From contig NZ_LUKF01000020.1 in assembly GCF_001592755.1 (NCBI RefSeq), positions 62,001-126,000 on the forward strand: 64,000 nt of DNA. The letters run 5' to 3'. A program made the translations under genes and the position numbers. Numbering within the stretch: the stretch's first letter is position 1; every line of letters starts with the position of its first letter. This stretch comes from Bdellovibrio bacteriovorus (GTDB lineage: Bacteria; Bdellovibrionota; Bdellovibrionia; Bdellovibrionales; Bdellovibrionaceae). Shown here in pieces: positions 1 to 64,000 of the stretch. The notes under the pieces are model-generated. The model made no database searches, was not told where the DNA came from, and saw only the letters and a program-made list of their open reading frames with translations.

Positions 1-428
1 GCGGATTTTCTCAACCGATCGGCTGTGCTCTTCAAAAAAATGGCGATCTGAGTTGTTGGGGAGGAGGACAATCAGCTTGTCTTGGCACAAACTCTTCCAT
101 ACCGAAGTTTATGATGGCAGATGTCCGTAAGTATTCTGTCGGTCCTTATGGCGTGTGCGTAATCACGGGCGATGAGGGAAAACTTCAATGCTGGGGGACG
201 AACTCTGCAGGCGAATTAGGTGTCGGTCACACGTCCAACGTTTGCTGGGCGGCGGGACCTGCCACTATAGTTAGTGAAGGCGTGACAGAGGTGAGCCTTG
301 GATCTTCGGCAACCTGTTTTGTGTTAAACACCGGTGAACTAAAGTGCATGGGAGATAACTCGTCGGGAGTTTTAGGAACCGGTGATACGCTAGTTCATCC
401 GCGCACTGTCTTTGGTCTCACTAATTAG
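1..428 (+). CDS. RCC1-repeat protein, 5' end outside window
   Basis: The reading frame is open from base 3 to the TAG at 426-428, so this is the C-terminal part of a longer protein. It shows three degenerate repeats of about 45-50 residues, each with a Cys-x-Leu start, a 'G-x-L-x-C-W/M-G' core and a 'G-x-L-G-x-G/T' end (LSCWGGGQ, LQCWGTNS, LKCMGDNS). This is the signature of RCC1/alpha-tubulin-suppressor beta-propeller repeats, which in bacteria are usually found in large secreted or surface proteins. The paired Cys in each repeat suggests an extracytoplasmic location (inference). Ligand and function are unknown. It is followed immediately by a receiver-domain remnant. Confidence 0.85.
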   Translation, partial: GFSQPIGCALQKNGDLSCWGGGQSACLGTNSSIPKFMMADVRKYSVGPYGVCVITGDEGKLQCWGTNSAGELGVGHTSNVCWAAGPATIVSEGVTEVSLGSSATCFVLNTGELKCMGDNSSGVLGTGDTLVHPRTVFGLTN

Positions 429-430
429 GG

Positions 431-592
431 TCGCAAGAACAAAAAGCGAATGAACAGATCCTCGATCTGAAAGAAAACACGAAAAAATATATTCCCATTG
501 TGGCGGTGACAGCCAATTCTCTTAAAGAAGACCGCGAAAAATGTTTTGCGAGCGGCATCGACGTGTGTCCAAGTCTTATCAATATTTACTAA
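431..592 (+). pseudogene. Remnant of a response-regulator receiver domain
   Basis: Between the RCC1 gene and the methyltransferase, frame 2 from 431 to the TAA at 590-592 encodes a 53-codon fragment without its own start. It contains IPIVAVTANSLKEDREKCF followed by ASGID, which is the beta4-alpha4 part of a CheY-like receiver domain, including the conserved switch Thr. The following 'D-Y-L-S-K-P-I' segment is degraded: it reads VCPSLINIY and then stops, so the conserved Lys-Pro is lost. Frame 2 has a stop at 422-424, so nothing upstream of the fragment is preserved. I read it as the tail of a deleted response regulator or hybrid kinase. Confidence 0.7.
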
Positions 593-615
593 AAATCGAA
601 ATGAGGGGAAGAACT

Positions 616-1356
616 TTGCATCAACACAAAGTGAATAACTCATTCTACGAAAGCTACGGCGATCGTTGGTACACAGCTTTCGATGATCCGGTGGCGTTAT
701 TGCGTGCAGAATCCAACGTTAAAATTCCTTGGGTTGTCGAAAGAATACGTCGGCACTTTTCTCAAGCTCACATTTTAGATGTTGGCTGTGGCGGAGGCTT
801 TGTCAGTAATGCGTTGGCGCAAGAAGGTTTCACGGTCACAGGAATAGATCTTTCCGAAGCTTCGTTAGAAATAGCAAGAAAGCACGATGTCACCCGTAAG
901 GTGCAGTACTTAAAGGCCAACGCGTTTCACTTGCCATTTCCCGATGCCCACTTCGAAGTCGTGACAGCCATGGATTTTCTAGAGCATATCGAAAACCCCG
1001 AACTCTTTATTAAAGAAGCTTCTCGAGTTCTAAAGCCCGGAGGCTTGTTTTTCTTTAACACCTTCAATCGTCATTGGCTTTCGTGGTTTCTCGTCATCAA
1101 AATGATAGAGTGGATGGTGAAGAACACCCCTAAAGACATGCATGTGATAGAGTATTTTATTAAACCCAATGAACTGCGCGAGTATTGCTTCAAAGCCGAC
1201 ATGACCGTCGAAGAAATGACGGGTCTGAAAATGGATTTTTCAACAATCCCTATAAAAAACTATTTCACGGGTATCGTTCCCCAGGAGTTAAGGTTTAAGC
1301 TCACCTCCTCTTTGCTCTTATCTTATTTAGGTTATGCAATAAAAAATGAAGCTTAG
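616..1356 (+). CDS. SAM-dependent methyltransferase, UbiG-like
   Basis: Class I SAM methyltransferase of about 246 residues. Motif I (DVGCGGG) lies near residues 56-62, an acidic ribose-binding 'GIDLSE' about 20 residues later, and 'FLEHIENP' and 'RVLKPGG' follow. The overall pattern is that of 3-demethylubiquinone O-methyltransferase (UbiG). A role in quinone synthesis is possible but the substrate cannot be read from the sequence. I place the start at TTG 616 because GAGGGGA at 603-609 gives a well-spaced ribosome-binding site. The upstream ATGs at 541 and 601 would overlap the receiver remnant or the ribosome-binding site itself. Confidence 0.85.
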   Translation: MHQHKVNNSFYESYGDRWYTAFDDPVALLRAESNVKIPWVVERIRRHFSQAHILDVGCGGGFVSNALAQEGFTVTGIDLSEASLEIARKHDVTRKVQYLKANAFHLPFPDAHFEVVTAMDFLEHIENPELFIKEASRVLKPGGLFFFNTFNRHWLSWFLVIKMIEWMVKNTPKDMHVIEYFIKPNELREYCFKADMTVEEMTGLKMDFSTIPIKNYFTGIVPQELRFKLTSSLLLSYLGYAIKNEA

Positions 1357-1416
1357 TTCATTTTTTGTGAACGATTAATTGTGATATCATATCCGGATAC
1401 CTGTAAGGAGTTTTAC

Positions 1417-2046
1417 GTGGATCAATCCCTCGTGGCATTTTCAGTTCTGTGCTTGTTATTGACGATAGCGCCCGGCGCGGACACGGCACTCGTATTGAAA
1501 AGTTCAATGACCGGAAAACAAAAACACTTCGTCGCAACGATCCTAGGTATTTGCGTCGGATTGCTATTCCACGCAACGATGTCGTCATTAGGACTTTCCG
1601 CCATTTTAAAGAAATCTGCTGAGCTCTATGCGGTGGTCAAGTATTTGGGGGCCGCTTATTTGATCTACCTGGGGCTTCAAAGTTTGTTTGAGGCTTGGTT
1701 CCGTAAAGATAAGGAAGATGAAACATCAGGAGTCATGAAGAACTCTGAAGGCTCTTTCGCTCAAGAGTTTCGAAAAGGCCTTCTGACAAACACCCTCAAC
1801 CCCAAAGTTGCCGTGTTTTATCTAACCTTCCTTCCGCAATTCGTGAACGTTAAGAAAAACGTCCTTATCCAATCTTTGGGACTATCGATGATCCACATTC
1901 TCATGAATCTGGTGTGGCTCTATCTCGTAGGATCGTTTGTGATGTTCTTCAAAGCTCAGTTCGCTAAAAAGTCCGTAAAAAGAAAAATAGAAACTCTGAC
2001 GGGCTTCGCTCTTTTAGGTTTCGGTATAAAACTAGGAACAGACTGA
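1417..2046 (+). CDS. LysE/RhtB family amino-acid exporter
   Basis: About 209 residues with five to six hydrophobic segments, and the N-terminal 'IAPGAD' and 'GLLFHATMSSLGLSAIL' signatures of the LysE/RhtB translocators, which export amino acids or related small molecules across the inner membrane. Later 'KGLLTNTLNPKVAVFYLTF' matches the conserved 'NPK...FF' motif of the family. The start is GTG 1417, preceded by AAGGAG at 1405-1410. The longer reading from 1381 has no ribosome-binding site. The substrate is not predictable. It stands alone, 60 bases after the methyltransferase. Confidence 0.9.
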   Translation: MDQSLVAFSVLCLLLTIAPGADTALVLKSSMTGKQKHFVATILGICVGLLFHATMSSLGLSAILKKSAELYAVVKYLGAAYLIYLGLQSLFEAWFRKDKEDETSGVMKNSEGSFAQEFRKGLLTNTLNPKVAVFYLTFLPQFVNVKKNVLIQSLGLSMIHILMNLVWLYLVGSFVMFFKAQFAKKSVKRKIETLTGFALLGFGIKLGTD

Positions 2047-2170
2047 CCCTCAAAAGCTGTTATGAAGAGGAGTTCATCTCGGGAAGGTGGAAAAGAAGCC
2101 TGGTTTTTAGGCAATATTGGCTTAAATGCGGGCTTTTTTGGGTTTTCGCAGCAGATTTTAAAAAAAGATC

Positions 2171-2199
2171 TTGAGTATTTGGGGTAATTTCTTTAAAAA
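2171..2199 (+). promoter_or_regulatory. Candidate sigma-70 promoter of tRNA-Leu
   Basis: TTGAGT at 2171-2176 (4/6 to the -35 consensus) and TAAAAA at 2194-2199 (4/6 to the -10 consensus) are 17 bases apart. A start near 2206 would give a short leader before the tRNA at 2212. Prediction only. Confidence 0.45.
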
Positions 2200-2211
2200 A
2201 TATCCCTCTAC

Positions 2212-2297
2212 GCGGGTGTGGTGTAATGGTAGCCACGAGAGACTCAAAATCTCTTGGATTCACGTCCGTGGGGGTTCAAGTCCCTCCACCCGCACCA
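2212..2297 (+). tRNA. tRNA-Leu (anticodon CAA)
   Basis: Class II tRNA cloverleaf. The acceptor stem GCGGGTG (2212-2218) pairs with CACCCGC (2287-2293), followed by discriminator A and an encoded CCA at 2295-2297. The anticodon stem AGAGA/TCTCT encloses the loop CTCAAAA, giving anticodon CAA (Leu, codon UUG). There is a long variable arm and a T arm with GGTTCAAGTCC. The CCA forms the first bases of the long inverted repeat that follows. Confidence 0.96.
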
Positions 2298-2441
2298 AAT
2301 CTTCCCCATCAAAATTCTTCGGACAGTCCTCGCTCTTTTTTGTTTTTCGTTGTTTTGGGTTTCTTTGCTTCGTCGTGGTTTTTCGGCTTCGTGTTGGATT
2401 TTCGTTGCTGTGGAACTTGAATTTTGATGGGGAAGATTTGG
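2295..2441. repeat. Perfect 23-bp inverted repeat after tRNA-Leu
   Basis: The arm at 2295-2317 (beginning CCAAATCTTCC) is exactly repeated in reverse complement at 2419-2441, with a 101-base T/G-rich spacer between them. The left arm includes the tRNA's CCA and trailer, so the primary transcript could form a long stem-loop directly at the tRNA 3' end. No terminal duplication or coding sequence marks it as a transposon. It may be a processing signal or terminator-like structure. Confidence 0.85.
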
Positions 2442-2617
2442 TCGCTCTTTTTCTGGCTTCGCTGGGGGGAGAGCGGGGTAGTTTTTTGTTCTTCTTCTTT
2501 TTTCTTGGTTATTGTTCTTAATTGTTTGTAAGGGTCCTTTCTTATTTTCGTGGTGTGGGCTTCTGCTGTTGTGGTGTTTGGTTGGGTTGTTTATATCCTT
2601 TCTCATTGGAGGATTTT
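2298..2617. other. Non-coding gap between tRNA-Leu and next gene
   Basis: The 320 bases hold the inverted repeat (to 2441) and then a strongly T- and G-rich stretch. Short open frames across it on both strands show no protein family, and the one on the minus strand is only the reverse complement of the tRNA. A good GGAGGA ribosome-binding site near its end (2608-2613) serves the gene at 2618. Confidence 0.6.
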
Positions 2618-3043
2618 ATGCGACTTGTGGGTTTTGTCTTTTTTTTGGTTTTGATTTCTGAGTATTCTTTGGCGGATCAGGCGGCTACTTTGACTTGCGC
2701 TGGAGAACGCGTCGTTCTTACGGAAAAATCTCCTTATTTGGGAGAGGATTCTCGATATTCTCAATCGCTTTTTGTGCTTTCTTCTAAAGACGGAGATGAG
2801 TCTTCTTATACGGCTTATTTTTTGGACGTTGAAGAAGACATCGGTGGAGTTCGTCATGGGGGAGCGGGGACTTTGGTTTTTACTGGTGCGAATTCTAAGG
2901 GTGGTTCTTTTCAGCTTATTATCTCACCTTGGCAAGATGTGGGTGATGGGACTGTGATTCATGAAACGTCTCGTGGGGTGATTACTTATAAACATGGACC
3001 TCTTCGTGGAAAGAGTGAACCTGTTGAGTGTGTTCGTCAGTAA
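2618..3043 (+). CDS. Secreted hypothetical protein
   Basis: A 141-residue protein starting at ATG 2618 behind GGAGGA (2608-2613). It begins with a short Sec signal peptide (MRLVGFVFFLVLISEYSLA, cleavage expected after 'SLA'). The mature part has two Cys residues, one near its start and one near its end, which could form a disulfide, and is rich in Ser, Gly and Asp with alternating beta-strand character. I do not recognise a family. Pyrimidine-ending codons are unusually frequent, and the coding strand is T-rich compared with the housekeeping genes in the window. A shared terminator separates it from the convergent protease. Confidence 0.7.
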   Translation: MRLVGFVFFLVLISEYSLADQAATLTCAGERVVLTEKSPYLGEDSRYSQSLFVLSSKDGDESSYTAYFLDVEEDIGGVRHGGAGTLVFTGANSKGGSFQLIISPWQDVGDGTVIHETSRGVITYKHGPLRGKSEPVECVRQ

Positions 3044-3080
3044 AGGAGGTCTCTCAAAGAGTAGGTCCCCTCAAAAATAA

Positions 3081-3112
3081 AAAACCCGAGTGCTTAGGCC
3101 TCGGTTTTTTTT
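3081..3112 (+). terminator. Terminator between convergent genes
   Basis: AAAACCCGAG, a 9-base loop, then CTCGG and a run of eight T. The A-run before the stem could also serve minus-strand transcription of the convergent protease, which ends at 3134, so it may be bidirectional. Confidence 0.75.
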
Positions 3113-3133
3113 ATTTTGTTAGAAGCGATCGTT

Positions 3134-4039
3134 CTATTTCATCGCTTCCATTTTTTCGCGGATCCACGTTAGGTTTTCGCGAACGTCAGCAAAAATACCG
3201 ACTCCATGACATACGCGGGAGTCTTGTTCTTTTTTGGCGCGGTTGTCGATGCCCATAGAGGTGATGCCTACTAGGGTCAGGCCGTCTTTGGTTTTCGCAT
3301 AAAGCGGACCGCCAGAGTCTCCTTTACATACGCCGTTTTGAACTTGGTCTAAAACTAGAGTGTTCGGGATAGAAACTGTGTCGTTGATAAGTGCTAGGTG
3401 AAAACGGGTTGAAACTCTTGTCGCTGACGCTGTTGTGTATCTTAGTAAGCCTGAATCTTTGGCTTTTTCTGATGTGACTCCGTAGCCCGCCATCACCATT
3501 TCATCTGTTTGATTGATTGTGAAACCGGCACTTGGCAAAGCACGGACTTTATATCCTGGAGCCAAGCCGCCTTTGAATTTTAGGATGGCTAAATCATATG
3601 TTGAGTTGTCCCAGCTGGTGTTTTTAGAGTAGCGGTATTCGTTAGGAACGGCTCTATCCGTGACTAGGCGTAGAGTCCTTTTAGGAGCATTTACTACGCA
3701 GTTCACATTGTTTGAGAAGGCGATGACTGTGGCGCCTGCGAATCTTTCCGTACAGTGGGCGGCTGTCAGGACTTTATCATTATCTATAAGAGTCCCGGTG
3801 CAGATACCTTCATTTTTATCGTCATCTATATGGACAACTAAGACGGTGCTAGAGCTAAGTTCGTTGCCAGAGCCTAAAGTGTTTCCTCCGACGATTCCAT
3901 AAGAGTGACCCGAAACTTCGCAGGCTGAGGGTTCAACGGTGTTCGTGAGATTTTCTCCTCCTCCGCCGCCACCAGAGCACGCTGCTAGAGTAGAAAGAGA
4001 TAAAGCCAAAGAGCAGATACGGAAGAACGGCTTAAACAT
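3134..4039 (-). CDS. Trypsin-like serine protease lipoprotein (S1)
   Basis: A 301-residue S1-family protease. A lipoprotein signal peptide ends in the lipobox LAAC (Cys21), followed by a poly-Gly linker. The activation-site sequence IVGG (49-52) precedes a catalytic triad that is fully present: His95 in LTAAHC, Asp149 in YDLAIL and Ser242 in GDSGGPL. Cys pairs match those of bacterial trypsin-like enzymes. The lipid anchor places it on the periplasmic or outer face of the envelope. Secreted trypsin-like proteases are abundant in predatory bacteria, where they may digest prey protein (inference). Its substrate is unknown. It is monocistronic and convergent with the gene at 2618. Confidence 0.93.
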   Translation of the reverse strand: MFKPFFRICSLALSLSTLAACSGGGGGGENLTNTVEPSACEVSGHSYGIVGGNTLGSGNELSSSTVLVVHIDDDKNEGICTGTLIDNDKVLTAAHCTERFAGATVIAFSNNVNCVVNAPKRTLRLVTDRAVPNEYRYSKNTSWDNSTYDLAILKFKGGLAPGYKVRALPSAGFTINQTDEMVMAGYGVTSEKAKDSGLLRYTTASATRVSTRFHLALINDTVSIPNTLVLDQVQNGVCKGDSGGPLYAKTKDGLTLVGITSMGIDNRAKKEQDSRVCHGVGIFADVRENLTWIREKMEAMK

Positions 4040-4316
4040 GAAGGCATCTCCTTAATATATAGTGAGTAGTTTTATCAGAATCCTTCCACACTCAGTGACC
4101 AAATGGCTCCGTTTGCAAGAATTTCAGAAACCGTCTTGTAAGTTGTCACATTTCTGGTCAGCAAGCGGGGGAGGGGTCCGCAAGCAAGAGGGGCACTTAC
4201 TTTAGATATCAACAACTTAGACGTCGGGGACGATTTTCGGCCAGGTTGGCATCAGGCTTGCTCTACGCCTGAATGACTTAAAAAGGTTTTTTAAACCAGT
4301 ACCACGAGGAGACCCT
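4040..4316. other. Divergent promoter region
   Basis: A 277-base intergenic region between two divergently transcribed genes. It contains a small stem-loop (TCAGGC 4252-4257 with GCCTGA 4267-4272), probably in the leader of the beta-barrel gene, and GAGGAG just before ATG 4317. I cannot assign clear -35/-10 boxes. Confidence 0.4.
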
Positions 4317-5516
4317 ATGAAAAAGTATTTCTATATCCTTGCGGCCTTGAGCATCGCGCCTACTTATTCGCTTGCTCAGAGCCTAGAAAGTGATGTTGAT
4401 GCGGAGCTTGATCAAATGTATTCAAGCCAACAGGCCGCACCAGCAGCAGCTTCTGCCCCACAGGCAGGAATTGCCAACACAGCACCTGTAAGCGGACAGC
4501 CTATCTATATCTTGAATCAGGCGACTCCGACTTCCAATGCTCAGTTGCAACAATCACAAATTCAAAAACAGCCTACAACTGTGATTGAAGCTTCTCCATT
4601 GACTGAGTCTCGCGCGGAACAAATCCGTCGTGCTCGTCAAGATGCTGAGCTGCAAACAGAACAAAGAATCGTTGAAAAACTTGAGCACTCTCGTATGGAA
4701 GACGAGAAGAAACGTGCCGGCGTTCTTTTTGGTGATAAATTTAATCAGTTGGATCAATCCCAACAACAACCTCAACAGCAGTATCAACAGCCCGTAGCTG
4801 TTCAACCTGTTCAGGTTCAACAAGTTCAAGAGCCTAAAGAAAACACTCGCGACATCGTTCGTGAAGAAATCGCAGCGGCGATGAAAGTGGAAGAAGAAGC
4901 TCCTTTAGCTCCTCTTGAGACTAAATACGTAGCAGGTATCCTTGGTATCGGTGACTATCCAGACACTCGCCAAGTAAAAGGAAACTATGCTCTCGGTGTG
5001 GCTTTCGGTACTAAGTACGATAACTTCATCGTTGAGGGTTCATTCCTTTACTCTAACTACACAGTAGAAGGCCAAGGTTACTACACTGGCAACTACGGTT
5101 ATGGTTACGGATATCCTTACTCTGGTGGAACTTACATCCCAGATACTATCGACGTACAACAGTACACAGGTTCTTTGGCAGCCAAAGTTCAGTTGTTCTC
5201 TGGTATCATCAAACCTGTATTCGGTGGTGTGGTTGCTTACTCTTACCGCGGATACTCTTGGGATAATAAAAATCCATACGGATACGTGAACGATACAAAA
5301 GCCAACTCTCACGCTATCGATATTGGTACAGTAGTGGGTGCTGACTTGGAGTTCTCTCCGAAGTATTCTTTGGGTGTGGATTTCAGATACATGTGGAATC
5401 TTTCAAGCCGTGTGAATGCGGATGATAACACATGGATTTCTAGACCTGAGTACAGCAACTCTCTCGAAAAGTTGCAGTACTATGTGATGTCTCTTGTCGG
5501 ACGCGTAAATTTCTAA
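4317..5516 (+). CDS. Outer-membrane beta-barrel protein with Gln-rich N-terminal region
   Basis: 399 residues with a Sec signal peptide (MKKYFYILAALSIAPTYSLA). The mature N-terminal half (about 21-190) is low-complexity and rich in Gln, Pro and Ala, with a charged, probably helical segment, so it may be a periplasmic spacer. From about 200 to the end, alternating hydrophobic/polar strands (ALGVAFGTKY, FIVEGSFLY) and a Tyr/Gly-rich loop (YGYGYGYPY) indicate a small eight-stranded barrel ending in phenylalanine (GRVNF), a typical outer-membrane targeting signal. Function is not known. A strong terminator follows. Confidence 0.8.
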   Translation: MKKYFYILAALSIAPTYSLAQSLESDVDAELDQMYSSQQAAPAAASAPQAGIANTAPVSGQPIYILNQATPTSNAQLQQSQIQKQPTTVIEASPLTESRAEQIRRARQDAELQTEQRIVEKLEHSRMEDEKKRAGVLFGDKFNQLDQSQQQPQQQYQQPVAVQPVQVQQVQEPKENTRDIVREEIAAAMKVEEEAPLAPLETKYVAGILGIGDYPDTRQVKGNYALGVAFGTKYDNFIVEGSFLYSNYTVEGQGYYTGNYGYGYGYPYSGGTYIPDTIDVQQYTGSLAAKVQLFSGIIKPVFGGVVAYSYRGYSWDNKNPYGYVNDTKANSHAIDIGTVVGADLEFSPKYSLGVDFRYMWNLSSRVNADDNTWISRPEYSNSLEKLQYYVMSLVGRVNF

Positions 5517-5555
5517 TCTAATAGAACAAGTTAATTATTAATTCCTCAGTGGTTT

Positions 5556-5591
5556 ACAAGCCCCGCCCTTAAAAGCGGGGTTTGTTTTTTT
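5556..5591 (+). terminator. Intrinsic terminator after beta-barrel gene
   Basis: CCCCGC (5561-5566) pairs with GCGGGG (5575-5580), extended by ACAAG/TTTGT, and is followed by a T-rich tract. Confidence 0.9.
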
Positions 5592-5633
5592 GGTCTGCTG
5601 GACTTTAAGTTCTTCTTGGCTCATAGTGACCGT

Positions 5634-6263
5634 ATGAGATTTCTTCTTCCTCTTTTATTTTGTATTCAGGCGAGTGCGGCGACCACGGTCGTGACTGAAA
5701 CCGTCGGGCAGGCGGCGGATCACGTGGTGACTTCGCGGGAAGTTCAGATCTCGATGGTGATCGAAAATATTCTTTATCCTCCGAAGCTTCCTTTAAAAGG
5801 CCTTTATGAGGTTCGGCCCGGTCAACCTGAGTTTCGTTCGGCGGTGACAGCGGTTTTGTTAGAATCGGTTTTGGCGTTGGAGGCTGAAAACTTCAATGTT
5901 GCGGCGATTTCCGAAAGTGAAATTTCCAATGCGCTGGCGAAGGTTGAAAAGGCTACGGTGGGGAAGCCTTATTGGACTCAGCTAGAGGTTTCTTCGGTGC
6001 AGCTTAAAAAACTAGTGACTCGTAAAATGACGGCGAAAAGTTTTTTGGCGTTTAAGACGAGTTCGATGACAGGAATTATCACGGACCAAGAAGCGCAAGC
6101 TTACTACGATAAAAACCGTGTGAAGTTTGGCAGCCATCCGTTTTCCTCCTTTAAAGACAATATCAAATCTTTCCTGGCGCAGCAGCAGTTGGAAGAGCGC
6201 ATTCGCTCTTGGTTCGAAGTGATTAAGCGCAAATACAAAGTGCGCACCTTTATTACGGAATAA
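5634..6263 (+). CDS. Exported protein resembling the SurA/PpiC chaperone N-domain
   Basis: 209 residues from ATG 5634, giving a clean signal peptide (MRFLLPLLFCIQASA); the reading from 5616 only adds residues before it. The mature part is mostly helical. 'VTSREVQISMVIE' near the start, then 'ISESEISNALAKVE', and 'ITDQEAQAYYDKNRVKFG' towards the C terminus resemble the chaperone region of SurA-type periplasmic foldases, but no parvulin isomerase domain is present. A role in outer-membrane protein folding is inference only. It is followed one base later by a GNAT gene, suggesting co-transcription. Confidence 0.65.
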   Translation: MRFLLPLLFCIQASAATTVVTETVGQAADHVVTSREVQISMVIENILYPPKLPLKGLYEVRPGQPEFRSAVTAVLLESVLALEAENFNVAAISESEISNALAKVEKATVGKPYWTQLEVSSVQLKKLVTRKMTAKSFLAFKTSSMTGIITDQEAQAYYDKNRVKFGSHPFSSFKDNIKSFLAQQQLEERIRSWFEVIKRKYKVRTFITE

Positions 6264-6264
6264 T

Positions 6265-6702
6265 ATGGAAATTCGAGTTCTTCAGGGTTTAGACAAACCG
6301 GCAATGCGCGCTTTGGTGGAGGCCGTTCACGCCGATCAAGGCTTGCTTCCTCAGTTTTACTGGCCTGCGGATCTTTTAGGAGCCGAGCTTGCCACGGCGG
6401 AAGCTGTCGGGGTTTTTAAAGGCGAGGAATTAGCGGGTTTTGTTCTTTATCGCGATTTGCCGGATGCGTGGGAGATTTCGTTAGTGGCGAGCCATCCTCG
6501 ATTTCGACGCCAAGGACTGATGGAAAGATTGTTTGCCCACCTGATTGCCGCAAAGGGTCAGGATAAACAGCTCTGGCTTGAGGTGCATGAGGAAAATGTC
6601 TCGGCACAAAAACTCTATGAAAAACTGGGGTTTAAAGAGGTTCGCCGGCGTCCTCGCTATTATGGTGACGGGGCGACGGCTATTTTGTACTCATTGGCGT
6701 AG
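6265..6702 (+). CDS. GNAT family N-acetyltransferase
   Basis: 145 residues with the GNAT acetyl-CoA fold. Beta4 'WEISLVASHP' is followed by the pyrophosphate-binding loop 'RFRRQGLMERLF' (Q/R-x-x-G-x-G/A type), and 'LEVHEENVSAQKLYEKLGF' forms the C-terminal motif B seen in RimI-like enzymes. The acceptor substrate cannot be predicted. It starts one base after the preceding gene's stop and is followed by a terminator. Confidence 0.88.
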   Translation: MEIRVLQGLDKPAMRALVEAVHADQGLLPQFYWPADLLGAELATAEAVGVFKGEELAGFVLYRDLPDAWEISLVASHPRFRRQGLMERLFAHLIAAKGQDKQLWLEVHEENVSAQKLYEKLGFKEVRRRPRYYGDGATAILYSLA

Positions 6703-6782
6703 GGGCCTTGCCTCACTCGAGGGAAGGTCAGATAAACCCTTGCATTGTCTGGATTTTCTTGCTAGTTTCAGAGTCGTTCTCA

Positions 6783-6808
6783 TGGGCCCCGCAGGCCCAT
6801 TTTTTTTT
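6783..6808 (+). terminator. Intrinsic terminator after the GNAT gene
   Basis: TGGGCC (6783-6788), a five-base loop, GGCCCA (6794-6799) and an uninterrupted run of T from 6800. It separates the GNAT gene from the rimP operon. Confidence 0.9.
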
Positions 6809-6949
6809 GCCGCGGCGGCGGCGGGTTGAAACATCGACGGGTGGTCAACCAAAGCAATTCCCTCTGACAGTTGGATTTTTTGCTCGCGTGCGCTGCCGTG
6901 AACTGGACTCGTGCGTGCTGAGAAGTATGCTATATAAGGATTGCTGTAA

Positions 6950-7471
6950 ATGTCACAAACCCCATCTTGGATGGATAAAGTAGAAAAGATTGCCAACGAA
7001 GTGGCGGACCGCGAAGGCTGCCTTCTTTATGACATCGAATTCGTTGGCGTGGGTAAGGGCAGAACATTGCGCGTTTTCATCGACAAAGAAGATGGAAACG
7101 TTTCGCTGGATGATTGCTCAAATGTCTCCAAAGGTCTGAACGCCATTTTAGATACTGATGAAGATATTATTCCTGGTGGAGCCTATAACTTGGAAGTTTC
7201 AACTCCAGGTTTGGACCGCCATTTGAACAAGCCTTGGCATTTCCAAAAAGTTGTAGGCAAGAAAGTGTACATCAAAACTTCCAAAGCTTTGGAAAGTGTT
7301 GGGGTCACGGATAAGAAATGGAAAGCGACTAAAACTGTCGAACAGGTTTTAGAATCAGCAGATAATGAAGGTGTTCGATTTGTCGTAGATAACGTCGAGA
7401 TCAAAATCCCGTACGCGCTCATCGACAAAGCTAAATTGGTGTTTGAATTTACTAAAGGTCAAAAAAAGTAA
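6950..7471 (+). CDS. rimP: Ribosome maturation factor RimP
   Basis: 173 residues. RimP assists late 30S subunit assembly in the cytoplasm. The N-terminal domain has the typical 'G...LYDIEFVG...TLRVFIDKEDG' stretch and the conserved 'V.LDDC...S..L...LD.ED.I...Y.LEVSTPGLDR' signature (about 40-90), followed by the small Sm-like C-terminal barrel. It is the first gene of the conserved rimP-nusA-infB-rbfA-truB cluster and is followed by nusA after 15 bases. The start ATG 6950 is preceded by AAGGA. Confidence 0.96.
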   Translation: MSQTPSWMDKVEKIANEVADREGCLLYDIEFVGVGKGRTLRVFIDKEDGNVSLDDCSNVSKGLNAILDTDEDIIPGGAYNLEVSTPGLDRHLNKPWHFQKVVGKKVYIKTSKALESVGVTDKKWKATKTVEQVLESADNEGVRFVVDNVEIKIPYALIDKAKLVFEFTKGQKK

Positions 7472-7486
7472 CGAGAGAGGAAAGTC

Positions 7487-8884
7487 ATGGCTGAAAATAT
7501 GTTTTCAGATCTTTCTAAAGTGATTGATCAGGTCGGAAAAGACAAAGGTATCGACAAACAAGTTGTTATCGATGCAATCACTCAAGGTATGTTGGTAGCT
7601 GCTCGTAAAAAATACGGTACTTACCGTGAAATTGAAGCCGCTTATAATGAAGAAACTGGCGAAGTTGAACTTTTTGAGTTCAAAGAAGTCGTCCCTCGTG
7701 AAAAATACATCGATGAGGAAGTTGAAATTCCTTACGATGAAGCGCAAAAATTGGATCCAAATGTGCAACTGGATGACTCTATCGGTATCAAGCTAGAGGC
7801 TTCAGATTTGGGTCGTATCGCAGCACAAACTGCGAAGCAAATCATCATGCAGAAAGTGCGTGATGCAGAACGCTCTATCATCTTCAATGAATTTGAAGAG
7901 CGTAAAGGTGAAATCGCATCTGGTATCGCTCGTCGCGTGGAAAAAGGCGCTATCGTTGTCGACTTGGGTCGTACGGAAGCTTACATCCCGCCTCGTGAAC
8001 AAATCCCGGGTGAGCAGTACAAACCAGGCGATCGCATCCAAGGTTATTTATCTGAAGTTCGTCAAACAACTCGTGGTCCGCAAATCATCATGTCTCGCGC
8101 GGACGAGCGTTATTTGATGAAACTTTTTGAAATGGAAGTTCCGGAAATCTACGACGGTGTTGTCGAGATCATGGCTGCAGCTCGTGAGCCAGGCCAACGC
8201 GCGAAAATCGCGGTTCGTTCTAAAGACAACTCTGTAGATCCAGTGGGCGCTTGCGTAGGTATGAAAGGTTCTCGTGTACAAAACATCGTACAAGAACTTC
8301 GTGGCGAGAAAATTGATATCGTTCCTTGGGACGAAGATATCACTCGTTTTGCGTGCAACGCTTTGGCTCCTGCGGAAATCTCTCGCGTGTTCCTAGACGA
8401 CGCGAACAGAGAGATGGAGATCGTAGTTCCAGATTCTCAATTGTCTTTGGCTATCGGTAAACGTGGTCAAAACGTTCGCTTGGCAGCGAAATTGACAGGT
8501 TGGAAGTTGGATATCATTTCTGAATCTTCAGCCGCTTCTCGTACTGCGGAATCCATCTTCAACTTGATGTTGATCCCAGGCATGAACGAGACAATGGCAC
8601 AAAACATCTTCCAATCTGGCTTCGGTTCATTCCAAGCTGTTGCAGCGGCGGGTGTTGAAGAATTGATGACAATTCCTGGTTACGACGATCCAGATAAAGC
8701 TGAAAAATTGTCGAAAGAAGCCAAAACTTTGGTTGCGAAATATGAAGCTGAAGGTGTTCCAGTTCCAACAGCTCCAACAGCAGCTAAAGACAATAAATCG
8801 AATGTTTCTGCGAAAGCTCAAGCCGATGCACTTCTAAAACAAGAATTGCAAAAACTTGATGCTCAAGAAGCGGACGAAGAATAA
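7487..8884 (+). CDS. nusA: Transcription termination/antitermination factor NusA
   Basis: 465 residues. NusA binds RNA polymerase and nascent RNA, controlling pausing, termination and antitermination. Domains in order: N-terminal polymerase-binding domain (about 1-125), S1 domain (about 130-200, with KGAIVVDLGRTEAYIP), and two KH domains (about 200-345; 'DPVGACVGMKGSRVQ' and 'LAIGKRGQNVRLA'). A C-terminal helix-hairpin-helix-like region (GMNETMAQNIFQSGF) follows, then an acidic/Ala-rich tail. Only one C-terminal acidic repeat is evident, so it is shorter than the E. coli protein. No ylxR gene follows; a short GC-rich hairpin region lies before infB instead. Confidence 0.97.
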   Translation: MAENMFSDLSKVIDQVGKDKGIDKQVVIDAITQGMLVAARKKYGTYREIEAAYNEETGEVELFEFKEVVPREKYIDEEVEIPYDEAQKLDPNVQLDDSIGIKLEASDLGRIAAQTAKQIIMQKVRDAERSIIFNEFEERKGEIASGIARRVEKGAIVVDLGRTEAYIPPREQIPGEQYKPGDRIQGYLSEVRQTTRGPQIIMSRADERYLMKLFEMEVPEIYDGVVEIMAAAREPGQRAKIAVRSKDNSVDPVGACVGMKGSRVQNIVQELRGEKIDIVPWDEDITRFACNALAPAEISRVFLDDANREMEIVVPDSQLSLAIGKRGQNVRLAAKLTGWKLDIISESSAASRTAESIFNLMLIPGMNETMAQNIFQSGFGSFQAVAAAGVEELMTIPGYDDPDKAEKLSKEAKTLVAKYEAEGVPVPTAPTAAKDNKSNVSAKAQADALLKQELQKLDAQEADEE

Positions 8885-8903
8885 TCCGGCGTTAGTCGGA
8901 AAA

Positions 8904-8942
8904 GCTAAGGCGGCAAGAGCCGCCGAAGTTGAAGCAGTAAGC
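8904..8942 (-). repeat. REP-like GC-rich hairpin, copy A
   Basis: GGCGGC (8909-8914), AAGA, GCCGCC (8919-8924). Read on the minus strand, the hairpin is preceded by CTGCTTCAACTTCGGC. Related arrangements occur at 15849-15885 and 55583-55668. There is no T tract, so it is not a simple terminator. It sits in the nusA-infB gap. Confidence 0.45.
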
Positions 8943-8979
8943 AACATTGAATTGGATTAAAAGAAAACAGGGAGACTGA

Positions 8980-11895
8980 GTGAGTAATCCAAAGGTTTTT
9001 GAATTTGCAAAAGAGATCGGGATGACCCCGCTAGCCCTCATGGATAAAATCCGCGAGTGGAATTTGCCTGTGAAAAGTCACATGGCAGAGCTGGATCCGA
9101 CAGTTCTAGAGCAAATTAAAATTAAACTCTCAGGCGGAGATAAACCGGCTGAAGAGGCTAAACCGAAAAAAGCAGCAACTCGTAAAGCGGCACCGAAAAA
9201 AGCCGTAGCTGCTTCAGAAGGGGAAGCGCCGGCGGCAGCAGCGCCAGCAAAAACCCCTGTTATTCGTCGTAAAAAAGAAGAAGAAGCTCCAAAAGCTAAA
9301 GTCGTCGCGAAAGCAGAAGAGGCTGAAACGGAAGAATCAGCAGCTCCCGCTAAGACAACTCGTGTGGTGGTGAAGAAAACAGCTGCAAAAGCAGAAGCTG
9401 AAGAAGCTCCTGTTGAAGAAGTGGCTCCAGCACCGGTTGTTGAAAAACCAGCTCCAGCGGCAAAAGTCGTAGCAAAAGAGGAAGCTCCCGCTCCTGAGGT
9501 GAAGGCGAAACCTGAACCTGTGGTAGCAAAAGAAACTCCGGCAGCTCCTCCAGCGCCAGAACCGGCGGCTCCAGCTCCAGCAGCCCGTAAAAAAGAGGTT
9601 GTTGTGGGCACAAGTGGCGTATCCAGTTCTTCGACTCCAGCGACGACTGTAAAAAGAAATATTATCGGTCGTATGGACCTTTCCCGCGTGCAGTCACAAG
9701 CTCCGCAGCGCCAACAAGGTGACAGACCACAAGGTGGTTACCAACCTCGTGGCGCCGGTGGTGGCGACCGTCCTCAAGGCGGTGGCGGATACCAACCTCG
9801 TCCGGGCGGTTTCAACCGTCCTTCAGGTGGGGCTCCAACACGCAACATCCGTACTGGTTTCGTGGCAGCAAATCAAACGCCAGAACCAATGCCGGATGTG
9901 AATGACTTTAAGAAAAATGATTTTGATCGCCGTAAAAAAGTAGGCAGCCCTGGCGCTGGAACTTCAACGACGCGTGAAAAAGAAAAAGAGAAGGAAGAAG
10001 AAGTAGCGGTATTCAACGCGGTTGAATTCCGTAAGCGTGAGATGGTCTTCCAGCCTAAGAAGAAAAAAGGCATGTTGGATCGTGAAGCGCAAAAAACTCA
10101 GATCACGACACCTTCCGCTCACAAACGTGTAGTTAAGGTTAACAACACGATGAAGCTAAGTGACCTTGCCATGGAGATGGGCTTGAAAGCTCCTCAATTG
10201 GTGAAGGTTCTTATGCAAAACGGTGTGATGGCGAACATGAACACGGACCTTGATTTCGATACGATCGCTTTGATTGTTCCGGAGTTTGGTTGGGAAGCAC
10301 AAAACGTATTTAAAACCGCCGATGCTGTGGCAGAAGAAACAGCGTTTGGTGATTTGAGTGCGGAAGCAGTGATTCGTCCTCCAGTTGTGACAGTTATGGG
10401 TCACGTCGACCACGGTAAAACATCTTTGTTGGATGCCATTCGCAATGCGGATGTGGCAGCAGGTGAGGCCGGTGGTATCACTCAGCACATTGGTGCTTAC
10501 AGTGTTAAAATCGACGACGGTTCTTTGATCACATTCCTAGATACTCCGGGCCACGAAGCCTTTACGGCCATGCGTGCGCGCGGTGCGAATGCGACAGACA
10601 TCGCGATCATCGTGGTGGCGGCAGACGACGGTATGATGCCTCAAACTCAAGAGGCGATTAACCACGCCAAAGCGGCGGGCGTACCGATGATCGTAGCGGT
10701 GAACAAAATGGATAAGCCAGGTGCAAATCCAGACCGTATTAAACAGCAATTAACTGAGCTTGAAATCGTTCCGGAAGAATGGGGTGGAAACACGATCTTC
10801 TGTGAAGTTTCAGCTTTGAAGAAAACAGGTATCAAAGAACTTCTGGAGCAAGTGAAACTTCTTGCTGAGGTTGCAGAACTTAAAGCCAATCCAAAACGTT
10901 CAGGCACGGGTATCGTGATTGAAGCGAAAATGGAAAAAGGCAAAGGCCCAGTGGCGACTCTTCTTGTTAAAGACGGAACTGTGTCTGTAGGTCAATACAT
11001 CGTAGCGGGTACAATGAAAGGCCGTGTTCGTTCTTTGGTGAACGATCGTGGTGAAAGAATTGAATCCGTAGGACCTGGTTTGCCAGCCGAGGTTTTGGGT
11101 CTTGAAGCGGTTCCAGCTGCCGGCGACAAATTTGACATCGTCAAAGATGAAGCGACAGCGAACGAAGTTTCTACTCTAAGAAAAGAACAGGCTGAAAAAG
11201 CCGCGACGACTCCAGCGTCGAAAATGTCTTTGGAAGATATCTTCGCGAAAGTGAAGTCCGGAGACGTGAAAGAACTTGCGATCGTTCTGAAAGCAGACGT
11301 TCACGGTTCTTTGGAAGCTATCAACGGCATGTTGTCGAAATTGTCGACTCCAGAGGTGAAGGCGAAAGTCATCCACTCTGCAGTGGGTGGTATCAATGAA
11401 GGTGACGTTGTTCTAGCTCACACCGCAAAAGGTATCGTTCTTGGTTTCAACGTACGTCCTGACTTGGGCGCACAAGCCAAAGCGAAACAAATGGGTGTGG
11501 ATATCAGAACTTACTCGATCGTGTACGAATTGATCGACCAAATGAAAGCGGCTATGGCGGGTCTATTGACTCCAGACGTAGTTGAAGAAGTTATGGGTCG
11601 CGTGGAAGTTCGTAATACCTTCAACGTACCTAAAGTGGGCACGATTGCAGGTTGCTTCGTGATCGACGGTAAGATCCAACGTAACAATATGATCCGTCTT
11701 CTTCGTGAAAATAAAATCGTTTACGAAGGTAAGATCGCTTCCCTTAAACGTTTCAAAGACGACGCCAAAGAAGTGGCTCAAGGCTACGAGTGCGGTATCG
11801 GCATTGAAAACTACAACGACGTTAAAGTCGGCGATATGATGGAAGCTTACGTGAAAAAAGAAGTTGCTCGTGAATTGGACGGGAGCTTGCAGTAA
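8980..11895 (+). CDS. infB: Translation initiation factor IF-2
   Basis: 971 residues. IF-2 is the GTPase that brings fMet-tRNA to the 30S initiation complex. It starts at GTG 8980 behind CAGGGAG. Residues 1-55 form the small N-terminal domain, and about 60-330 are low-complexity Ala/Lys/Glu/Pro with an Arg/Gly/Gln-rich part (QGGYQPR), typical of the long IF-2 of delta-like bacteria. The G domain has GHVDHGKTS (474-482), DTPGH (about 521), NKMD (about 577) and SAL (about 611). The C-terminal domains with the fMet-binding C2 region complete it. The Gly/Arg-rich tract may be flexible between strains. Confidence 0.98.
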
Positions 11896-12296
11896 TGAAG
11901 AACATGGGTGATGGGCGCCGAGTCGCTCGCGTAGAACGAGAAATTCAAGCTACTATCGCTCAGTTTTTGCTTCGCGGTTTTAAATCACCGTTACCAGGTT
12001 TGGTGACGGTGGCTTCCGTAAAGATGCCGGCCGACCTTCGCGCAGCGAAAGTGTATATCAGTGTATTAGGTTCCGACGCTCAGAAGACTGAGGCGTTGGA
12101 ACTTCTTCAAGAAAGAGCTTTTGAGATTCAAAACTTTATCGGTAAAGAACTCAAAATGCGCTATTGCCCGAAGCTGACTTTCTATGCGGATCACGCAACA
12201 GATCAGGTTTTGAAGGTGGAAAAAATCCTTCATGAGCTTGAACTGGAAAGAAAAGCTAAAGGCGAAACTTCCGACGACGAATCTGATGACGAATAA
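11895..12296 (+). CDS. rbfA: Ribosome-binding factor A
   Basis: 133 residues with a KH-like fold; RbfA acts on helix 1 of 16S rRNA in 30S maturation. 'RRVARVEREIQATIAQFLLRG', 'VTVASVKMPADLRAAKVYISV' and the C-terminal 'LTFYADHATDQVLKVEKIL' are family signatures. It is translationally coupled: the ATG at 11895 overlaps the infB stop codon by one base (TAATG). The acidic tail (SDDESDDE) overlaps the start of truB. Confidence 0.96.
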   Translation: MKNMGDGRRVARVEREIQATIAQFLLRGFKSPLPGLVTVASVKMPADLRAAKVYISVLGSDAQKTEALELLQERAFEIQNFIGKELKMRYCPKLTFYADHATDQVLKVEKILHELELERKAKGETSDDESDDE

Positions 12297-13218
12297 TCCA
12301 ACAATTTTTAATGGTCTCTTGTTGGTTGATAAACCTTCAGGGATTTCCAGCCATGATGTCGTGGCAAGGCTTCGACGTATTCTAAAAACCAAAGCCGTAG
12401 GTCATTCAGGAACTTTGGATCCGATGGCTTCAGGTTTGATGGTGTGCCTTGTAAATGAAGGTACAAAACTCAGCCAATATATTCTTGAAGGTGATAAGGG
12501 TTACCGCGTGCGCGCCCAACTCGGTGTGCGTACAGACACTTTAGATACGACGGGTGAGGTTTTAGAAAAAGTCTCTGTCGAATTTCCTAAAGAGCGTATC
12601 TTGGCTGAAGCTTTCAAGCTTCAAGGCGAGATGGAGCTTGAAGTTCCCATTTACTCGGCGATCAAAGTTCAGGGTAAAAAACTTTACGAATACGCTCGCC
12701 AAGGTCAGGAAGAACAAGTCGTCATCCCTAAAAAAATGATGAACTTCTGGGATGTGGAAGCGGTTGAAATCGGTCCCGATTGGGCCGAGTTTGACATCAA
12801 ATGCAGCAAAGGCAGTTACATCCGCACCTGGGTCGACCTTTTAGGGAAGGCTTTGGGGTGTGGAGCGGCGATGAGTTCTTTGCGCAGAACTTGGTCGGCC
12901 CCTTATCATTTACCTCAGGCACAAACCTTAGAACAGATTGAGCAGGCTTATACGGGAGCCCCTCCTTGGGGAACGGCTTTTGTGGGGATGGAGCACGCCT
13001 TGCCTCAGATCAAACGTATTCGTATTAAAGGGCAGGACAAAGTCCTTTTGGGGAACGGGCAGATCAGCCATGACTTGCGCTCCCAATTGATCACCGTCTT
13101 TCGCCCTTCTGAGGACCAATATGTCCAAGTTTTAGCTCAAGATACCGGGCATTTATTGGCTCTGGTGGGGCTTGAAGAGGGGCGCGGTTTTGTCCTAAAA
13201 AGGGTCTTTAAATATTAG
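12286..13218 (+). CDS. truB: tRNA pseudouridine-55 synthase
   Basis: About 310 residues. TruB isomerises U55 in the T loop of tRNAs. The N terminus 'GLLLVDKPSGISSHDVV' and 'GHSGTLDPMASGLMV' identify it; the catalytic Asp is Asp45 in GTLDP. 'YSAIKVQGKKLYEYAR' and 'GSYIRTWVDLLG' are further family motifs. I place the start at ATG 12286, which overlaps rbfA by 11 bases; the longer frame from 12232 would only add residues translated from rbfA's coding sequence. Confidence 0.96.
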   Translation: MTNNPTIFNGLLLVDKPSGISSHDVVARLRRILKTKAVGHSGTLDPMASGLMVCLVNEGTKLSQYILEGDKGYRVRAQLGVRTDTLDTTGEVLEKVSVEFPKERILAEAFKLQGEMELEVPIYSAIKVQGKKLYEYARQGQEEQVVIPKKMMNFWDVEAVEIGPDWAEFDIKCSKGSYIRTWVDLLGKALGCGAAMSSLRRTWSAPYHLPQAQTLEQIEQAYTGAPPWGTAFVGMEHALPQIKRIRIKGQDKVLLGNGQISHDLRSQLITVFRPSEDQYVQVLAQDTGHLLALVGLEEGRGFVLKRVFKY

Positions 13219-13236
13219 GCCTGTGTCCTCTTTGCC

Positions 13237-13265
13237 TTGACCGGGGTGGGGATGCGGGGTAGAAC
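13237..13265 (+). promoter_or_regulatory. Candidate promoter of rpsO
   Basis: TTGACC (13237-13242, 5/6 to consensus) and TAGAAC (13260-13265, 4/6) are separated by exactly 17 bases, upstream of a leader of about 90 bases that could hold the S15 autoregulatory structure known in other bacteria. Prediction only. Confidence 0.45.
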
Positions 13266-13363
13266 CTTAAAACTTATAAACAACACTCTACAGATCGACA
13301 GCCATGACGACTGCGGGGTTTGTTTGAAAACTAAGCAATTTTTAAAAAGAACAGGAGACTTTA

Positions 13364-13633
13364 ATGGCAGTCACTAAAGATACAAAAAACCAAATCGTTA
13401 AGAAATTCCAAACGAAAGATCTAGATACTGGATCTCCAGAAGTGCAAGTGGCGCTTTTGACAGCGAAAATCAATGATTTGACTGTGCACTTCAGCACTCA
13501 CAAAAAAGATCATCACGGCCGTCGCGGTCTTGTGACTTTGGTTAACAAAAGAAGAAAACTTTTGGACTACCTACATCGTAAAGATGTGAAACGTTACCAA
13601 GACCTTATCAAGGCTCTTGATATCCGTAAGTAA
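13364..13633 (+). CDS. rpsO: 30S ribosomal protein S15
   Basis: 89 residues, the normal length. S15 binds the central domain of 16S rRNA early in 30S assembly. Typical motifs are '[16 protein letters not shown]' and '[22 protein letters not shown]'. Start ATG 13364 follows CAGGAG. In many bacteria S15 represses its own translation through its mRNA leader; the long leader here permits but does not show this. The rpsO-pnp order is the usual one. Confidence 0.98.
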
Positions 13634-13645
13634 TCTGACATTCCT

Positions 13646-13676
13646 GAAGGGGCGAAGAGCCCCTTCAATCTTTTCC
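13646..13676 (+). terminator. rpsO-pnp intergenic hairpin, probable terminator
   Basis: GAAGGGGC (13646-13653), GAAGA loop, GCCCCTTC (13659-13666), then AATCTTTT. The T tract is weak, so part of the transcription probably reads into pnp. The analogous E. coli site combines a leaky terminator with an RNase processing site. Confidence 0.7.
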
Positions 13677-13737
13677 TCGACAGGAAATTCTCGTACACTC
13701 AGAGCATAAGGCTCTGGCATCAATTCAAGGAGATTTA

Positions 13738-15831
13738 ATGAAAACGACTGTAACTACATCGGTGGGCGGAAAACAAATCACCATCGAAACAGGCCGTTTG
13801 GCAAAACAAGCAGATGGATCTGTTCTAGTCTCTTGCGGTAACAACATGGTTCTTGTTACGGCAGTATCTAGCAAAAAAGCCTCTGAACTAGATTTCTTCC
13901 CACTGACTGTGGAATATATCGAAAAATTCTACGCTACCGGTAAAATCCCAGGTGGCTACTTCAAACGCGAAGGTAAACCAACGACAGACGCTGTTCTGAT
14001 CGCGCGTTTGATCGACCGTCCGATCCGCCCTGTATTCCCAGAAGGATACAGAAACGAAACTCAAGTTGTGGCGACGGTTCTTTCTGCAGACGGTGCATTC
14101 CCTCTTGAGATTCTTTCAAGCTTGGGTGCTTCTGCAGCTCTTCATCTTTCAGACATTCCATTCAACGGTCCAACAGCGGCGATTCAAGTAGGTCGCGTTG
14201 ATGGTCAATTCGTGGCGAATCCAACTCCTCAACAAATGGAAAAATCCGACATGGATATCATCGTTGCGGGAACTCGCAATGGTTTGTTGATGGTTGAAGG
14301 TGAAACAAAATTCATCTCTGAAGCAGACGTTTTGGCGGCTTTGAAATTCGGTCACCAATCCATGATGCCACTTTTGAATGCGCAAGACGAATTGCGTGAA
14401 AAGTTTGGTTCTGCGACAAAACGTTCTTTCACTCCAGCGACTATCGACGCTGATTTCAAAGGACAAGTAGAGTCTTTCTTGAAACCAAAAATCGCTGCGG
14501 CTCTTGGTATCAAAATTAAGCAAGACCGTTATGCAGCAGCTTCGGCGGCGCAAGCTGAAGCAGAGGCGATGTTCCTAGCTTCTATCACTGACAAAGATCT
14601 TGCTAAACAACGCAAGAAAGAAATCGGCGCGATCGTTGAAGAGCTTAAATACAATGAAGCTCGTTCTATGATCCTAGACCGCAAAGTTCGTATCGATGGT
14701 CGTGACGTGAAAACGGTTCGCTCTATCGCGAATGAAGTGGGTCTTCTTCCTCGTGCGCACGGTTCTGGTTTGTTCACTCGTGGCGAAACTCAATGTTTGG
14801 GCACAGTGACTTTGGGAACAGGTGATGACGAGCAAATGGTGGACGCGCTTTTGGGAACTCAAAAACGCAAATTCATGCTTCACTACAACTTCCCTCCATA
14901 CTCTGTAGGTGAAGTCGGTCGCTTCGGTGGTCAAGGTCGTCGTGAAATCGGTCACGGTAACTTGGCAGAGCGCGCTTTGAAAGCCGTTCTTCCTGATCAC
15001 GAAAAATTCCCATACACAATCCGTATCGTTTCTGAAGTTCTAGAGTCTAACGGTTCTTCTTCAATGGGTTCTGTTTGTGCGGGAACTTTGGCGATGCTTG
15101 ATGCCGGTGTACCTATCAAAGGGAACGTTGCCGGTGTAGCGATGGGTCTTATTAAAGAAGGCGATCGCGTAGCCGTTCTTACTGACATCTTGGGTGATGA
15201 AGATCACTTGGGTGACATGGACTTCAAAGTAGCGGGTACTCCAACAGGTATCACAGCTCTTCAAATGGATATCAAAATTGACTCTGTTTCTTTCGACGTG
15301 ATGGAACAGGCTTTGGCTCAAGCTAAAGAAGGTCGCTCGCACATCTTGAACGAGATGGAAAAAGTGATCAAAGTAGCTCGTGGTCAAATCTCTGAATTTG
15401 CTCCTCGTATCGAAACAATCAAAATTAAACCAGATAAGATCCGTGAAGTGATCGGTTCTGGTGGTAAAGTAATCCGTGGTATCACGGAAGCTACGGGCGT
15501 TAAGATTGAAATCGAAGACGACGGTACAATCCACATTGCCTCTGCAGATCCTGAAGCAACTAAAAAGGCGATCGCTATGATCAACGACATCGTTGCTGAA
15601 GCTGAAGTAGGTAAGACTTATAAAGGTCGCGTTGTGAAGATTGCTGAATTCGGTGCTTTCGTTGAAATCTTGCCGAACACTCAAGGTCTATTGCACATCT
15701 CTGAAATCGCTAACGAACGTGTACGCGCAGTGACTGACGTACTTAAAGAAGGCGAAATGATTGATGTTAAAGTTCTTGAAGTGGACCGTGCAGGCCGTAT
15801 CAAGCTTTCTCGTAAGGCTCTTCTTCAATAG
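13738..15831 (+). CDS. pnp: Polyribonucleotide nucleotidyltransferase (PNPase)
   Basis: 697 residues. PNPase degrades RNA phosphorolytically from the 3' end, and can add tails, as a trimeric ring. Domain order: RNase PH-like core 1 (about 1-210), helical linker (about 240-320), RNase PH core 2 (about 320-540, with SSSMGSVCAGTLAMLDAGVP containing the catalytic region), KH domain (about 550-610, 'IREVIGSGGKVIRGI') and S1 domain (about 618-690, 'GRVVKIAEFGAFVEILP'). The start ATG 13738 follows AAGGAG. The length and all domains are standard. Confidence 0.98.
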   Translation: MKTTVTTSVGGKQITIETGRLAKQADGSVLVSCGNNMVLVTAVSSKKASELDFFPLTVEYIEKFYATGKIPGGYFKREGKPTTDAVLIARLIDRPIRPVFPEGYRNETQVVATVLSADGAFPLEILSSLGASAALHLSDIPFNGPTAAIQVGRVDGQFVANPTPQQMEKSDMDIIVAGTRNGLLMVEGETKFISEADVLAALKFGHQSMMPLLNAQDELREKFGSATKRSFTPATIDADFKGQVESFLKPKIAAALGIKIKQDRYAAASAAQAEAEAMFLASITDKDLAKQRKKEIGAIVEELKYNEARSMILDRKVRIDGRDVKTVRSIANEVGLLPRAHGSGLFTRGETQCLGTVTLGTGDDEQMVDALLGTQKRKFMLHYNFPPYSVGEVGRFGGQGRREIGHGNLAERALKAVLPDHEKFPYTIRIVSEVLESNGSSSMGSVCAGTLAMLDAGVPIKGNVAGVAMGLIKEGDRVAVLTDILGDEDHLGDMDFKVAGTPTGITALQMDIKIDSVSFDVMEQALAQAKEGRSHILNEMEKVIKVARGQISEFAPRIETIKIKPDKIREVIGSGGKVIRGITEATGVKIEIEDDGTIHIASADPEATKKAIAMINDIVAEAEVGKTYKGRVVKIAEFGAFVEILPNTQGLLHISEIANERVRAVTDVLKEGEMIDVKVLEVDRAGRIKLSRKALLQ

Positions 15832-15848
15832 CCGCGGACGCTGGCAGA

Positions 15849-15885
15849 GCGAGGCGGCCTAGGGGCCGCCGTGCTGAAACAGCAT
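15849..15885 (-). repeat. REP-like GC-rich hairpin, copy B
   Basis: GGCGGCC (15853-15859), TAGG, GGCCGCC (15864-15870), flanked by a small GCTG-AAA-CAGC stem. Read on the minus strand it begins ATGCTGTTTCAGCACGGCGG, comparable to copies A and C. It lies in the pnp-M16 gap and has no T tract. Confidence 0.45.
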
Positions 15886-15901
15886 CTTTAAAAGAGAATC
15901 A

Positions 15902-17173
15902 ATGACAAATACTAAGTTCAAAAAATCTGAACTTTCTAACGGGATCCGAGTGGTGAGCGAGCTTCATCCAGGGTCCCGTGCCGTTTCTATCAGTATCTGG
16001 GTTTTGACTGGCACTCGGGATGAGTCGCCAGAGAATGCGGGCATCTCGCATCTTCTTGAGCACTTGGTGTTTAAGGGAACTAAAACTCGTTCTGCCTATC
16101 AAATCGCAAAATCTTTAGAAGCTTTGGGTGGGGATTTAAATGCCTACACGACACGTGAATACACGTGTTACCACGCTTTGGTTCTAAAAGATCACTGGGA
16201 AAAGGCCTTGGATGTTTTGTCGGATCTGGTGTCCAACATGCATCTGAACAAGAAAGAATTCGACCTGGAAAAAGGCGTGATCTTGCAAGAAATCGCCATG
16301 TCCGAAGACAGCCATGAAGAAATCATTTATGACGTCTTCTATGAACAAGTGTACGGAAAAAATCCGTTAGCTCGTCCTATCTTGGGAACTCCAAAGTCTA
16401 TCGCCATGATGAAACAAAATCAGGTGATGGATTATTATAAGAAAAACTACACCGGAAAAAACATCATCGTCAGTGCGGCCGGTTGCTTGGATCACGACGA
16501 GTTGATGGTCGGTATTGAAAAGCGCTTGGGAAAGAAAAAGCAGTCCGTGCTTAAGAATTCTCGTAAGTTCCCACGCTGGTTGAAACGTCGTCACGTCGTT
16601 GAAAAACAAGCCGAGCAAGTACACATGCTGATGGGATTTCCGACAGCAAGTTTTAAAGACAAACGTCGTTTTGAAGCTGTGATTGCGAACACACTTTTGG
16701 GTGGAGGTATGACTTCCAAACTTTATCAAAGTGTGCGTGAAAAAAGAGGCTTGGTTTATACAATTCACTCCAGTCTAAATACACATATCGATTCAGGAAT
16801 GCTCACGATTTATGCGGGAACAGAAACGAAGAACGTCAAAAAAGTGGGCGATCTTATTTCTAAAGAACTGCAGAAGATTCGTAAGCAAGGTGTGTCTAAG
16901 GCCGATGTGGAGATGTTTAAGACTCAAGTTATTGGCAGCATTTTATTGAGTTCTGATGATATCGAAAATCGTATGACGTCTTTGGCGGTGAATGAAATCG
17001 TCTTTGGCAGCTTCCGTTCAGTTGAATCCGTGATTGAGGAAATCAAAGCGGTGACGGTCGACTCGGTGAATGATTATATTCGCGAAGAGCTTGATTTAAA
17101 CGCTGCATCCGGGGTTTTATTAGGACCGGGCGTAACCGAGCTGAAAACTTGGTTTGAAGAACTGACTCTGTAA
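15902..17173 (+). CDS. M16-family zinc metallopeptidase
   Basis: 423 residues, the size of the bacterial processing-peptidase (PqqL/YmxG-like) branch. The inverted zinc motif HLLEH (His50, Glu53, His54) is present, with the third ligand expected in 'EKGVILQEI' about 75 residues later. The C-terminal half carries the typical 'R-x-x-x-Y' type arginine/tyrosine region in 'SVREKRGLVYTIHS'. Such proteins often lie next to pnp and dut, as here. The substrate is unknown. It ends 18 bases before dut and is probably co-transcribed with it. Confidence 0.93.
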   Translation: MTNTKFKKSELSNGIRVVSELHPGSRAVSISIWVLTGTRDESPENAGISHLLEHLVFKGTKTRSAYQIAKSLEALGGDLNAYTTREYTCYHALVLKDHWEKALDVLSDLVSNMHLNKKEFDLEKGVILQEIAMSEDSHEEIIYDVFYEQVYGKNPLARPILGTPKSIAMMKQNQVMDYYKKNYTGKNIIVSAAGCLDHDELMVGIEKRLGKKKQSVLKNSRKFPRWLKRRHVVEKQAEQVHMLMGFPTASFKDKRRFEAVIANTLLGGGMTSKLYQSVREKRGLVYTIHSSLNTHIDSGMLTIYAGTETKNVKKVGDLISKELQKIRKQGVSKADVEMFKTQVIGSILLSSDDIENRMTSLAVNEIVFGSFRSVESVIEEIKAVTVDSVNDYIREELDLNAASGVLLGPGVTELKTWFEELTL

Positions 17174-17191
17174 TTGGAAAAGGATTTATAA

Positions 17192-17641
17192 ATGCAAAAG
17201 CTCACAGTCAAAGTAAAGAAACTTGAAAACTTCCACGGTGAACTTCCGCAATATCAATCTTTGGGTGCCAGTGGTTTTGATGTTCGCGCGCAACTTGCGG
17301 GTCCGGTGATTTTAAATCCGGGCGAAAGAGCATTGATTCCAACAGGTTTGTCTTTTGAAATTCCACTGGGTTATGAAATCCAAGCTCGTCCACGCAGTGG
17401 ATGGGCGGCAAAAAGTGGTTTGACGGTTTTGAATACGCCGGGAACTATCGATGCGGATTATCGTGGTGAAGTAAAAATCATCGTGATTAATTTGGGCAAT
17501 GAAGCTGTGACAATCAGCGATCAAGAGCGCTGTGCTCAATTGGTGATTGCTCCAGTTCTGCAGGCGCAATTCCAAGTTGTTGATGAATTGGGAACTACCG
17601 AGCGTGGTGCTGGTGGTTTCGGTTCTACGGGACGCGCTTAG
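17192..17641 (+). CDS. dut: Deoxyuridine 5'-triphosphate nucleotidohydrolase (dUTPase)
   Basis: 149 residues, the normal trimeric dUTPase length. It hydrolyses dUTP to dUMP and pyrophosphate, keeping uracil out of DNA. All five motifs are visible: 'ASGFDVRA' (1), 'PTGLSFEIP' (2 region), 'RPRSGWAAKSGL' (3), 'GTIDADYRGEVKI' (containing the catalytic Asp) and the C-terminal P-loop-like 'ERGAGGFGSTGR' (5). It starts 18 bases after the M16 gene, and its stop lies 22 bases before tRNA-Ala, so the tRNA may be read from the same transcript. Confidence 0.97.
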   Translation: MQKLTVKVKKLENFHGELPQYQSLGASGFDVRAQLAGPVILNPGERALIPTGLSFEIPLGYEIQARPRSGWAAKSGLTVLNTPGTIDADYRGEVKIIVINLGNEAVTISDQERCAQLVIAPVLQAQFQVVDELGTTERGAGGFGSTGRA

Positions 17642-17663
17642 TTTTTTCTTTTAGTTTTTTAGT

Positions 17664-17739
17664 GGGGACGTAGCTCAGCTGGGAGAGCGCAACGCTGGCA
17701 GTGTTGAGGTCGTCGGTTCGACCCCGATCGTCTCCACCA
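17664..17739 (+). tRNA. tRNA-Ala (anticodon GGC)
   Basis: The acceptor stem GGGGACG (17664-17670) pairs with CGTCTCC (17729-17735, one G-U), then discriminator A and an encoded CCA. The anticodon stem CAACG/TGTTG encloses the loop CTGGCAG, giving GGC (Ala). The D arm (AGCTCAGCTGGGAGAGC) and T arm (GTCGGTTCGACCCCGA) are standard. No separate promoter is evident between dut and the tRNA. Confidence 0.97.
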
Positions 17740-17952
17740 TCTTCTTTTTTTCTCTTTAATTTTGTCGTTTGGAAATTCTTCGTAAAGACTTGGACGATCG
17801 GGGTGCGAGCCCGACGACGTCGCAAATCCATCCGCCTTCGCGGATGGGTTTGCTCCATGCTCCGCACTAAAACGCGCCCACTCGGCGCGTTTTACCGCGG
17901 GCACAAAGTTCGATCCCTGGGTGGTTTTTTTTCGGAGGATTTTTTTTAAGGG
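17740..17952 (+). other. Structured trailer downstream of tRNA-Ala
   Basis: This 213-base gap is dense in secondary structure. Bases 17792-17818 are a near reverse complement of the tRNA's T arm and acceptor 3' strand (GACGATCGGGGT shared exactly, then CCGACGAC). Next come a 13-bp hairpin with a CTTC loop (17823-17835 with 17840-17852, one G-U) and a 10-bp hairpin AAAACGCGCC/GGCGCGTTTT (17869-17878 with 17884-17893). A T-arm-like GTTCGATCCC follows, then a run of eight T at 17924-17931 that could end transcription. The short frames here are reverse-complement artefacts of the tRNA. Confidence 0.7.
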
Positions 17953-18741
17953 TTATTTTTCTAGAAGTGATTTTGCGGATTTTTTGGTGAAATTGATGAA
18001 GGCATTTAAATCTTGTTCTTGGCTTGTTAGATTTTCTTTTTCTTTTCCTAAATAGTCGGCTTGGGCTGATTTTAGTATGTTTTGGTGTTCTGGGGGGAGT
18101 TGTTGCAGGACCCAGGTGGCGGCTTTCTCTTTGGATGTGATCTCGCCGGTGGCGGCGCTGAACCAAATGCGTGCTAGTGTGAGTACTACATTTCTTTCGT
18201 CGCCTTTCCAGTCTTCGGGGGTGTTCCATAAAATTAGGGTTTTGTTCATGGCTTGAAAGAAATCTTTTTGAGGTACGGGGTCGAACATTGTCACGGCTTC
18301 GGGGCCCCACAGGGAGATACTCTTTTGGCGTACTTTCGTAAGTAATATTGCTAAGTCGTGATCTAAAGTTGGAAGATCAAATATTCCTTTTAGTAAGTCA
18401 TTTCTAAGCCATTCGCCAAATTGGAGTTCGCGTTTTGGCGGATACCTCCAGGGTCTGATTTCTTCATAGACAATGGCTGTAATTTCTAATGCTCTTAAGT
18501 TCTTATTGGTTTTTGGTGGCGCGGATACTGTAAGAAGATCCCGCAATAAGTTTTTTCGAGTGTCTTCTTCAAGGGAACGATTCAAAGTTACTAACAGATC
18601 AATGTCACTGCTGGGCTTTAATCCGCCGTCAATGGCAGAGCCGTAAAGATGTATAGCTAGTAGGTCAGGTATGTGGCCTTTGAGTACTTTTATGGCGGCG
18701 TCTATTTGCCCTTGATAAGGAGTTGCTACTTCTTCTGACAT
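17953..18741 (-). CDS. AadA-like aminoglycoside nucleotidyltransferase, ANT(3'')-type
   Basis: 262 residues, collinear with AadA enzymes that adenylylate streptomycin and spectinomycin. The nucleotidyltransferase motif is intact: 'HLYGSAIDGG' (Gly34-Ser35) and 'SDIDLL' (Asp46, Asp48), the metal- and ATP-binding residues. The family-specific 'PWRYPPKRELQFGEWLRND' and 'ERNVVLTLARIW' stretches closely match the AadA I recall from integrons, so the family call is firm. The actual antibiotic profile is inference. It is not in a gene cassette: no attC site or integrase is visible, and it lies between the tRNA-Ala trailer and a secreted-protein gene. Confidence 0.92.
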   Translation of the reverse strand: MSEEVATPYQGQIDAAIKVLKGHIPDLLAIHLYGSAIDGGLKPSSDIDLLVTLNRSLEEDTRKNLLRDLLTVSAPPKTNKNLRALEITAIVYEEIRPWRYPPKRELQFGEWLRNDLLKGIFDLPTLDHDLAILLTKVRQKSISLWGPEAVTMFDPVPQKDFFQAMNKTLILWNTPEDWKGDERNVVLTLARIWFSAATGEITSKEKAATWVLQQLPPEHQNILKSAQADYLGKEKENLTSQEQDLNAFINFTKKSAKSLLEK

Positions 18742-18754
18742 CGCATCCTGATTT

Positions 18755-19609
18755 CTAATCTATGTCTGTTAGATCCAGAGGGAGTTCGAATTCTTGAACC
18801 TCTAGGAGTGGCATCTGATTTTGGAAAACTATGATTGAGAAAACCAGTTGGCTGCTATTGTTCTTATAGGGTTGGTTTGCCTTGAAGAAGTTTTCAACGG
18901 CGTCGGCCATCGCGGCGGCGTCCGCTTTGTCGTATTGTTTTGACGGAGCTAAGAAGACGGGGAGGACGATCCACGGGGTTTTGGGAGCGACAGTGTATTC
19001 GTAAGAAACACGGAACGAGTACGTCAAATTAGCTCCTACCGCCGCGGTCTTTGTAAGAAGCAGGTCGATCCACGATTTTAAATCTTTTTTGTCTTTCGAA
19101 TTTAAAACTGCGGGAAGAGAAATTTCTTCTTGATGTATGAGCAACGGTTGCAACGCATTTTGGAATTGCACCCAAGGTGTGGTGTCTAGGCCATTTATAT
19201 AGCGGTAACTGATTTTCGGATTTCCATTTTTAACGATATGCCACTGCGGAACCTGGATCTGCACTTGATCTTCCAGAATCTTTACAGTCGGTAGAGTCAG
19301 ATCTTTTGGATAGTTTTTATCAGCGATCACGTTAAAGCTCTTTGGATTCTTGGAAGTGATTTTGACTGTTGAGGAGTCATTGATTTTCATTTCAACGGTA
19401 GTTCCGTCCCAGTCAATCATGCCCAGCTTGTTTTGAACGGTGATGATAAAAAGATCGTCGGCATTGGCGACTTTGTCGTCATAGAAGTAAGTTTGGCTGA
19501 TGAGTACAGGAGACGCTACTTCCTTGGCATGAGCCGTCGTTAAAGGAGCCAACAAAAGTGAAAGTGCAAAAGTTTTAAAGCATGATTTCGTCATACTTTT
19601 TCGTATCAC
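18755..19609 (-). CDS. Exported hypothetical protein
   Basis: 284 residues from GTG 19609, or about 279 from ATG 19594, which gives a more compact signal peptide (MTKSCFKTFALSLLLAPLTTAHA). Neither has a strong ribosome-binding site. The mature protein is rich in beta-strand-like segments with no Cys after the signal region and no motif I recognise. Phrases such as 'ISYRYINGLDTTPWVQFQ' do not point to a family. It ends 13 bases before the aadA-like gene, so the two may be one transcript, but a functional link is not evident. Confidence 0.65.
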   Translation of the reverse strand: MIRKSMTKSCFKTFALSLLLAPLTTAHAKEVASPVLISQTYFYDDKVANADDLFIITVQNKLGMIDWDGTTVEMKINDSSTVKITSKNPKSFNVIADKNYPKDLTLPTVKILEDQVQIQVPQWHIVKNGNPKISYRYINGLDTTPWVQFQNALQPLLIHQEEISLPAVLNSKDKKDLKSWIDLLLTKTAAVGANLTYSFRVSYEYTVAPKTPWIVLPVFLAPSKQYDKADAAAMADAVENFFKANQPYKNNSSQLVFSIIVFQNQMPLLEVQEFELPLDLTDID

Positions 19610-19640
19610 GAAACTTTCACTAAACTCAATCAGCCTTGCA

Positions 19641-20414
19641 TTACTTCTTCAATGTTAGGCGCACAGGGCAATGATCGGATCCCATAACATCCGGCAGGTG
19701 ACTGACGGCCTTTAAACGGTCTGAGGCCTCTTTATTCACTAAGAAGTAGTCTAAGCGCCAACCTACATTTCTTTCACGGACTCCGGGACGATAGCTCCAC
19801 CATGTGTAGTGTCCTTCCCCTGGTTCAAATTTACGGAAGCTGTCGACCCACTCTAGCTTTTCAAGAAAGTGAGTCATCCAGGCGCGCTCTTCAGGCAGAA
19901 AGCCCGCGTTTTTGACATTGGTCTTTGGGTTTTTCAAATCAATCTCTTTATGGGCGATATTGAAGTCACCGCAGATAACAACCTCGCGACCTTTTTTGCG
20001 TAAAGCTTGTAAGCGCTTTTCCGCCGCCGCACAGAATTCCAATTTAAAAGGCAGGCGAGCGTGATCACGTTGGCTGTTGGGCCAATAACTATTCACCACG
20101 GTGACGGATCCAAAATCAGCTTCAAGCCACCGTCCTTCGCGATCAAATTTTTCAATGCCTAAGCCGCGGCGAACCGCATCGGGTTCTTTTTTGGAATAAA
20201 GTGCCAATCCTGAATAGCCCGGCTTTTCAGCGAAATTCCAAGTCGAGTGATAACGAGCTGGATGATAAAATGTTTCGTCCTCTTGGATGGCTTCTTCAGA
20301 AATTTTGATTTCTTGAAGGCAGACGATGTCAGCCTTTTCGTTTTCAAACCATTCACGAAAGTTTTTACGTTGAACCGAACGAAGACCGTTAACATTCCAT
20401 GTGATCAATTTCAT
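19641..20414 (-). CDS. xthA: Exodeoxyribonuclease III (AP endonuclease)
   Basis: 257 residues of the exonuclease III/APE1 fold. The enzyme incises DNA at abasic sites and trims 3' ends in base-excision repair. Signature residues are present: 'WNVNGLRS' with the metal-binding Asn, 'CLQEIKI' with the catalytic Glu (about 34), 'GDFNIAHKEIDL' (Asp/Asn about 152), 'GWRLDYFLV' and the C-terminal 'GSDHCPV' with the catalytic Asp-His. Length is standard. It is oriented with the LysR gene upstream, 71 bases away. Confidence 0.95.
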   Translation of the reverse strand: MKLITWNVNGLRSVQRKNFREWFENEKADIVCLQEIKISEEAIQEDETFYHPARYHSTWNFAEKPGYSGLALYSKKEPDAVRRGLGIEKFDREGRWLEADFGSVTVVNSYWPNSQRDHARLPFKLEFCAAAEKRLQALRKKGREVVICGDFNIAHKEIDLKNPKTNVKNAGFLPEERAWMTHFLEKLEWVDSFRKFEPGEGHYTWWSYRPGVRERNVGWRLDYFLVNKEASDRLKAVSHLPDVMGSDHCPVRLTLKK

Positions 20415-20485
20415 GTTTTTACAATAGGCAAGGACGTCTTAGAAATCAAGTCAGGTTCGGTGATGCGAGGACGTGTCAGGTCCTT

Positions 20486-21385
20486 CTAGACGATATAGTC
20501 CCGCATGATTTCGCTCACCCAATCCATAAATACCTGAACACGCTTGGCCACGTGACGACGATGAGGATAAACGAGAGAGACCGGCATAGGCTCACTTTTT
20601 AAGGTCGGTAAAATCTCGATCAAGGATTTATTCTCTAGATACTCTTTTAAACCCGCTTTAGGGGCTTGAATAATTCCCAGTCCTGCTAGGCATGCCGACA
20701 GATAATTTTCGGCATTATTCACCGTGATCTGACTCCGCATTTTTTTGATCTGATACTTTTCTCCGTCGAAGTATTCAAAACCGTCAGGCTTCGCTCCGAG
20801 GGTTTGCACATAGTGGACCAGAAAGTGCTCTGATAAATCTTCCAGATTTTTAGGACGACCGTATTTTTTTATATAAAGGGGACTCACACAGTTTACGACC
20901 GTGAACTTTCCCAGAGGTCTTGCAATAAGTCCCGAATCCGTCAAATTTCCTACACGAATAACACAGTCAAAACCTTCGCGGACAAGGTCCACTCGACGAT
21001 CCGTGCTGCTTAATTCGATCTCAATACACGGGTGGGCTTTCAAAAATTCCGGAAGCCGCGGAACGATCAAATTTTTTGCTATACCTGTCGACATATCGAC
21101 ACGAATTCGTCCCGACAGGCGACCCGCGTCTTTCTTAAACAGCGAATCCAGTTCCTCAATATCCGCCAGAAGATCTTTGCATCGCTCATAGTAAGTCATT
21201 CCGTCTTGGGTCATCTGAACTCGACGGGTGGTGCGATGAAGAAGTCTGGTGCCCGTATCCGCCTCAAGCTGTTGGATGATATTAGAAATATGGGCCTTGG
21301 ACATTCCAAGGCTTTCTGCCGCTTTTACGAAGCTCGATAATTCGCTCACGCGCATGTAGACCTTCATAGCTTCTATACGATCCAT
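20486..21385 (-). CDS. LysR-family transcriptional regulator
   Basis: 299 residues. The N-terminal winged helix-turn-helix (about 1-60, 'FVKAAESLGMSKAHISNIIQQLE') is followed by a periplasmic-binding-protein-like effector domain (about 90-295). It belongs to the branch that typically controls a divergent oxidoreductase gene (inference from gene pairing). It is divergent from the SDR gene at 21502. A perfect palindrome at 21398-21416 lies 13 bases upstream of its start codon and is a likely operator for autoregulation and control of the SDR. The effector is unknown. Confidence 0.93.
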   Translation of the reverse strand: MDRIEAMKVYMRVSELSSFVKAAESLGMSKAHISNIIQQLEADTGTRLLHRTTRRVQMTQDGMTYYERCKDLLADIEELDSLFKKDAGRLSGRIRVDMSTGIAKNLIVPRLPEFLKAHPCIEIELSSTDRRVDLVREGFDCVIRVGNLTDSGLIARPLGKFTVVNCVSPLYIKKYGRPKNLEDLSEHFLVHYVQTLGAKPDGFEYFDGEKYQIKKMRSQITVNNAENYLSACLAGLGIIQAPKAGLKEYLENKSLIEILPTLKSEPMPVSLVYPHRRHVAKRVQVFMDWVSEIMRDYIV

Positions 21386-21397
21386 CTCATCCTCGAT

Positions 21398-21416
21398 TGT
21401 TCAGTAATAGTGAACA
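21398..21416. promoter_or_regulatory. Palindromic operator between lysR and SDR genes
   Basis: TGTTCA (21398-21403), seven bases, TGAACA (21411-21416) is a perfect inverted repeat within the 116-base divergent promoter region. It contains a T-N11-A core of the LysR-box type. It is close to the lysR start, as expected for negative autoregulation. Confidence 0.6.
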
Positions 21417-21501
21417 GTGTATCAAAAATATCGGTGTTTATCAATTATGGCAAACTTCCTAAAATAAAAATGTAACCAGGACTATTCAAAAGGAGTTTGT
21501 T

Positions 21502-22254
21502 ATGAAAATCGCAATTATCACTGGTGGCAGCCGAGGGTTGGGTAAGAATACCGCATTGAAGCTAGCTCAAAAAGGGACCGACGTAATCTTGACTTATCAT
21601 TCTAAGAAAGCCGAGGCAGACCAAGTCGTGGCCGAGATTGAAAGACAAGGACGTAAGGCCGTGGCCTTGCCTCTTAACGCTGGAGCGGTGGAGAGTTTTG
21701 AAGCCTTTGCCGTGGCAGTTCGTCAGGTTTTAAAAGAAAAATGGAATCGTACGGACTTTGACTTTCTTATTAACAATGCAGGAACGGCTCTTGAGGCTTC
21801 GATCCTGGAGACCACCGCCGAGGACTTCGATAAGTTGGTCAATGTTCATCTGAAAGGTCCTTTCTTTTTAACTCAAAAGCTTCTTCCCCTTATGAAAGAC
21901 GGCGGGCGCATTGTGAATATCTCTTCGGGGCTAGCTCGTTTCGCCTTACCAGGTAAAGCGGCTTATGCTTCGATGAAAGGCGCGATCGAAGTTCTGACTC
22001 GCTATATGGCGAAAGAATTCGGAGCCCGTGGCATCGCTGCCAATGTCGTAGCGCCAGGAGCCATTGAGACTGATTTTGGTGGGGGCGTGGTTCGGGATAA
22101 TCCTGAAGTAAATAAATTCATCGCATCCCAAACGGCCTTAGGAAGAGTCGGCGTTCCCGATGATATTGGGGGCGTGATTGCCTCCCTTCTTTCTGAAGAT
22201 AATGCCTGGATCAATGCTCAACGAATTGAAGCTTCCGGTGGGATGTTTCTTTAA
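21502..22254 (+). CDS. Short-chain dehydrogenase/reductase (SDR)
   Basis: 250 residues with the classical SDR layout: NAD(P)-binding 'TGGSRGLG' (about 8-15), 'NNAG' (about 91-94), catalytic Ser in 'ISSGLARF' (about 141) and Tyr-x-x-x-Lys in 'YASMK' (about 155-159), followed by 'APGAIETDF'. The Arg after the first strand region favours NADP(H) (inference). The substrate is unknown. It starts behind AAAAGGAG and is divergent from the LysR gene, its probable regulator. It ends exactly where the convergent gene at 22255 ends. Confidence 0.94.
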   Translation: MKIAIITGGSRGLGKNTALKLAQKGTDVILTYHSKKAEADQVVAEIERQGRKAVALPLNAGAVESFEAFAVAVRQVLKEKWNRTDFDFLINNAGTALEASILETTAEDFDKLVNVHLKGPFFLTQKLLPLMKDGGRIVNISSGLARFALPGKAAYASMKGAIEVLTRYMAKEFGARGIAANVVAPGAIETDFGGGVVRDNPEVNKFIASQTALGRVGVPDDIGGVIASLLSEDNAWINAQRIEASGGMFL

Positions 22255-22692
22255 TTAATCTGCACACGGAGCGGGTGTCATGGTGAGGTTGCGATAAGCG
22301 ACCTCACCGGTTGAACAACCTTCGTCTGCGGAATTGACTTCTCCGGCCAAGTAGTCGGAAGTTAAAATCAAAGAGCTCGATTTTTTAATAAGCGAAGTCT
22401 TTCCTCCATCACACTCCACCAAGAAATCACCGCCCTTATCGAATTGATAGGCAACGGTTGAAAATTTCAAAGTCTTTGATTGAGCACGAAGGTGAAGATG
22501 GGGAGGTGTTTCGACGCCCTCGGCATCGACTGATTTCTCGTCTTGATAGATGAGTTGGGCCGCCTGAGCCTTCTCTGATTTTCCACTTTCTGTTTTAATC
22601 GTGATACTTTGGGGATTTGAAGCTTTGAAGCAAGAAACTTTGCCGTAAGAGATGCTCGTAAAGAGAAGCACGAAAGCGAAAAGTGACTTCAT
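22255..22692 (-). CDS. Small exported hypothetical protein
   Basis: 145 residues from ATG 22692, which follows GGAGG at 22696-22700. The longer frame to 22815 lacks such a site and would place residues before the signal peptide (MKSLFAFVLLFTSISYG). The mature protein has four Cys residues and a beta-rich pattern, suggesting a disulfide-bonded periplasmic protein. No family is recognised. Its stop abuts the SDR stop with no intervening base. It lies downstream of a terminator and is not part of the four-gene operon. Confidence 0.65.
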   Translation of the reverse strand: MKSLFAFVLLFTSISYGKVSCFKASNPQSITIKTESGKSEKAQAAQLIYQDEKSVDAEGVETPPHLHLRAQSKTLKFSTVAYQFDKGGDFLVECDGGKTSLIKKSSSLILTSDYLAGEVNSADEGCSTGEVAYRNLTMTPAPCAD

Positions 22693-22783
22693 AAAGGCCT
22701 CCTTCGGGGACCCATTTAGGCTAGTGGCGAAGCATGAAGAAGTACTGAAGATTCTTTCGCGCCTATCAAATGACAAAGTTTTT

Positions 22784-22810
22784 GAAAGAATAAAGACGGG
22801 AAGTCCCGTC
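22784..22810 (-). terminator. Terminator of the four-gene operon
   Basis: On the minus strand GACGGG, ACTT, CCCGTC (22810 to 22795) is followed by TTTATTCTTTC. It begins eight bases after the dikinase stop codon and so closes the 22818-29500 operon. Confidence 0.75.
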
Positions 22811-22817
22811 CTCATTC

Positions 22818-25496
22818 TTATTCGTCCAAAATTTTAATTGTGCCGGCTTTAGCATCAATGCGAACGCGCATGCCGGACTTAATTCGTTTTGTTAATCCCG
22901 GGATGCTGACGATCGCCGGTATTCCCATTTCACGGGCGACAATGGCCGAGTGAGAAAGCAAACTTCCACGCTCTACTAAAAGACCCGAGATCGCCGGATA
23001 AAGAGGAACCCATCCTGGATCCGTGCGAGCTGTCACTAGAATCTCACCGTTCAGTTCCAAGTTATCACTTGGATTTAAGATGACCTTGACGACACCTTCA
23101 AGAACTCCTGGGCAGCACGGCAGACCTTTTAAATCATAGTCGCCAGATTCAGCGACTTGCGGAATTTCTTCTTTAATAAACGTGTTATCCCAATAAACAG
23201 CTCCGCGAGTCATCACGCGTGGGTCGGTCTCTTCACTGAATTGACCGTAGTCTTTTTTGCGAAGTTCGATAATGCCTTTTAAGTTGTACGAAGGCAGGGT
23301 GCCGTTGTAAATCCCGAAGACCTCCTCGATCGTTAGCCAGAAGATATCGCGAGGTTGTTCGAGCGCGCTCATCGTCGCCAGATCTTCCCCAATAGTTTGG
23401 AAAATCGTGCGGGCAATACCGTAAATACGGGTGCGGGCAAAGCGCGTGTTCTCGCGGTTTTTCACAGCTTTACGGGCGTGTTTCAGAACCCAGAAATAAA
23501 ATTTCTTTTTAAAGCCTGTCAGATGCGAAGCCACTTTGGCTTCGGCTTGAGCACGCAATGACTTTTCGTGAGAGTCATCGTGAATTTCAGTCTGACCTGA
23601 CTTCAAATAGTTTTTCAAACAGACAAAGAGATAACTTGGATCTGTTAGAAGATCGATCTCTTCAAGTTTCATCTCACTCATACAGCGGAAGCCGTACTTA
23701 TCGAGATAATCCAGAACCGACTTATAAAACTCTTGATAGGGCGACTGATTTAAGGCCTCAAGACCCTCTGCGGGGTCGATGGTTTCGATAAGTTTGCGCA
23801 AGTCAGGATTTTGCGCGGCTTTATTGGCTAAACGCAAAAGAGCCTTCGTCGGTTCGGCACTTTCAAGACCGCCTTCACCAGCTAAAAGATCATTTTGAAT
23901 GGTCGAATCCAAATCTTTCAACCACGTCGTCGTCAGTTTACGCAAAAGACCGAAGTGAACCATGCACAAGAAGTCATTGATGATCGGGGCTTTCCAGCGA
24001 CCCAACATATTTCGTTCAAGCTCCATGTAAATGCGAATCAGCTGGTCGCCACGCATGCGCTTAAGGGGAAGACTTCGGTACTTGTCATAGTCGCGATGGA
24101 AAGTCGCTAAAAAGTCATCCACCGTGCTTTGAATGGTGAAGTGATATTTTATGAAATTGAATCCTGTGATGGCTTTGCGGATGCGACCACTGAAAGTGTC
24201 CCACGAAGGGTGCGGTTTAATGCGATCCGCGATTTCTTCGCTGAGCGCTTCAGAAACTCCCATCATGGTTTCCATGAACTCACGGTTTTGTTTGAAACCG
24301 GGAAGCACGCCGACAAGCTTGTACCAGTTGAAAAGATTGTAGTAAACGCGACCGTTCAAAGATCCCAGCATGTAACCTAAGTAAGAGTCCATGTCTTTGA
24401 TGATTTCATTCGGTACACCTAAGACTTCACAGAACTGCACATACACGGCTTTATAGTTACGAAGAGCGAAACTAAAACTCAGTGGCGATGTCAAACCACC
24501 GTACGACTCGATGATATTTGAGTTGTCCCAAAGATTCGGATAGCCAATCAAATCAGCCTGTAACGTCGTCACGGGACGAGTTTGTAAAATATAGATCTTA
24601 CCACCTTCAATGGCCCATTCGATATCTTGCGGACGGTGATACTGTTCTTGAATTTTATGTCCAAGGCGATAGAGCTTAGAAAGCTCCTCTTGAGTCAAAG
24701 AAGCGGTGTTCACAAGATTGCTTGGAACAGGCAAAGTCGAACAATGACCCGATGAAGACTTCTTCATCATCTCTTTTTTCTCGACGACTTCTTCTTTTAG
24801 CAGTTTGCCGCTGTGTGCTTCCAGCCAGAAAGAATCCGCATCCAGGGTTCCTGACACCAGTCCTTCACCGACACCATAGACGGAAGAAACGACATAGCGA
24901 TCGATTTTCTTTTCGACCGGGTCACAGGTGAAAAGAACACCGGACTTATCCGGGTCAATCATGCGCTGTAGAACCACCGACACAGAAATTTTCTGAAGGT
25001 CAATGCCATTTTCCAAGCGATAGACCAAGCTTCGTTCGGAAAAAGCCGAAATCCAGCACTGACGAATGTATTTAAGAATATCTTCTTTGCCAGAGACATA
25101 AAGATAGCTTGAAAGCTGGCCCGCGAAAGAATGCGAAAGACTGTCTTCATCAGCGGCCGACGAACGCACGGAAAATACGTTGTTTGCGCCCAAATCTTTT
25201 AAGGCTTTATCCAGGGATTCTGAAAGGTTCTTAGAAAGATCGGTTTTTTCAAAGAGAGCCCGAACCTCCGCCTCGGCTTGCAGGGGAGTGAGTTCTTTCG
25301 CCGAAAGACGTTGCATGATCAGCGACAAGGTCGTTTTTACGGATGGCGACGCCAGAAACTCTTGGAAGAATCTTTTACCGAACACGACCCATTCGGGAAC
25401 GGGAAGTCCTGCTTGCGACATGAGGTAAAGATTAAAGCCTTTTCCTCCGGCTTCGTTTTTAGCAAAGAACAGTGTTGATTTCGGAGTTACAAGCAT
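22818..25496 (-). CDS. PEP-synthase/rifampin-phosphotransferase-like dikinase
   Basis: About 892 residues from ATG 25496, with GGAG nine bases before it; a longer GTG reading from 25511 is less likely. Residues 1-320 are the PPDK-type ATP-binding domain ('GGKGFNL' near 20, 'VRSSAADEDS' near 130, 'GVLFTCDP' near 190). A long helical middle domain of about 450 residues follows. The C terminus is the swivelling phosphohistidine domain with the catalytic His849 in SLLSHSAIVARE. There is no TIM barrel for PEP/pyruvate. This ATP-grasp/middle/His order is that of rifampin phosphotransferase, not PEP synthase. The acceptor is presumably a small molecule supplied by the neighbouring genes (inference). 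Confidence 0.85.
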   Translation of the reverse strand: MLVTPKSTLFFAKNEAGGKGFNLYLMSQAGLPVPEWVVFGKRFFQEFLASPSVKTTLSLIMQRLSAKELTPLQAEAEVRALFEKTDLSKNLSESLDKALKDLGANNVFSVRSSAADEDSLSHSFAGQLSSYLYVSGKEDILKYIRQCWISAFSERSLVYRLENGIDLQKISVSVVLQRMIDPDKSGVLFTCDPVEKKIDRYVVSSVYGVGEGLVSGTLDADSFWLEAHSGKLLKEEVVEKKEMMKKSSSGHCSTLPVPSNLVNTASLTQEELSKLYRLGHKIQEQYHRPQDIEWAIEGGKIYILQTRPVTTLQADLIGYPNLWDNSNIIESYGGLTSPLSFSFALRNYKAVYVQFCEVLGVPNEIIKDMDSYLGYMLGSLNGRVYYNLFNWYKLVGVLPGFKQNREFMETMMGVSEALSEEIADRIKPHPSWDTFSGRIRKAITGFNFIKYHFTIQSTVDDFLATFHRDYDKYRSLPLKRMRGDQLIRIYMELERNMLGRWKAPIINDFLCMVHFGLLRKLTTTWLKDLDSTIQNDLLAGEGGLESAEPTKALLRLANKAAQNPDLRKLIETIDPAEGLEALNQSPYQEFYKSVLDYLDKYGFRCMSEMKLEEIDLLTDPSYLFVCLKNYLKSGQTEIHDDSHEKSLRAQAEAKVASHLTGFKKKFYFWVLKHARKAVKNRENTRFARTRIYGIARTIFQTIGEDLATMSALEQPRDIFWLTIEEVFGIYNGTLPSYNLKGIIELRKKDYGQFSEETDPRVMTRGAVYWDNTFIKEEIPQVAESGDYDLKGLPCCPGVLEGVVKVILNPSDNLELNGEILVTARTDPGWVPLYPAISGLLVERGSLLSHSAIVAREMGIPAIVSIPGLTKRIKSGMRVRIDAKAGTIKILDE

Positions 25497-25498
25497 AG

Positions 25499-26362
25499 TT
25501 AGGATCTCCACATATAGATCACTAGGGCATAGTGAAGCAGCAAATAAACCCCAGAAATCGCGCGGAAGAACTGCGCGGCAGGGGTGGTTTTTTTAATAAT
25601 ATAAATCAAACTTAAAATCACATAAGCCGACAAAGAAACGAGCCAAATCCAGTGAGGCTGAAGGTAGTAAACAACACCCACTCCAAGAATCGCTTGGCTG
25701 AGTGAAAGGGCTAAAGCTCCTTTGTCCGTAAAGATATTGGAGTAAGAAGGCACGTGCGGTCTTTCCTCAGAGCTCGCGAAAGTTTTTCGCGCGAACTCAA
25801 AAAGATTGAAAAACGCCCAGTTCATAAAAATAAATATCAGTAGCGGCAAGGTGAGTTCTTGCGGATTCACACCCGTCATAGCGACACCACTAGAAAGTCC
25901 TAAGAGCACGCTCACAAAGGTGTGGGTCACGGCATAGGTCGTTAAGTGGGGACGTAGCGTCTCGCCAATGAAAAACTCTTCGTACATCAAAAGACTATAA
26001 CCAATGGCCGCAGCGTGAATCAGAAGAGAATAAACTCCTAAAGTGCTTGCCAGGCCCATCTCGAAAATAATTAAGAAAAGAAGCGCCACCTTCACTTGTC
26101 GGACCGTCAAAATCCCGCGCGCCAGCGGACGGGTGGGATTGACTTTCAGATCCACTTCATAGTCTTTGATCTCGTCAAAAAGACGCATGCGGAAAAAGAA
26201 AGAAAGCATCAAAAGGAAGACGCCAGCAAAGCGTCCCCAATTCCATTCCAGCCCCAGAGTGGAGGAAAAGAAAAGCCCGTTCGCCCATGAGAAAAGAAAT
26301 ATCATGGGCACATAAGAAGCCGGACTGAATCTTTCTTTAATTAAAATCCACCAATTAGCCAA
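25499..26362 (-). CDS. UbiA-family membrane prenyltransferase
   Basis: 287 residues, about eight to nine membrane segments. The first Asp-rich motif, 'RLFDEIKDYEVDLKVNPTRP' (around residue 60), is the UbiA signature D-x-x-x-D-x-x-x-D with the following 'NPTRPL.RG'. UbiA enzymes transfer a prenyl chain to an aromatic ring or other small acceptor at the inner membrane. The second motif is weaker ('FEFARKTFASSEERPH' near 185), so the acceptor may be atypical. It overlaps the ligase gene by eight bases and ends two bases before the dikinase start, implying translational coupling. Confidence 0.83.
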   Translation of the reverse strand: MANWWILIKERFSPASYVPMIFLFSWANGLFFSSTLGLEWNWGRFAGVFLLMLSFFFRMRLFDEIKDYEVDLKVNPTRPLARGILTVRQVKVALLFLIIFEMGLASTLGVYSLLIHAAAIGYSLLMYEEFFIGETLRPHLTTYAVTHTFVSVLLGLSSGVAMTGVNPQELTLPLLIFIFMNWAFFNLFEFARKTFASSEERPHVPSYSNIFTDKGALALSLSQAILGVGVVYYLQPHWIWLVSLSAYVILSLIYIIKKTTPAAQFFRAISGVYLLLHYALVIYMWRS

Positions 26363-28763
26363 TAATCACCTCGGGATCATTCAATTGATCGCGCAGAACT
26401 TTGTATTCCACCTTCGAGTGATGGCGAGGATCCATCGGGATCTTTTTAACGAACTTAATCTGATCGACGGGAATTTTATTCTTTTCAAAAACACGGCGGA
26501 TTTCTTTTTTCGCCGCTTCAAAGTCAAAGGACTTGCTGTCGATCTCCTGTTTTAACTCGACAACGGCATAAGTCGCCTGACCCAGCGAAGAATCCGGTAC
26601 TCCTAAGAAAGCACAGCGATAAGTAAAATCAAAACGCTTTAAAAGAACTTCTGAGCGCACTGGGAAGTAGTACTTTCCAGCTCTTTCGATCGCGTTATTG
26701 ACCCGACCCACGATCCAAAGATTTTTGTCAGAATCGATGTAGGCCAAGTCCCCCGTGCGATGCCATACCCGGTCTTTTTCATCTAAGATCTTAGTCGTTT
26801 TAAAAGCATCGGGATTATTATAGTAATCGCGGCAGACGTGGTCACCGGTACAGATAAATTCACCGATCTCTCCATTCGGCACTTCGATTTTCTGCCATGG
26901 AGAATCTTTCAAATCCACAGGGCCATCTTTGATACGGATGAACTTGAAGTCGATGTCTTCACTGATGTGGCCGACGTTAACACCTTCTTCGATAATTTCG
27001 GGATCGGTGATCTTGCTTTCTTTTAGCATGTCGCGGCCCTCGATGTGAGCCATCGGTTCTGCTTCTGTCGAACCGTATAAAATCCAAAGCTCAGTTTGTG
27101 GGGCAATGTCATAGAAAGCTTTGACGTCATCTTTAGAAATAGGCGCACCACCGGTCACGACACGACGAAGTCCCTTTAAGATGATATTCTTTTCTTTGCA
27201 GTAACGAGCTAATCCCACAAGCATGCTTGGAGACAATGTCGTACAGTTGATGTTTTCATTGAGAATCTGACACGCCAAAATAGCCGAATCTCTTTCAGAC
27301 GGAGCTGCTAAATCCAGAGCGGGTAATACCGTCGTCACACCCGAAGCCAAGTTATTCAAACTGAAGATCGGGAAGGCTGGCATGTCTTTGTCGACTTCCG
27401 TATAAGGAATCACATGCGAAAGGGCGTGATGTTGCGCTGACAGAAATCGATGTGTGCGGTTAGCTCCTTTCGGTTTCCCCGTTGAGCCGGTCGTAAATGT
27501 AATCAAAGCCGTGAACTCGCTTTCTACAGCAGCAATAGGCGAAGGATCTTTTTTCAAAAGCTCCTCGAAGCGGTGAGTGCACTTATCACCCGGCCCATAC
27601 ATAATTCGAATAGGCATGGATTGAAATTCGGGAACCTGGTTTACAAGTTCAAAAGCCATATTGAAACTAATCATGGCTTTGGGGCCAACACATTCCGCCG
27701 ATGCTCCCAAGTGATGACTGCGGGCCCAAGAATCCAGAAATACGGCGATCGCACCAATGCGTTGTACGGCAAACATGGCCGTATACATATCCAGGCTCAT
27801 TGGTAAGAAGATGATGACGCGATCTCCTTTTTGAATACCGATATCTAAAAGTCCGCGTGCGAAAGAGTTAATTCTTGCGGCAAAATGTTTGTAAGTAATT
27901 TGATCATGCTTCAAAGGGGTGTGAGGATTTCCATCCCACTTCGCTAAGGTCTCACGCGAAACCCACGAAAGCGCCACGCGGTCCGGGAATTCGCGTAAGT
28001 GTTTTTCCATGTAGCTGATCACGTTGTTGCGCTCATCAGCGCCCGGATAGTAACCGATTTTTTCAGAAGGGTGGGACATTCCTGGTTTCTCCTGCAAAAC
28101 TTTTAAGATGTCTTGAATATGCGACCATAGAAGGCTGTGACCAGCTTTGGCCGTTTTCACGATTTTGTGTGCGGGGTATTGAGTGACGATTTGGTTTTGA
28201 ATCGACTCGTCCGTGATTTTGTCGTCACTTCCATAGACTACGGTGACGGGTGTCTTGACGACGTCTTTTGAAGTCCACGGGTTGTCCTGCATTTTCATTT
28301 TATTGAAGGCCGTTTTCTGCCAAAGATTCCAATCAAAACGCTCGGTGATCTTTTGTAAATATGGATGATCCGCGAGGGACCAAGGATGAAAAAGATCTTT
28401 AAGGAACGAGTCTTTGGATTTAGCAAAGTTCGATTTAATAAGGGCGTCCCCTAATACCGGAAGCTTTAATAAAGCGCCAGCGATAGGTGAAATCTCACGC
28501 TCGGGTTTCAAATAGGGTGTGACCAGAATCACTTGTTCGACGTATTTTTCGTAAGCGGGCAAGGTTTTTAAAATACGATAGCCACCCCACGAATGCCCTA
28601 AAAGAATTTTCTTCGATGAATCTTGAGTCAGAAGATTCAACCATTCATCACTGTCGGCTTTCACCGCGTGAAGGTTGTAACCTAAAGGTTGAACGGCCTC
28701 TTTAAGAAGAGTCCAATCTTCGGGATGGCCGGGGTTTCCGTGCAAAGCAATGATGGTTTTCAT
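26355..28763 (-). CDS. Alpha/beta-hydrolase fused to OleC-like AMP-dependent ligase
   Basis: 802 residues. Residues 1-225 are an alpha/beta hydrolase: nucleophile Ser58 in GHSWGG, acid Asp180/181 and His209. Residues 235-800 are an acyl-adenylating enzyme with TFTTGSTGKPKG (about 420), YGSTEAEP, WHRTGDLAYID and GRVNNAIERAGKYYFP. 'AFPIFSLNNLASGVTTVLP' and 'PMDPRHHSKVEYKVLR', in place of the usual C-terminal Lys motif, resemble OleC beta-lactone synthetases, which act beside an alpha/beta-hydrolase (OleB). An internal ATG at 28079 (Met229) follows AGGAG and could yield a free ligase. It starts with an ATGA overlap after the formyltransferase gene. Confidence 0.85.
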   Translation of the reverse strand: MKTIIALHGNPGHPEDWTLLKEAVQPLGYNLHAVKADSDEWLNLLTQDSSKKILLGHSWGGYRILKTLPAYEKYVEQVILVTPYLKPEREISPIAGALLKLPVLGDALIKSNFAKSKDSFLKDLFHPWSLADHPYLQKITERFDWNLWQKTAFNKMKMQDNPWTSKDVVKTPVTVVYGSDDKITDESIQNQIVTQYPAHKIVKTAKAGHSLLWSHIQDILKVLQEKPGMSHPSEKIGYYPGADERNNVISYMEKHLREFPDRVALSWVSRETLAKWDGNPHTPLKHDQITYKHFAARINSFARGLLDIGIQKGDRVIIFLPMSLDMYTAMFAVQRIGAIAVFLDSWARSHHLGASAECVGPKAMISFNMAFELVNQVPEFQSMPIRIMYGPGDKCTHRFEELLKKDPSPIAAVESEFTALITFTTGSTGKPKGANRTHRFLSAQHHALSHVIPYTEVDKDMPAFPIFSLNNLASGVTTVLPALDLAAPSERDSAILACQILNENINCTTLSPSMLVGLARYCKEKNIILKGLRRVVTGGAPISKDDVKAFYDIAPQTELWILYGSTEAEPMAHIEGRDMLKESKITDPEIIEEGVNVGHISEDIDFKFIRIKDGPVDLKDSPWQKIEVPNGEIGEFICTGDHVCRDYYNNPDAFKTTKILDEKDRVWHRTGDLAYIDSDKNLWIVGRVNNAIERAGKYYFPVRSEVLLKRFDFTYRCAFLGVPDSSLGQATYAVVELKQEIDSKSFDFEAAKKEIRRVFEKNKIPVDQIKFVKKIPMDPRHHSKVEYKVLRDQLNDPEVIIG

Positions 28764-29500
28764 ATCTTTATTCCTCGCAGGCGTAGCTTGTAAAAATCGA
28801 TAAGACCGGGATTGGAGCGATACACGGTCTGGTCTGTTTTAGAATTTTCAATACCTTGGATTTTCTGAGTGCGTGCAATTTCTTGCAGCACTTCCGTCGC
28901 CGCGGCCGTTTCCAGCCGCGCGGCATTTTTTAATGACTCCAAATAATTCTTTTTATTGGAAGGTACTTCGACGACTTTCAGTAGTGAGCCGTCATCTAGT
29001 TTTGAAGTCATTTCATGGATAGAGAAACCAAAAGAGGTTCCGAAAAGATGCGCCCAAAAGTCACACATCAATCCGCGCTGGTGGGGAAGCAAACCATGAT
29101 GAATATTGATGCAGCCGATTTTGGGAATGCTTAAAAGACGCTTCTTAAAAAAAGAACGGGTTCGCGCATTTAAAATCACATCGGGCTCTAATGAAGAAAG
29201 AAACTTTATTGTTTCTTCAGAATTGATATCTTTAATAACCCAGACTTTTTTACCTAAGGCTTCATAACGTTTTTGTTTGCGCGCTAACGAGTTATCCAAG
29301 CTGTTTTTAAGAAGATGCCAACCCATGAGCGGGCCAGCGCCAGAAAGCATCAAAAGAAACGCTTTGAGGTAAATGTCGGCACTGCGGTTATCGATAACAA
29401 CAAGCCCTTGCACGTAAGGGTTGTTGGCCAAGCCGAGTGTTAAGTCATCATAGTTATCCGGCACGAATGTCACGGCCGAAGTGATAACTAGGGTTTTCAT
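28760..29500 (-). CDS. Formyltransferase-fold protein
   Basis: 246 residues resembling the catalytic domain of methionyl-tRNA, GAR and sugar formyltransferases. The expected Asn-His-Asp triad can be placed: 'CINIHHGLLPHQRG' (Asn132, His134) and 'KLDDGSLL' (Asp169/170). The C-terminal oligonucleotide-binding domain of tRNA formyltransferase is absent. The N-terminal part has a long hydrophobic segment (about 44-62) unusual for the family. A 10-formyl-THF-dependent formylation, or a related transfer, of a small molecule is plausible; the substrate is unknown. It is the first gene of the operon and is coupled to the fused ligase by a four-base ATGA overlap. Confidence 0.8.
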   Translation of the reverse strand: MKTLVITSAVTFVPDNYDDLTLGLANNPYVQGLVVIDNRSADIYLKAFLLMLSGAGPLMGWHLLKNSLDNSLARKQKRYEALGKKVWVIKDINSEETIKFLSSLEPDVILNARTRSFFKKRLLSIPKIGCINIHHGLLPHQRGLMCDFWAHLFGTSFGFSIHEMTSKLDDGSLLKVVEVPSNKKNYLESLKNAARLETAAATEVLQEIARTQKIQGIENSKTDQTVYRSNPGLIDFYKLRLRGIKI

Positions 29501-29612
29501 GAAACTACCTCGATGCGTTCCAGAAGTTAAACAAACTGTGTTCCTGGACTTATATCGACAGATTTCGACCCGACCAAAAGAGAGTCGGCGTATTTACCGA
29601 CAAAGGTCTAGC

Positions 29613-29636
29613 TGTCTCATATCTAAGATTGAGACA
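29613..29636. promoter_or_regulatory. Palindrome upstream of the four-gene operon
   Basis: TGTCTCA (29613-29619) is mirrored by TGAGACA (29630-29636), with a further ATCT/AGAT inner match offset by one base. It lies about 115 bases upstream of the first operon gene and 36 bases downstream of the neighbouring YIP1 gene. It may be an operator; no regulator is encoded nearby. Confidence 0.4.
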
Positions 29637-29671
29637 TCAAGGCTGTATTCGAAATTAGGAAGGCTAAGAAC

Positions 29672-30241
29672 TTAACCGAGTCTTTCCAAACGTGAAATAT
29701 CAATACGATTCCAAAGCCAAAGGATGAAGACGATAGCAAAAAGAATTGTGACTAAGCGAAGCGCGCGACGCTTGTCCATCTGGAAATTTTCAGTCAGGCC
29801 GACGGCCATGAGTAATGCCGTGAAAGCAAAACCTACTAAAGTGATCGGCGGAATGATTTCGGAACCCACTTGGAAGACGAAGAAAGGAATATTAGCAAAA
29901 AGAATCAGTGTAAAAATCTTGCGCAAAGAGCAAGTGCGCTTTTCATAAACTTGGAAGTAGTAATAAATAAACAGAGCCCCGATAAAAGTCGTCGTCACGC
30001 CAACAAGGGGAGAGATAATAAATCCACCCATCAAACGGAAGAAGTTCGGTGGTACAAGCCCGGTCAAAACCCCTGAGGCCATCGAAAGAACTACTAAGGT
30101 CACGATCAATGTTGTCCAATTCCAGTCCGGCAAAGTTTTGATTTTTTCAATCGGGTGACGAAGGTAGTTCACGATGTAACGAAGAACTTCTTTGGCATTG
30201 TCGGAGTGAGCACCGGGAGTAACGTCTCTGTAGTCAGTCAT
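29672..30241 (-). CDS. YIP1-family integral membrane protein
   Basis: 189 residues with five predicted membrane helices after a soluble N-terminal stretch. The 'NYLRHPIEKIKTLPDW' lead-in and the 'ISPLVGVTTTFIGALFIYYYF' helix are typical of bacterial Yip1-domain proteins, whose function is not established. The start is ATG 30241. It is transcribed in the same direction as the four-gene operon but separated from it by 171 bases that hold a palindrome. Confidence 0.75.
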   Translation of the reverse strand: MTDYRDVTPGAHSDNAKEVLRYIVNYLRHPIEKIKTLPDWNWTTLIVTLVVLSMASGVLTGLVPPNFFRLMGGFIISPLVGVTTTFIGALFIYYYFQVYEKRTCSLRKIFTLILFANIPFFVFQVGSEIIPPITLVGFAFTALLMAVGLTENFQMDKRRALRLVTILFAIVFILWLWNRIDISRLERLG

Positions 30242-30282
30242 ACCGCTATTGCATCACTAGCGCAGGACTTTAGCAAGGGGAT

Positions 30283-30951
30283 TTACAGAGAGTCTCTTAA
30301 GTCCATCTCTGCCAATGTTTGGGCACGAGTTAACAAACGGTGACTGTTCTCAAGGGCAGTTTTAGTGTTGGCACCTAGCACGTTCAGGGAGGCCAGCTTC
30401 TTGTTCTTCGCGGATTGACGATGAAGAGAATAAGAAAGTTCCAGTAAAAGTGAGGCCGAACTTGCGGGAATTTCGATGACCTCTTTCGGGACCGGATAAG
30501 CTTTAAGCGATAAGGCGCGAGGATCTTCCGCGCCCACATCGGCTAGCTCCGTAATACTGATCACGCTCAAGGAACGGCGCGAAGCTAAGAGATCAGAAAA
30601 CTCTTCCATCGTGGGAGCATCTAAAACCAAATGAAACCGACGTTGATTTTTTTCTTGCTGCTCGAGGAACTGACGAAAGCGTTCTTTACGTTGCTCGGCA
30701 TTTTTCCACGGAAGATGCAGAGTGAAAACTTCATAGCCATGTTCCGCCAAGAACACGGTATAGATATTCCAGTACTTGCTAAAATAAAAGAGTGAGCGCG
30801 GACCGGTGACAAAAAGAAGAGGCCAGCGGGTTAACAGGCAATTCGGTTTTAATTCAAAAGGGATTTCTTGGCGGGCTCGGGCGCGATTTGAAAAAATCGC
30901 TAAGCCCAAAATGAAAACTAAAAGACTTAAAGAAAATACTATGACATCCAC
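30283..30951 (-). CDS. Membrane-anchored hypothetical protein
   Basis: 222 residues from GTG 30951, seven bases after the stop of the preceding gene. One N-terminal membrane helix (about 3-22) is followed by a cytoplasmic or periplasmic domain. 'PLLFVTGPRSLFYFSKYWNIYTVFL' and 'YEVFTLHLPW' recall the first strands of an alpha/beta hydrolase, but no nucleophile elbow or complete triad can be seen, so a lipase function is not supported. A small inverted repeat (30950-30956 with 30964-30970) spans the gene junction and may influence translation of this gene. Confidence 0.6.
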   Translation of the reverse strand: MDVIVFSLSLLVFILGLAIFSNRARARQEIPFELKPNCLLTRWPLLFVTGPRSLFYFSKYWNIYTVFLAEHGYEVFTLHLPWKNAEQRKERFRQFLEQQEKNQRRFHLVLDAPTMEEFSDLLASRRSLSVISITELADVGAEDPRALSLKAYPVPKEVIEIPASSASLLLELSYSLHRQSAKNKKLASLNVLGANTKTALENSHRLLTRAQTLAEMDLRDSL

Positions 30952-30958
30952 GTCCCCA

Positions 30959-31615
30959 TTATAGGGACGTAGTCAGGCGAAAGGCAAAGTCAAAGGAGTT
31001 TTTGTCAGCTGTACGGTTCACCATAGCCGAACGGGCACTGACTTCCGCACCCAAAGAAAGATTCTTGTGCACCTGAGCGGCAAATCCCGAAGAGATCACC
31101 AACGACGGAGTGGTGTCATTCACATCGATATTGCGAGTCGGGTCGGTGAAACGCATAAAACGATTTGAAAGGCCGGCGCTTAAAGAATAGTTCCAAATAC
31201 TTTCTAATCTGTTCGTGTATCCCAGTTTCAGATCGAACTCTTTCAACGAGAGTTCTTCAGCCCCTGAAGACGTGACACCATAATTTCTAAAAACACCTTC
31301 CGAATACCAATTCGGCGAGAACAGATCCATTCCCATCGACAGTTGAATGCCGCTAGCATGGCGATTGAAGTTTTTGTTTTGAGTCGCAATATTCGTGAAA
31401 GTATTCACGTAGCCAATGCCAGCATGCAAGCGCACGTCATCGAACGAGCTTGTCTGTTTTGCCGCCATGACATTTTTCTTAGAGCTGAGTTCATCCAGAA
31501 GCTGGTCATAGGAAACTTCTTCATAGTCAGAAGAGGAAGCGGCCTGGACCAAAGTGGAAGATGAGAACACCGAAAAAACGATCAAAACGAATTGGAGTGC
31601 TTTAGATATTTGCAT
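30959..31615 (-). CDS. Outer-membrane beta-barrel-like protein
   Basis: 218 residues with a Sec signal peptide (MQISKALQFVLIVFSVFSSS, cleavage near 'VQA'). The mature part shows alternating strands ('VRLHAGIGYVNTFTNI', 'ASGIQLSMGMDLF', 'LSLGAEVSARSAMV') consistent with an eight-stranded barrel, ending in Leu rather than Phe. It is probably co-transcribed with the downstream membrane-anchored protein. Function is unknown. Confidence 0.7.
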   Translation of the reverse strand: MQISKALQFVLIVFSVFSSSTLVQAASSSDYEEVSYDQLLDELSSKKNVMAAKQTSSFDDVRLHAGIGYVNTFTNIATQNKNFNRHASGIQLSMGMDLFSPNWYSEGVFRNYGVTSSGAEELSLKEFDLKLGYTNRLESIWNYSLSAGLSNRFMRFTDPTRNIDVNDTTPSLVISSGFAAQVHKNLSLGAEVSARSAMVNRTADKNSFDFAFRLTTSL

Positions 31616-31694
31616 TCCTTGATTCTAGCAAGGCTTTGTCATTTTTCATAAAATCATCTTTCGTTCTAGACCTCTTTATTGGCACACTAGAAGT

Positions 31695-32135
31695 ATGTTT
31701 CCGAACTTTCGCCAACATCACAATTGTTACTGCGCCTTTTGCAAATCGCCTCGTCGCATTTATCGTAAAAGAAGTATTTCTTTGATGAATGTGTTGGGGA
31801 GTGCGTTGGCATCGGTCGTTATGATGTTCGCTATCTGGCAGCAGTTTGACCCCCGCGTGATGATTGTTTTCGTGGTGTGCTTGGCTTTTTCCGAAGTCTT
31901 CGTGAAAATCCGTTGGCGTCTTTCCGTGGTGTGCCGAGCCTGCGGATTTGATCCCGTTCTTTACACCAAAGATCCGCAAGCGGCGGCGGATAAAGTTCGT
32001 TTTCAATTGGATGTTCGCAAGCAGGATCCTAAGTATCTTCTTGCGAAGCCGTTAAATTTGCCCGCAATCCCTGCAGAGAAAGCGAAAGCTCTTCAAGAAA
32101 AGGGAAAAGGGCGCTTAGTCTCTCGCTCCATTTGA
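31695..32135 (+). CDS. Small membrane protein with split zinc-ribbon
   Basis: 146 residues. Two Cys pairs, 'CYCAFC' (about 11-16) and 'VCRAC' (about 78-82), flank two membrane helices (about 30-47 and 53-70). The arrangement suggests a cytoplasmic zinc knuckle whose halves are brought together by a helical hairpin. The tail is basic and Lys-rich. No known family is recognised. It is followed 45 bases later by the glycosyltransferase, with which it may share a transcript. Confidence 0.6.
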   Translation: MFPNFRQHHNCYCAFCKSPRRIYRKRSISLMNVLGSALASVVMMFAIWQQFDPRVMIVFVVCLAFSEVFVKIRWRLSVVCRACGFDPVLYTKDPQAAADKVRFQLDVRKQDPKYLLAKPLNLPAIPAEKAKALQEKGKGRLVSRSI

Positions 32136-32180
32136 TCTAAAGATTGCCAGGCCGATCGGTTTATGCCAGTTTAAAGGGGC

Positions 32181-32876
32181 ATGAAAACACTGATCGTTAT
32201 TCCTACGTACAATGAAAAAGAAAACATCCAGGCGATTATCCCGGCCGTTCTTGCGCAAAATTTAGGCGTTGAGATTTTAGTTGTTGATGACAACTCTCCG
32301 GATGGTACCGGTGCCATTGTTCGTGAAATGCAAAAGAATATTCCGCAACTGCATTTGTTATCTCGTCCCGGTAAACAGGGTTTGGGAAAAGCATATATTG
32401 CAGGTTTTCGTTGGGGTATGGATCATGGCTTTGACGCGATCACAGAAATGGATGCTGACTTTTCTCACCGCCCGGAAGATCTGGGCCCGCTTCTTAAGAA
32501 ATTAGAAACCCATGATTTCGCCGTAGGTTCTCGTTATGTTGAAGGCGGCCGCACCGTGAACTGGGGAATTTTGCGTAAGATTATTTCTCGTGGCGGCGGT
32601 ATTTACGCTCGCTTGATCTTAGGCTTCCCGCTGAACGATTGGACGGGGGGCTTTAATGCCTGGAAAAAAGAAGTTCTTCACGCGATTGATCTTTCGACTG
32701 TGGAATCAAACGGATACAGCTTTCAAATCGAATTGAAATACAAAGCGATGAAAAAAGGTTTTAAAGGTGCCGAGTCTCCGATTGTGTTTGAAGACCGTCG
32801 TGTGGGACAAAGTAAAATGTCTTTAAAAATCGTGATTGAGGCCTTCTATCGTGTTTGGCTTATGCGCTTTAAGTAA
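32181..32876 (+). CDS. Polyprenol-phosphate mannosyltransferase-like glycosyltransferase (GT2)
   Basis: 231 residues, the size of single-domain dolichol/polyprenol-phosphate mannose synthases. The GT-A motifs are clear: 'VIPTYNEKENIQAIIP' at the N terminus, 'VVDDNSPDGTG' (about 34-44), the metal-binding 'EMDADFSHRPEDL' (about 91) and 'GGFNAWKKEVL' later. It would charge a lipid carrier with a hexose from a nucleotide sugar at the cytoplasmic face of the inner membrane. There is no C-terminal membrane domain. The acceptor pathway (lipoprotein, glycan or envelope) is not visible. Its 3' end overlaps the next gene. Confidence 0.92.
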   Translation: MKTLIVIPTYNEKENIQAIIPAVLAQNLGVEILVVDDNSPDGTGAIVREMQKNIPQLHLLSRPGKQGLGKAYIAGFRWGMDHGFDAITEMDADFSHRPEDLGPLLKKLETHDFAVGSRYVEGGRTVNWGILRKIISRGGGIYARLILGFPLNDWTGGFNAWKKEVLHAIDLSTVESNGYSFQIELKYKAMKKGFKGAESPIVFEDRRVGQSKMSLKIVIEAFYRVWLMRFK

Positions 32877-33696
32877 GAGTCTTGCGGCTCTTACTTTTCT
32901 GCTATTTCTTCCTCTTTTTTCCTGGGCGCAAGCTCAACAGGCGACCGTCATTTTGGATGGCGCCTTGGTTTATCAAGATGCAGATTTCGATGCTCCGGTG
33001 ATCGCGACCTTAAAGCGAGGTGCCGTTCACAGTATTTCCAAAGGTAAAAAAGGTCCTTTCTATAAAATCCGCATTAAGCCGGGTTCTGTCGGTTGGATTT
33101 CCGACACGGATATCAAGCCGGGAGTTTACAAATTAGAAACTCCGAAGGAAGAATCGCGAGCAGAAAAAAAAGACGAAAAAAGAAAACCGTTTTTTGCCAC
33201 TCGCTATCGTGGTCCCGCATTGGATTTTATCAATTTCACCGAGGACACTTTAGGTCAGGAGCGCTCTGAGTTTCTTCCTTTTTACGGGGTTAAATTCAAT
33301 GGGTTTAATACGATTTTCACGGGCGAAATTTATACAGAAGGAAATATCCTTTTTCATATCGGGGCTCCGAAATACTATTCGGACTATACGGGAAAAGGGT
33401 CTGACGGGTTTATTTTCTTAGCAGATTTTTTATTTCAAACGGTTCTTCCTCAAGGGAAAAACGCGATCTTCTTTTATGGTTTTGGTCCGATGTTTAAGTA
33501 CTCCCACTTTACCTTGGAAGTTCCTAACGGGACAAAGACGCTCAGTTATTCAGCAGATGATATGTCGCTGGGAGCTGTTTTTGATTTGGGCCTTTCATGG
33601 CGCTTAGGTCGCTACTCGTTAAGGACAGATGCCAAATATTATTGGGAACGAACGAAGTATTATGGCTTCGGTTTGAATCTGGGTTGGGAATTCTAA
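32851..33696 (+). CDS. Exported SH3-domain protein with C-terminal beta-barrel
   Basis: About 281 residues from GTG 32851, which has GAGG nine bases upstream; TTG 32836 is an alternative. The start overlaps the glycosyltransferase gene by 26 bases. The signal peptide ends at 'SWAQA'. Residues about 30-95 are a bacterial SH3-like domain ('ATVILDGALVYQDADFDAPV ... VGWISDTDIKPG'), often binding peptidoglycan. A charged linker leads to a beta-barrel-like region ending in Phe ('YGFGLNLGWEF'), an outer-membrane signature. It could tether the cell wall to the outer membrane (inference). Confidence 0.72.
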   Translation: MFGLCALSKSLAALTFLLFLPLFSWAQAQQATVILDGALVYQDADFDAPVIATLKRGAVHSISKGKKGPFYKIRIKPGSVGWISDTDIKPGVYKLETPKEESRAEKKDEKRKPFFATRYRGPALDFINFTEDTLGQERSEFLPFYGVKFNGFNTIFTGEIYTEGNILFHIGAPKYYSDYTGKGSDGFIFLADFLFQTVLPQGKNAIFFYGFGPMFKYSHFTLEVPNGTKTLSYSADDMSLGAVFDLGLSWRLGRYSLRTDAKYYWERTKYYGFGLNLGWEF

Positions 33697-33776
33697 TCTA
33701 ACAATAACGCATTGCAAATTTACTGGCAGGTGACACAAGGGATGTTACATCGAGACCTCGTTGAGGGGGCTTTTTC

Positions 33777-34352
33777 GTGCGTTCTTTTTTAATCATCGCG
33801 TCCGTTCTATTTTCCATTTCTTCTTTTGCCGCAGACATTGAGCCTTACTTTGAATCCCTGAAACAGACGGGCGTGAATTATGAACCCGACGGAGCGATTT
33901 GCGAACAAGTCGCAAAGCTTCGCTACCGCGGTGAATATCCTGACGCTCAGTTTTTGATCACCACCGGAGTTGAATACAGTACGGGAGATCGCACCTTGGG
34001 CGAACTTGATATTGTGGTTATCGACCGTGGAACGCAGAAAGTGATTTTAGTCAGCGAAGTGAAGTGTTGGAAGAACTTCCAACAAGCATTGGATAAAGCA
34101 AAATCGCAACGTTTGCGCTTTCAATGGAACCTAGAAAAACATCCCCAACAAATGCGCTTTGATTCTTATGAGGGACTTCCGTTTTCCGTTTCTCAATTTG
34201 ACGGTTCCACGCAGTACCGTTCGCTTTCTCAAGCAGGAGGCGTCAACAAGGGTTTTGATGCAGAGCTAGAACTGACGCTTTCAGAGCTAAAACAGCTTCG
34301 CATGAAACTGCTTAAATGCCAGGCCTGGGGTGAATGTCGTCGCCCTGAATAA
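33777..34352 (+). CDS. Exported PD-(D/E)XK nuclease-like protein
   Basis: 191 residues from GTG 33777, with GAGGGGG about 10 bases upstream. The signal peptide (MRSFLIIASVLFSISSFAA) is clear. The mature part carries the PD-(D/E)XK pattern: 'GELDIVVID' (Asp78), then 'LVSEVKCWKN' (Glu94, Lys96), with a preceding helix containing Glu43 and a following helix with 'Q.L.KAKSQ', as in Holliday-resolvase-like and restriction-endonuclease folds. Export of such a nuclease is unusual and might fit digestion of prey DNA in a predator (inference). Catalysis has not been shown. It stands alone between the SH3 protein and mutL. Confidence 0.65.
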   Translation: MRSFLIIASVLFSISSFAADIEPYFESLKQTGVNYEPDGAICEQVAKLRYRGEYPDAQFLITTGVEYSTGDRTLGELDIVVIDRGTQKVILVSEVKCWKNFQQALDKAKSQRLRFQWNLEKHPQQMRFDSYEGLPFSVSQFDGSTQYRSLSQAGGVNKGFDAELELTLSELKQLRMKLLKCQAWGECRRPE

Positions 34353-34427
34353 GGACGGACGATTTTTACTTAATACGCACCGCGCCAGGGTGGACTTGCT
34401 GGCGCTCCTCATGCACATTCTCTCTCT

Positions 34428-36296
34428 ATGTCCATTCAAGTTTTACCTCCTGAAGTCGTTGACCAAATTGCCGCTGGCGAAGTGGTGGAGCGTCCTGCTC
34501 ACTTAGTCAAAGAGCTTGTTGAAAACAGCATCGATGCGGGTGCCACGCGTGTGCACGTTGAATTTTTTGATGGCGGTCGCATTGTCAAAGTTATCGATAA
34601 CGGGAAGGGGATGGCCCCTGAAGATTTACCGAAAGCCTTAGAGCGTTTTGCAACCAGTAAAATTTCAAAGACTGATGATTTGTGGCGCTTAAGAACTTTC
34701 GGATTTCGTGGAGAAGCCTTAGCCAGTATTGCCGCTGTTAGTAAGCTGACGCTGACTTCACGTCGCCCTGATGATGAACAAGCCCATCAGTTGATTTCAG
34801 AATACGGGCGCAAAAAAGACATCGACAAAGTCGGTGGCTCGCAAGGCACGACCATCTTAATTGAAAATCTTTTTGATAACACGCCGGCGCGTTTGAAGTT
34901 CTTAAAATCAGATGCCGCGGAAAATACGGCGATCAAAACAACTTTAAAAGCCATGGCCTTATCTCACTATGACGTGGAATTCCGCATTCAGGAAAATGGC
35001 AAGCTCGTCAGTTTCTGGCCGGCATGTAAAAATCGTAAAGACCGTGTTGAACAGATTTTAGAAATCAAACCTCTTTTTGTCGGCGAAGCTTCGCGTGAAA
35101 ATGTGAAAGCCTACGCGGTGTTTGCAGATCCTCATAACGTGGCAAAGACAGCTAAGAATATTTGGCTTTTTGCTCAGAATCGCTGGATTCAAGACCGCAG
35201 TTTACAAGCGGCGGTAAATGAAGCCTATCGCAGTCTTCTTATGCATGGGGAATATCCCATTGCTGTCGTTTGGGTGGAAACAGATCCAGACTGTGTCGAT
35301 GTGAATATTCATCCGACAAAATCTCAGGTGAAATTCCAAGAACCGTCATTGGCATTCCGTGCGGTCGCAGGGGCGTTGCGCAGCACTTTAGAGCAAGCTC
35401 CGTGGCTGCCGGCCCAGCAAAGGCCGCAACCGATAGCACCACTTTCGGATGTGTCTCCTGCGGATTACCCCTCTACACAAGGGCTTCCTAATTTCCTGAA
35501 TTCATCACCCGCGATGCCGGTGATGCCTAAAGAAAATCTGGCCTTCGATGATTCGTCTTTAAAAGCGACTAGCTTTCAAAAGAAAGATTTTTCTTTCCCA
35601 GGTTCCTCAGTGAATCAACCGAAAGTCAGCTATCAAACTTTGGCTGAGGCGGCATCTTCTCGTGAAAGCCTAGGTCCTTCTACAATTGTAGAGCCTGAAG
35701 CCCCCTGCGGATACTGGTCGTCATTGGAAGTTTTAGGTCAAGCGAATCTAACTTACATTGTGACTCAAGCTCGCGACAAAATTGTTTTCGTTGATCAGCA
35801 TGCAGCTCATGAGCGTGTGGTTTATGAAAAACTTATGAACGCCTGGAAGGGTGGCAAGGTCGACGTTCAGGACTTCTTATTTCCTCTAGCTATTGATATG
35901 TCTCCGGAAAAAGTAGAAGCCCTTTTGACTTTGGGTAAGGACATTGAGCGCTTGGGTGTATTCATCGAATCTTTGGGGCCTGGCACGATCGGTGTGAAAG
36001 CGGCTCCTTTGATGATTAAAGAGTCTATCTTAAGCAGCGTTCTTGATAAAATGGCGAATGAAATTGTCGAACAGGGCGGAAGTTATTCTTTGGAGCGAGT
36101 TGTTGGCGACATTTGTGCGACTATGGCCTGCCATTCCGTGGTGCGTGCTGGACAAGCTTTGGGGGTCGATCAAATGAAATCTCTTTTAAGAGACATGGAT
36201 CAATTCCCCCTTTCAAGTTTCTGTCCTCACGGCCGTCCGGTGAGCGTGGAGTATCCGTTCTATAAGCTTGAAAAAGATTTTGGTCGCATCGTTTGA
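34428..36296 (+). CDS. mutL: DNA mismatch repair protein MutL with endonuclease motif
   Basis: 622 residues. The N-terminal GHKL ATPase has 'ELVENSIDAGATRV' (about 29-42), 'DNGKGM' (about 63), 'FATSKI' and 'GFRGEALASI'. The linker (about 330-430) is Pro/Ser-rich. The C-terminal dimerisation domain contains DQHAAHERVVYE (about 455-466), matching the DQHA-x2-E-x4-E metal-binding endonuclease motif, plus 'ATMACHSVVRAGQAL' and 'CPHGRPV'. So this is the nicking form of MutL used by bacteria without MutH, and strand discrimination is probably MutH-independent. The gene overlaps miaA by one base (TGATG). Confidence 0.96.
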   Translation: MSIQVLPPEVVDQIAAGEVVERPAHLVKELVENSIDAGATRVHVEFFDGGRIVKVIDNGKGMAPEDLPKALERFATSKISKTDDLWRLRTFGFRGEALASIAAVSKLTLTSRRPDDEQAHQLISEYGRKKDIDKVGGSQGTTILIENLFDNTPARLKFLKSDAAENTAIKTTLKAMALSHYDVEFRIQENGKLVSFWPACKNRKDRVEQILEIKPLFVGEASRENVKAYAVFADPHNVAKTAKNIWLFAQNRWIQDRSLQAAVNEAYRSLLMHGEYPIAVVWVETDPDCVDVNIHPTKSQVKFQEPSLAFRAVAGALRSTLEQAPWLPAQQRPQPIAPLSDVSPADYPSTQGLPNFLNSSPAMPVMPKENLAFDDSSLKATSFQKKDFSFPGSSVNQPKVSYQTLAEAASSRESLGPSTIVEPEAPCGYWSSLEVLGQANLTYIVTQARDKIVFVDQHAAHERVVYEKLMNAWKGGKVDVQDFLFPLAIDMSPEKVEALLTLGKDIERLGVFIESLGPGTIGVKAAPLMIKESILSSVLDKMANEIVEQGGSYSLERVVGDICATMACHSVVRAGQALGVDQMKSLLRDMDQFPLSSFCPHGRPVSVEYPFYKLEKDFGRIV

Positions 36297-37255
36297 TGAA
36301 TAAATCTAAGCCTGTGATTTTTGTTGTCGGATCGACAGCCACTGGAAAATCCGAGTGGGCGCTCCGACTTGCACAAGAATTTAAAGGTGTGATTGTGAAC
36401 TGTGATTCTATTCAAGTTTACAAAAAAGTCGATATTGGCGCCGCAAAGCCCTCAAAAGAAGAACAAGCCCTGGTGCCTCACCATCTTTTGGATTACGTGA
36501 ATCCTCCGCAGGAGATGACAGCCGGTCAGTATTGCCGCGACTTTTACGAAGTCATGGAAAAGATTCCTGAAGGAACGCCCGTGTTTGTCGTCGGGGGAAC
36601 GGGTTTTTATTTCATGGCCATTGAAAAGGGCATGTATCCCGTATTGCCAGTGTCTGAAGAAGTTCAAAAACAAGTTGCCGAAGAGCTGAAAACCGAATCG
36701 GGAGCGCAAAAACTTCATCAGGAACTTTTAGAAAAAGATCCCGAGTACGGTGCTAAAATTCATTTGTCTGACCACTACCGCATCGGTCGTGCGATCGAAT
36801 TAATTCGCACTCAAGGTAAGAGCGTGACTGCGATTCAAAAAGAATTTGAAGAGTCGCGAGCGCCCTTTCCATTTCCTCTTTTGAAGATCGGACCTTCTTG
36901 GGATCGCGAACTCTTAAAAGAGCGCATTGATCTTCGCACTCGAAAAATGCTCGAGGCGGGATTGATTGAAGAGGTAAAACAGCTTCTCGATGAAGGTCTG
37001 GAATTGTGGGCGCCGATGAGCAGCGTGGGCTATAAAGAAACCATCGCGTATTTGAAAAACGAAATCTCTAAAGAACAGCTTCTTGAGGACATCTCTACCA
37101 ACACAAGACAGCTCGCTAAACGGCAAAGAACCTGGTTTCAGCGAGACAAAAATATCCATTGGTTCGACGGAAAAACAGGCTTTTCCCAAGCAAGATCCGT
37201 GGTCGAGGAATTCCTAAATCCTTTTGACCCCACGAAAGGGAAAGCTGGAGAATGA
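36296..37255 (+). CDS. miaA: tRNA dimethylallyltransferase
   Basis: About 319 residues. MiaA adds a dimethylallyl group to N6 of A37 in tRNAs reading UNN codons. The P-loop 'VGSTATGKSEWA' (about 12-23), 'NCDSIQVYKKVDIGAAKP' (catalytic Asp), 'VGGTGFYFMAIEKGM' and the C-terminal 'RQLAKRQRTWFQRD' are all present. It starts at ATG 36296 inside the mutL stop codon. The mutL-miaA order is common in bacteria. The ends of miaA and yicC are separated by seven bases. Confidence 0.96.
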   Translation: MNKSKPVIFVVGSTATGKSEWALRLAQEFKGVIVNCDSIQVYKKVDIGAAKPSKEEQALVPHHLLDYVNPPQEMTAGQYCRDFYEVMEKIPEGTPVFVVGGTGFYFMAIEKGMYPVLPVSEEVQKQVAEELKTESGAQKLHQELLEKDPEYGAKIHLSDHYRIGRAIELIRTQGKSVTAIQKEFEESRAPFPFPLLKIGPSWDRELLKERIDLRTRKMLEAGLIEEVKQLLDEGLELWAPMSSVGYKETIAYLKNEISKEQLLEDISTNTRQLAKRQRTWFQRDKNIHWFDGKTGFSQARSVVEEFLNPFDPTKGKAGE

Positions 37256-37262
37256 GGTTACT

Positions 37263-38141
37263 ATGAAAAGCATGACAGGGTACGGCACCGCGAGAGTTCA
37301 AACCAAAGACGTCACCGTTGAGGTGAGTATTCGTGCCGTGAACGGCCGCTTCTTAGAGCCACGATTCCACTTACCCCGCGAATTCGTATCGCAGGAATCA
37401 GAACTAAAAAAAATCTTAAGCCAAACCTTATTGCGCGGAACGATTGATATCTTCGTTTCTCGCCGTGTTCGTAACACCGCCGCGAAAGCGCAAATGACGG
37501 TGAATGATACATTGGCGAAGAAATACATGACTGCCTACAAACATCTTTCCAAAGAGTTAGGTGTTCCATTTCAAGTACATCTTGAAGCTTTAGCTCGTCT
37601 TCCAGAAATCATTAAAGTGGAAGAGTCCTACGAGATGTTTACCGGCGAAGATAAGATTCTAAAAAAAGCTTTCACAGCGGCTTGCAAGGCCTGCAACGCA
37701 GAACGCACGCGCGAGGGGAAAGCTCTTCGTCGCGATTTAGAGAAGCTTCTTTTGTCGTTAGAAAGACAAGTTAAAGTAATCAGTGAACTGCGTGGCGAAG
37801 CAAACGCTCAGTTGCAAGAGAAGTTTGAGCAAAAAATCCGTGCCCGTCTTAAAGGCAATGACATTGATCCGACTCGTTTATCGCAGGAAATCGTTATTCA
37901 GTTAGAAAAAGCGGATATTAATGAGGAACTCACGCGTTTGAGCGAACATATTAAGAACTACCGCCAACTCGTGACTTCTCAGCAGGCGGAAGGGAAGAAA
38001 TTAGATTTTTATACCCAAGAGCTGCTCCGCGAGGTGAATACGATTGGATCCAAGTCTCAGGTAGCCAAGATCACTCAAGCCGTGGTAGAAGCAAAAACCC
38101 TTATTGAAAGACTTAGAGAACAGGTACAAAACGTCCAATGA
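37263..38141 (+). CDS. YicC/YloC-family endoribonuclease
   Basis: About 292 residues. The N terminus 'MKSMTGYGTARVQ' and the C terminus 'DFYTQELLREVNTIGSKSQ...[23 protein letters not shown]' are diagnostic for the YicC family, recently recognised as an endoribonuclease that trims RNA ends. I place the start at ATG 37263; the earlier ATG at 37224 lies inside miaA. It overlaps gmk by four bases (ATGA). The yicC-gmk-rpoZ order is conserved in many bacteria, so coupling to nucleotide supply and transcription is likely positional only. Confidence 0.93.
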   Translation: MKSMTGYGTARVQTKDVTVEVSIRAVNGRFLEPRFHLPREFVSQESELKKILSQTLLRGTIDIFVSRRVRNTAAKAQMTVNDTLAKKYMTAYKHLSKELGVPFQVHLEALARLPEIIKVEESYEMFTGEDKILKKAFTAACKACNAERTREGKALRRDLEKLLLSLERQVKVISELRGEANAQLQEKFEQKIRARLKGNDIDPTRLSQEIVIQLEKADINEELTRLSEHIKNYRQLVTSQQAEGKKLDFYTQELLREVNTIGSKSQVAKITQAVVEAKTLIERLREQVQNVQ

Positions 38142-38695
38142 AGACGCGTCTTATTATTGTCGCCGCTCCAAGCGGTGCTGGAAAAAGTAGTTTTGTCGAA
38201 AAGATCAGCCAGGAAGATCCTCGCTTGGTCGACATTATTACTTTTACGACGCGCTCTATGCGTAAGGGCGAAAGTGAAGGGCATCCCTATCACTTTATCA
38301 GTTCCGAGGATTTCCAGAAAAAGATCGAAGAAGGCTTCTTTGTCGAGTGGGCTCGTGTTCACACGAACTATTACGGCACCTCCTATGACAGCATCGAAAC
38401 TTCCTGGAAACACGGGAAGTGCGCGATCATGGACATCGACATCCAGGGAGTTGCGACTTTTAAGTCTAAATTCCCGGATGCAAAGACGGTTTTCATCCTT
38501 CCTCCGTCGATTGATGAGCTGCGTCGCCGTATTGCAAAACGAGACGGGGGCATGCCGGCGGATATCGAAGTGAGAATGGCCAACGCCGAAAAAGAGCTGC
38601 GAGAAGCCTCTAAATTCGATTATCAGATCGTGAACGACGTCTTTGAACATTCCTACGCCCAATTTAAAAAAATCGTTGAAGAATTACTAGCTTAG
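38138..38695 (+). CDS. gmk: Guanylate kinase
   Basis: 185 residues. Phosphorylates GMP to GDP using ATP. P-loop '[14 protein letters not shown]' (about 7-20), the GMP-binding '[19 protein letters not shown]' and 'IMDIDIQGV' are canonical. Length is normal. Translationally coupled to yicC (ATGA) and followed by rpoZ after 49 bases. GMP/GDP pools link it to the Rel/Spo alarmone enzyme encoded downstream. Confidence 0.97.
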
Positions 38696-38744
38696 CGGTA
38701 ACTTGGCCGGATCAGTATTTTCCTTTATTAGTCCTGGAGGCAGA

Positions 38745-38984
38745 ATGGCTCGCGTAACCGTTGAAGATTGCTTGGAAAAAGTTCCTAATAGATTTGCTCT
38801 AGTGCTTATGGTTGCTAAAAGAGCGAAGCAACTTCTTAAAGGTGCCGAGGCGACTGTTTCTACTCGTAGCAATAAATACATTGTGAGCGCCCTTCGTGAA
38901 GTGGCTATTGGTAACGTAGGCTACACTGAGGCTATGGAAAACTCAGAAGCTGTCCGCCAAATCGAGAAAGATTTGAATAAATAG
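38745..38984 (+). CDS. rpoZ: RNA polymerase omega subunit
   Basis: 79 residues. Begins '[20 protein letters not shown]', the canonical start, and has '[13 protein letters not shown]' and '[16 protein letters not shown]' for contact with the beta' subunit. The start is ATG 38745 behind GGAGG; the frame opens earlier at 38703 but without support. The gene ends before a strong terminator. The gmk-rpoZ-spoT order is typical of proteobacteria. Confidence 0.97.
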
Positions 38985-39010
38985 GGACCCCCACAAATAC
39001 ATGGGATCTA

Positions 39011-39038
39011 AAAAGGAGGCTCAATAGCCTCCTTTTTT
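39011..39038 (+). terminator. Terminator after rpoZ
   Basis: AAAAGGAGGCT (39011-39021), loop of four bases, AGCCTCCTTTT (39026-39036), continuing into T. An 11-bp perfect stem. Confidence 0.93.
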
Positions 39039-39134
39039 CGTTTTAGGCCTCTTCGCCAAAACCTAATAAATCCAAGACCTTATTGAAAAGGTAGTTGGAA
39101 CTCGTTCTGCAACTCAGGTAAGCTTATTACAAGT

Positions 39135-41351
39135 ATGTTTGAGACTCTGAAAGAGACCGGCGTCAGCCATAAACCCGTTAAGACCTTAGAGGATCTTCTA
39201 AGTCGTATTCGCAGTTTTTACCCGAATGCTGATTTGAAAGTGATCGAGAAGGCCTATTCTTTTTCAGAGAAAGCTCACGAAGGACAGATTCGTCGCAGTG
39301 GTGAGCCCTATATTTCTCATCCGCTTTCGGTCGCTGCGATTTTAGCGGATCTTCATCTTGATTTAGATACGATTGCTACGGGACTTCTGCATGACACGGT
39401 GGAAGACACGCATGCAACGCTTGATGATATTCGTCGAGAGTTCGGTGACGTGATCGCTCATCTCGTCGATGGCGTCACTAAAATCGGGCAGATGAAATTT
39501 AAAAACAGCCACGAAAAACAAGGCGAAAATATTCGTAAGATGATCGTCGCCATGGGTAAAGACGTGCGCGTGGTTCTAGTGAAGCTTGCCGATCGCCTGC
39601 ACAACATGCGAACACTCAACTTCATGCCTTTTGAAAAGCAAGAGCGCATTGCTTTAGAGACTTTAGAAATTTACTGTCCACTAGCGGGTCGAATGGGTAT
39701 CAGCTCCCTCAAGATTGAACTTGAGGATCTGTGCTTCCGTTACTATCGCCCGGACATGTACTACCAACTTGTTCAACAAATTAAAAAAAGCGAAGCCGAG
39801 CAAACACGTTATATCGATGACGTGAAGAATTTGATTTCGAAAGAATTGAACAAAGCGGGCTTCAAGTACGAAGTCTTCGGACGTTCAAAACACTTGTGGT
39901 CCATCTATCGCAAAATGCAATCGCGGAACATCGATTACGATCAAGTTTACGACGTACTGGCGTTCCGCTTGATTGTTGATAGCGTAGCAGAATGTTATGC
40001 CGCTTTGGGGTTGGTCCACTCTTTATGGAAGCCCATTCCAGGTCGCTTTAAAGACTTCATCGCGATGCCGAAGGCCAATAATTATCAATCACTGCATACA
40101 ACAGTGGTAGGGCCCGGCGGAGAGCGCATCGAGATTCAAATCCGCACACAAGAAATGCACTTGGTTGCCGAGCGTGGTATCGCCGCGCACTGGAAGTACA
40201 AAGAGCGTGGTAAGATGATTGATGACTCTGATGTGCAGCAGGCCGATTGGTTGCGCGACCTTGTGACTTGGCACCAAAACGTGCGCAGTTCTGACGAGTT
40301 CTTAGATACTGTTAAGACCGATCTCTTTGAAACAGAAATTTACGTCTTCACTCCAAACGGAGATGTGCGTGAATTCCCGGAAGGCGCCACTCCCGTAGAC
40401 TTTGCCTATGCCGTGCATACAGAGTTGGGAAATCAGTGCGTCGGTGCGCGCGTGAACGGAAAAATGGTTCCTTTGAAGTATCAGCTTCAAAACGGGGACT
40501 CGGTTGAGATCATGACTTCAAAAACCCAGATGCCTTCTAAGGACTGGTTGAAGTTTGTTGTCACTAATAAAGCAAAATCTAAAATCCGCGCGTTTGTTAA
40601 AGAAGAACAGCGTCGTCGCGCAATCATGCTAGGTAAAGAGCTTTTAGAAAAAGAATTCCGCAAGTTCGGTATGGCCGCTGCGAAATACCTAAAAGGCCCC
40701 GCCTATGAACAATATCTGAAAGATCACGGTATTGCCGACCTTGATGAGCTTTACGTGACTGTCGGTTACGGAAAACTTGAAACACGTATTTTGGTGGAAA
40801 GACTTTCTCCGGAAAATATCGCCAAAGAAGCGGCGAAAACTGAAAATACGACTTTCATGGAAAGAGTCATGCGCGCAGCGACTCAGAAAACGCGCAAGAC
40901 GAATTCTTTGATCAGTGTTGACGGCATGGATGATGTCCTCGTTCACTACGCGAAATGCTGTCATCCTATTCCGGGTGATCCTATTGTGGGCTTTATCAGC
41001 CGTGGCCGTGGTATCACCATTCATCGCAGCGACTGTCGTAAGGCTTTTGAGTTTGATCAACTCCGTAAAGTCGACGTTACTTGGAATGTGAAGCAAGCCG
41101 GTGAGGGCCAAGAGCGCGTTGTGCGCCTTAAAATCATTTCTCAGGATACGCCCGGTCTTTTGAAGCTGATGTCGGAAGCCTTTGCGCAACAGGGAATTAA
41201 TATCCAGTCCGCGCAAATCCGCACGACCAAGGATAAAAAAGCCGTCTGTCATTTCGAAGTCAGTGTGAAAGACGCAAGTCAAGTCAACCAAGCTATCTAC
41301 GAGATCCAAAAGATCAAAGGTATTATTGGTGTCACTCGTGTTATCCAATAA
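39135..41351 (+). CDS. Bifunctional (p)ppGpp synthetase/hydrolase (Rel/SpoT)
   Basis: 738 residues. Domain order: HD hydrolase (about 25-190, 'ISHPLSVA', 'LLHDTVEDT', 'LADRLHNMRTL'), synthetase (about 240-350, 'GRFKDFIAMPKANNYQSLHT'), TGS (about 395-455, 'EIYVFTPNGDVREFPEGATP'), helical, zinc-finger-like and ACT domains (C-terminal, 'PGLLKLMSEAFAQQGINI'). The HD residues needed for (p)ppGpp hydrolysis are intact and the synthetase RxKD-type motif appears as RFKD. It would control the stringent response. No second relA is visible in the window. The next gene overlaps its 3' end. Confidence 0.96.
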   Translation: MFETLKETGVSHKPVKTLEDLLSRIRSFYPNADLKVIEKAYSFSEKAHEGQIRRSGEPYISHPLSVAAILADLHLDLDTIATGLLHDTVEDTHATLDDIRREFGDVIAHLVDGVTKIGQMKFKNSHEKQGENIRKMIVAMGKDVRVVLVKLADRLHNMRTLNFMPFEKQERIALETLEIYCPLAGRMGISSLKIELEDLCFRYYRPDMYYQLVQQIKKSEAEQTRYIDDVKNLISKELNKAGFKYEVFGRSKHLWSIYRKMQSRNIDYDQVYDVLAFRLIVDSVAECYAALGLVHSLWKPIPGRFKDFIAMPKANNYQSLHTTVVGPGGERIEIQIRTQEMHLVAERGIAAHWKYKERGKMIDDSDVQQADWLRDLVTWHQNVRSSDEFLDTVKTDLFETEIYVFTPNGDVREFPEGATPVDFAYAVHTELGNQCVGARVNGKMVPLKYQLQNGDSVEIMTSKTQMPSKDWLKFVVTNKAKSKIRAFVKEEQRRRAIMLGKELLEKEFRKFGMAAAKYLKGPAYEQYLKDHGIADLDELYVTVGYGKLETRILVERLSPENIAKEAAKTENTTFMERVMRAATQKTRKTNSLISVDGMDDVLVHYAKCCHPIPGDPIVGFISRGRGITIHRSDCRKAFEFDQLRKVDVTWNVKQAGEGQERVVRLKIISQDTPGLLKLMSEAFAQQGINIQSAQIRTTKDKKAVCHFEVSVKDASQVNQAIYEIQKIKGIIGVTRVIQ

Positions 41352-43935
41352 GATCTCAAACCGCCTGCACTTGATATTCGCATTTATAACATTGGCTTTA
41401 GGGCTGACAGTTATGACGGGATGGTGGACCAAGAATCTGACCATCGTGCAAATTCACGCCGATTTTGCTCCGATGGTTTTTAACACCGCCTTTTGTTTCA
41501 CGGTATTTTCTTTAGGTCTTCTTTTTTCGGATCGTAAAAATCAAACCTTTTCAAAAGTCTGTTCGGCGATCGTCCTTGTGGTATCGGGACTGACGATCGT
41601 GCAGTACCTCACGGGCGTGAATTTGGGGATCGATAAACTTTTCGTCGATCCTTTCGTGAGTGTGGGCTCTGTGATTTCAGGACGCATGGCTATCAGTACG
41701 GCCATTTGTTTTATCATGATCTCGCTCTCGCGTTTTTTCAAAAAGCGTGATTTTTCCTCTCATATTATTGTCGTGACAGTGTCTTCTTTGGTCATTGGAT
41801 TCTCTCTTATCGGAATTTTTGGATATGCGTTTGGTTTTAATTCAGAATATGGCTGGGGAAGTTTTTCCCGCATGGCGGTCCATACTTCCATTGGGCAAGT
41901 TCTTCTGGCCCTGGCAATGCTCTGGCAACTTCGTGTGGAAAACCGCCTCTTGCCGGAGGCACGCCGCCGCACTTCAGTTCCTTCCTATGTTCTTATCGTG
42001 GGGATTTTGACCTCTATTTTGATTTGGCATCTTTTAATTCTGCGCGATCAAGACAGAAACCGCCGGGTCGTTCAGATCCAAGCTGAAAGTATCAAAGCTA
42101 ATATCACAAATATTTTTGCTCCGCTTGAAAAAGCCTTACAGCACATGGCGCGCCGATTCGCCGCTGGGGCCTACGAGAACGAAAAGATGTGGTACGCCGA
42201 TGCGGAAAGTTACTTCACCGAGTTTGAAGGCTTGCGCCGTCTTTTGTGGGCGGATCAGAACCACATTGTGCAGTGGGTGTATCCGTTAGATCGCGGTGGA
42301 AGCAAACTTATTAAAGCCAACGTGTCGACGGATGCGGCGGTAAAAGAGCGCATGGCGATTGCTGAAAGTGAACACCGTGCTTATCTTTCCAAGTTCATGG
42401 AACTTAAAACGGGTGGCAAGGGCTTCGTCATGTTTGCCCCGATCTACAACAAGGATAAATACCTGGGTACGATTCGCGGCGCTTTCTTAGCAAAACCTGT
42501 ATTTGAAAAAATCATCGACCTCAGCGGATACCATTTAACGATTTATGAAGATGGTCATGAAGTTTATTCCAGCGGCACGGCCGATGCCGTTTTTGCGCGC
42601 GATTGGAAAACAAAATCCCGTTATCACTATATGGGAGCGGAGTGGGAAATTCTTTTGATTCCGTCGCCTGAAATCATTCGCGAAAACACCTCGTCGCTGC
42701 CAAATCTTGTGCTGTTCTTCGGGGTGAGTATCTCGGTTCTTCTGGGAATTGCTTTAAGTTTTTTCACTCGCGCGCGTGATTCAGAAAAGGCCGCCAAAGA
42801 AGCCTTTGAATGGAAACAAGCCGGGATGAACAGCGTTCCGCTTTTGATGATTTCCTTAGACGAAAACACCGTCATTCGCGAAATGAACTCGGCGGCGGAA
42901 AGAATTCTGGAATATTCTACGGATGAAATTAAAGGCAAAGAAACTCCGGCGATCTTTCATGACTTGAATGAAGTCATTGCCTTCCGGGATAAAATGGCTT
43001 TGCAGGTAGGTAAAAGCATTGAACTGGGGCCGGAATACTTCGAATACTTTTTTAAACTGGGATACAACCGTGCCAGCGAATGGACGATTATTTCTAAGAC
43101 AGGGCGAAGATATTCAATGGTCTTGTCTTTAAGTAAAATTCTTGATGAGCAGGGAAAAGTGACGGGCTATCTTGGCATTCTTGAAGACGTGACCCAGCTT
43201 CGCGAAAAAGAAAAGTTGCTAAAAGAACAAGAGCAAAAAATCCTGGCGTCGTCTCGTTTAGCTTCCTTAGGTGAAATGGCCGCGGGAATCGCACACGAAA
43301 TCAATAATCCATTGGCTATTATCAATGGTCACGTCAGTGTTCTTCGTCGGGTGCTAAGTCAAAAAGGTGTGCAGGATGGGGATGTCACTAAGAAGTTAGA
43401 CGCCATTGAATCTGTAATTCAACGTATCGCTAAAATTATTCGCGGCATGCGCAGCTATGCTCATGAGACGGATTTGACCAGTGAAGAAGTGATCGCCGTG
43501 GACACGTTGGTGGATGAAACTTTGGCTTTCTGTCACGAAAAGTTTAAATCCGAGGGCGTAGAGTTAGCAGCGCAAATTCAACCGGATTTAAAGCTCCGTG
43601 GACGCCCTTATCAGATCTCTCAAGTGCTTTTAAATCTGCTGAACAATGCGATGGATGCAGTGGCCGTAAGCCCCGTAAAAAAAGTGTCCTTAGATGCTTC
43701 TTTGCGTAACGGCGGGATTGAAATCAGCGTCTCTGACACCGGCCCGGGAGTCCCTTACCACTTACGCTCCAAAATCATGGAGCCTTTCTTTACAACGAAA
43801 GAAGTCGGCAAGGGTGTGGGTTTAGGATTGAGTATCTCGCAAGGAATCGTGCAAGCTCACGGCGGAAAATTTTATCTTGATGATAATTCAACGAAGACGC
43901 GATTTGTGATTTGGCTTCCTCAAGAAAAGGCCTAA
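41329..43935 (+). CDS. Multi-domain membrane sensor histidine kinase
   Basis: About 868 residues. The N terminus (1-225) has about six to seven membrane helices, then a periplasmic CHASE-like domain (about 240-440). One membrane helix, a PAS domain (about 500-610), HisKA with phospho-acceptor His656 in 'GIAHEINNP', and HATPase_c ('LLNNAMDAV', 'DTGPGVP', 'GKGVGLGLS') follow. No receiver is fused and no response regulator is adjacent. The start is uncertain: GTG 41329, TTG 41326 or GTG 41338, all overlapping the spoT end. Its TAA stop overlaps the target site of the insertion sequence. Confidence 0.9.
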   Translation: MSLVLSNKISNRLHLIFAFITLALGLTVMTGWWTKNLTIVQIHADFAPMVFNTAFCFTVFSLGLLFSDRKNQTFSKVCSAIVLVVSGLTIVQYLTGVNLGIDKLFVDPFVSVGSVISGRMAISTAICFIMISLSRFFKKRDFSSHIIVVTVSSLVIGFSLIGIFGYAFGFNSEYGWGSFSRMAVHTSIGQVLLALAMLWQLRVENRLLPEARRRTSVPSYVLIVGILTSILIWHLLILRDQDRNRRVVQIQAESIKANITNIFAPLEKALQHMARRFAAGAYENEKMWYADAESYFTEFEGLRRLLWADQNHIVQWVYPLDRGGSKLIKANVSTDAAVKERMAIAESEHRAYLSKFMELKTGGKGFVMFAPIYNKDKYLGTIRGAFLAKPVFEKIIDLSGYHLTIYEDGHEVYSSGTADAVFARDWKTKSRYHYMGAEWEILLIPSPEIIRENTSSLPNLVLFFGVSISVLLGIALSFFTRARDSEKAAKEAFEWKQAGMNSVPLLMISLDENTVIREMNSAAERILEYSTDEIKGKETPAIFHDLNEVIAFRDKMALQVGKSIELGPEYFEYFFKLGYNRASEWTIISKTGRRYSMVLSLSKILDEQGKVTGYLGILEDVTQLREKEKLLKEQEQKILASSRLASLGEMAAGIAHEINNPLAIINGHVSVLRRVLSQKGVQDGDVTKKLDAIESVIQRIAKIIRGMRSYAHETDLTSEEVIAVDTLVDETLAFCHEKFKSEGVELAAQIQPDLKLRGRPYQISQVLLNLLNNAMDAVAVSPVKKVSLDASLRNGGIEISVSDTGPGVPYHLRSKIMEPFFTTKEVGKGVGLGLSISQGIVQAHGGKFYLDDNSTKTRFVIWLPQEKA

Positions 43936-43941
43936 AGATTC
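43933..43941. repeat. Left 9-bp target-site duplication
   Basis: TAAAGATTC, identical to 44907-44915 on the other side of the insertion sequence. The first three bases are the stop codon of the histidine kinase. Confidence 0.92.
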
Positions 43942-44906
43942 AGAACTGCCCCCTTTTCCTGTGCGAACATAAATAAACCTTCATGGCGTGACCTTTGCCA
44001 AACTGAACTTTCATGAAGTTCAAATGCCCATACTGCCATACTCAAAGAAACCCCCAGTCTGCGACTCGGACAATTCGTAAGCTTGGCTCATACTATCGCA
44101 AGTCCGATGGTCAGCATCTGACTAGATTCTGGTGCTTCCCATGCAAAAAAAGCTTTTCCGCCGCGACCTTAAGTCCCTTGAAAGGTCAGAAGAAAAGACA
44201 CCTTAATAAAGCGGTCTGTGACCTGTTAACTGGAGGAGTGAGCCAACGAGAAGCGGCACGGATACTAAAGATCAATCCAAAAACCGTGGTCCGAAAATTT
44301 CGATTTGCCATAACTACAGCAAAGGAAGAACTCAAAGAATGGAATCAAAAGTTTCAGTCCTGTACTGAGGTTGAATTCGATGACTTAGAAACTTTTGAGC
44401 ACACGAAGTGCAAGCCACTTTCAGTAACTTTGATGGTTGAATATCAGACAAGGAGAATCTTAGGATTTGAAGTTGCACAAATGCCAGCCAAAGGAAGAAT
44501 AGCTGCTTTTGCGAGGAAGAAGTACGGGCCTCGGGCAGACCATCGATCTAAAGCTCGTAGAAAGTTATTTTCAGAGATGAGATCCTTTGTTTCGCCCACA
44601 GCGCTTATACGATCAGACTCAAATCCTTATTACCCAAAAGATGTAAAAAGGTATTTCCCGGCAGCCCGACATGAAACCATCTTAGGTGGAAGAGGAGCTA
44701 TTGTTGGTCAGGGGGAATTAAAGAAACTGAAGTGGGATCCGATTTTTAGTTTGAATCACACTTGTGCGATGTTAAGAGCCCATATCAATAGGCTCTTTAG
44801 AAAAACCTGGTGTACAACGAAGAGGGCTGATCAATTAGCAGGACATATTGCTCTCTATGCTCTGCTTCACAATCGCCGCCTCGCCACAGGTTAAGGGGGC
44901 AGTTCT
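43942..44906 (+). mobile_element. IS1-like insertion sequence, 965 bp, complete
   Basis: Terminal inverted repeats of 22 bp at 43942-43963 (AGAACTGCCCCCTT...CCTGTG) and 44885-44906 match at 20 of 22 positions, the two differences being central. The element is flanked by 9-bp direct repeats and encodes one transposase. IS1-family elements make 8-10-bp duplications. The perfect target duplication and intact ORF imply a recent insertion. It separates two convergent genes whose stop codons are preserved. Confidence 0.93.
44013..44894 (+). CDS. IS1-like transposase (single ORF)
   Basis: 293 residues. The N-terminal zinc ribbon 'CPYC...CFPC' (about 5-47) resembles InsA of IS1 and is followed by a helix-turn-helix ('GGVSQREAARILKINPKTVVRKF'). 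The catalytic part has 'VEFDDLETFE' (first Asp), 'RSDSNPYY' (second Asp) and a C-terminal 'LRAHINRLFRKTW' region resembling the end of InsB. The third acidic residue is not obvious; Asn stands where IS1 has Glu in my alignment by eye. Unlike classical IS1, no frameshift between two ORFs is needed. The right inverted repeat overlaps the end of the coding sequence. Confidence 0.85.
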   Translation: MKFKCPYCHTQRNPQSATRTIRKLGSYYRKSDGQHLTRFWCFPCKKSFSAATLSPLKGQKKRHLNKAVCDLLTGGVSQREAARILKINPKTVVRKFRFAITTAKEELKEWNQKFQSCTEVEFDDLETFEHTKCKPLSVTLMVEYQTRRILGFEVAQMPAKGRIAAFARKKYGPRADHRSKARRKLFSEMRSFVSPTALIRSDSNPYYPKDVKRYFPAARHETILGGRGAIVGQGELKKLKWDPIFSLNHTCAMLRAHINRLFRKTWCTTKRADQLAGHIALYALLHNRRLATG

Positions 44907-45811
44907 TAAAGATTCCAGGCCCATCCTGCTTTTAGTAAAATCTGATTGGCTTTCACCGTGCTGGAAGCAGGGAACATATTGTATTCAAGACTGACCGGAA
45001 TATAGGTTTTGCGATCCATTTGAATGTCCGTTCCGAATGCCGCTGTGATAACCGAGTTTGTAGAAATCTGGGACTCGTTTAGTGCGGTACTCGATTTTGA
45101 AACTGCTAACAAGTAACCCATGCCAGCGCCAATCCAAGGACGGTACTTCCCGATGTAAGGATACCACTTCGCCAAACCATACACTGACAGGTAGTTGATT
45201 TTGGCATCACAGCTTGAAGAACCCGAACAAGCGGCTGAAGAGGCCGTGCCAGACACATTAAACTGTTCAATAGCGGCATATCCACGACCCACTAAAGAAG
45301 GACTAAAAACATAATCATAGAATCCACCGACACCGAAACCAGAACCGCTCATCTTAACGGCCGCTTTTTGCGTGATACCAAAGCCGTCTTTATAGCTGAC
45401 GTCTGCATCCATGGAATTCATCAAATATCCGCCCAAGATGCCATAGGAATCTTTTAAGACGCGAGAAACGTTAGTGGTAGGACGAGGTGTGCTCTCTTCG
45501 CCTTCTTCCGTCGGGGTGACATCCGCACTCATTTTTGAGGCAGCCTTTGCCTGCAGAGTGTATCCGCTAGCGGCGCGGCCTTTTAAGATTTCACCCAGGG
45601 CCTTTTTGCCTTTAACTTGTTTGACACGAATGATGGCCGTGCGTTTTGTCGTGCCTGGATTGACTAGAAAGAACTCATCACCTTCCATAACGGATTCACC
45701 GTCGAGAGTGATCAAAACTTTTTGTCCTTTGACGGCAGAAACCGAAGCGGCGAACGCGGAAGAACATCCTAGTAAAAAAACAAGTACGGCAAAGAACTTT
45801 CTTCCTAACAT
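44906..45811 (-). CDS. Outer-membrane beta-barrel protein
   Basis: 301 residues with a signal peptide (MLGRKFFAVLVFLLGCSSAFA). Residues about 22-85 are a small beta-rich domain ('GQKVLITLDGESVMEGDEFF'), followed by an acidic linker (about 90-110). A barrel with strands such as 'YGILGGYLMNSMDADVSY' and 'KTYIPVSLEYNMFP' ends in 'LLKAGWAWNL'. The stop codon TAA is made of the last base of the insertion sequence plus two bases of the target duplication. Before insertion it would have been TAG. Function is unknown. The lipoprotein gene lies ten bases upstream. Confidence 0.78.
   Translation of the reverse strand: MLGRKFFAVLVFLLGCSSAFAASVSAVKGQKVLITLDGESVMEGDEFFLVNPGTTKRTAIIRVKQVKGKKALGEILKGRAASGYTLQAKAASKMSADVTPTEEGEESTPRPTTNVSRVLKDSYGILGGYLMNSMDADVSYKDGFGITQKAAVKMSGSGFGVGGFYDYVFSPSLVGRGYAAIEQFNVSGTASSAACSGSSSCDAKINYLSVYGLAKWYPYIGKYRPWIGAGMGYLLAVSKSSTALNESQISTNSVITAAFGTDIQMDRKTYIPVSLEYNMFPASSTVKANQILLKAGWAWNL
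44907..44915. repeat. Right 9-bp target-site duplication
   Basis: TAAAGATTC, the second copy of the target. Together with the last base of the insertion sequence it forms the stop codon of the minus-strand beta-barrel gene. Confidence 0.92.
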
Positions 45812-45820
45812 CAGCGCTTC

Positions 45821-46213
45821 CTATTCAAGAGTCATCACGTTGTCTTCAAGCTCGCGGATAAAAGAATCTTTATAAAGGTTCCAGACGATGTCATTCGAGA
45901 ATTCATAAATACAAGAATGCACAGACGTGTCTGATTTTTGAATGGCTTTGATTTCAACTTTAGAACCGCGATGCGTGCGCCAGATTTCCAAATCATTTTC
46001 CATCACGACCATTTCGTAATTGGAAGAAGGAAACTCTTCATGAAACCAAGTTTCAATGCGGCTTTCTTTTTTGCAGCTTTTAAGTTCAAAGTTGGAAGAG
46101 GTAGAGACTTTACCGGGAGCTTCAGATTCAAATTGCTTACGGCCTTCCGAACGGTAGATCGTACAACCACTTAAAGTAAGAACCATGAATGCAGTAAATA
46201 AAGCACACTTCAT
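45821..46213 (-). CDS. Small lipoprotein
   Basis: 130 residues with a lipoprotein signal (MKCALFTAFMVLTLSGC, Cys17 the lipidation site). The mature part has further Cys at about 48 and 101 and a mixed alpha/beta pattern with no recognised family. Translated in the same direction as the beta-barrel gene and separated from it by only nine bases, so the two form a probable operon encoding an envelope pair. It follows the ssb terminator. Confidence 0.72.
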   Translation of the reverse strand: MKCALFTAFMVLTLSGCTIYRSEGRKQFESEAPGKVSTSSNFELKSCKKESRIETWFHEEFPSSNYEMVVMENDLEIWRTHRGSKVEIKAIQKSDTSVHSCIYEFSNDIVWNLYKDSFIRELEDNVMTLE

Positions 46214-46246
46214 AGATCTATAATTATAGGGGAGACTGGACTAAAT

Positions 46247-46276
46247 AAAAAGCCCCGATACGCGATCGAGGCTTTT
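46247..46276 (-). terminator. Terminator downstream of ssb
   Basis: On the minus strand AAAAGCCTCGAT...ATCGGGGCTTTT forms a long stem, followed by TATTT. It ends transcription coming from ssb and the structured element just before it. Confidence 0.85.
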
Positions 46277-46285
46277 GACTGGTAA

Positions 46286-46389
46286 CCTTTGCGCCGCCAG
46301 ACAAGCTTTCTCTGCGTTGCCGCGTCGGCGCTGTACGGTGTACAGCTTTCTCCTTGCGCCTTGATAAAGCTTATCTGTCAGCGCAAAGG
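46286..46389 (-). ncRNA. Candidate structured RNA in the ssb 3' region
   Basis: A 104-base element between ssb and its terminator. Outer arms of 23 bases (46286-46308 and 46367-46389) pair with three differences, two of which would be G-U pairs in RNA, starting CCTTTGCGC/GCGCAAAGG. Internal stems include CTGTAC-GGT-GTACAG (46331-46345) and GATAA/TTATC (46363-46375, as an alternative to part of the outer stem). It could be a 3'-UTR-derived small RNA or an mRNA stabiliser. It matches no RNA family I know. Confidence 0.45.
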
Positions 46390-46409
46390 AGTATTGCTTT
46401 TTTTTAAAA

Positions 46410-46853
46410 TTAGAACGGAATTTCGTCGTTCGAATCAAAACTTGGTTCTGGTCCGAAATCTTGGAAATTGTAATCATCACCGCCACCAGAAGATGAAGAA
46501 GAACGGCCTGAACCGGCTTCCGCACCTGCAGAGCCCAAGAATTGAACTGTGCTGGCAACGATCTCAGTCGTGTAGCGTTTTTGACCTTGTTGGTCTTCCC
46601 ACTGACGAGTTTGCAATTTACCTTCAACGTAAACTTGGCGACCTTTTGAAAGATGCTTACCGCAGATTTCTGCAAGTTTGCCCCATACCGTTACACGGTG
46701 CCACTCTGTACGCTCTTGTCTTTGACCGTCTTTCACCCATGATTCGCTTGTCGCGATATTCAAGCGAGCAACAGTGCTCCCACTTCCGATAGCTTTCACT
46801 TCTGGATCAGCACCTAAACGACCTACAAGAATAACTTTATTTACTCCAGACAT
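46410..46853 (-). CDS. ssb: Single-stranded DNA-binding protein
   Basis: 147 residues from ATG 46853 with GGAGG upstream; the frame opens earlier at 46871. The OB fold covers about 1-110 ('[16 protein letters not shown]', '[14 protein letters not shown]', '[15 protein letters not shown]'), followed by a Ser/Gly-rich linker and the acidic tip 'DSNDEIPF', which recruits repair and replication partners. It coats ssDNA in replication and recombination. The promoter region of 158 bases contains a hairpin (46957-46989) that may belong to the end of gspN. Confidence 0.97.
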
Positions 46854-46956
46854 TTTCCCTCCAATAACCACTTGGTTTTTTGTCAGATTAAGAGTGAAGT
46901 CAATAAGGACTTCGGCTCTCTATTATTTGCTGTGGAGTGTGAGCAATTCTTAGGCA

Positions 46957-46989
46957 GACCCCTTGCTCAGTTTAAATATAGCAGGGGTC
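46957..46989 (-). other. Hairpin between gspN and ssb
   Basis: GACCCCTTGCT (46957-46967) and AGCAGGGGTC (46980-46989) form a 10-bp stem with one bulge. It lies 22 bases after the gspN stop and lacks a T tract. It may mark the end of the secretion operon. Confidence 0.45.
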
Positions 46990-47011
46990 ACTTGAAGGGA
47001 ACGGATCTCGA

Positions 47012-47977
47012 CTAACGCGCGGCGCCGAAGCTCGGCGGCATCATAGGATTTGTCGCTGAAACCTTGAATTTATACTGGGCGCCCTCAGGTGTTGGCGTTT
47101 TGTAGCCATCAATGAATCCCAAGAACAAAGCCGCACGATCTTGAAAGCTGCGTTTCGCTCTTAAATCGATTTCAAAATTGTAGGCACCAATCTGCTGGCC
47201 GAAAGAACCGCCGCGGTTGACGATATTAAGACCGATATTGCCTTTAATCGTTCCATAAAGCTCATCACCGGGCTTACCAATAGTTCCCGTTTCGATCACG
47301 AAGCGACCGGCAGCAAGGCGACCTTTAAGCTCCACAGAAGTCAGCTTTAAATCCGGCAAAGTCAAAGGACCCATTGGCGTATTCACGTTCGATGGAGGAA
47401 GTTCAAATTTATTGATAGTCATATCAATTTCGACATCGGGTTGCTCTTGGAAAGATAAATCAGCAAGAGCTGTCGTCTCTAAATTCAACTGACCTTTTAA
47501 AAGAATCGGAAGGTTGGCAAGTTCACGCAAATCATGCAAAGACACTTTCTGCGCTTTCACTTCGATCTTCTGTCTTTCAATGCCATTGTCCGACTTAGCA
47601 CCTTTGGCAACGACTAAATCCACGTCGCCTTTCAAAAGACCTTTTGCTGAAACATGGCCATAAGGCTTTTGCGCAATCAATCCAGAAATAGAAGGAGTGA
47701 TCACAAGTTCCTGGGCGGAGAGAGCAGGGGTGCGCAAGGACTCAATATACACAGAATCCATTTGCACGCCCGGTTGCGGGAACACACTCATTTTCAAACG
47801 TTCAAAAGTCAAATAAACCGAGTTGTTAGTCAGACGCGACACTTGCGACGAAATAAAATCACTCAAGTCATCAAACGGAAACAACATGAAAAGAAAAACA
47901 AAAGCGGAAACCACCATAACAGCGATCTTGCCTTTGCTTTCACGAATCAGTTTAAGAAGCTGACGGAACTGTTCCAT
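47012..47977 (-). CDS. gspN: Type II secretion protein GspN
   Basis: 321 residues. An N-terminal membrane helix (about 17-37, 'IAVMVVSAFVFLFMLFPFDDL') is followed by a periplasmic beta-rich domain related to the AsmA-like GspN proteins of delta-type T2SS operons. 'VYLTFERLKMSVFPQPGVQMDSV' and 'GPLTLPDLKLTSVELKGRL' fit that family. It is the last gene of the operon, starting two bases after gspM. Its function in secretion is not well defined. Called as gspN by position and fold pattern. Confidence 0.83.
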   Translation of the reverse strand: MEQFRQLLKLIRESKGKIAVMVVSAFVFLFMLFPFDDLSDFISSQVSRLTNNSVYLTFERLKMSVFPQPGVQMDSVYIESLRTPALSAQELVITPSISGLIAQKPYGHVSAKGLLKGDVDLVVAKGAKSDNGIERQKIEVKAQKVSLHDLRELANLPILLKGQLNLETTALADLSFQEQPDVEIDMTINKFELPPSNVNTPMGPLTLPDLKLTSVELKGRLAAGRFVIETGTIGKPGDELYGTIKGNIGLNIVNRGGSFGQQIGAYNFEIDLRAKRSFQDRAALFLGFIDGYKTPTPEGAQYKFKVSATNPMMPPSFGAAR

Positions 47978-47979
47978 GA

Positions 47980-48666
47980 TTACTCCTCGTTGGCCGGTGG
48001 TGCATTCCGATTGCGAGAGCCAGGGCGAGTCGGAGCTTCTGCTGGCGGCTCTGGTGGAGCAGGGACAGCTAAAGCAATCAATTTGTAAGTCACGTCGAAA
48101 TAACGAGAATCTTCGGCATTGGCTGTCATCGCCATGTCTTTTAATTTCACGCTGGCGTTGATGCTTTGAAATTGGTGGCCCAAATCTAAAGCCTGACGGA
48201 TGTTCAGTTTTGCAAGGCTGACTTGCAACATACCTTCAGTCAAGTTTTGCGGAACAATCTTAGAATCATTCGTCAAAACTTCCGTGCCCTTCATTTGCTC
48301 AGGCAAAAGGTTCGCTGCCGTTAGTTGATTCTGAATGTTATTGCGAATCATATCCATGCTGGGTGCCTGTGGGATTTGCGGAACATCGGCTGATTCGCGG
48401 CTGACTTTTAAAAGTTCGCGAATCGTCATGCGCTTGCTTTCGAATTCTTCAACATAAGTGCGTGATTCATTGAAAGCGCCATAGGGAATACTTAAAATCA
48501 TAAAGGCAATCAAAGCGACCACGCCGACCACTGTCAGCTTCTGCATAACAGGTGTCATGTTTTCGTAACGGTCGCGCAATTGGTTGTAAGCCGCGCTATC
48601 TTGGATTCTTTCCCAAGTTTGACGGGCATCACTGATAAATCTGTCCTTTAAATCGTCTAAATTCAT
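47980..48666 (-). CDS. gspM: Type II secretion inner-membrane platform protein GspM
   Basis: 228 residues. A cytoplasmic N-terminal stretch (about 1-42), one membrane helix (about 43-62) and a periplasmic ferredoxin-like domain fit GspM, partner of GspL. The C terminus is Pro-rich (PAPPEPPAEAP). It overlaps gspL by four bases (ATGA). The sequence is divergent, so the call rests on position, topology and size. Confidence 0.8.
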   Translation of the reverse strand: MNLDDLKDRFISDARQTWERIQDSAAYNQLRDRYENMTPVMQKLTVVGVVALIAFMILSIPYGAFNESRTYVEEFESKRMTIRELLKVSRESADVPQIPQAPSMDMIRNNIQNQLTAANLLPEQMKGTEVLTNDSKIVPQNLTEGMLQVSLAKLNIRQALDLGHQFQSINASVKLKDMAMTANAEDSRYFDVTYKLIALAVPAPPEPPAEAPTRPGSRNRNAPPANEE

Positions 48667-50333
48667 CTTGTCACCTTTTGGATTCCGCGATCGACATTAA
48701 AGCTGAATGAAAAAGCCGTACGTCCGTTCAGAGGTTTTAAAGTGGAACGTTGAGTTCGTACTTGGCCATCGGAAGTGATGTTTGTTAAAGACTGCTGAAG
48801 CAGGGACGCCTCTTGGGGGGTATTTACATAACCCTGCATTTGCACCAAAGCGTCCGTCACCGAAAGCTGTTGAACATCTAACGTCACAGCCGTTTTCGCC
48901 GGAGTCGCATCATTTACTTTTTTAATCACATCCAGGGCGGAATTCATATTGGCAACACTGGCCAATGTTTTTAAATCCGCGGCCCGTTTTTTATTGTCGC
49001 GAATGTATTTGCGAATACCGCTTTCAGAGGCGTTTCTGCCACGAAGTCCCGCGACAGTTTTAGCTTGATCTTTTAAAACTTCCTGAGTGCGATCTGCTAA
49101 ACTGACAGAAAAGCTTTCGCGCAACGATGTGTAGACGAAAAGAACAAGAACGGCTGCCGCGACGACTTTCGCCGTGTGACCCCATTTTTCCCAGAACATT
49201 TTCATCTGGTGATTTTCTTTGGCGAACTCTCCACGAAGGAAGTTCACCGGAGGATTTCTTGGTTTCTTAAAGCCCTCGATGGCCAATCCCAAGGCGACGC
49301 CGGCTTTCGCGCCATTGTAAGCAGAACGTTCAAATAGAACATTTGGAATCAAATCTAAAGTAGAAGTGCGATTCACGGGAACTTCCAGAATCTGAGTCAG
49401 GAACGGTCCGATATTTTGAATTTGTGAAACACCACCTGTCAAACCGATCGAGTCGATTTGAGCGTTGAATTCACTTTTAAGTTCCAAAATAGAAAGTTGT
49501 AAGTCACGAGCCAACTCACGAACACTTTTTGCAATCGTGTCTGAAAAAGTCACTTGATCAAAAGTTGCGCCTTGTTTGTTCGTCAAGATAAAGGCTTTGG
49601 TTTGCAATTCTTTGATCGCTTCCAAGAAAGGGATTTCGTATTTTTTAGAAATCGCTTCGGCGATATTTTTACCACCCCAAAGAACGGAGCGCACCGCAAT
49701 CAAAGAGTTTCCTTCAAAGGCACTGACGAGTGTACGGGAGTGACCGATATTTAAAATCAACTGCACGTGGCGAACAGGTCTGTTGTCTTCGTCATTCAAA
49801 GCGATATTCGGAGGCAGAAGAGCTGGTGGAGCTTCATTCCATTTTTCAAAGACATTCGCAAGGGCTGTTCCTTCGGCAGAAACAATCGCCGGGTCAATGC
49901 CGGCATCTTGACCACGTTGAATGCAGTTTTGCACGTGAACTTTCGGAGCCGCACAGGCAAGCACTTCCGCGCCACCACCCACGGTGCGAACGATCTTTGC
50001 ATCGAACACGGCATTTTCAGAAGAGAAAGGAAGATCTTCTTCGAGTTCAAACGCCAAGCTTTTAGAAATTTTAATGCGGTCGTTGAACGGGAAGAATTTA
50101 TTGCGAATCGCCACACGATCCTGACGAAGAGCTAAAATAAATTTCGTTTGATTCGCATCATAGGTCGCCGTGAAGTTTCTTAAAAACTCGATGACCTCAA
50201 GTTCTTGGTCTGCGCCTGGAGCGATATTCAAGGCATGTTCAATGAACTGAGTGACCTGAAAGCCTTTGGACGAGCTGGTCATCTCGACAATTTTGATACT
50301 GCTAGAGCCTATGTCTATGCCTACTGACTTCAC
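48663..50333 (-). CDS. gspL: Type II secretion protein GspL with PilM-like domain
   Basis: 556 residues. The cytoplasmic part (about 1-370) is an actin/PilM-like ATPase fold: 'GIDIGSSSIKIVEM' at the N terminus, 'NIGHSRTLVSAFEGN' and 'IGLTGGVSQIQNIGPFL'. A membrane helix (about 386-405) follows, then a periplasmic ferredoxin-like domain (about 410-556). It anchors the GspE ATPase to the inner-membrane platform. The gene is separated from gspK by 274 bases that contain a 31-bp inverted repeat, an unusual break in an otherwise dense operon. Confidence 0.87.
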   Translation of the reverse strand: MKSVGIDIGSSSIKIVEMTSSSKGFQVTQFIEHALNIAPGADQELEVIEFLRNFTATYDANQTKFILALRQDRVAIRNKFFPFNDRIKISKSLAFELEEDLPFSSENAVFDAKIVRTVGGGAEVLACAAPKVHVQNCIQRGQDAGIDPAIVSAEGTALANVFEKWNEAPPALLPPNIALNDEDNRPVRHVQLILNIGHSRTLVSAFEGNSLIAVRSVLWGGKNIAEAISKKYEIPFLEAIKELQTKAFILTNKQGATFDQVTFSDTIAKSVRELARDLQLSILELKSEFNAQIDSIGLTGGVSQIQNIGPFLTQILEVPVNRTSTLDLIPNVLFERSAYNGAKAGVALGLAIEGFKKPRNPPVNFLRGEFAKENHQMKMFWEKWGHTAKVVAAAVLVLFVYTSLRESFSVSLADRTQEVLKDQAKTVAGLRGRNASESGIRKYIRDNKKRAADLKTLASVANMNSALDVIKKVNDATPAKTAVTLDVQQLSVTDALVQMQGYVNTPQEASLLQQSLTNITSDGQVRTQRSTLKPLNGRTAFSFSFNVDRGIQKVTR

Positions 50334-50379
50334 CGTTGAATTCCTCCATGAATCCTTGACTTTAGTTTATGCGAGGTTC

Positions 50380-50506
50380 GGCTTGGTGTATAGCATTTTA
50401 AGTTAGCGGCACGCCTTCCGGGCTCGTCGGTGCCGAAGCTTCGCTTCGGTTCGCGCCGTCCGGGCGCCACCGAAGGCCGCTAACTTAAAATGCTATACAC
50501 CAAGCC
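50380..50506. repeat. 31-bp perfect inverted repeat between gspK and gspL
   Basis: The left arm 50380-50410 (beginning GGCTTGGTGTATAGC) is exactly repeated in reverse complement at 50476-50506. The 65-base spacer is GC-rich and contains a nested CCGAAGC-TTC-GCTTCGG hairpin. RNA from the operon would form a very stable structure about 102 bases after the gspK stop. There are no flanking direct repeats and no ORF. Confidence 0.92.
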
Positions 50507-50607
50507 TAATCGATAAACTTAAGATCTCGTCTCCGTTTTTTTTCTGGGCGCCTGGCGGCGCCGTGGGGGCGGATTTTTCAGAGGGAAAATGGACGTTGGT
50601 CTAGGTG

Positions 50608-51870
50608 TTAGCGTTCTTGCCAGAAGACTATTCTTGGGGGGCCTTTTTGGACTTGGTTTGATTGGTTGTTGTTTCCACCTGTCGGAGTCTTTGGTTTGGT
50701 CGGGTCCTCAGGTGGTGGGTTTGGATCTTGTTTTTCTTTGTCTACGAAGGATTTGATTTTCGTAGCGGCGCGGTTCAGGTCCATCACTATCGCGGTGATT
50801 TCTCTTGTGGCTCCGGCGAATTCGCCTGTGCTTCTGATTTTGAAGTTCATGACGGTGTCGCAGGTCATGGGGATGTCTTCAGGATTTCCCATAATGCGGA
50901 TGCCTTTTTGTTGTACGAAGCTCCAGAAGTCTTGGCTGCCGCCGTTTTGGTCGCACTTAAAGGGGCCGCCCTCTTCTTCGGTTTCTCTTCTTTTAATAAT
51001 TTCAGCTACGACTTCGTCGGTCATTGCGGGGTCTAAAGATTTTAAAACTTCTTTTGTTGCTAGATTTGGATTGATGCCCTTCATTCCGTAGATGGTGATT
51101 CTGGGTTGAAGAAGATCAAAAAAAGTATCATTCATTCCTGGAACCATGTGCAGTTCGGCAATCGTGCGAAAGGCGCGGTTCGGGGGGTAGTAGTCGGTTT
51201 GGGACAGTTGATTGAGTTCGGCGTAGTTCGCTCTTTTGTCGCCGCCGTTCAGGGATTGAGATTTGGGGCTCATCCAGTCGGCGATGTTGTTGATCAACTC
51301 TTCAAAGCGGACGTTGCTGTATTCGCGGGCGAATTCTTCGTCTTCTTGTTTCTTTTGTTCAAAGATATTTAGAAGCTGCTTCTTCGTCATTTCTTGCAGG
51401 CTTTTTGACGGAGAGTTCAAGTCGTTCAAATCAATTTTTGAGCCTTCGTCTTCAATCGTGACGATGTAGCTGGAATCCATCGAGGACTCTTTAAAGATTT
51501 TTTTGAAATTATCTTTGTCGACCGCGCTTAACTCATCAGGGATGGGCATCGGCCAGGCGAAAGGGAACTTCCAGATTTGATCTAGCATGGGGCTATTGCC
51601 TAATTGGGCGCCAAATTTACTTTGCGCTTGCTGATAGATTTTGATGCGCAGAAGACTTAGCTGCATTCCGGATTTGGCAGCGTAATAGGCTTTCACTCGA
51701 TTCAAGCTTTGTGAGTTCACTAAATATTCCACGTTGGAGTCATAAGAGACTTCCATCGCGAAATACATGATCAGCATAATACAAGCGACGGTCACCATCA
51801 TGGCCACGCCCCTTTGATTACTGAGTGGGACCGCTAGGTTGCGGCCAAGAACTTTGATTTCCTTGCGCAT
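50608..51870 (-). CDS. gspK: Type II secretion minor pseudopilin GspK
   Basis: 420 residues. A long leader with processing site 'NQRG|VAMMVTVACIMLIM' (Gly21) is followed by a large periplasmic domain containing the two-helical-domain insertion of GspK ('IDLNDLNSPSKSLQEMTKKQ', 'GINPNLATKEVLKSL'). The C-terminal tail is Pro/Asn-rich. It caps the pseudopilus tip with GspI and GspJ. It overlaps gspJ by 53 bases; the start ATG 51870 has GAGGC upstream. Confidence 0.92.
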   Translation of the reverse strand: MRKEIKVLGRNLAVPLSNQRGVAMMVTVACIMLIMYFAMEVSYDSNVEYLVNSQSLNRVKAYYAAKSGMQLSLLRIKIYQQAQSKFGAQLGNSPMLDQIWKFPFAWPMPIPDELSAVDKDNFKKIFKESSMDSSYIVTIEDEGSKIDLNDLNSPSKSLQEMTKKQLLNIFEQKKQEDEEFAREYSNVRFEELINNIADWMSPKSQSLNGGDKRANYAELNQLSQTDYYPPNRAFRTIAELHMVPGMNDTFFDLLQPRITIYGMKGINPNLATKEVLKSLDPAMTDEVVAEIIKRRETEEEGGPFKCDQNGGSQDFWSFVQQKGIRIMGNPEDIPMTCDTVMNFKIRSTGEFAGATREITAIVMDLNRAATKIKSFVDKEKQDPNPPPEDPTKPKTPTGGNNNQSNQVQKGPPRIVFWQER

Positions 51871-52672
51871 TTGCTGCCTCCTCAGGATTGTTGGGGAAGT
51901 GGATCGGGACTATGGCTTGCATAGAGTATTTTTTAGATTTGCCTTTTTCTTTTTTCTCAACTGTTAAAGAAACTTCCACGGCTTGGGGGAATTTTCCTTT
52001 TGTTGCGCCGTCGCCTTGAGCATCGGTACGCCAGTCGGTGACCCAGTCTTGCTTGCCTTTACCCATGTAGCGAAGTTTGAATTCAGAGACGTTCTCTAGA
52101 AGAACGACTTCGTCGCCGCCTTTAGTGACATCTAGATCCACATACGGCGTGCTTCGTCTCCACAAACATTTTGATGATGCGGAATCATTGCGCAAGTTTT
52201 TGCAATCCTTCACGGAATAACCGACTTCAAGAAAATCGGCTTGAGCGGTATTGCGAGTCGTGCGCGCATTGTTCATCGTCACTAGATTTAAGCTTTCGCC
52301 GTTGCCTACAAAGTGAGTTGCGGGATCGCGGCGAGGGACTTCACGGCGGTTGTTGGGGTCTTGGTTTGGGTCGGGAAACACCGAAGGGGCCGTCCCCCCG
52401 TTGCCACCGCCATTAGCATTCGTGGAGTTTTTCTTTTTTAAGATCTGCTCCATCTCTTTTTCAAGATCGCGATAGTGATAAGCTAAATTGATATCTCTTT
52501 CCACCAAGCGCATGGCATCGCGCATGCGGGAAACATCGTCGATTTGATCTTGCAATTTCCCTTTAGCTTTGATGGCTTGAGTGATCGACTGCGCCGTTAA
52601 AACGGTGAGGGTCGCCAGAATCGCAACCGTGATCATCAACTCAATCATGGTGAAACCCTTATTGTTTCTCAT
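51818..52672 (-). CDS. gspJ: Type II secretion minor pseudopilin GspJ
   Basis: 284 residues with prepilin leader 'MRNNKG|FTMIELMITVAIL', the type IV pilin-like cleavage site and Glu5. The N-terminal helix continues to about 60, followed by a Gly/Asn-rich insertion (about 80-115) and a beta-rich globular domain. It forms the tip complex with GspK and GspI. The C-terminal extension is translated within the overlapping gspK start. Confidence 0.92.
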   Translation of the reverse strand: MRNNKGFTMIELMITVAILATLTVLTAQSITQAIKAKGKLQDQIDDVSRMRDAMRLVERDINLAYHYRDLEKEMEQILKKKNSTNANGGGNGGTAPSVFPDPNQDPNNRREVPRRDPATHFVGNGESLNLVTMNNARTTRNTAQADFLEVGYSVKDCKNLRNDSASSKCLWRRSTPYVDLDVTKGGDEVVLLENVSEFKLRYMGKGKQDWVTDWRTDAQGDGATKGKFPQAVEVSLTVEKKEKGKSKKYSMQAIVPIHFPNNPEEAANAQGNQSSWPQPSGPTQ

Positions 52673-52674
52673 GA

Positions 52675-53184
52675 CTAGCCTCCCGCACCCGGGATGGAAG
52701 GAAGTGGCAGTTGTTTATCGTAATCGACGAAATATTGAGTGGCCGAAAATTCTAAAGGCTTCTTCGCACCTTTGTAGATCACCGTGACTTTGACTTCCTT
52801 GATGGATTTTCCTAAGTGCTCGGCCAAAGTTTTCATGATCGTCAATGTCAGCTCGTCTGCGCCGCCCGCTTGGGCTGTGAGCGTCGCTGAAAAATCCGGA
52901 ACTTCAAATTCTTTCGAAGTCATGCGCCAAGAGTACTGAGGATATTCGGAACCAAAGTCGTCTTCTTTTTCTTCGGGGATGGAGTCTAAGGGTTTACCTT
53001 GATATTCCATTTCCACTTCAACCATTTTGCGTTCAAGCAAGGCCGAGACTTCGGTAGAAAGCTGGGTTTTACGAACACGCATGAAACTGCCGCTCCAAGA
53101 ATTTGCTAGCAAAAGCAAACCTGAAGACAGGATGACCAGCGCCATCACCGTTTCAATAAGTGTAAAACCTCTTTTATTTCTCAC
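52675..53184 (-). CDS. gspI: Type II secretion minor pseudopilin GspI
   Basis: 169 residues starting at GTG 53184, with leader 'MRNKRG|FTLIETVMALVILSSG'. The hydrophobic helix is followed by a small alpha/beta domain ('EVKVTVIYKGAKKPLEFSATQY') typical of GspI. The start overlaps the gspH stop by four bases (GTGA). The stop is two bases before gspJ. Confidence 0.92.
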   Translation of the reverse strand: MRNKRGFTLIETVMALVILSSGLLLLANSWSGSFMRVRKTQLSTEVSALLERKMVEVEMEYQGKPLDSIPEEKEDDFGSEYPQYSWRMTSKEFEVPDFSATLTAQAGGADELTLTIMKTLAEHLGKSIKEVKVTVIYKGAKKPLEFSATQYFVDYDKQLPLPSIPGAGG

Positions 53185-53786
53185 CGTTGGACATCCTTTA
53201 ACGAAGAAGCTTTTTCTATAATATCAGCTTGACCCGTTAAAGGATTAAAAACAAGAGTCCAAGTTAAATTATTTCCGTTCGTGATTTGCACGGCGGAGGC
53301 TTCCACAAAGCCTTCAGGGAAGAAGTGAATATACGCGAGTCCCGAAGTGATAGGGGACTTCATATTGATGGTTTCCACAGAGCCAAAACGCAGGCCACTG
53401 GGAAGTTTTTTTTCTGATTTTGTGAGGGATTTATCCATCTGAAAAAGCGGCGGCGGAGCCTCTTCCTCTTTTTCAGATTCTTTCTTTAAAGCCTCTTCGT
53501 ACATCTTAGGGTCCACAGGCTGCGGGCCATTGGCTCTTTCGACCCAATAAGCTTCATCTTGCGTGTCCATATTGATGACTAAGCGATACGTGGAGTTTGT
53601 GAGGCGGGCTTTGTTGCGGATTTCCTTGCTCAGAACGATGAAGCTCCGAGCAACGGCTTTGATATTTCCATCTCTTTTAACGAAACGGGGGGCTACCAAC
53701 GCTACGACCGCGCCAAGAATTGCCAGCACGATCATGATTTCAATTAGCGTGAAGCCCTTTTGCGAACGCATGAAATTACTGAACAT
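53181..53786 (-). CDS. gspH: Type II secretion minor pseudopilin GspH
   Basis: 201 residues. Leader 'MRSQKG|FTLIEIMIVLAILG' is preceded by five further residues if ATG 53786 is used; ATG 53771 is an alternative start and would give the typical short leader. The pseudopilin helix is followed by a charged linker with 'KKESEKEEEAPPP' and a beta-domain. It overlaps the gspG stop by 11 bases with the longer start. Confidence 0.88.
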   Translation of the reverse strand: MFSNFMRSQKGFTLIEIMIVLAILGAVVALVAPRFVKRDGNIKAVARSFIVLSKEIRNKARLTNSTYRLVINMDTQDEAYWVERANGPQPVDPKMYEEALKKESEKEEEAPPPLFQMDKSLTKSEKKLPSGLRFGSVETINMKSPITSGLAYIHFFPEGFVEASAVQITNGNNLTWTLVFNPLTGQADIIEKASSLKDVQR

Positions 53787-54186
53787 CCTCTAGAGTGATG
53801 TCTTTGTCGTTACCAGAGCCACCTTCACGGCGGTCTTTACCCAAAGACTTCAAAGTGTATTCAGAACCTTCGCGCTCATATACCAGTTCATTTCCAAATG
53901 GATCTTTAAGATCTTTTTTGTAGTAAGCCTCAGGACCCCAGTTTGAACAATCTGGATCGGCTTTCGTCAAACCTTCCAAAGATTGAGGGTAGTGACCACA
54001 ATCTGTGTAATACATAGAAAGAGCATTCACAACTTGAGTCAGCTGGATTTTAGCTTCTTTCACTTTGGACTTATCCAATTGTCCTGTGATGTTTGGAAGA
54101 AGAAGAGCTGCGATACTACCGATGATCGCAAGGACGATCATGATTTCGATCAACGTCATACCCTTGCGGTTTTTGAGAAGAGACAT
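53776..54186 (-). CDS. gspG: Type II secretion major pseudopilin GspG
   Basis: 136 residues with leader 'MSLLKNRKG|MTLIEIMIVLAIIG', the conserved Glu5, and the Ca-binding loop region 'DPFGNELVYEREGSEYTLKS' typical of GspG. It polymerises into the pseudopilus that pushes substrates through the secretin. It is the first of the pseudopilin block gspG-H-I-J-K. The 162-base gap to gspF is the second largest in the operon and may hold an internal promoter (inference). Confidence 0.95.
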   Translation of the reverse strand: MSLLKNRKGMTLIEIMIVLAIIGSIAALLLPNITGQLDKSKVKEAKIQLTQVVNALSMYYTDCGHYPQSLEGLTKADPDCSNWGPEAYYKKDLKDPFGNELVYEREGSEYTLKSLGKDRREGGSGNDKDITLEDVQ

Positions 54187-54348
54187 TACTTACTCCTTAT
54201 GTTTAACAGATGTTGAGGATAGCAGAGGTCCTATCTGAGGTAAAGCACACATGCGGCTTTGCTAAGAATGAGATCTGACAGGGATCCAAAATATTTTGGA
54301 CCCGACTTAAGATGAGATACAGACTTTAGTTGATGTTGTACTTTAAGT

Positions 54349-55566
54349 TTAACCGGCGATGTTCGCCATTTCAAACATAGGCACCATCACGGCAACAACG
54401 ATCATACCGATGGCAAAACCCATCATAACAATGACAACGGGGCCCATCAGACTTGTTAAGCCTTCCAATTTTGTTTTCACCTGGAAGTCATAGGCGTCAG
54501 AAACTTGCGAGAGCATGTTTTCAAGTTCACCGGTTTTTTCCCCAATGTTCACCATGTGGATCACGATCGGAGGAAACTGTCCGGACTTTTTCAAAGGACC
54601 CGCGATAGATTCACCCTCAGAGATATTAGAACGGGCTTCGTCAATCGCTTGCGCCAAGACGTGGTTATTCACAACGTTGCGAACAATGTCTAAGGCCGCT
54701 AGCATCGGAACGCCACCTGTTAATAGTGTCGCTAAAGTTCTCGTAAAACGAGAAACGGCAACCATGCGAACAGTGGGGCCTACAATAGGAAGCTTCAACG
54801 AGATTGCGTCCCATTGATTGCGTCCTGCCGGTGTGCTTTTCCAGTTTTTAAAAAGAAGATATAAAATCAACGCACTTCCTACGAGCAAGTACCAATAGTT
54901 CACAACAAACTGACTGGCATCAATCAAGGTCACCGTGTACCAAGGAAGTTGCAGGTTTGGAGCTGATTCAAAAACCGTCACCATTTTTGGAATCAAGAAC
55001 ACGAAAAGGAAACCCAATAGACCTAAAGTTACGACCATCATGATGATCGGGTAGGTCATGGCACTGCTGACTTTCGCGCGAAGATCGGCTTGCGCTTCGG
55101 TGAATTCCGCAAGACGCATTAAGATGACATCCAAGCTTCCTGACATTTCGCCGGCTTCGACCATCGAAATATAAATGTTGGTAAAGATGTTGGGATATTT
55201 TGCCAAGGCTTTGTGAAACGGGGAGCCTTCGTTCACCATGTTTTTACAATCGGCAATGGCTTCAGAAAGAGCTGCATTTTCAACTTGCTCGGAAACGGCC
55301 GTTAAAGCATCGACCAGAGGGATGTTGGCTTTGATTAAAGTCGCTAATTGGCGAGTCATCAATGCCAGCTCTTTTACGCCCACTTTCGCGCTGGATCTCG
55401 CGCCGGATTTCTTTTTAGGATCGACTTTCTTTTTGTCACGGATATCGACGACGAAAATATTGTCTTTTTTAAGCTTGGTGCGGGCTGCGCGCAGATTTTC
55501 TGCGTCAACGACACCTTTTACGTTTTTTCCGTCTCGAGATAGACCTTTGTATTCAAAAATCGGCAT
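54349..55566 (-). CDS. gspF: Type II secretion inner-membrane protein GspF
   Basis: 405 residues, the usual size. Two GspF/PilC repeats, each with cytoplasmic helices and the 'MTRQLATLI...LVDAL' and 'FTRTLATLLTGGVPMLAALDIV' motifs, are separated by membrane helices (about 170-190, 220-240, 375-398). It is the polytopic hub contacted by GspE. The start is ATG 55566. Confidence 0.95.
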   Translation of the reverse strand: MPIFEYKGLSRDGKNVKGVVDAENLRAARTKLKKDNIFVVDIRDKKKVDPKKKSGARSSAKVGVKELALMTRQLATLIKANIPLVDALTAVSEQVENAALSEAIADCKNMVNEGSPFHKALAKYPNIFTNIYISMVEAGEMSGSLDVILMRLAEFTEAQADLRAKVSSAMTYPIIMMVVTLGLLGFLFVFLIPKMVTVFESAPNLQLPWYTVTLIDASQFVVNYWYLLVGSALILYLLFKNWKSTPAGRNQWDAISLKLPIVGPTVRMVAVSRFTRTLATLLTGGVPMLAALDIVRNVVNNHVLAQAIDEARSNISEGESIAGPLKKSGQFPPIVIHMVNIGEKTGELENMLSQVSDAYDFQVKTKLEGLTSLMGPVVIVMMGFAIGMIVVAVMVPMFEMANIAG

Positions 55567-55582
55567 TTGCTTATCCTAAAAA

Positions 55583-55668
55583 ATGCTGCTTCAGTTCCGC
55601 GCCTTCCAGCGCTCCGCTCTGCGGCCTCACGGCCCTGCTTCAGCCTGCGCGCCCGAAGGCGCTTCGGC
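55583..55668 (-). repeat. REP-like GC-rich repeat doublet, copy C
   Basis: Within the gspE-gspF gap, CTGCTTCAG occurs twice (near 55586 and 55635), each followed by a GC-rich segment with CGCGCC. The second is followed by CCGAAG-GCG-CTTCGG (55653-55667). The leading ATGCTGCTTCAG resembles copies A and B near nusA and pnp, read in the minus direction there. No T tract. Confidence 0.45.
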
Positions 55669-55685
55669 ACTGCCGGCTGCCGCCG

Positions 55686-57377
55686 TTAAATATCCAATTG
55701 CGTATTGGAAGCAAGTTCTTCAATAGTAGTGATCCCCGCAAGGACCTTTTGGACCCCGTGATCGCGGAAGGTTTTCATACCATTGGCGACAGCTTGCTTC
55801 TTAATTGAGTTACCATCTTTACGTTGCATGATCAAAGAGCGGACATCGTCAGTGACAATCAATAGTTCACTGATCGTCGTACGGCCTGAGTAACCTTTCT
55901 GACCGCAATGGTTGCAACCCATCGCGCGGCAGATGTGCGAATTTTTCGCTTCTTCGCGAGTCACACCAATTGTTTGCAGTTCGAAATCAGAAGGCTCATA
56001 AGGCGCTTTACAGTGCGGGCAAAGAACACGCACCAGACGTTGAGCGACAACACCTTGAATCGATGTCGCGATCAAGAAAGGCTCTACGCCGAAGTCAATC
56101 AAACGGGGGAAGGCACCGGCAGAGTCATTCGTATGCAGAGTAGATAAAACCAAGTGACCTGTTAATGACGCTTGGATCGCAAGTTCGGCTGTTTCCAAGT
56201 CACGAATCTCACCGACCATGATGATGTCAGGGTCTTGACGAAGGAAAGATCTTAATCCCGCGGCAAAGGTTAATCCGATTTTAGAGTTCACTTGCACCTG
56301 ACCAATCCCGTGGATACGTTGCTCCACCGGATCTTCCACTGTCAAAATGTTTACGTCAGGTTTGTTTAATTTTGAAAGAGCTCCATACAAAGTTGTCGAC
56401 TTACCGGAACCCGTGGGGCCGGTGACTAGAAAGATCCCGTAAGAGCGCGCTAAAAGGTCATCCAAACGATCTAAGTTCTCTGTCGAGAAACCTAGTTGTT
56501 GAAGTTCTAGAACGATGCTCGATCTATCTTGAATACGCATCACCAGACGCTCACCGTGAGCGGTGGGCACCGTAGAAAGACGGATATCGATATCTTTACC
56601 GCCGACTTTCAAAGGAATACGACCGTCTTGAGGCAGACGTTTTTCCGCGATATTCAAGTTCGCCATAACTTTGATGCGGGACGTGATCGCGTTTTGAAGT
56701 TTCTTAGGTGGTTTAAAGACGTCGAACAAAATACCGTCCATGCGAAAGCGCACGACCATGTCTTTTTCATAAGGTTCGATATGGATATCAGAAGCTTTTT
56801 CTTTCACGGCACGGAATAGAAGGCTATTCACCATCTTGATCACCGGCGCATCATCTTCGCCCGCTTCAAGAAGGTCGACGATAGGATCGTCGAGGTCGTA
56901 ATCTTCTTCTTCGATTTCATCAAGGCCCGAAAGATTCGCCGTGCTTTTTTCGTAAACTTTATTGATCGCATCTTGAATACGGCTTGTCGTTGTCACTAGG
57001 GGACGAACGCGTTTACCGAAAAGAACTTTCAAATCATCAAGCGCTTTTAAATTCACCGGATTGCTGGTTAACGCAATCAGCGTTTCAGATTCTTCTTTGT
57101 ACGGAAGAACATTGTGTTGTTTTGCGTAGTTGATAGGAAGATCACGGATCAAGTCGACGGCGATATCACTGACTGGAATGTCGCGGATAAAATCCAAGCC
57201 CAATTCCTTACACAGATCGGCGACCACTTCATCCGCCGTGGAAAATTCTTTCGCTGCCAAAGCCTCGCCCACGGTGACGGGTCTCACCACCGAGGGATTG
57301 TTAAGCACAGAACGGATTTGGTCCTGTGACAGGGAGGTCGCTTTTGACAGTATCGTTTGAATATCCACGGAGGCCAT
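55686..57377 (-). CDS. gspE: Type II secretion ATPase GspE
   Basis: 563 residues. The N-terminal GspE domain (about 1-150) leads to the ATPase core: Walker A 'GPTGSGKSTT' (320-329), Asp boxes 'VEDPVEQ' and 'GEIRDLETAE', and Walker B 'DPDIIMVGE'. A zinc-binding tetracysteine (CPHC near 460, CNHC near 495) lies in the C-terminal part. It powers pseudopilus assembly from the cytoplasm. It follows gspD after six bases. Confidence 0.97.
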   Translation of the reverse strand: MASVDIQTILSKATSLSQDQIRSVLNNPSVVRPVTVGEALAAKEFSTADEVVADLCKELGLDFIRDIPVSDIAVDLIRDLPINYAKQHNVLPYKEESETLIALTSNPVNLKALDDLKVLFGKRVRPLVTTTSRIQDAINKVYEKSTANLSGLDEIEEEDYDLDDPIVDLLEAGEDDAPVIKMVNSLLFRAVKEKASDIHIEPYEKDMVVRFRMDGILFDVFKPPKKLQNAITSRIKVMANLNIAEKRLPQDGRIPLKVGGKDIDIRLSTVPTAHGERLVMRIQDRSSIVLELQQLGFSTENLDRLDDLLARSYGIFLVTGPTGSGKSTTLYGALSKLNKPDVNILTVEDPVEQRIHGIGQVQVNSKIGLTFAAGLRSFLRQDPDIIMVGEIRDLETAELAIQASLTGHLVLSTLHTNDSAGAFPRLIDFGVEPFLIATSIQGVVAQRLVRVLCPHCKAPYEPSDFELQTIGVTREEAKNSHICRAMGCNHCGQKGYSGRTTISELLIVTDDVRSLIMQRKDGNSIKKQAVANGMKTFRDHGVQKVLAGITTIEELASNTQLDI

Positions 57378-57383
57378 GTTTTC

Positions 57384-59717
57384 TTATTCCTCTTCAATTA
57401 CAGGTTGGGATGTTTCAGGAGGGACGGCGTTGTTACTGCCATTCAGGCCCGCACGCGCCTTCTGATGAATCGCATCCATCTTTTTACCATAAGGATCGAC
57501 TCCGCCCTGAGCTTTGATGAAATCAATACGTTCATCCAGCGTTCTATTTGTAATAGCATTCGTATCTGCCGAGTTTTTCACGATTTTCGGAGTCAAGAAC
57601 ACAACCATATTCGTTTTATCTTTAGAAATGGTGCGAGACTTGAACAACCAACCCAAAATAGGGATGTCTCCGAGAAGTGGCACTTTGCTGATAGATTCGA
57701 TGTCTTGCTCTTTCATCAAACCACCCAGAATCGCCGTGTCGCCGTTATTCACATTAATCACAGTTTTGATCGAGCGCTTCGCCAAAGGCTGAGTAGAATC
57801 CTGGAACGCCTTCGGAGTACTTGCTGTTGAAAGCTGAGACACTTGTTGTTTGATTTCCATGCGGATCTGATTTGTCGCTGGGCTGATATAAGGTTTCAGC
57901 GTCAATTTGATCGTCGCATCTTCAAACGTTGGCGTCGTGATCGGAGAGCCATTCGTTGGAGTCGTGGTTGTTGAACCCGTGACGACTTTATCACCGACTT
58001 CCAATTCACCCTCTTGATTGTCCAAAGTCATCAAAGTTGGAGTTGAAAGGATGTTGGCTTTTTTCGTTGTTTTCAAGAAGTTGATAAAACCAACTAGGTT
58101 CGGAATCTTGATCGTGGATTTAGAAACAGGATCTGTCACTTCAACCACATCACCTTGACCGAAACCGATCACGGCACCCGCACCACCTGTAGGGCTTAGC
58201 AAGCTGTTGATATCAAGACCGCCATTGAAACCGACTTTACCGTAACCTGTGTCACCGTATTTATAGTAACCCACGCCCCAAGTATTACCGTCGTTCGCAC
58301 TCATCTCCATGATGATGGCTTCAACGAAAACTTGGTCGCGAGGAGTGTCGATTTTGTTCAAAAGACTTAGAACCACTTCGTAGTCTTGTTTGCTAGCTGT
58401 GATAATAAGGCTGTTTGTTGTTTTATCGCCGACGATTTTAACATCGCCACCGAAGATCTCTTGCGGAGCTTGCATTTGACCGCCAGCGCCGATAGGGGAA
58501 AGCAAGCTGCCACCTGTTTGTGGCTTCGGAGCTGCATCCTTTGTCACACCTTGAAGAGTTTGCGCCAGTTTTTCCGCATCACCGTTTTTCACGTGATAAA
58601 CATAAACGCCGCCAGATTCTTCAGGACGGATTTTGAAATCAAGTTGAGAGATCAATTTTTTAATACGCACGATGCCTGATTTATTGCCGACAACGATGAT
58701 CGAGTTTGTGCGATCATCTGGAATCGCCATAAAGAAGCTTGCGCCTTGTTGGCTGGAAGCTCCTGCGGAACGAGAGAATCTTGGAACACCCGCAGAGAAT
58801 GTCCCTGGAGCTGAACCTTGAGTTTTATTTCCTTTATTGACGATTTTATCCACTAGGTCAGCCAAGTCTTTGGCTTTTGCATACTTAATAGGAATAACTT
58901 CAAGTTGTTCTTCAAATCCTGGAACGTCCAATTGGCTGATGATTTTCATCACGCGATCAATATTAGAGCCGTAGTCCGAGATGATGATCGAGTTTGTGGG
59001 CTCGTAAATATTCATCTCACCATCTTTAGATGGAAGGATACGAAGGTCTCTGTTTACTTGAGCCGCTGAAATGTGTTTCAAGTGGATGATACGAGTGATC
59101 ATCTGATCGCTGTTCGGATAGTAAGCGCCAGAGAACGTCTCGATATTATCACGTTGCGCATTTCTTGCTGATTTTACTTTTAAGAAGCTGCCCGAAGGAA
59201 CAACCGTGAAGCCATTGATTGCAAGCGCAGACAAGAAAGCCTTATAAGCTTCCGCGACCGTGATCTTACTTGGAGCCGTGATCGTGATCTTTCCACGCAC
59301 GCCCGGATCAATGATAAAGTTCTTACCTGTCAATTCACCGATAGCTTTAATCAGATCTGTGATTTCCACATTCGGGAAGTCGAAGGACTCAATCGTTTCA
59401 GGGAAGTTCTGACTGTTGATATCTTCAATCGGAGCTTTTGCGAATTTATCGCGGGCATTCTTGCTAAGCACATCCATGCCGCCAGCGGTATTTCCGCCGC
59501 CACGAGAACCACCCGCACTCGGTCCATTGCTTGGAAGTGAAGGGGCAGAAAAAGCATCATTATTAGCCGGTGGAGGAGGAAAGCCTGAATCGTCACCAAA
59601 ATCCGAAGACGGTGGTGGCGGTGGAGGCGGGAAGTCCTCAAACTGCGCATTCGCGGCAGGGCCGACGAGCTGCGCGGTCATCAGTGAAGCAAGTCCTATG
59701 CTGACAGTCTTTTTCAT
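57384..59717 (-). CDS. gspD: Type II secretin GspD
   Basis: 777 residues. A signal peptide (MKKTVSIGLASLMTAQLVGPAANA) is followed by a Pro/Gly/Ser-rich stretch (about 28-80) and N0 ('NVEITDLIKAIGELTGKNFII'). N1-N3 follow with repeated 'SIIISDYGSNIDRVMKII'-type motifs, then the C-terminal secretin domain ending in 'VPLLGDIPILGWLF'. It forms the outer-membrane channel. The low-complexity N-terminal segment is longer than in enterobacterial GspD. Confidence 0.97.
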   Translation of the reverse strand: MKKTVSIGLASLMTAQLVGPAANAQFEDFPPPPPPPSSDFGDDSGFPPPPANNDAFSAPSLPSNGPSAGGSRGGGNTAGGMDVLSKNARDKFAKAPIEDINSQNFPETIESFDFPNVEITDLIKAIGELTGKNFIIDPGVRGKITITAPSKITVAEAYKAFLSALAINGFTVVPSGSFLKVKSARNAQRDNIETFSGAYYPNSDQMITRIIHLKHISAAQVNRDLRILPSKDGEMNIYEPTNSIIISDYGSNIDRVMKIISQLDVPGFEEQLEVIPIKYAKAKDLADLVDKIVNKGNKTQGSAPGTFSAGVPRFSRSAGASSQQGASFFMAIPDDRTNSIIVVGNKSGIVRIKKLISQLDFKIRPEESGGVYVYHVKNGDAEKLAQTLQGVTKDAAPKPQTGGSLLSPIGAGGQMQAPQEIFGGDVKIVGDKTTNSLIITASKQDYEVVLSLLNKIDTPRDQVFVEAIIMEMSANDGNTWGVGYYKYGDTGYGKVGFNGGLDINSLLSPTGGAGAVIGFGQGDVVEVTDPVSKSTIKIPNLVGFINFLKTTKKANILSTPTLMTLDNQEGELEVGDKVVTGSTTTTPTNGSPITTPTFEDATIKLTLKPYISPATNQIRMEIKQQVSQLSTASTPKAFQDSTQPLAKRSIKTVINVNNGDTAILGGLMKEQDIESISKVPLLGDIPILGWLFKSRTISKDKTNMVVFLTPKIVKNSADTNAITNRTLDERIDFIKAQGGVDPYGKKMDAIHQKARAGLNGSNNAVPPETSQPVIEEE

Positions 59718-59772
59718 ATATCCTCTCCTTGAGGAGTTGTAAAATCCAGTTGCTATATCTTTCGCGGAGATC

Positions 59773-60687
59773 TTATTGAATATTGTAAGTCATCGTCTCC
59801 GTTTTACCGTTGCGCTCAATTTGCAAAGACACTTTCGGTGAGTTTTTCAAAGTATTATAAAGTTCCATGGCTTTCGCGGGACTGTCGACAGGAGTGCCAT
59901 CGACAGACTTAATCACGTCCATGCGTTGCAAGCCCAGCTGTTCATAAATACTGCCTGGTTGCATGTCTAAAAGACGGAAGCCATTAATCGCGCCCGTTCC
60001 AGGTTCGCGATTAGGAACTGCGCGCGCTTGCATCAAGATGCTGGAAAGATCATTCGTGTATTTCAATAAATCAGCACGTTTGATGACGAAGTTGTTGTTG
60101 CCGACAGATTGAACTTCTTTGCCTCCAGCGGCAGCCGGGCGACCCGCACCGAAAGCCACTTTGCCAGCGTCTTTTTTCATCTCAATATATTCCAAACGAT
60201 TGGAATTGAGATTGCGGAAAATAACTTTTTGGCGCTCTACACGAATAATAGAGGCCATGCCTTCAATTTCTTTTCCGGGACTGTAAGACACGACTTGGTT
60301 TTTTCCGCGCACATCAATAGCGGCCAAGGATTTATCCGGATTTGAATGCACCAGTGTGCCAATCAAAGTCAGAGGTAACTGCGAAGGAACTGGATCGGCT
60401 TCTTTTTGCGCTTCAGCACCTTTGGATTTATCCACCAAGGGCTCAGGAATTTGTCCGTTCGAAGCAAACATATTGCGTGTCGTAATTGTATTGTAAGCGC
60501 CGCGACTGACGGACATGTCAGCTGCCGGTGGTTTGGGACGAGCTGCAGGAGCGGATTGCGGCAACATGCGGTCGCGATAAGCCAGGATGGCAAGGTCTGC
60601 GATGCAATAACCGACAAACGCAAAAAGAATATAGGAATATAATCTTTCAAAAGGGGGGCGTTGATTCTTCGGGTTACGTGAAATCAC
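59773..60687 (-). CDS. gspC: Type II secretion protein GspC
   Basis: 304 residues from GTG 60687. One N-terminal membrane helix (about 17-36), then the homology region ('LTLIGTLVHSNPDKSLAAID') that binds the GspD N0 domain, and a C-terminal PDZ domain (about 215-304, 'GFRLLDMQPGSIYEQLGLQRMD'). It links the inner-membrane platform to the secretin and is thought to contribute to substrate choice. First gene of the operon; the promoter must lie in 60688-60861 or nearby. Confidence 0.93.
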   Translation of the reverse strand: MISRNPKNQRPPFERLYSYILFAFVGYCIADLAILAYRDRMLPQSAPAARPKPPAADMSVSRGAYNTITTRNMFASNGQIPEPLVDKSKGAEAQKEADPVPSQLPLTLIGTLVHSNPDKSLAAIDVRGKNQVVSYSPGKEIEGMASIIRVERQKVIFRNLNSNRLEYIEMKKDAGKVAFGAGRPAAAGGKEVQSVGNNNFVIKRADLLKYTNDLSSILMQARAVPNREPGTGAINGFRLLDMQPGSIYEQLGLQRMDVIKSVDGTPVDSPAKAMELYNTLKNSPKVSLQIERNGKTETMTYNIQ

Positions 60688-60861
60688 AGTTGCACAATCC
60701 TTTGTTTTATTACCGGCATAATTTGCCGAGACCTAGTCCTTGGGCCTCGATCCATCCTATCAAAAAGGCGAGGGGTCTGCACGAAAAAATACAAGCTGGA
60801 CCATGGTCTTGAATACTTAAAAACCTACACACATTTCGAAAAGATAGGTCATGATAGGGAT

Positions 60862-61431
60862 ATGAGAATTCTCTACTTCACGGATGGAGCAGGAATTGAT
60901 CTTCAGGGTATTCGCGAATCAGTTTTACGAATTCCTGAAGTCCTCACCTCTCTTCGTCGCGGCCAGGAACAGGCTCGCTACGTAGATTTGATGCAGGTGA
61001 TGGGATTACCGGACGAAGATTTTCGTCAGGTGTCTTCTGTATTGCGCAACTTCCTGATTAATTTAGTGCAAAGAGGTCTGCATCAACGATGGATCAATCG
61101 CGATCATCGCGCGGACCTTATTCTTCGCCGAATCAATCATCGTAATTTTTCTGATATCAAAAACGAGGTCTTAAATTTCATCCGTGCGAAGTCCGCGGGT
61201 CAAAATGTGGCGACACAGGACCTTCATCTGCTTCATTTTTTAAGTCATGTTGAAATCACTATCATCGGCCCAGGTTACGACGAAATTGAAATCTGGTTGC
61301 GCCGAGAAATCTCAAACCGAAGCGATATCAAAGTCCTGATTAAGGATGTTATTGCCTCGGATCCACAGCTGGACTGGTTCTGGCCGCAAGTGCGCGAAGC
61401 GGTGACCAGCGGCGAAATGCCTCTTATCTAA
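60862..61431 (+). CDS. Hypothetical protein
   Basis: 189 residues without a signal peptide or membrane segment, so probably cytoplasmic. The pattern is largely helical ('QVSSVLRNFLINLVQRG', 'EIWLRREISNRSDIKVLIKDVI'), with a short beta-like 'RILYFTDGAG' at the start. No family is recognised. It is divergent from gspC, with a 174-base gap, so a shared promoter region is likely. Confidence 0.65.
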   Translation: MRILYFTDGAGIDLQGIRESVLRIPEVLTSLRRGQEQARYVDLMQVMGLPDEDFRQVSSVLRNFLINLVQRGLHQRWINRDHRADLILRRINHRNFSDIKNEVLNFIRAKSAGQNVATQDLHLLHFLSHVEITIIGPGYDEIEIWLRREISNRSDIKVLIKDVIASDPQLDWFWPQVREAVTSGEMPLI

Positions 61432-61466
61432 ATCTGAGTAAACAAAAACGCCTGCTTTAGAGAAAA

Positions 61467-61514
61467 ATTTGGGATCCGAAGAGCTTCCCAAATAATTCTC
61501 ACGAGAGGCTCTCA
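61467..61514 (+). other. Hairpins in the leader of the chemoreceptor gene
   Basis: ATTTGGGA (61467-61474) pairs with TCCCAAAT (61486-61493), an 8-bp perfect stem. Just before the start codon, GAGAG-G-CTCTC (61503-61513) overlaps the ribosome-binding site. The first may also terminate the preceding gene but has no T run. Confidence 0.4.
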
Positions 61515-61516
61515 CA

Positions 61517-62995
61517 ATGAATGTTTTCGCCAAGGTACGTTTTTTCAACTTCCTGTCCTTCGGATTGGTGATCGCACTTTATATCTGTATCGGAAGCGCT
61601 TATTACTATCAAAAGGAGCTCGATACAGCTCATGCATCTAAATTCGTATCTATTCAGTTAGCGCAAAAGATGCGCGATGACTCCGCAAATTTAACTCGGA
61701 CAGCACGTACCTTTGTGGTTACCGGCGATGAAAAGTATGAAAAAGAATACTTCGACATCATCGCTGTTCGTAATGGTGAGATGGCGCGTCCTGACGGCAG
61801 AAAAGTCTCATCGACTCAGCTTATGAAAGAAGCGGGCTTTACTGAAAAAGAATTTGCTTTGCTTGCGGAAGCCCAAAAGCGTTCCAATGATCTTGTCGTG
61901 ACCGAAACTATCGCCATGAATGCGGCGAAAGGTCTTTTTCAAGACGCGTCGGGTAAGTTCACTCTTCATAAAGAGCCTGATTTAGAGTTGGCGCGTAAGC
62001 TTATGCATGATGAAGCCTATCATAAATTCTTAGTGACGATTGGCGAGCCCATCAATCAATTTGAGAAAGAATTGCAAGCCCGCACCGACGGAGCTGTTGA
62101 AAAGGCATTGCGTTTTGCTCAAGTAGGCATGGCCAGTGTGGCTTTGATGATCATCGGTCTTTCTTTTTCGATGTTCATGTCTTCAAATGCATTAAAGCAA
62201 GGCATTCGCTTGCAAACAGAGGCTTTATCTAAAGCATATGGAAAAATCCGTGACCTCGTTTCAAATCTATCTTCTTCAAGCTCTGATTTATCTGCGGCAT
62301 CGACAGAGTCTGCGGCCTCTTTGGAAGAAACAGTCGCTTCTTTAGAAGAACTTTCAAGTATGATCAAGCTGAACGCTGACAATGCCAAGTCGGCTTCGGA
62401 TCTATCGCAAACATCCAAGCTTTCGGCAGAAGAGGGTTCACGAGAAATCGCCTCGTTGATGAACTCGATGAATGAAATCGCGTCGTCATCAAAGAAAATC
62501 GAAGATATTATCAACGTGATTGATGATATTGCTTTTCAGACAAACTTATTAGCCCTGAATGCAGCAGTGGAAGCTGCTCGTGCCGGAGAGCAGGGGAAAG
62601 GTTTCGCCGTTGTTGCGGATGCCGTTCGTGCCTTGGCGCAAAGAAGTGCGACTTCGGCGAAAGAGATTTCCGATCTTATTTCTGAAAGTGTCGCGCAAGT
62701 GGAAAATGGTCAGAAGGTCGCAGATTCCAGTCATGAAGTTTTAAAGCGCATCGTGGATTCTGTTAATAAAGTGGCGGCATTGAATGATGAAATCGCGACA
62801 GCCAGTGTGGAGCAAAGCACGGGTGTAGGACAAATCACTCAAGCCATGAATCAACTGGATCAAGCGACCCAAACTAACGCGGCTTCTTCAGAGACGATTT
62901 CTCAGGCGGCGTCCAGCTTGAATGAATCCACCGAAGGTCTGACAGAGACGATTGTGCATTTAGAAACTTTGACGGGCCTTAAAAAGTCCGCTTAG
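61517..62995 (+). CDS. Methyl-accepting chemotaxis protein
   Basis: 492 residues. A first membrane helix (about 11-31), a periplasmic ligand domain (about 32-200, helical), a second membrane helix (about 203-225) and a cytoplasmic signalling domain follow. The hairpin tip '[24 protein letters not shown]' with '[16 protein letters not shown]' is the canonical CheA/CheW-binding region. I cannot find a clear HAMP domain after the second helix. The ligand is unknown. Its end overlaps the convergent gene by four bases. Confidence 0.94.
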
Positions 62996-64000
62996 TCGCA
63001 GAAGTTTTGGAAAGAAGATTTTCCTTGAGGCAGGGGTTTGCAAACGCCCGCGGCGAATTGCGCTCCTGCTAAGTGTTGAGAGACTGTCCAGTCGAAATCC
63101 ACTTCCCAAGTGCGCAAAGTGTTTAAAGCTTTGCGACAGCTTTCTAAAGACAACCCTTTTCCACAGATATTTAACGGCAAATGGCCCTGTCCCACGAGCC
63201 ATTTCATAAATGGATGAGGGCCAAAGAGTTGGTCGCGCGTGCAAGGAATGCTGATGCCCGCGACTTTTCCAGTGATATTCCAGGAAGTGTAGACACCACT
63301 CGGGATCATCATATCCAGATACTTATTAAGCTGTTCTTCGGCGCGGGCCGCCGCACGAGGTGAGGTTAAGTCAAAGCCCGATCCCACTTTATAGAGAAGC
63401 TCACACAAAGGATCTGTTTCGACCTTTTTCATCGTGCACTCTTTATTGGTACCGCGATCTAAAGCCTTGCGGATCACGGCTTGTTCAAAGGTGTAGGAGT
63501 GAGGACGACGTAGTAATTCCGGCATTTTTTGAAGTTTCCAGAAAAGGCTTGCCGGAGCCTCAATGTTTTGACACAAGCGAATTCCGCGATACAGATTCGC
63601 GGCCGTAGTTTCTACTTGAACAGCCAGATAGGGATTTAAGCCCGCTTCAATCATCTGACACGTCATAAAGGCAGCACCCAGAACGTGATAGTTCTTAGAG
63701 GCGATTTGTTCCGCTTTTTTGCCGGGATATTGAACGTCCAAAATACGACGTTTTAAACTGTCACTAATATCCGATTTTTTCGATAAAGAGCGTGCAATAT
63801 AAAAATCGGATTCACGAGGAGGACAAAAAGTTTCTTCTTCACCCGTTGTATCCGGATCTAAATAGAGATCTTCCCATTTATAACCTTGCGCCAAAAGCTT
63901 GTCTTCGGCTTCTTGGTTGAAAGCAGTTCCTTGAGCAATATCATCGTGCCCACAAATCCCGATCAAGCTCAAAGCGGCGTTTGGGTTTCCCTTTGTAAAA
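62992..64000 (-). CDS. Cysteine-rich hypothetical protein, 5' end outside window
   Basis: The frame stays open to base 64000, so the N terminus is not in the window; TTG 63972 is probably not the true start. The visible 336 residues contain about 12 Cys spread along the chain (for example GICGHDD, LCELLY, NICGKG, GVCKP, NFCD), suggesting an exported disulfide-rich protein. No family or catalytic motif is recognised. It is convergent with the chemoreceptor gene, overlapping it by four bases. Confidence 0.7.

Follow-up and report, generated by a model that had tools for sequence, protein, structure and literature searches.

The four-gene operon of Bdellovibrio bacteriovorus as a candidate cassette of a lipid pathway

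Organization of the operon

What is made by a formyltransferase, a hydrolase-ligase, a UbiA protein and a dikinase encoded side by side, and do they make it alone? The genes lie in the window, a stretch of 64,000 nucleotides from Bdellovibrio bacteriovorus. A sequence-only reading had described four minus-strand genes joined by a 4-base overlap, an 8-base overlap and a 2-base gap, and the coordinates confirm this layout (Table 1). The protein families assigned in that reading were likewise recovered with Pfam.

Table 1. Genes, domains and terminator of the operon
Feature	Position	Strand	Basis
FMT, formyltransferase-fold protein, 246 aa	28760..29500	-	Pfam Formyl_trans_N 3e-12
HYD-LIG, single fused protein: Ser-hydrolase and OleC-like ligase	26355-28763	-	alpha/beta hydrolase + AMP-binding
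HYD, Ser alpha/beta hydrolase domain, N-terminal part of HYD-LIG	28080..28763	-	Pfam Hydrolase_4/Abhydrolase
LIG, OleC-like AMP-forming ligase domain of HYD-LIG	26355..28079	-	AMP-binding 3e-46
UBI, membrane UbiA-fold prenyltransferase-like protein	25499..26362	-	TTG start; Pfam UbiA
PPS, ATP-grasp/phosphohistidine dikinase-like protein	22818..25496	-	ATG start; PPDK_N + PEP-utilizers
Intrinsic terminator hairpin at operon end	22786..22819		inverted repeat, z = -6.7

For PPS, an alternative GTG start is open 15 bases upstream of the ATG. The hairpin proposed to close the operon is a real and strong terminator, its folding energy of -22 kcal/mol being equalled by none of 200 shuffles. The palindrome noted upstream, at 29613-29636, is present but unremarkable (z = -1.75): the window contains 70 similar 7-nt inverted repeats, and the arms do not stay intact in the near relative G012. 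Its interpretation as an operator was dropped on these grounds, and the palindrome is a chance repeat. The sigma-70 promoter scan was uninformative, with matches rarer than in shuffles. A role in anti-phage defence was rejected, since PADLOC gave no match.

Conservation of the block and its partner genes

By gene-neighbourhood analysis, the four-gene block was found to be kept together across phyla, in support of the earlier proposal that the four genes act together. The FMT-LIG-UBI-PPS block was observed in Bdellovibrionota, Bacteriovoracales, Verrucomicrobiota and Planctomycetota, in one deltaproteobacterial and one betaproteobacterial MAG, and in others; the operon core stays together in at least six bacterial phyla, as judged from loci of which many are short MAG contigs with taxon labels that may be wrong. 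Within the genus, LIG-UBI-PPS is kept in 14 of 24 genomes, with a diverged version in two further genomes. The order of these three genes is retained even at 22-30% identity.

In most relatives, the operon adjoins genes for DUF3419 (BtaA family), a lipid kinase, an SDR and a reductase resembling acyl-ACP reductase and PigE (AAR), together with a LolCDE/LolA-like set for export, the partner families being DAGK_cat, DUF3419, LolCE-like FtsX and LolA_like. Some loci are without DUF3419 within the locus DNA examined, and P450 and MFS genes are present in some clusters. In the genome of the window, all partner genes are located on contig C16, apart from the operon, whose position is displaced in this lineage. 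The four genes are not the whole pathway, and the view that they form it on their own is not supported. Nor is the statement that no core enzyme goes with them: in most relatives, the neighbours of the operon include an aminocarboxypropyl transferase of the BtaA family and a fatty-acyl reductase, besides the SDR, the lipid kinase and the export system. UBI, PPS and DUF3419 are jointly present in 16 of the 24 genus genomes and jointly absent from the other eight. Of 144 genomes of the class, 30 carry both PPS and DUF3419 (Fisher 3e-19, without regard to phylogeny).

The relative G004, in which the partner genes adjoin the operon, was also used for a lead on predation. One report (PMC2797640) cites Bd3170 as a Tudor transposon mutant, and the predicted ftsZ operon ends in Bd3187 (PMC12448681). 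By numbering, Bd3170 seemed near the cluster; however, G004 has ftsZ at 3.11 Mb, some 40 kb away from the operon, and Bd3170 is therefore probably outside the cluster, so that the lead was dropped. The main text of a Tn-seq paper (PMC6561027) mentions no Bd315x-318x tags.

Exchangeable modules and properties of the proteins

Among 104 loci, FMT was found in 39 and a GNAT acyltransferase in another 39, with none carrying both. HYD accompanies FMT in 33 loci and GNAT in none. We refer to loci with FMT and hydrolase as type A and to those with GNAT acyltransferase as type B. Exclusive swapping was also observed between AAR (41 loci) and HMG-CoA reductase (9 loci), again with none carrying both. 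One genus locus retains the backbone (AAR 76% identical) together with the cassette of another version (PPS 41%, UBI 22%), and in L079 and L082, type-B LIG, UBI and GNAT are combined with a PPS of type A, which falls inside the type-A clade. HYD is encoded by a gene of its own in some relatives (L048, L078, L083 and L089). On balance, we regard the four-gene operon as one exchangeable half, or cassette, of a larger pathway.

The catalytic Asn132, His134 and Asp169 of the Formyl_trans_N protein FMT are present in all 38 aligned block sequences. For HYD, among the aligned rows that have a letter at the position, Ser58 is found in all 34 and His209 in all 35. The nucleophile of OleB is Asp, and HYD was rejected as an OleB beta-lactone decarboxylase because Ser stands there in all 34 rows. 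LIG scored 364 bits with PRK09274 and 209-214 bits with OleC models, all under cut-offs, and it falls short of the curated models for OleC beta-lactone synthetase (214 versus 900 and 209 versus 850 bits). Its A10-type motif PRHHSKVEY contains an OleC-like RHxxK, the Lys of which is replaced by Arg in most type-B LIG proteins. As in OleBC, a hydrolase is fused to an OleC-like ligase with a related A10 motif, but given the OleC scores under cut-off and the missing OleB Asp, membership in the Ole pathway was rejected; OleA was not noticed here.

UBI was modelled with a pLDDT of 93 and has the all-helical fold of the UbiA superfamily. Its best PDB match by both sequence and structure is the archaeal digeranylgeranylglyceryl phosphate (DGGGP) synthase 6m31 (Z 20.8, 4.2 A, 269 residues). 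The first Asp-rich motif (NDxxDxxxD) is represented by D63-E64-x-K66-D67-x3-D71, of which D63, K66, D67 and D71 are invariant in 36 sequences, whereas the second motif, DxxxD, is replaced by an invariant E189-x-x-R192-K193. In addition to this replacement, UBI differs from DGGGP synthase in its low identity (13-17%), and GGGP synthase and G1P dehydrogenase were not noticed in the loci. As judged from fold and sequence similarity only, UBI may resemble DGGGP synthase in transferring a prenyl group to a glyceryl phosphate lipid.

In PPS (897 aa), Pfam recognised PPDK_N at 19-318, PEP-utilizers at 821-890 and no further domain, and the protein scored 1327 bits with NF004881. The phospho-accepting His is present in all 99 aligned sequences, as in the ATP-grasp/phosphohistidine dikinase superfamily. 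The ATP-grasp and phosphohistidine domains are shared with PEP synthase, Rph, PigC and RedH, and the domain layout with Rph and PigC. Nevertheless, the PEP/pyruvate-binding C-terminal barrel is absent by Pfam, and PPS is not a PEP synthase; the database name 'PEP synthase' is wrong for this protein. PPS also falls far under the curated cut-offs for Rph rifampin phosphotransferase (366 versus 999 and 243 versus 1700 bits) and for PigC/RedH (377 versus 1300 and 387 versus 1350 bits), and a role in rifampin resistance was rejected.

Among the partners, DUF3419 of the window's genome belongs to the BtaA family (PF11899, 203 bits against a cut-off of 28.2). Its score of about 200 bits is roughly half that of methyltransferase-linked BtaA proteins of the same class (about 380), and its substrate may therefore differ. 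BtaB trimethylates the free amine in betaine lipids. Downstream of the BtaA-like genes of G075 and G093 lies a methyltransferase, whereas the DUF3419 subfamily of this pathway is accompanied by FMT or GNAT instead. The clusters share with BtaAB a BtaA-family transferase, a linked N-modifying enzyme and the lipid context, but because no BtaB stands beside DUF3419 they were rejected as betaine-lipid operons; LIG, UBI, PPS, AAR and export genes are additional. AAR has the fold of acyl-ACP reductase 6jzq (Z 31, 3.5 A, 329 residues), and its Cys641 in the ACLAET motif, which presumably corresponds to the catalytic Cys of that enzyme, is invariant in 26 sequences. For the N-terminal ~300 aa of AAR, no clear fold match was obtained in a whole-chain structure search.

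A proposed pathway and its alternatives

A membrane-associated metabolite, as the sequence-only reading had suggested, is the best reading of the gene set. We lean towards seeing the operon as an exchangeable cassette within a pathway of about 12 genes for the synthesis and export of an amphiphilic amino-acid-headed lipid. A lipid is proposed because AAR matches acyl-ACP reductase and PigE, because DAGK_cat, DUF3419, LolCE-like FtsX and LolA_like are present, and because UBI is nearest to an archaeal lipid synthase. Against this explanation speak the missing second Asp motif in UBI, the low BtaA-family score of DUF3419, its absence from some loci, the HMG-CoA reductase of other phyla and the doubtful taxon labels of many short contigs. 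The architecture of the pathway is well supported, and we infer the following chemistry. FadD and AAR would convert a fatty acid to an aldehyde, which the SDR would reduce, and the YegS/DagK-like kinase would phosphorylate a lipid alcohol. DUF3419 would transfer the 3-amino-3-carboxypropyl group of SAM onto a lipid hydroxyl, the free amine of the head group being capped with formyl by FMT (type A) or with acyl by GNAT (type B). LIG may activate the carboxyl by adenylation, so that it can be coupled or closed into a ring, UBI may form a lipid ether or C-prenyl bond in analogy to DGGGP synthase, and PPS may supply a phosphorylated intermediate from ATP (via AMP and Pi). The order and substrates of the LIG and UBI/PPS steps are guesses, and least certain of all is what UBI and PPS do. 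Transport to the outer membrane would fall to LolCDE/LolA-like proteins and a beta-barrel. The product is most likely an N-formyl (type A) or N-acyl (type B) homoserine-type lipid or amphiphile.

An isoprenoid route, with which this explanation overlaps, is in itself unlikely. The reductase/kinase part would there give a phosphorylated alcohol, PPS its diphosphate, and UBI would prenylate an acceptor, by a logic like that of plant VTE5/VTE6/VTE2. The HMG-CoA reductase that replaces AAR in some phyla is genuine (323-385 bits) and adjoins a membrane protein with dolichol/phytol-kinase-like motifs, or, in L054, forms a fusion with a domain that is weakly APH-like; its presence in other phyla could point to a product of mevalonate/isoprenoid rather than fatty-alcohol origin. 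The affinity of UBI to DGGGP synthase also fits. On the other hand, AAR has an acyl-ACP reductase fold and therefore suggests long acyl chains, genes for an aromatic or quinone acceptor are absent from the clusters, and DUF3419 is left without a role.

The match of AAR to the N-terminal half of PigE (4.5e-48) and to PDB 4ppm raises a prodigiosin/tambjamine-like pathway, in which the fatty aldehyde would come from a PigE-like reductase and PPS would act as PigC/RedH do, condensing an activated carbonyl with a second block at the expense of ATP; the result would be a diffusible natural product instead of a membrane lipid. The PigC/RedH scores of PPS and the P450 and MFS genes agree with it. We consider it improbable, since those scores are far under cut-off and similar to those with Rph and other models, the LolCDE/LolA-like set indicates a lipid, and prodigiosin pathways are not known to have a counterpart of UBI.

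A lipstatin-like beta-lactone, closed by LIG on an SDR-reduced beta-hydroxy acid, is very unlikely: the lst cluster also contains a formyltransferase that formylates the attached amino acid, an OleC-like ligase and an SDR, and the FMT of type A, the OleC-like score and motif of LIG and weak matches of the partner SDR to OleD models recall it, but no ketoacyl synthase or NRPS was noticed among the gene labels, the OleC cut-offs (850/900) are not reached, type B lacks FMT and mostly the motif Lys, and UbiA, PPS and DUF3419 are extra.

Returning to the amino-acid-headed lipid, no pathway with exactly this gene set was found described in the open-access literature, in agreement with the first reading, nor was anything relevant found there on UbiA with DUF3419, UbiA with PEP synthase, or a Bdellovibrio betaine lipid. 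DUF3419 without BtaB serves as a marker of a pathway separate from betaine lipids. Tentatively, the product may represent a new class of bacterial membrane lipids, N-formyl/N-acyl homoserine-type ether lipids made by a relative of BtaA together with an Rph-like dikinase and a UbiA protein resembling DGGGP synthase, with its own Lol-like exporter, swappable capping and tail modules, and gene transfer between phyla. What appeared to be an orphan four-gene operon becomes part of a defined pathway that comprises roughly a dozen genes, has clearly delimited modules and shares its core among at least six phyla; in predatory Bdellovibrio and distant relatives, its product is probably destined for the outer membrane.

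The four-gene operon and its conservation

The four minus-strand genes described in the sequence-only reading, with 4- and 8-base overlaps and a 2-base gap, were found as described, and the family assignments of their products were borne out: formyltransferase (FMT), Ser hydrolase plus OleC-like ligase (HYD-LIG), UbiA-fold protein (UBI) and dikinase-like protein (PPS). The terminator closing the operon was strong (z = -6.7). The upstream palindrome exists in the sequence; it was no different from chance, and was not conserved in genome G012. Just downstream of the operon, a LysR-type regulator is divergent from a short-chain dehydrogenase, and is missing at the same place in G012.

Asn-His-Asp of FMT was kept in all 38 aligned sequences, and His of PPS in 99/99; the HYD nucleophile is Ser. 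LIG is OleC-like, below the OleC cut-offs, and carries near its C-terminus PRHHSKVEY in type-A cassettes (with FMT and HYD) or RHRARID in most type-B members (with a GNAT acyltransferase instead). The best sequence match of UBI (7.7e-9) and the best fold match of its model (pLDDT 93; the top four being close together) were both DGGGP synthase; motif 1 is intact, and ExxRK stands in place of motif 2.

A protein search over 144 genomes from the class found UBI in 35. In nearly all UBI-positive genomes with readable flanks, the neighbours of UBI are a LIG-type ligase and PPS in the same order, and this holds even at UBI identity of only ~30%. A search of named genomes with a PPS alignment gave 80 loci, in Bdellovibrionota (Pseudobdellovibrionaceae, Bacteriovoracaceae, Halobacteriovoraceae and Oligoflexia) and Verrucomicrobiota/Akkermansiaceae, Planctomycetota, Kiritimatiellota, Chloroflexota, Fibrobacterota, Myxococcota and others, these labels being those of the records, mostly MAGs. 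Several of the phyla have the order FMT-LIG-UBI-PPS, and a larger number have LIG-UBI-PPS, so the refuting condition set in the sequence-only reading, that the genes are not kept together, did not apply.

Partner genes and displaced position

The four-gene operon is half of a pathway. Recurrent neighbours of the cassette are a DAGK_cat lipid kinase, an NAD_binding_4 reductase (SDR), a ~690-aa reductase (AAR) and DUF3419, and further an ABC ATPase, an FtsX/LolCE-like permease, a PF17131 LolA_like protein and a beta-barrel-like protein; upstream of FMT in most Bdellovibrio are genes for a Ser/Thr kinase with a PEGA tail and for a FadD-like ligase. AAR matched PigE at 4.5e-48, and its residues 325-710 matched acyl-ACP reductase and carmabin TAD (Z ~31). 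The DUF3419 protein belongs to PF11899, but with a score of ~200 bits, compared with ~380 bits for those proteins that have a BtaB-like methyltransferase after them.

UBI, PPS and DUF3419 showed identical presence or absence across 24/24 genus genomes (16 with, 8 without). For PPS versus DUF3419 in the class, both were present in 30 genomes, one alone in 5 and 7, respectively, and neither in 102 (Fisher 3e-19, genome relatedness ignored). A different small cluster in G129 (L177) encodes a ketoacyl-synthase-III-like protein, a BtaB-like methyltransferase, DUF3419 and SDR, without PPS or UbiA.

In the window's genome (G000), which is Bdellovibrio-like, the partner genes are located on another contig, C16, with an MFS gene at the expected cassette site. 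This MFS protein, 68% identical to an MFS protein encoded within the G024 type-B cassette, is retained in G006 and lost in G012, and is likely a remnant of cassette replacement. The cassette in the G000/G006/G012 lineage is at a rearrangement junction, off its usual site, because six other Bdellovibrio genomes have its flanking genes at widely separated places. One simple reading would be loss of a type-B cassette at the C16 site and gain of a type-A one elsewhere.

Coordinates of the features
Feature	Location	Equivalent
Operon with flanks	window 19641-30241	
Flanking gene	window 19641-20414	
Flanking gene yip	window 29672-30241	
LysR-type regulator and dehydrogenase	window 20486-22254	
Partner genes	C16:431771-453159	
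MFS transporter, ancestral cassette site	L150:10553-11716	G000 C16:435553-436716
DUF3419 cluster of G129	L177:871-4729	
Aminotransferase-AAR fusion	L046:10775-13513	
HMG-CoA reductase-kinase fusion	L054:3367-5784	
Membrane protein	L106:2778-4145	
Membrane protein	L141:5051-6415	

Exchange of modules

Among 104 PPS loci, some of them near-duplicates, FMT was present in 39 and GNAT in 39, never together; HYD accompanied FMT in 33 and GNAT in none. AAR (41 loci) and HMG-CoA reductase (9) were likewise never found together, the latter homologues being genuine (323-385 bits). Two changes suffice for the A/B labels on the PPS tree; two loci with type-B LIG, UBI and GNAT (L079 and L082) have PPS within the type-A clade. 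At the same chromosomal site, G005 carries AAR with 76% identity to that of the window's genome, but PPS with 41% and UBI with 22%; for G008, AAR is 78% and PPS 80% identical. These swaps argue for equivalent roles of the A and B cassettes, serving a single backbone of partner genes.

Beside GNAT and PPS-like genes in L046, a class-III aminotransferase is fused to an AAR-like domain, in reverse order of the PigE domains. In L054, an HMG-CoA reductase that carries a fused, weakly APH-like kinase domain adjoins PPS, LIG, UBI and GNAT. Two membrane proteins without Pfam match, linked to HMG-CoA reductase-type clusters (L106, L141), contain motifs of the RKxxHxxG type that recall those of dolichol/phytol kinases.

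Proposed pathway

Membership in the BtaAB, Ole, prodigiosin or PEP-synthase systems was excluded by the membership tests made, and no described pathway with this gene set was found in open-access papers. With gene set, linkage, module exchange and conserved active sites observed, we infer a route from amino-acid head to export, alike in outline to aminolipid synthesis. A BtaA-like step would supply the head from SAM; the amine would be capped by FMT or GNAT, at the point where betaine-lipid synthesis uses BtaB, and the carboxyl activated by LIG. An alcohol made by AAR and SDR, or by HMG-CoA reductase, would be phosphorylated by a kinase, PPS and UBI would join a second chain, and the Lol-like system would export the product. 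N-capped homoserine chemistry of this product is a tentative suggestion; that the combined gene set makes and exports one lipid-type product is quite probable.
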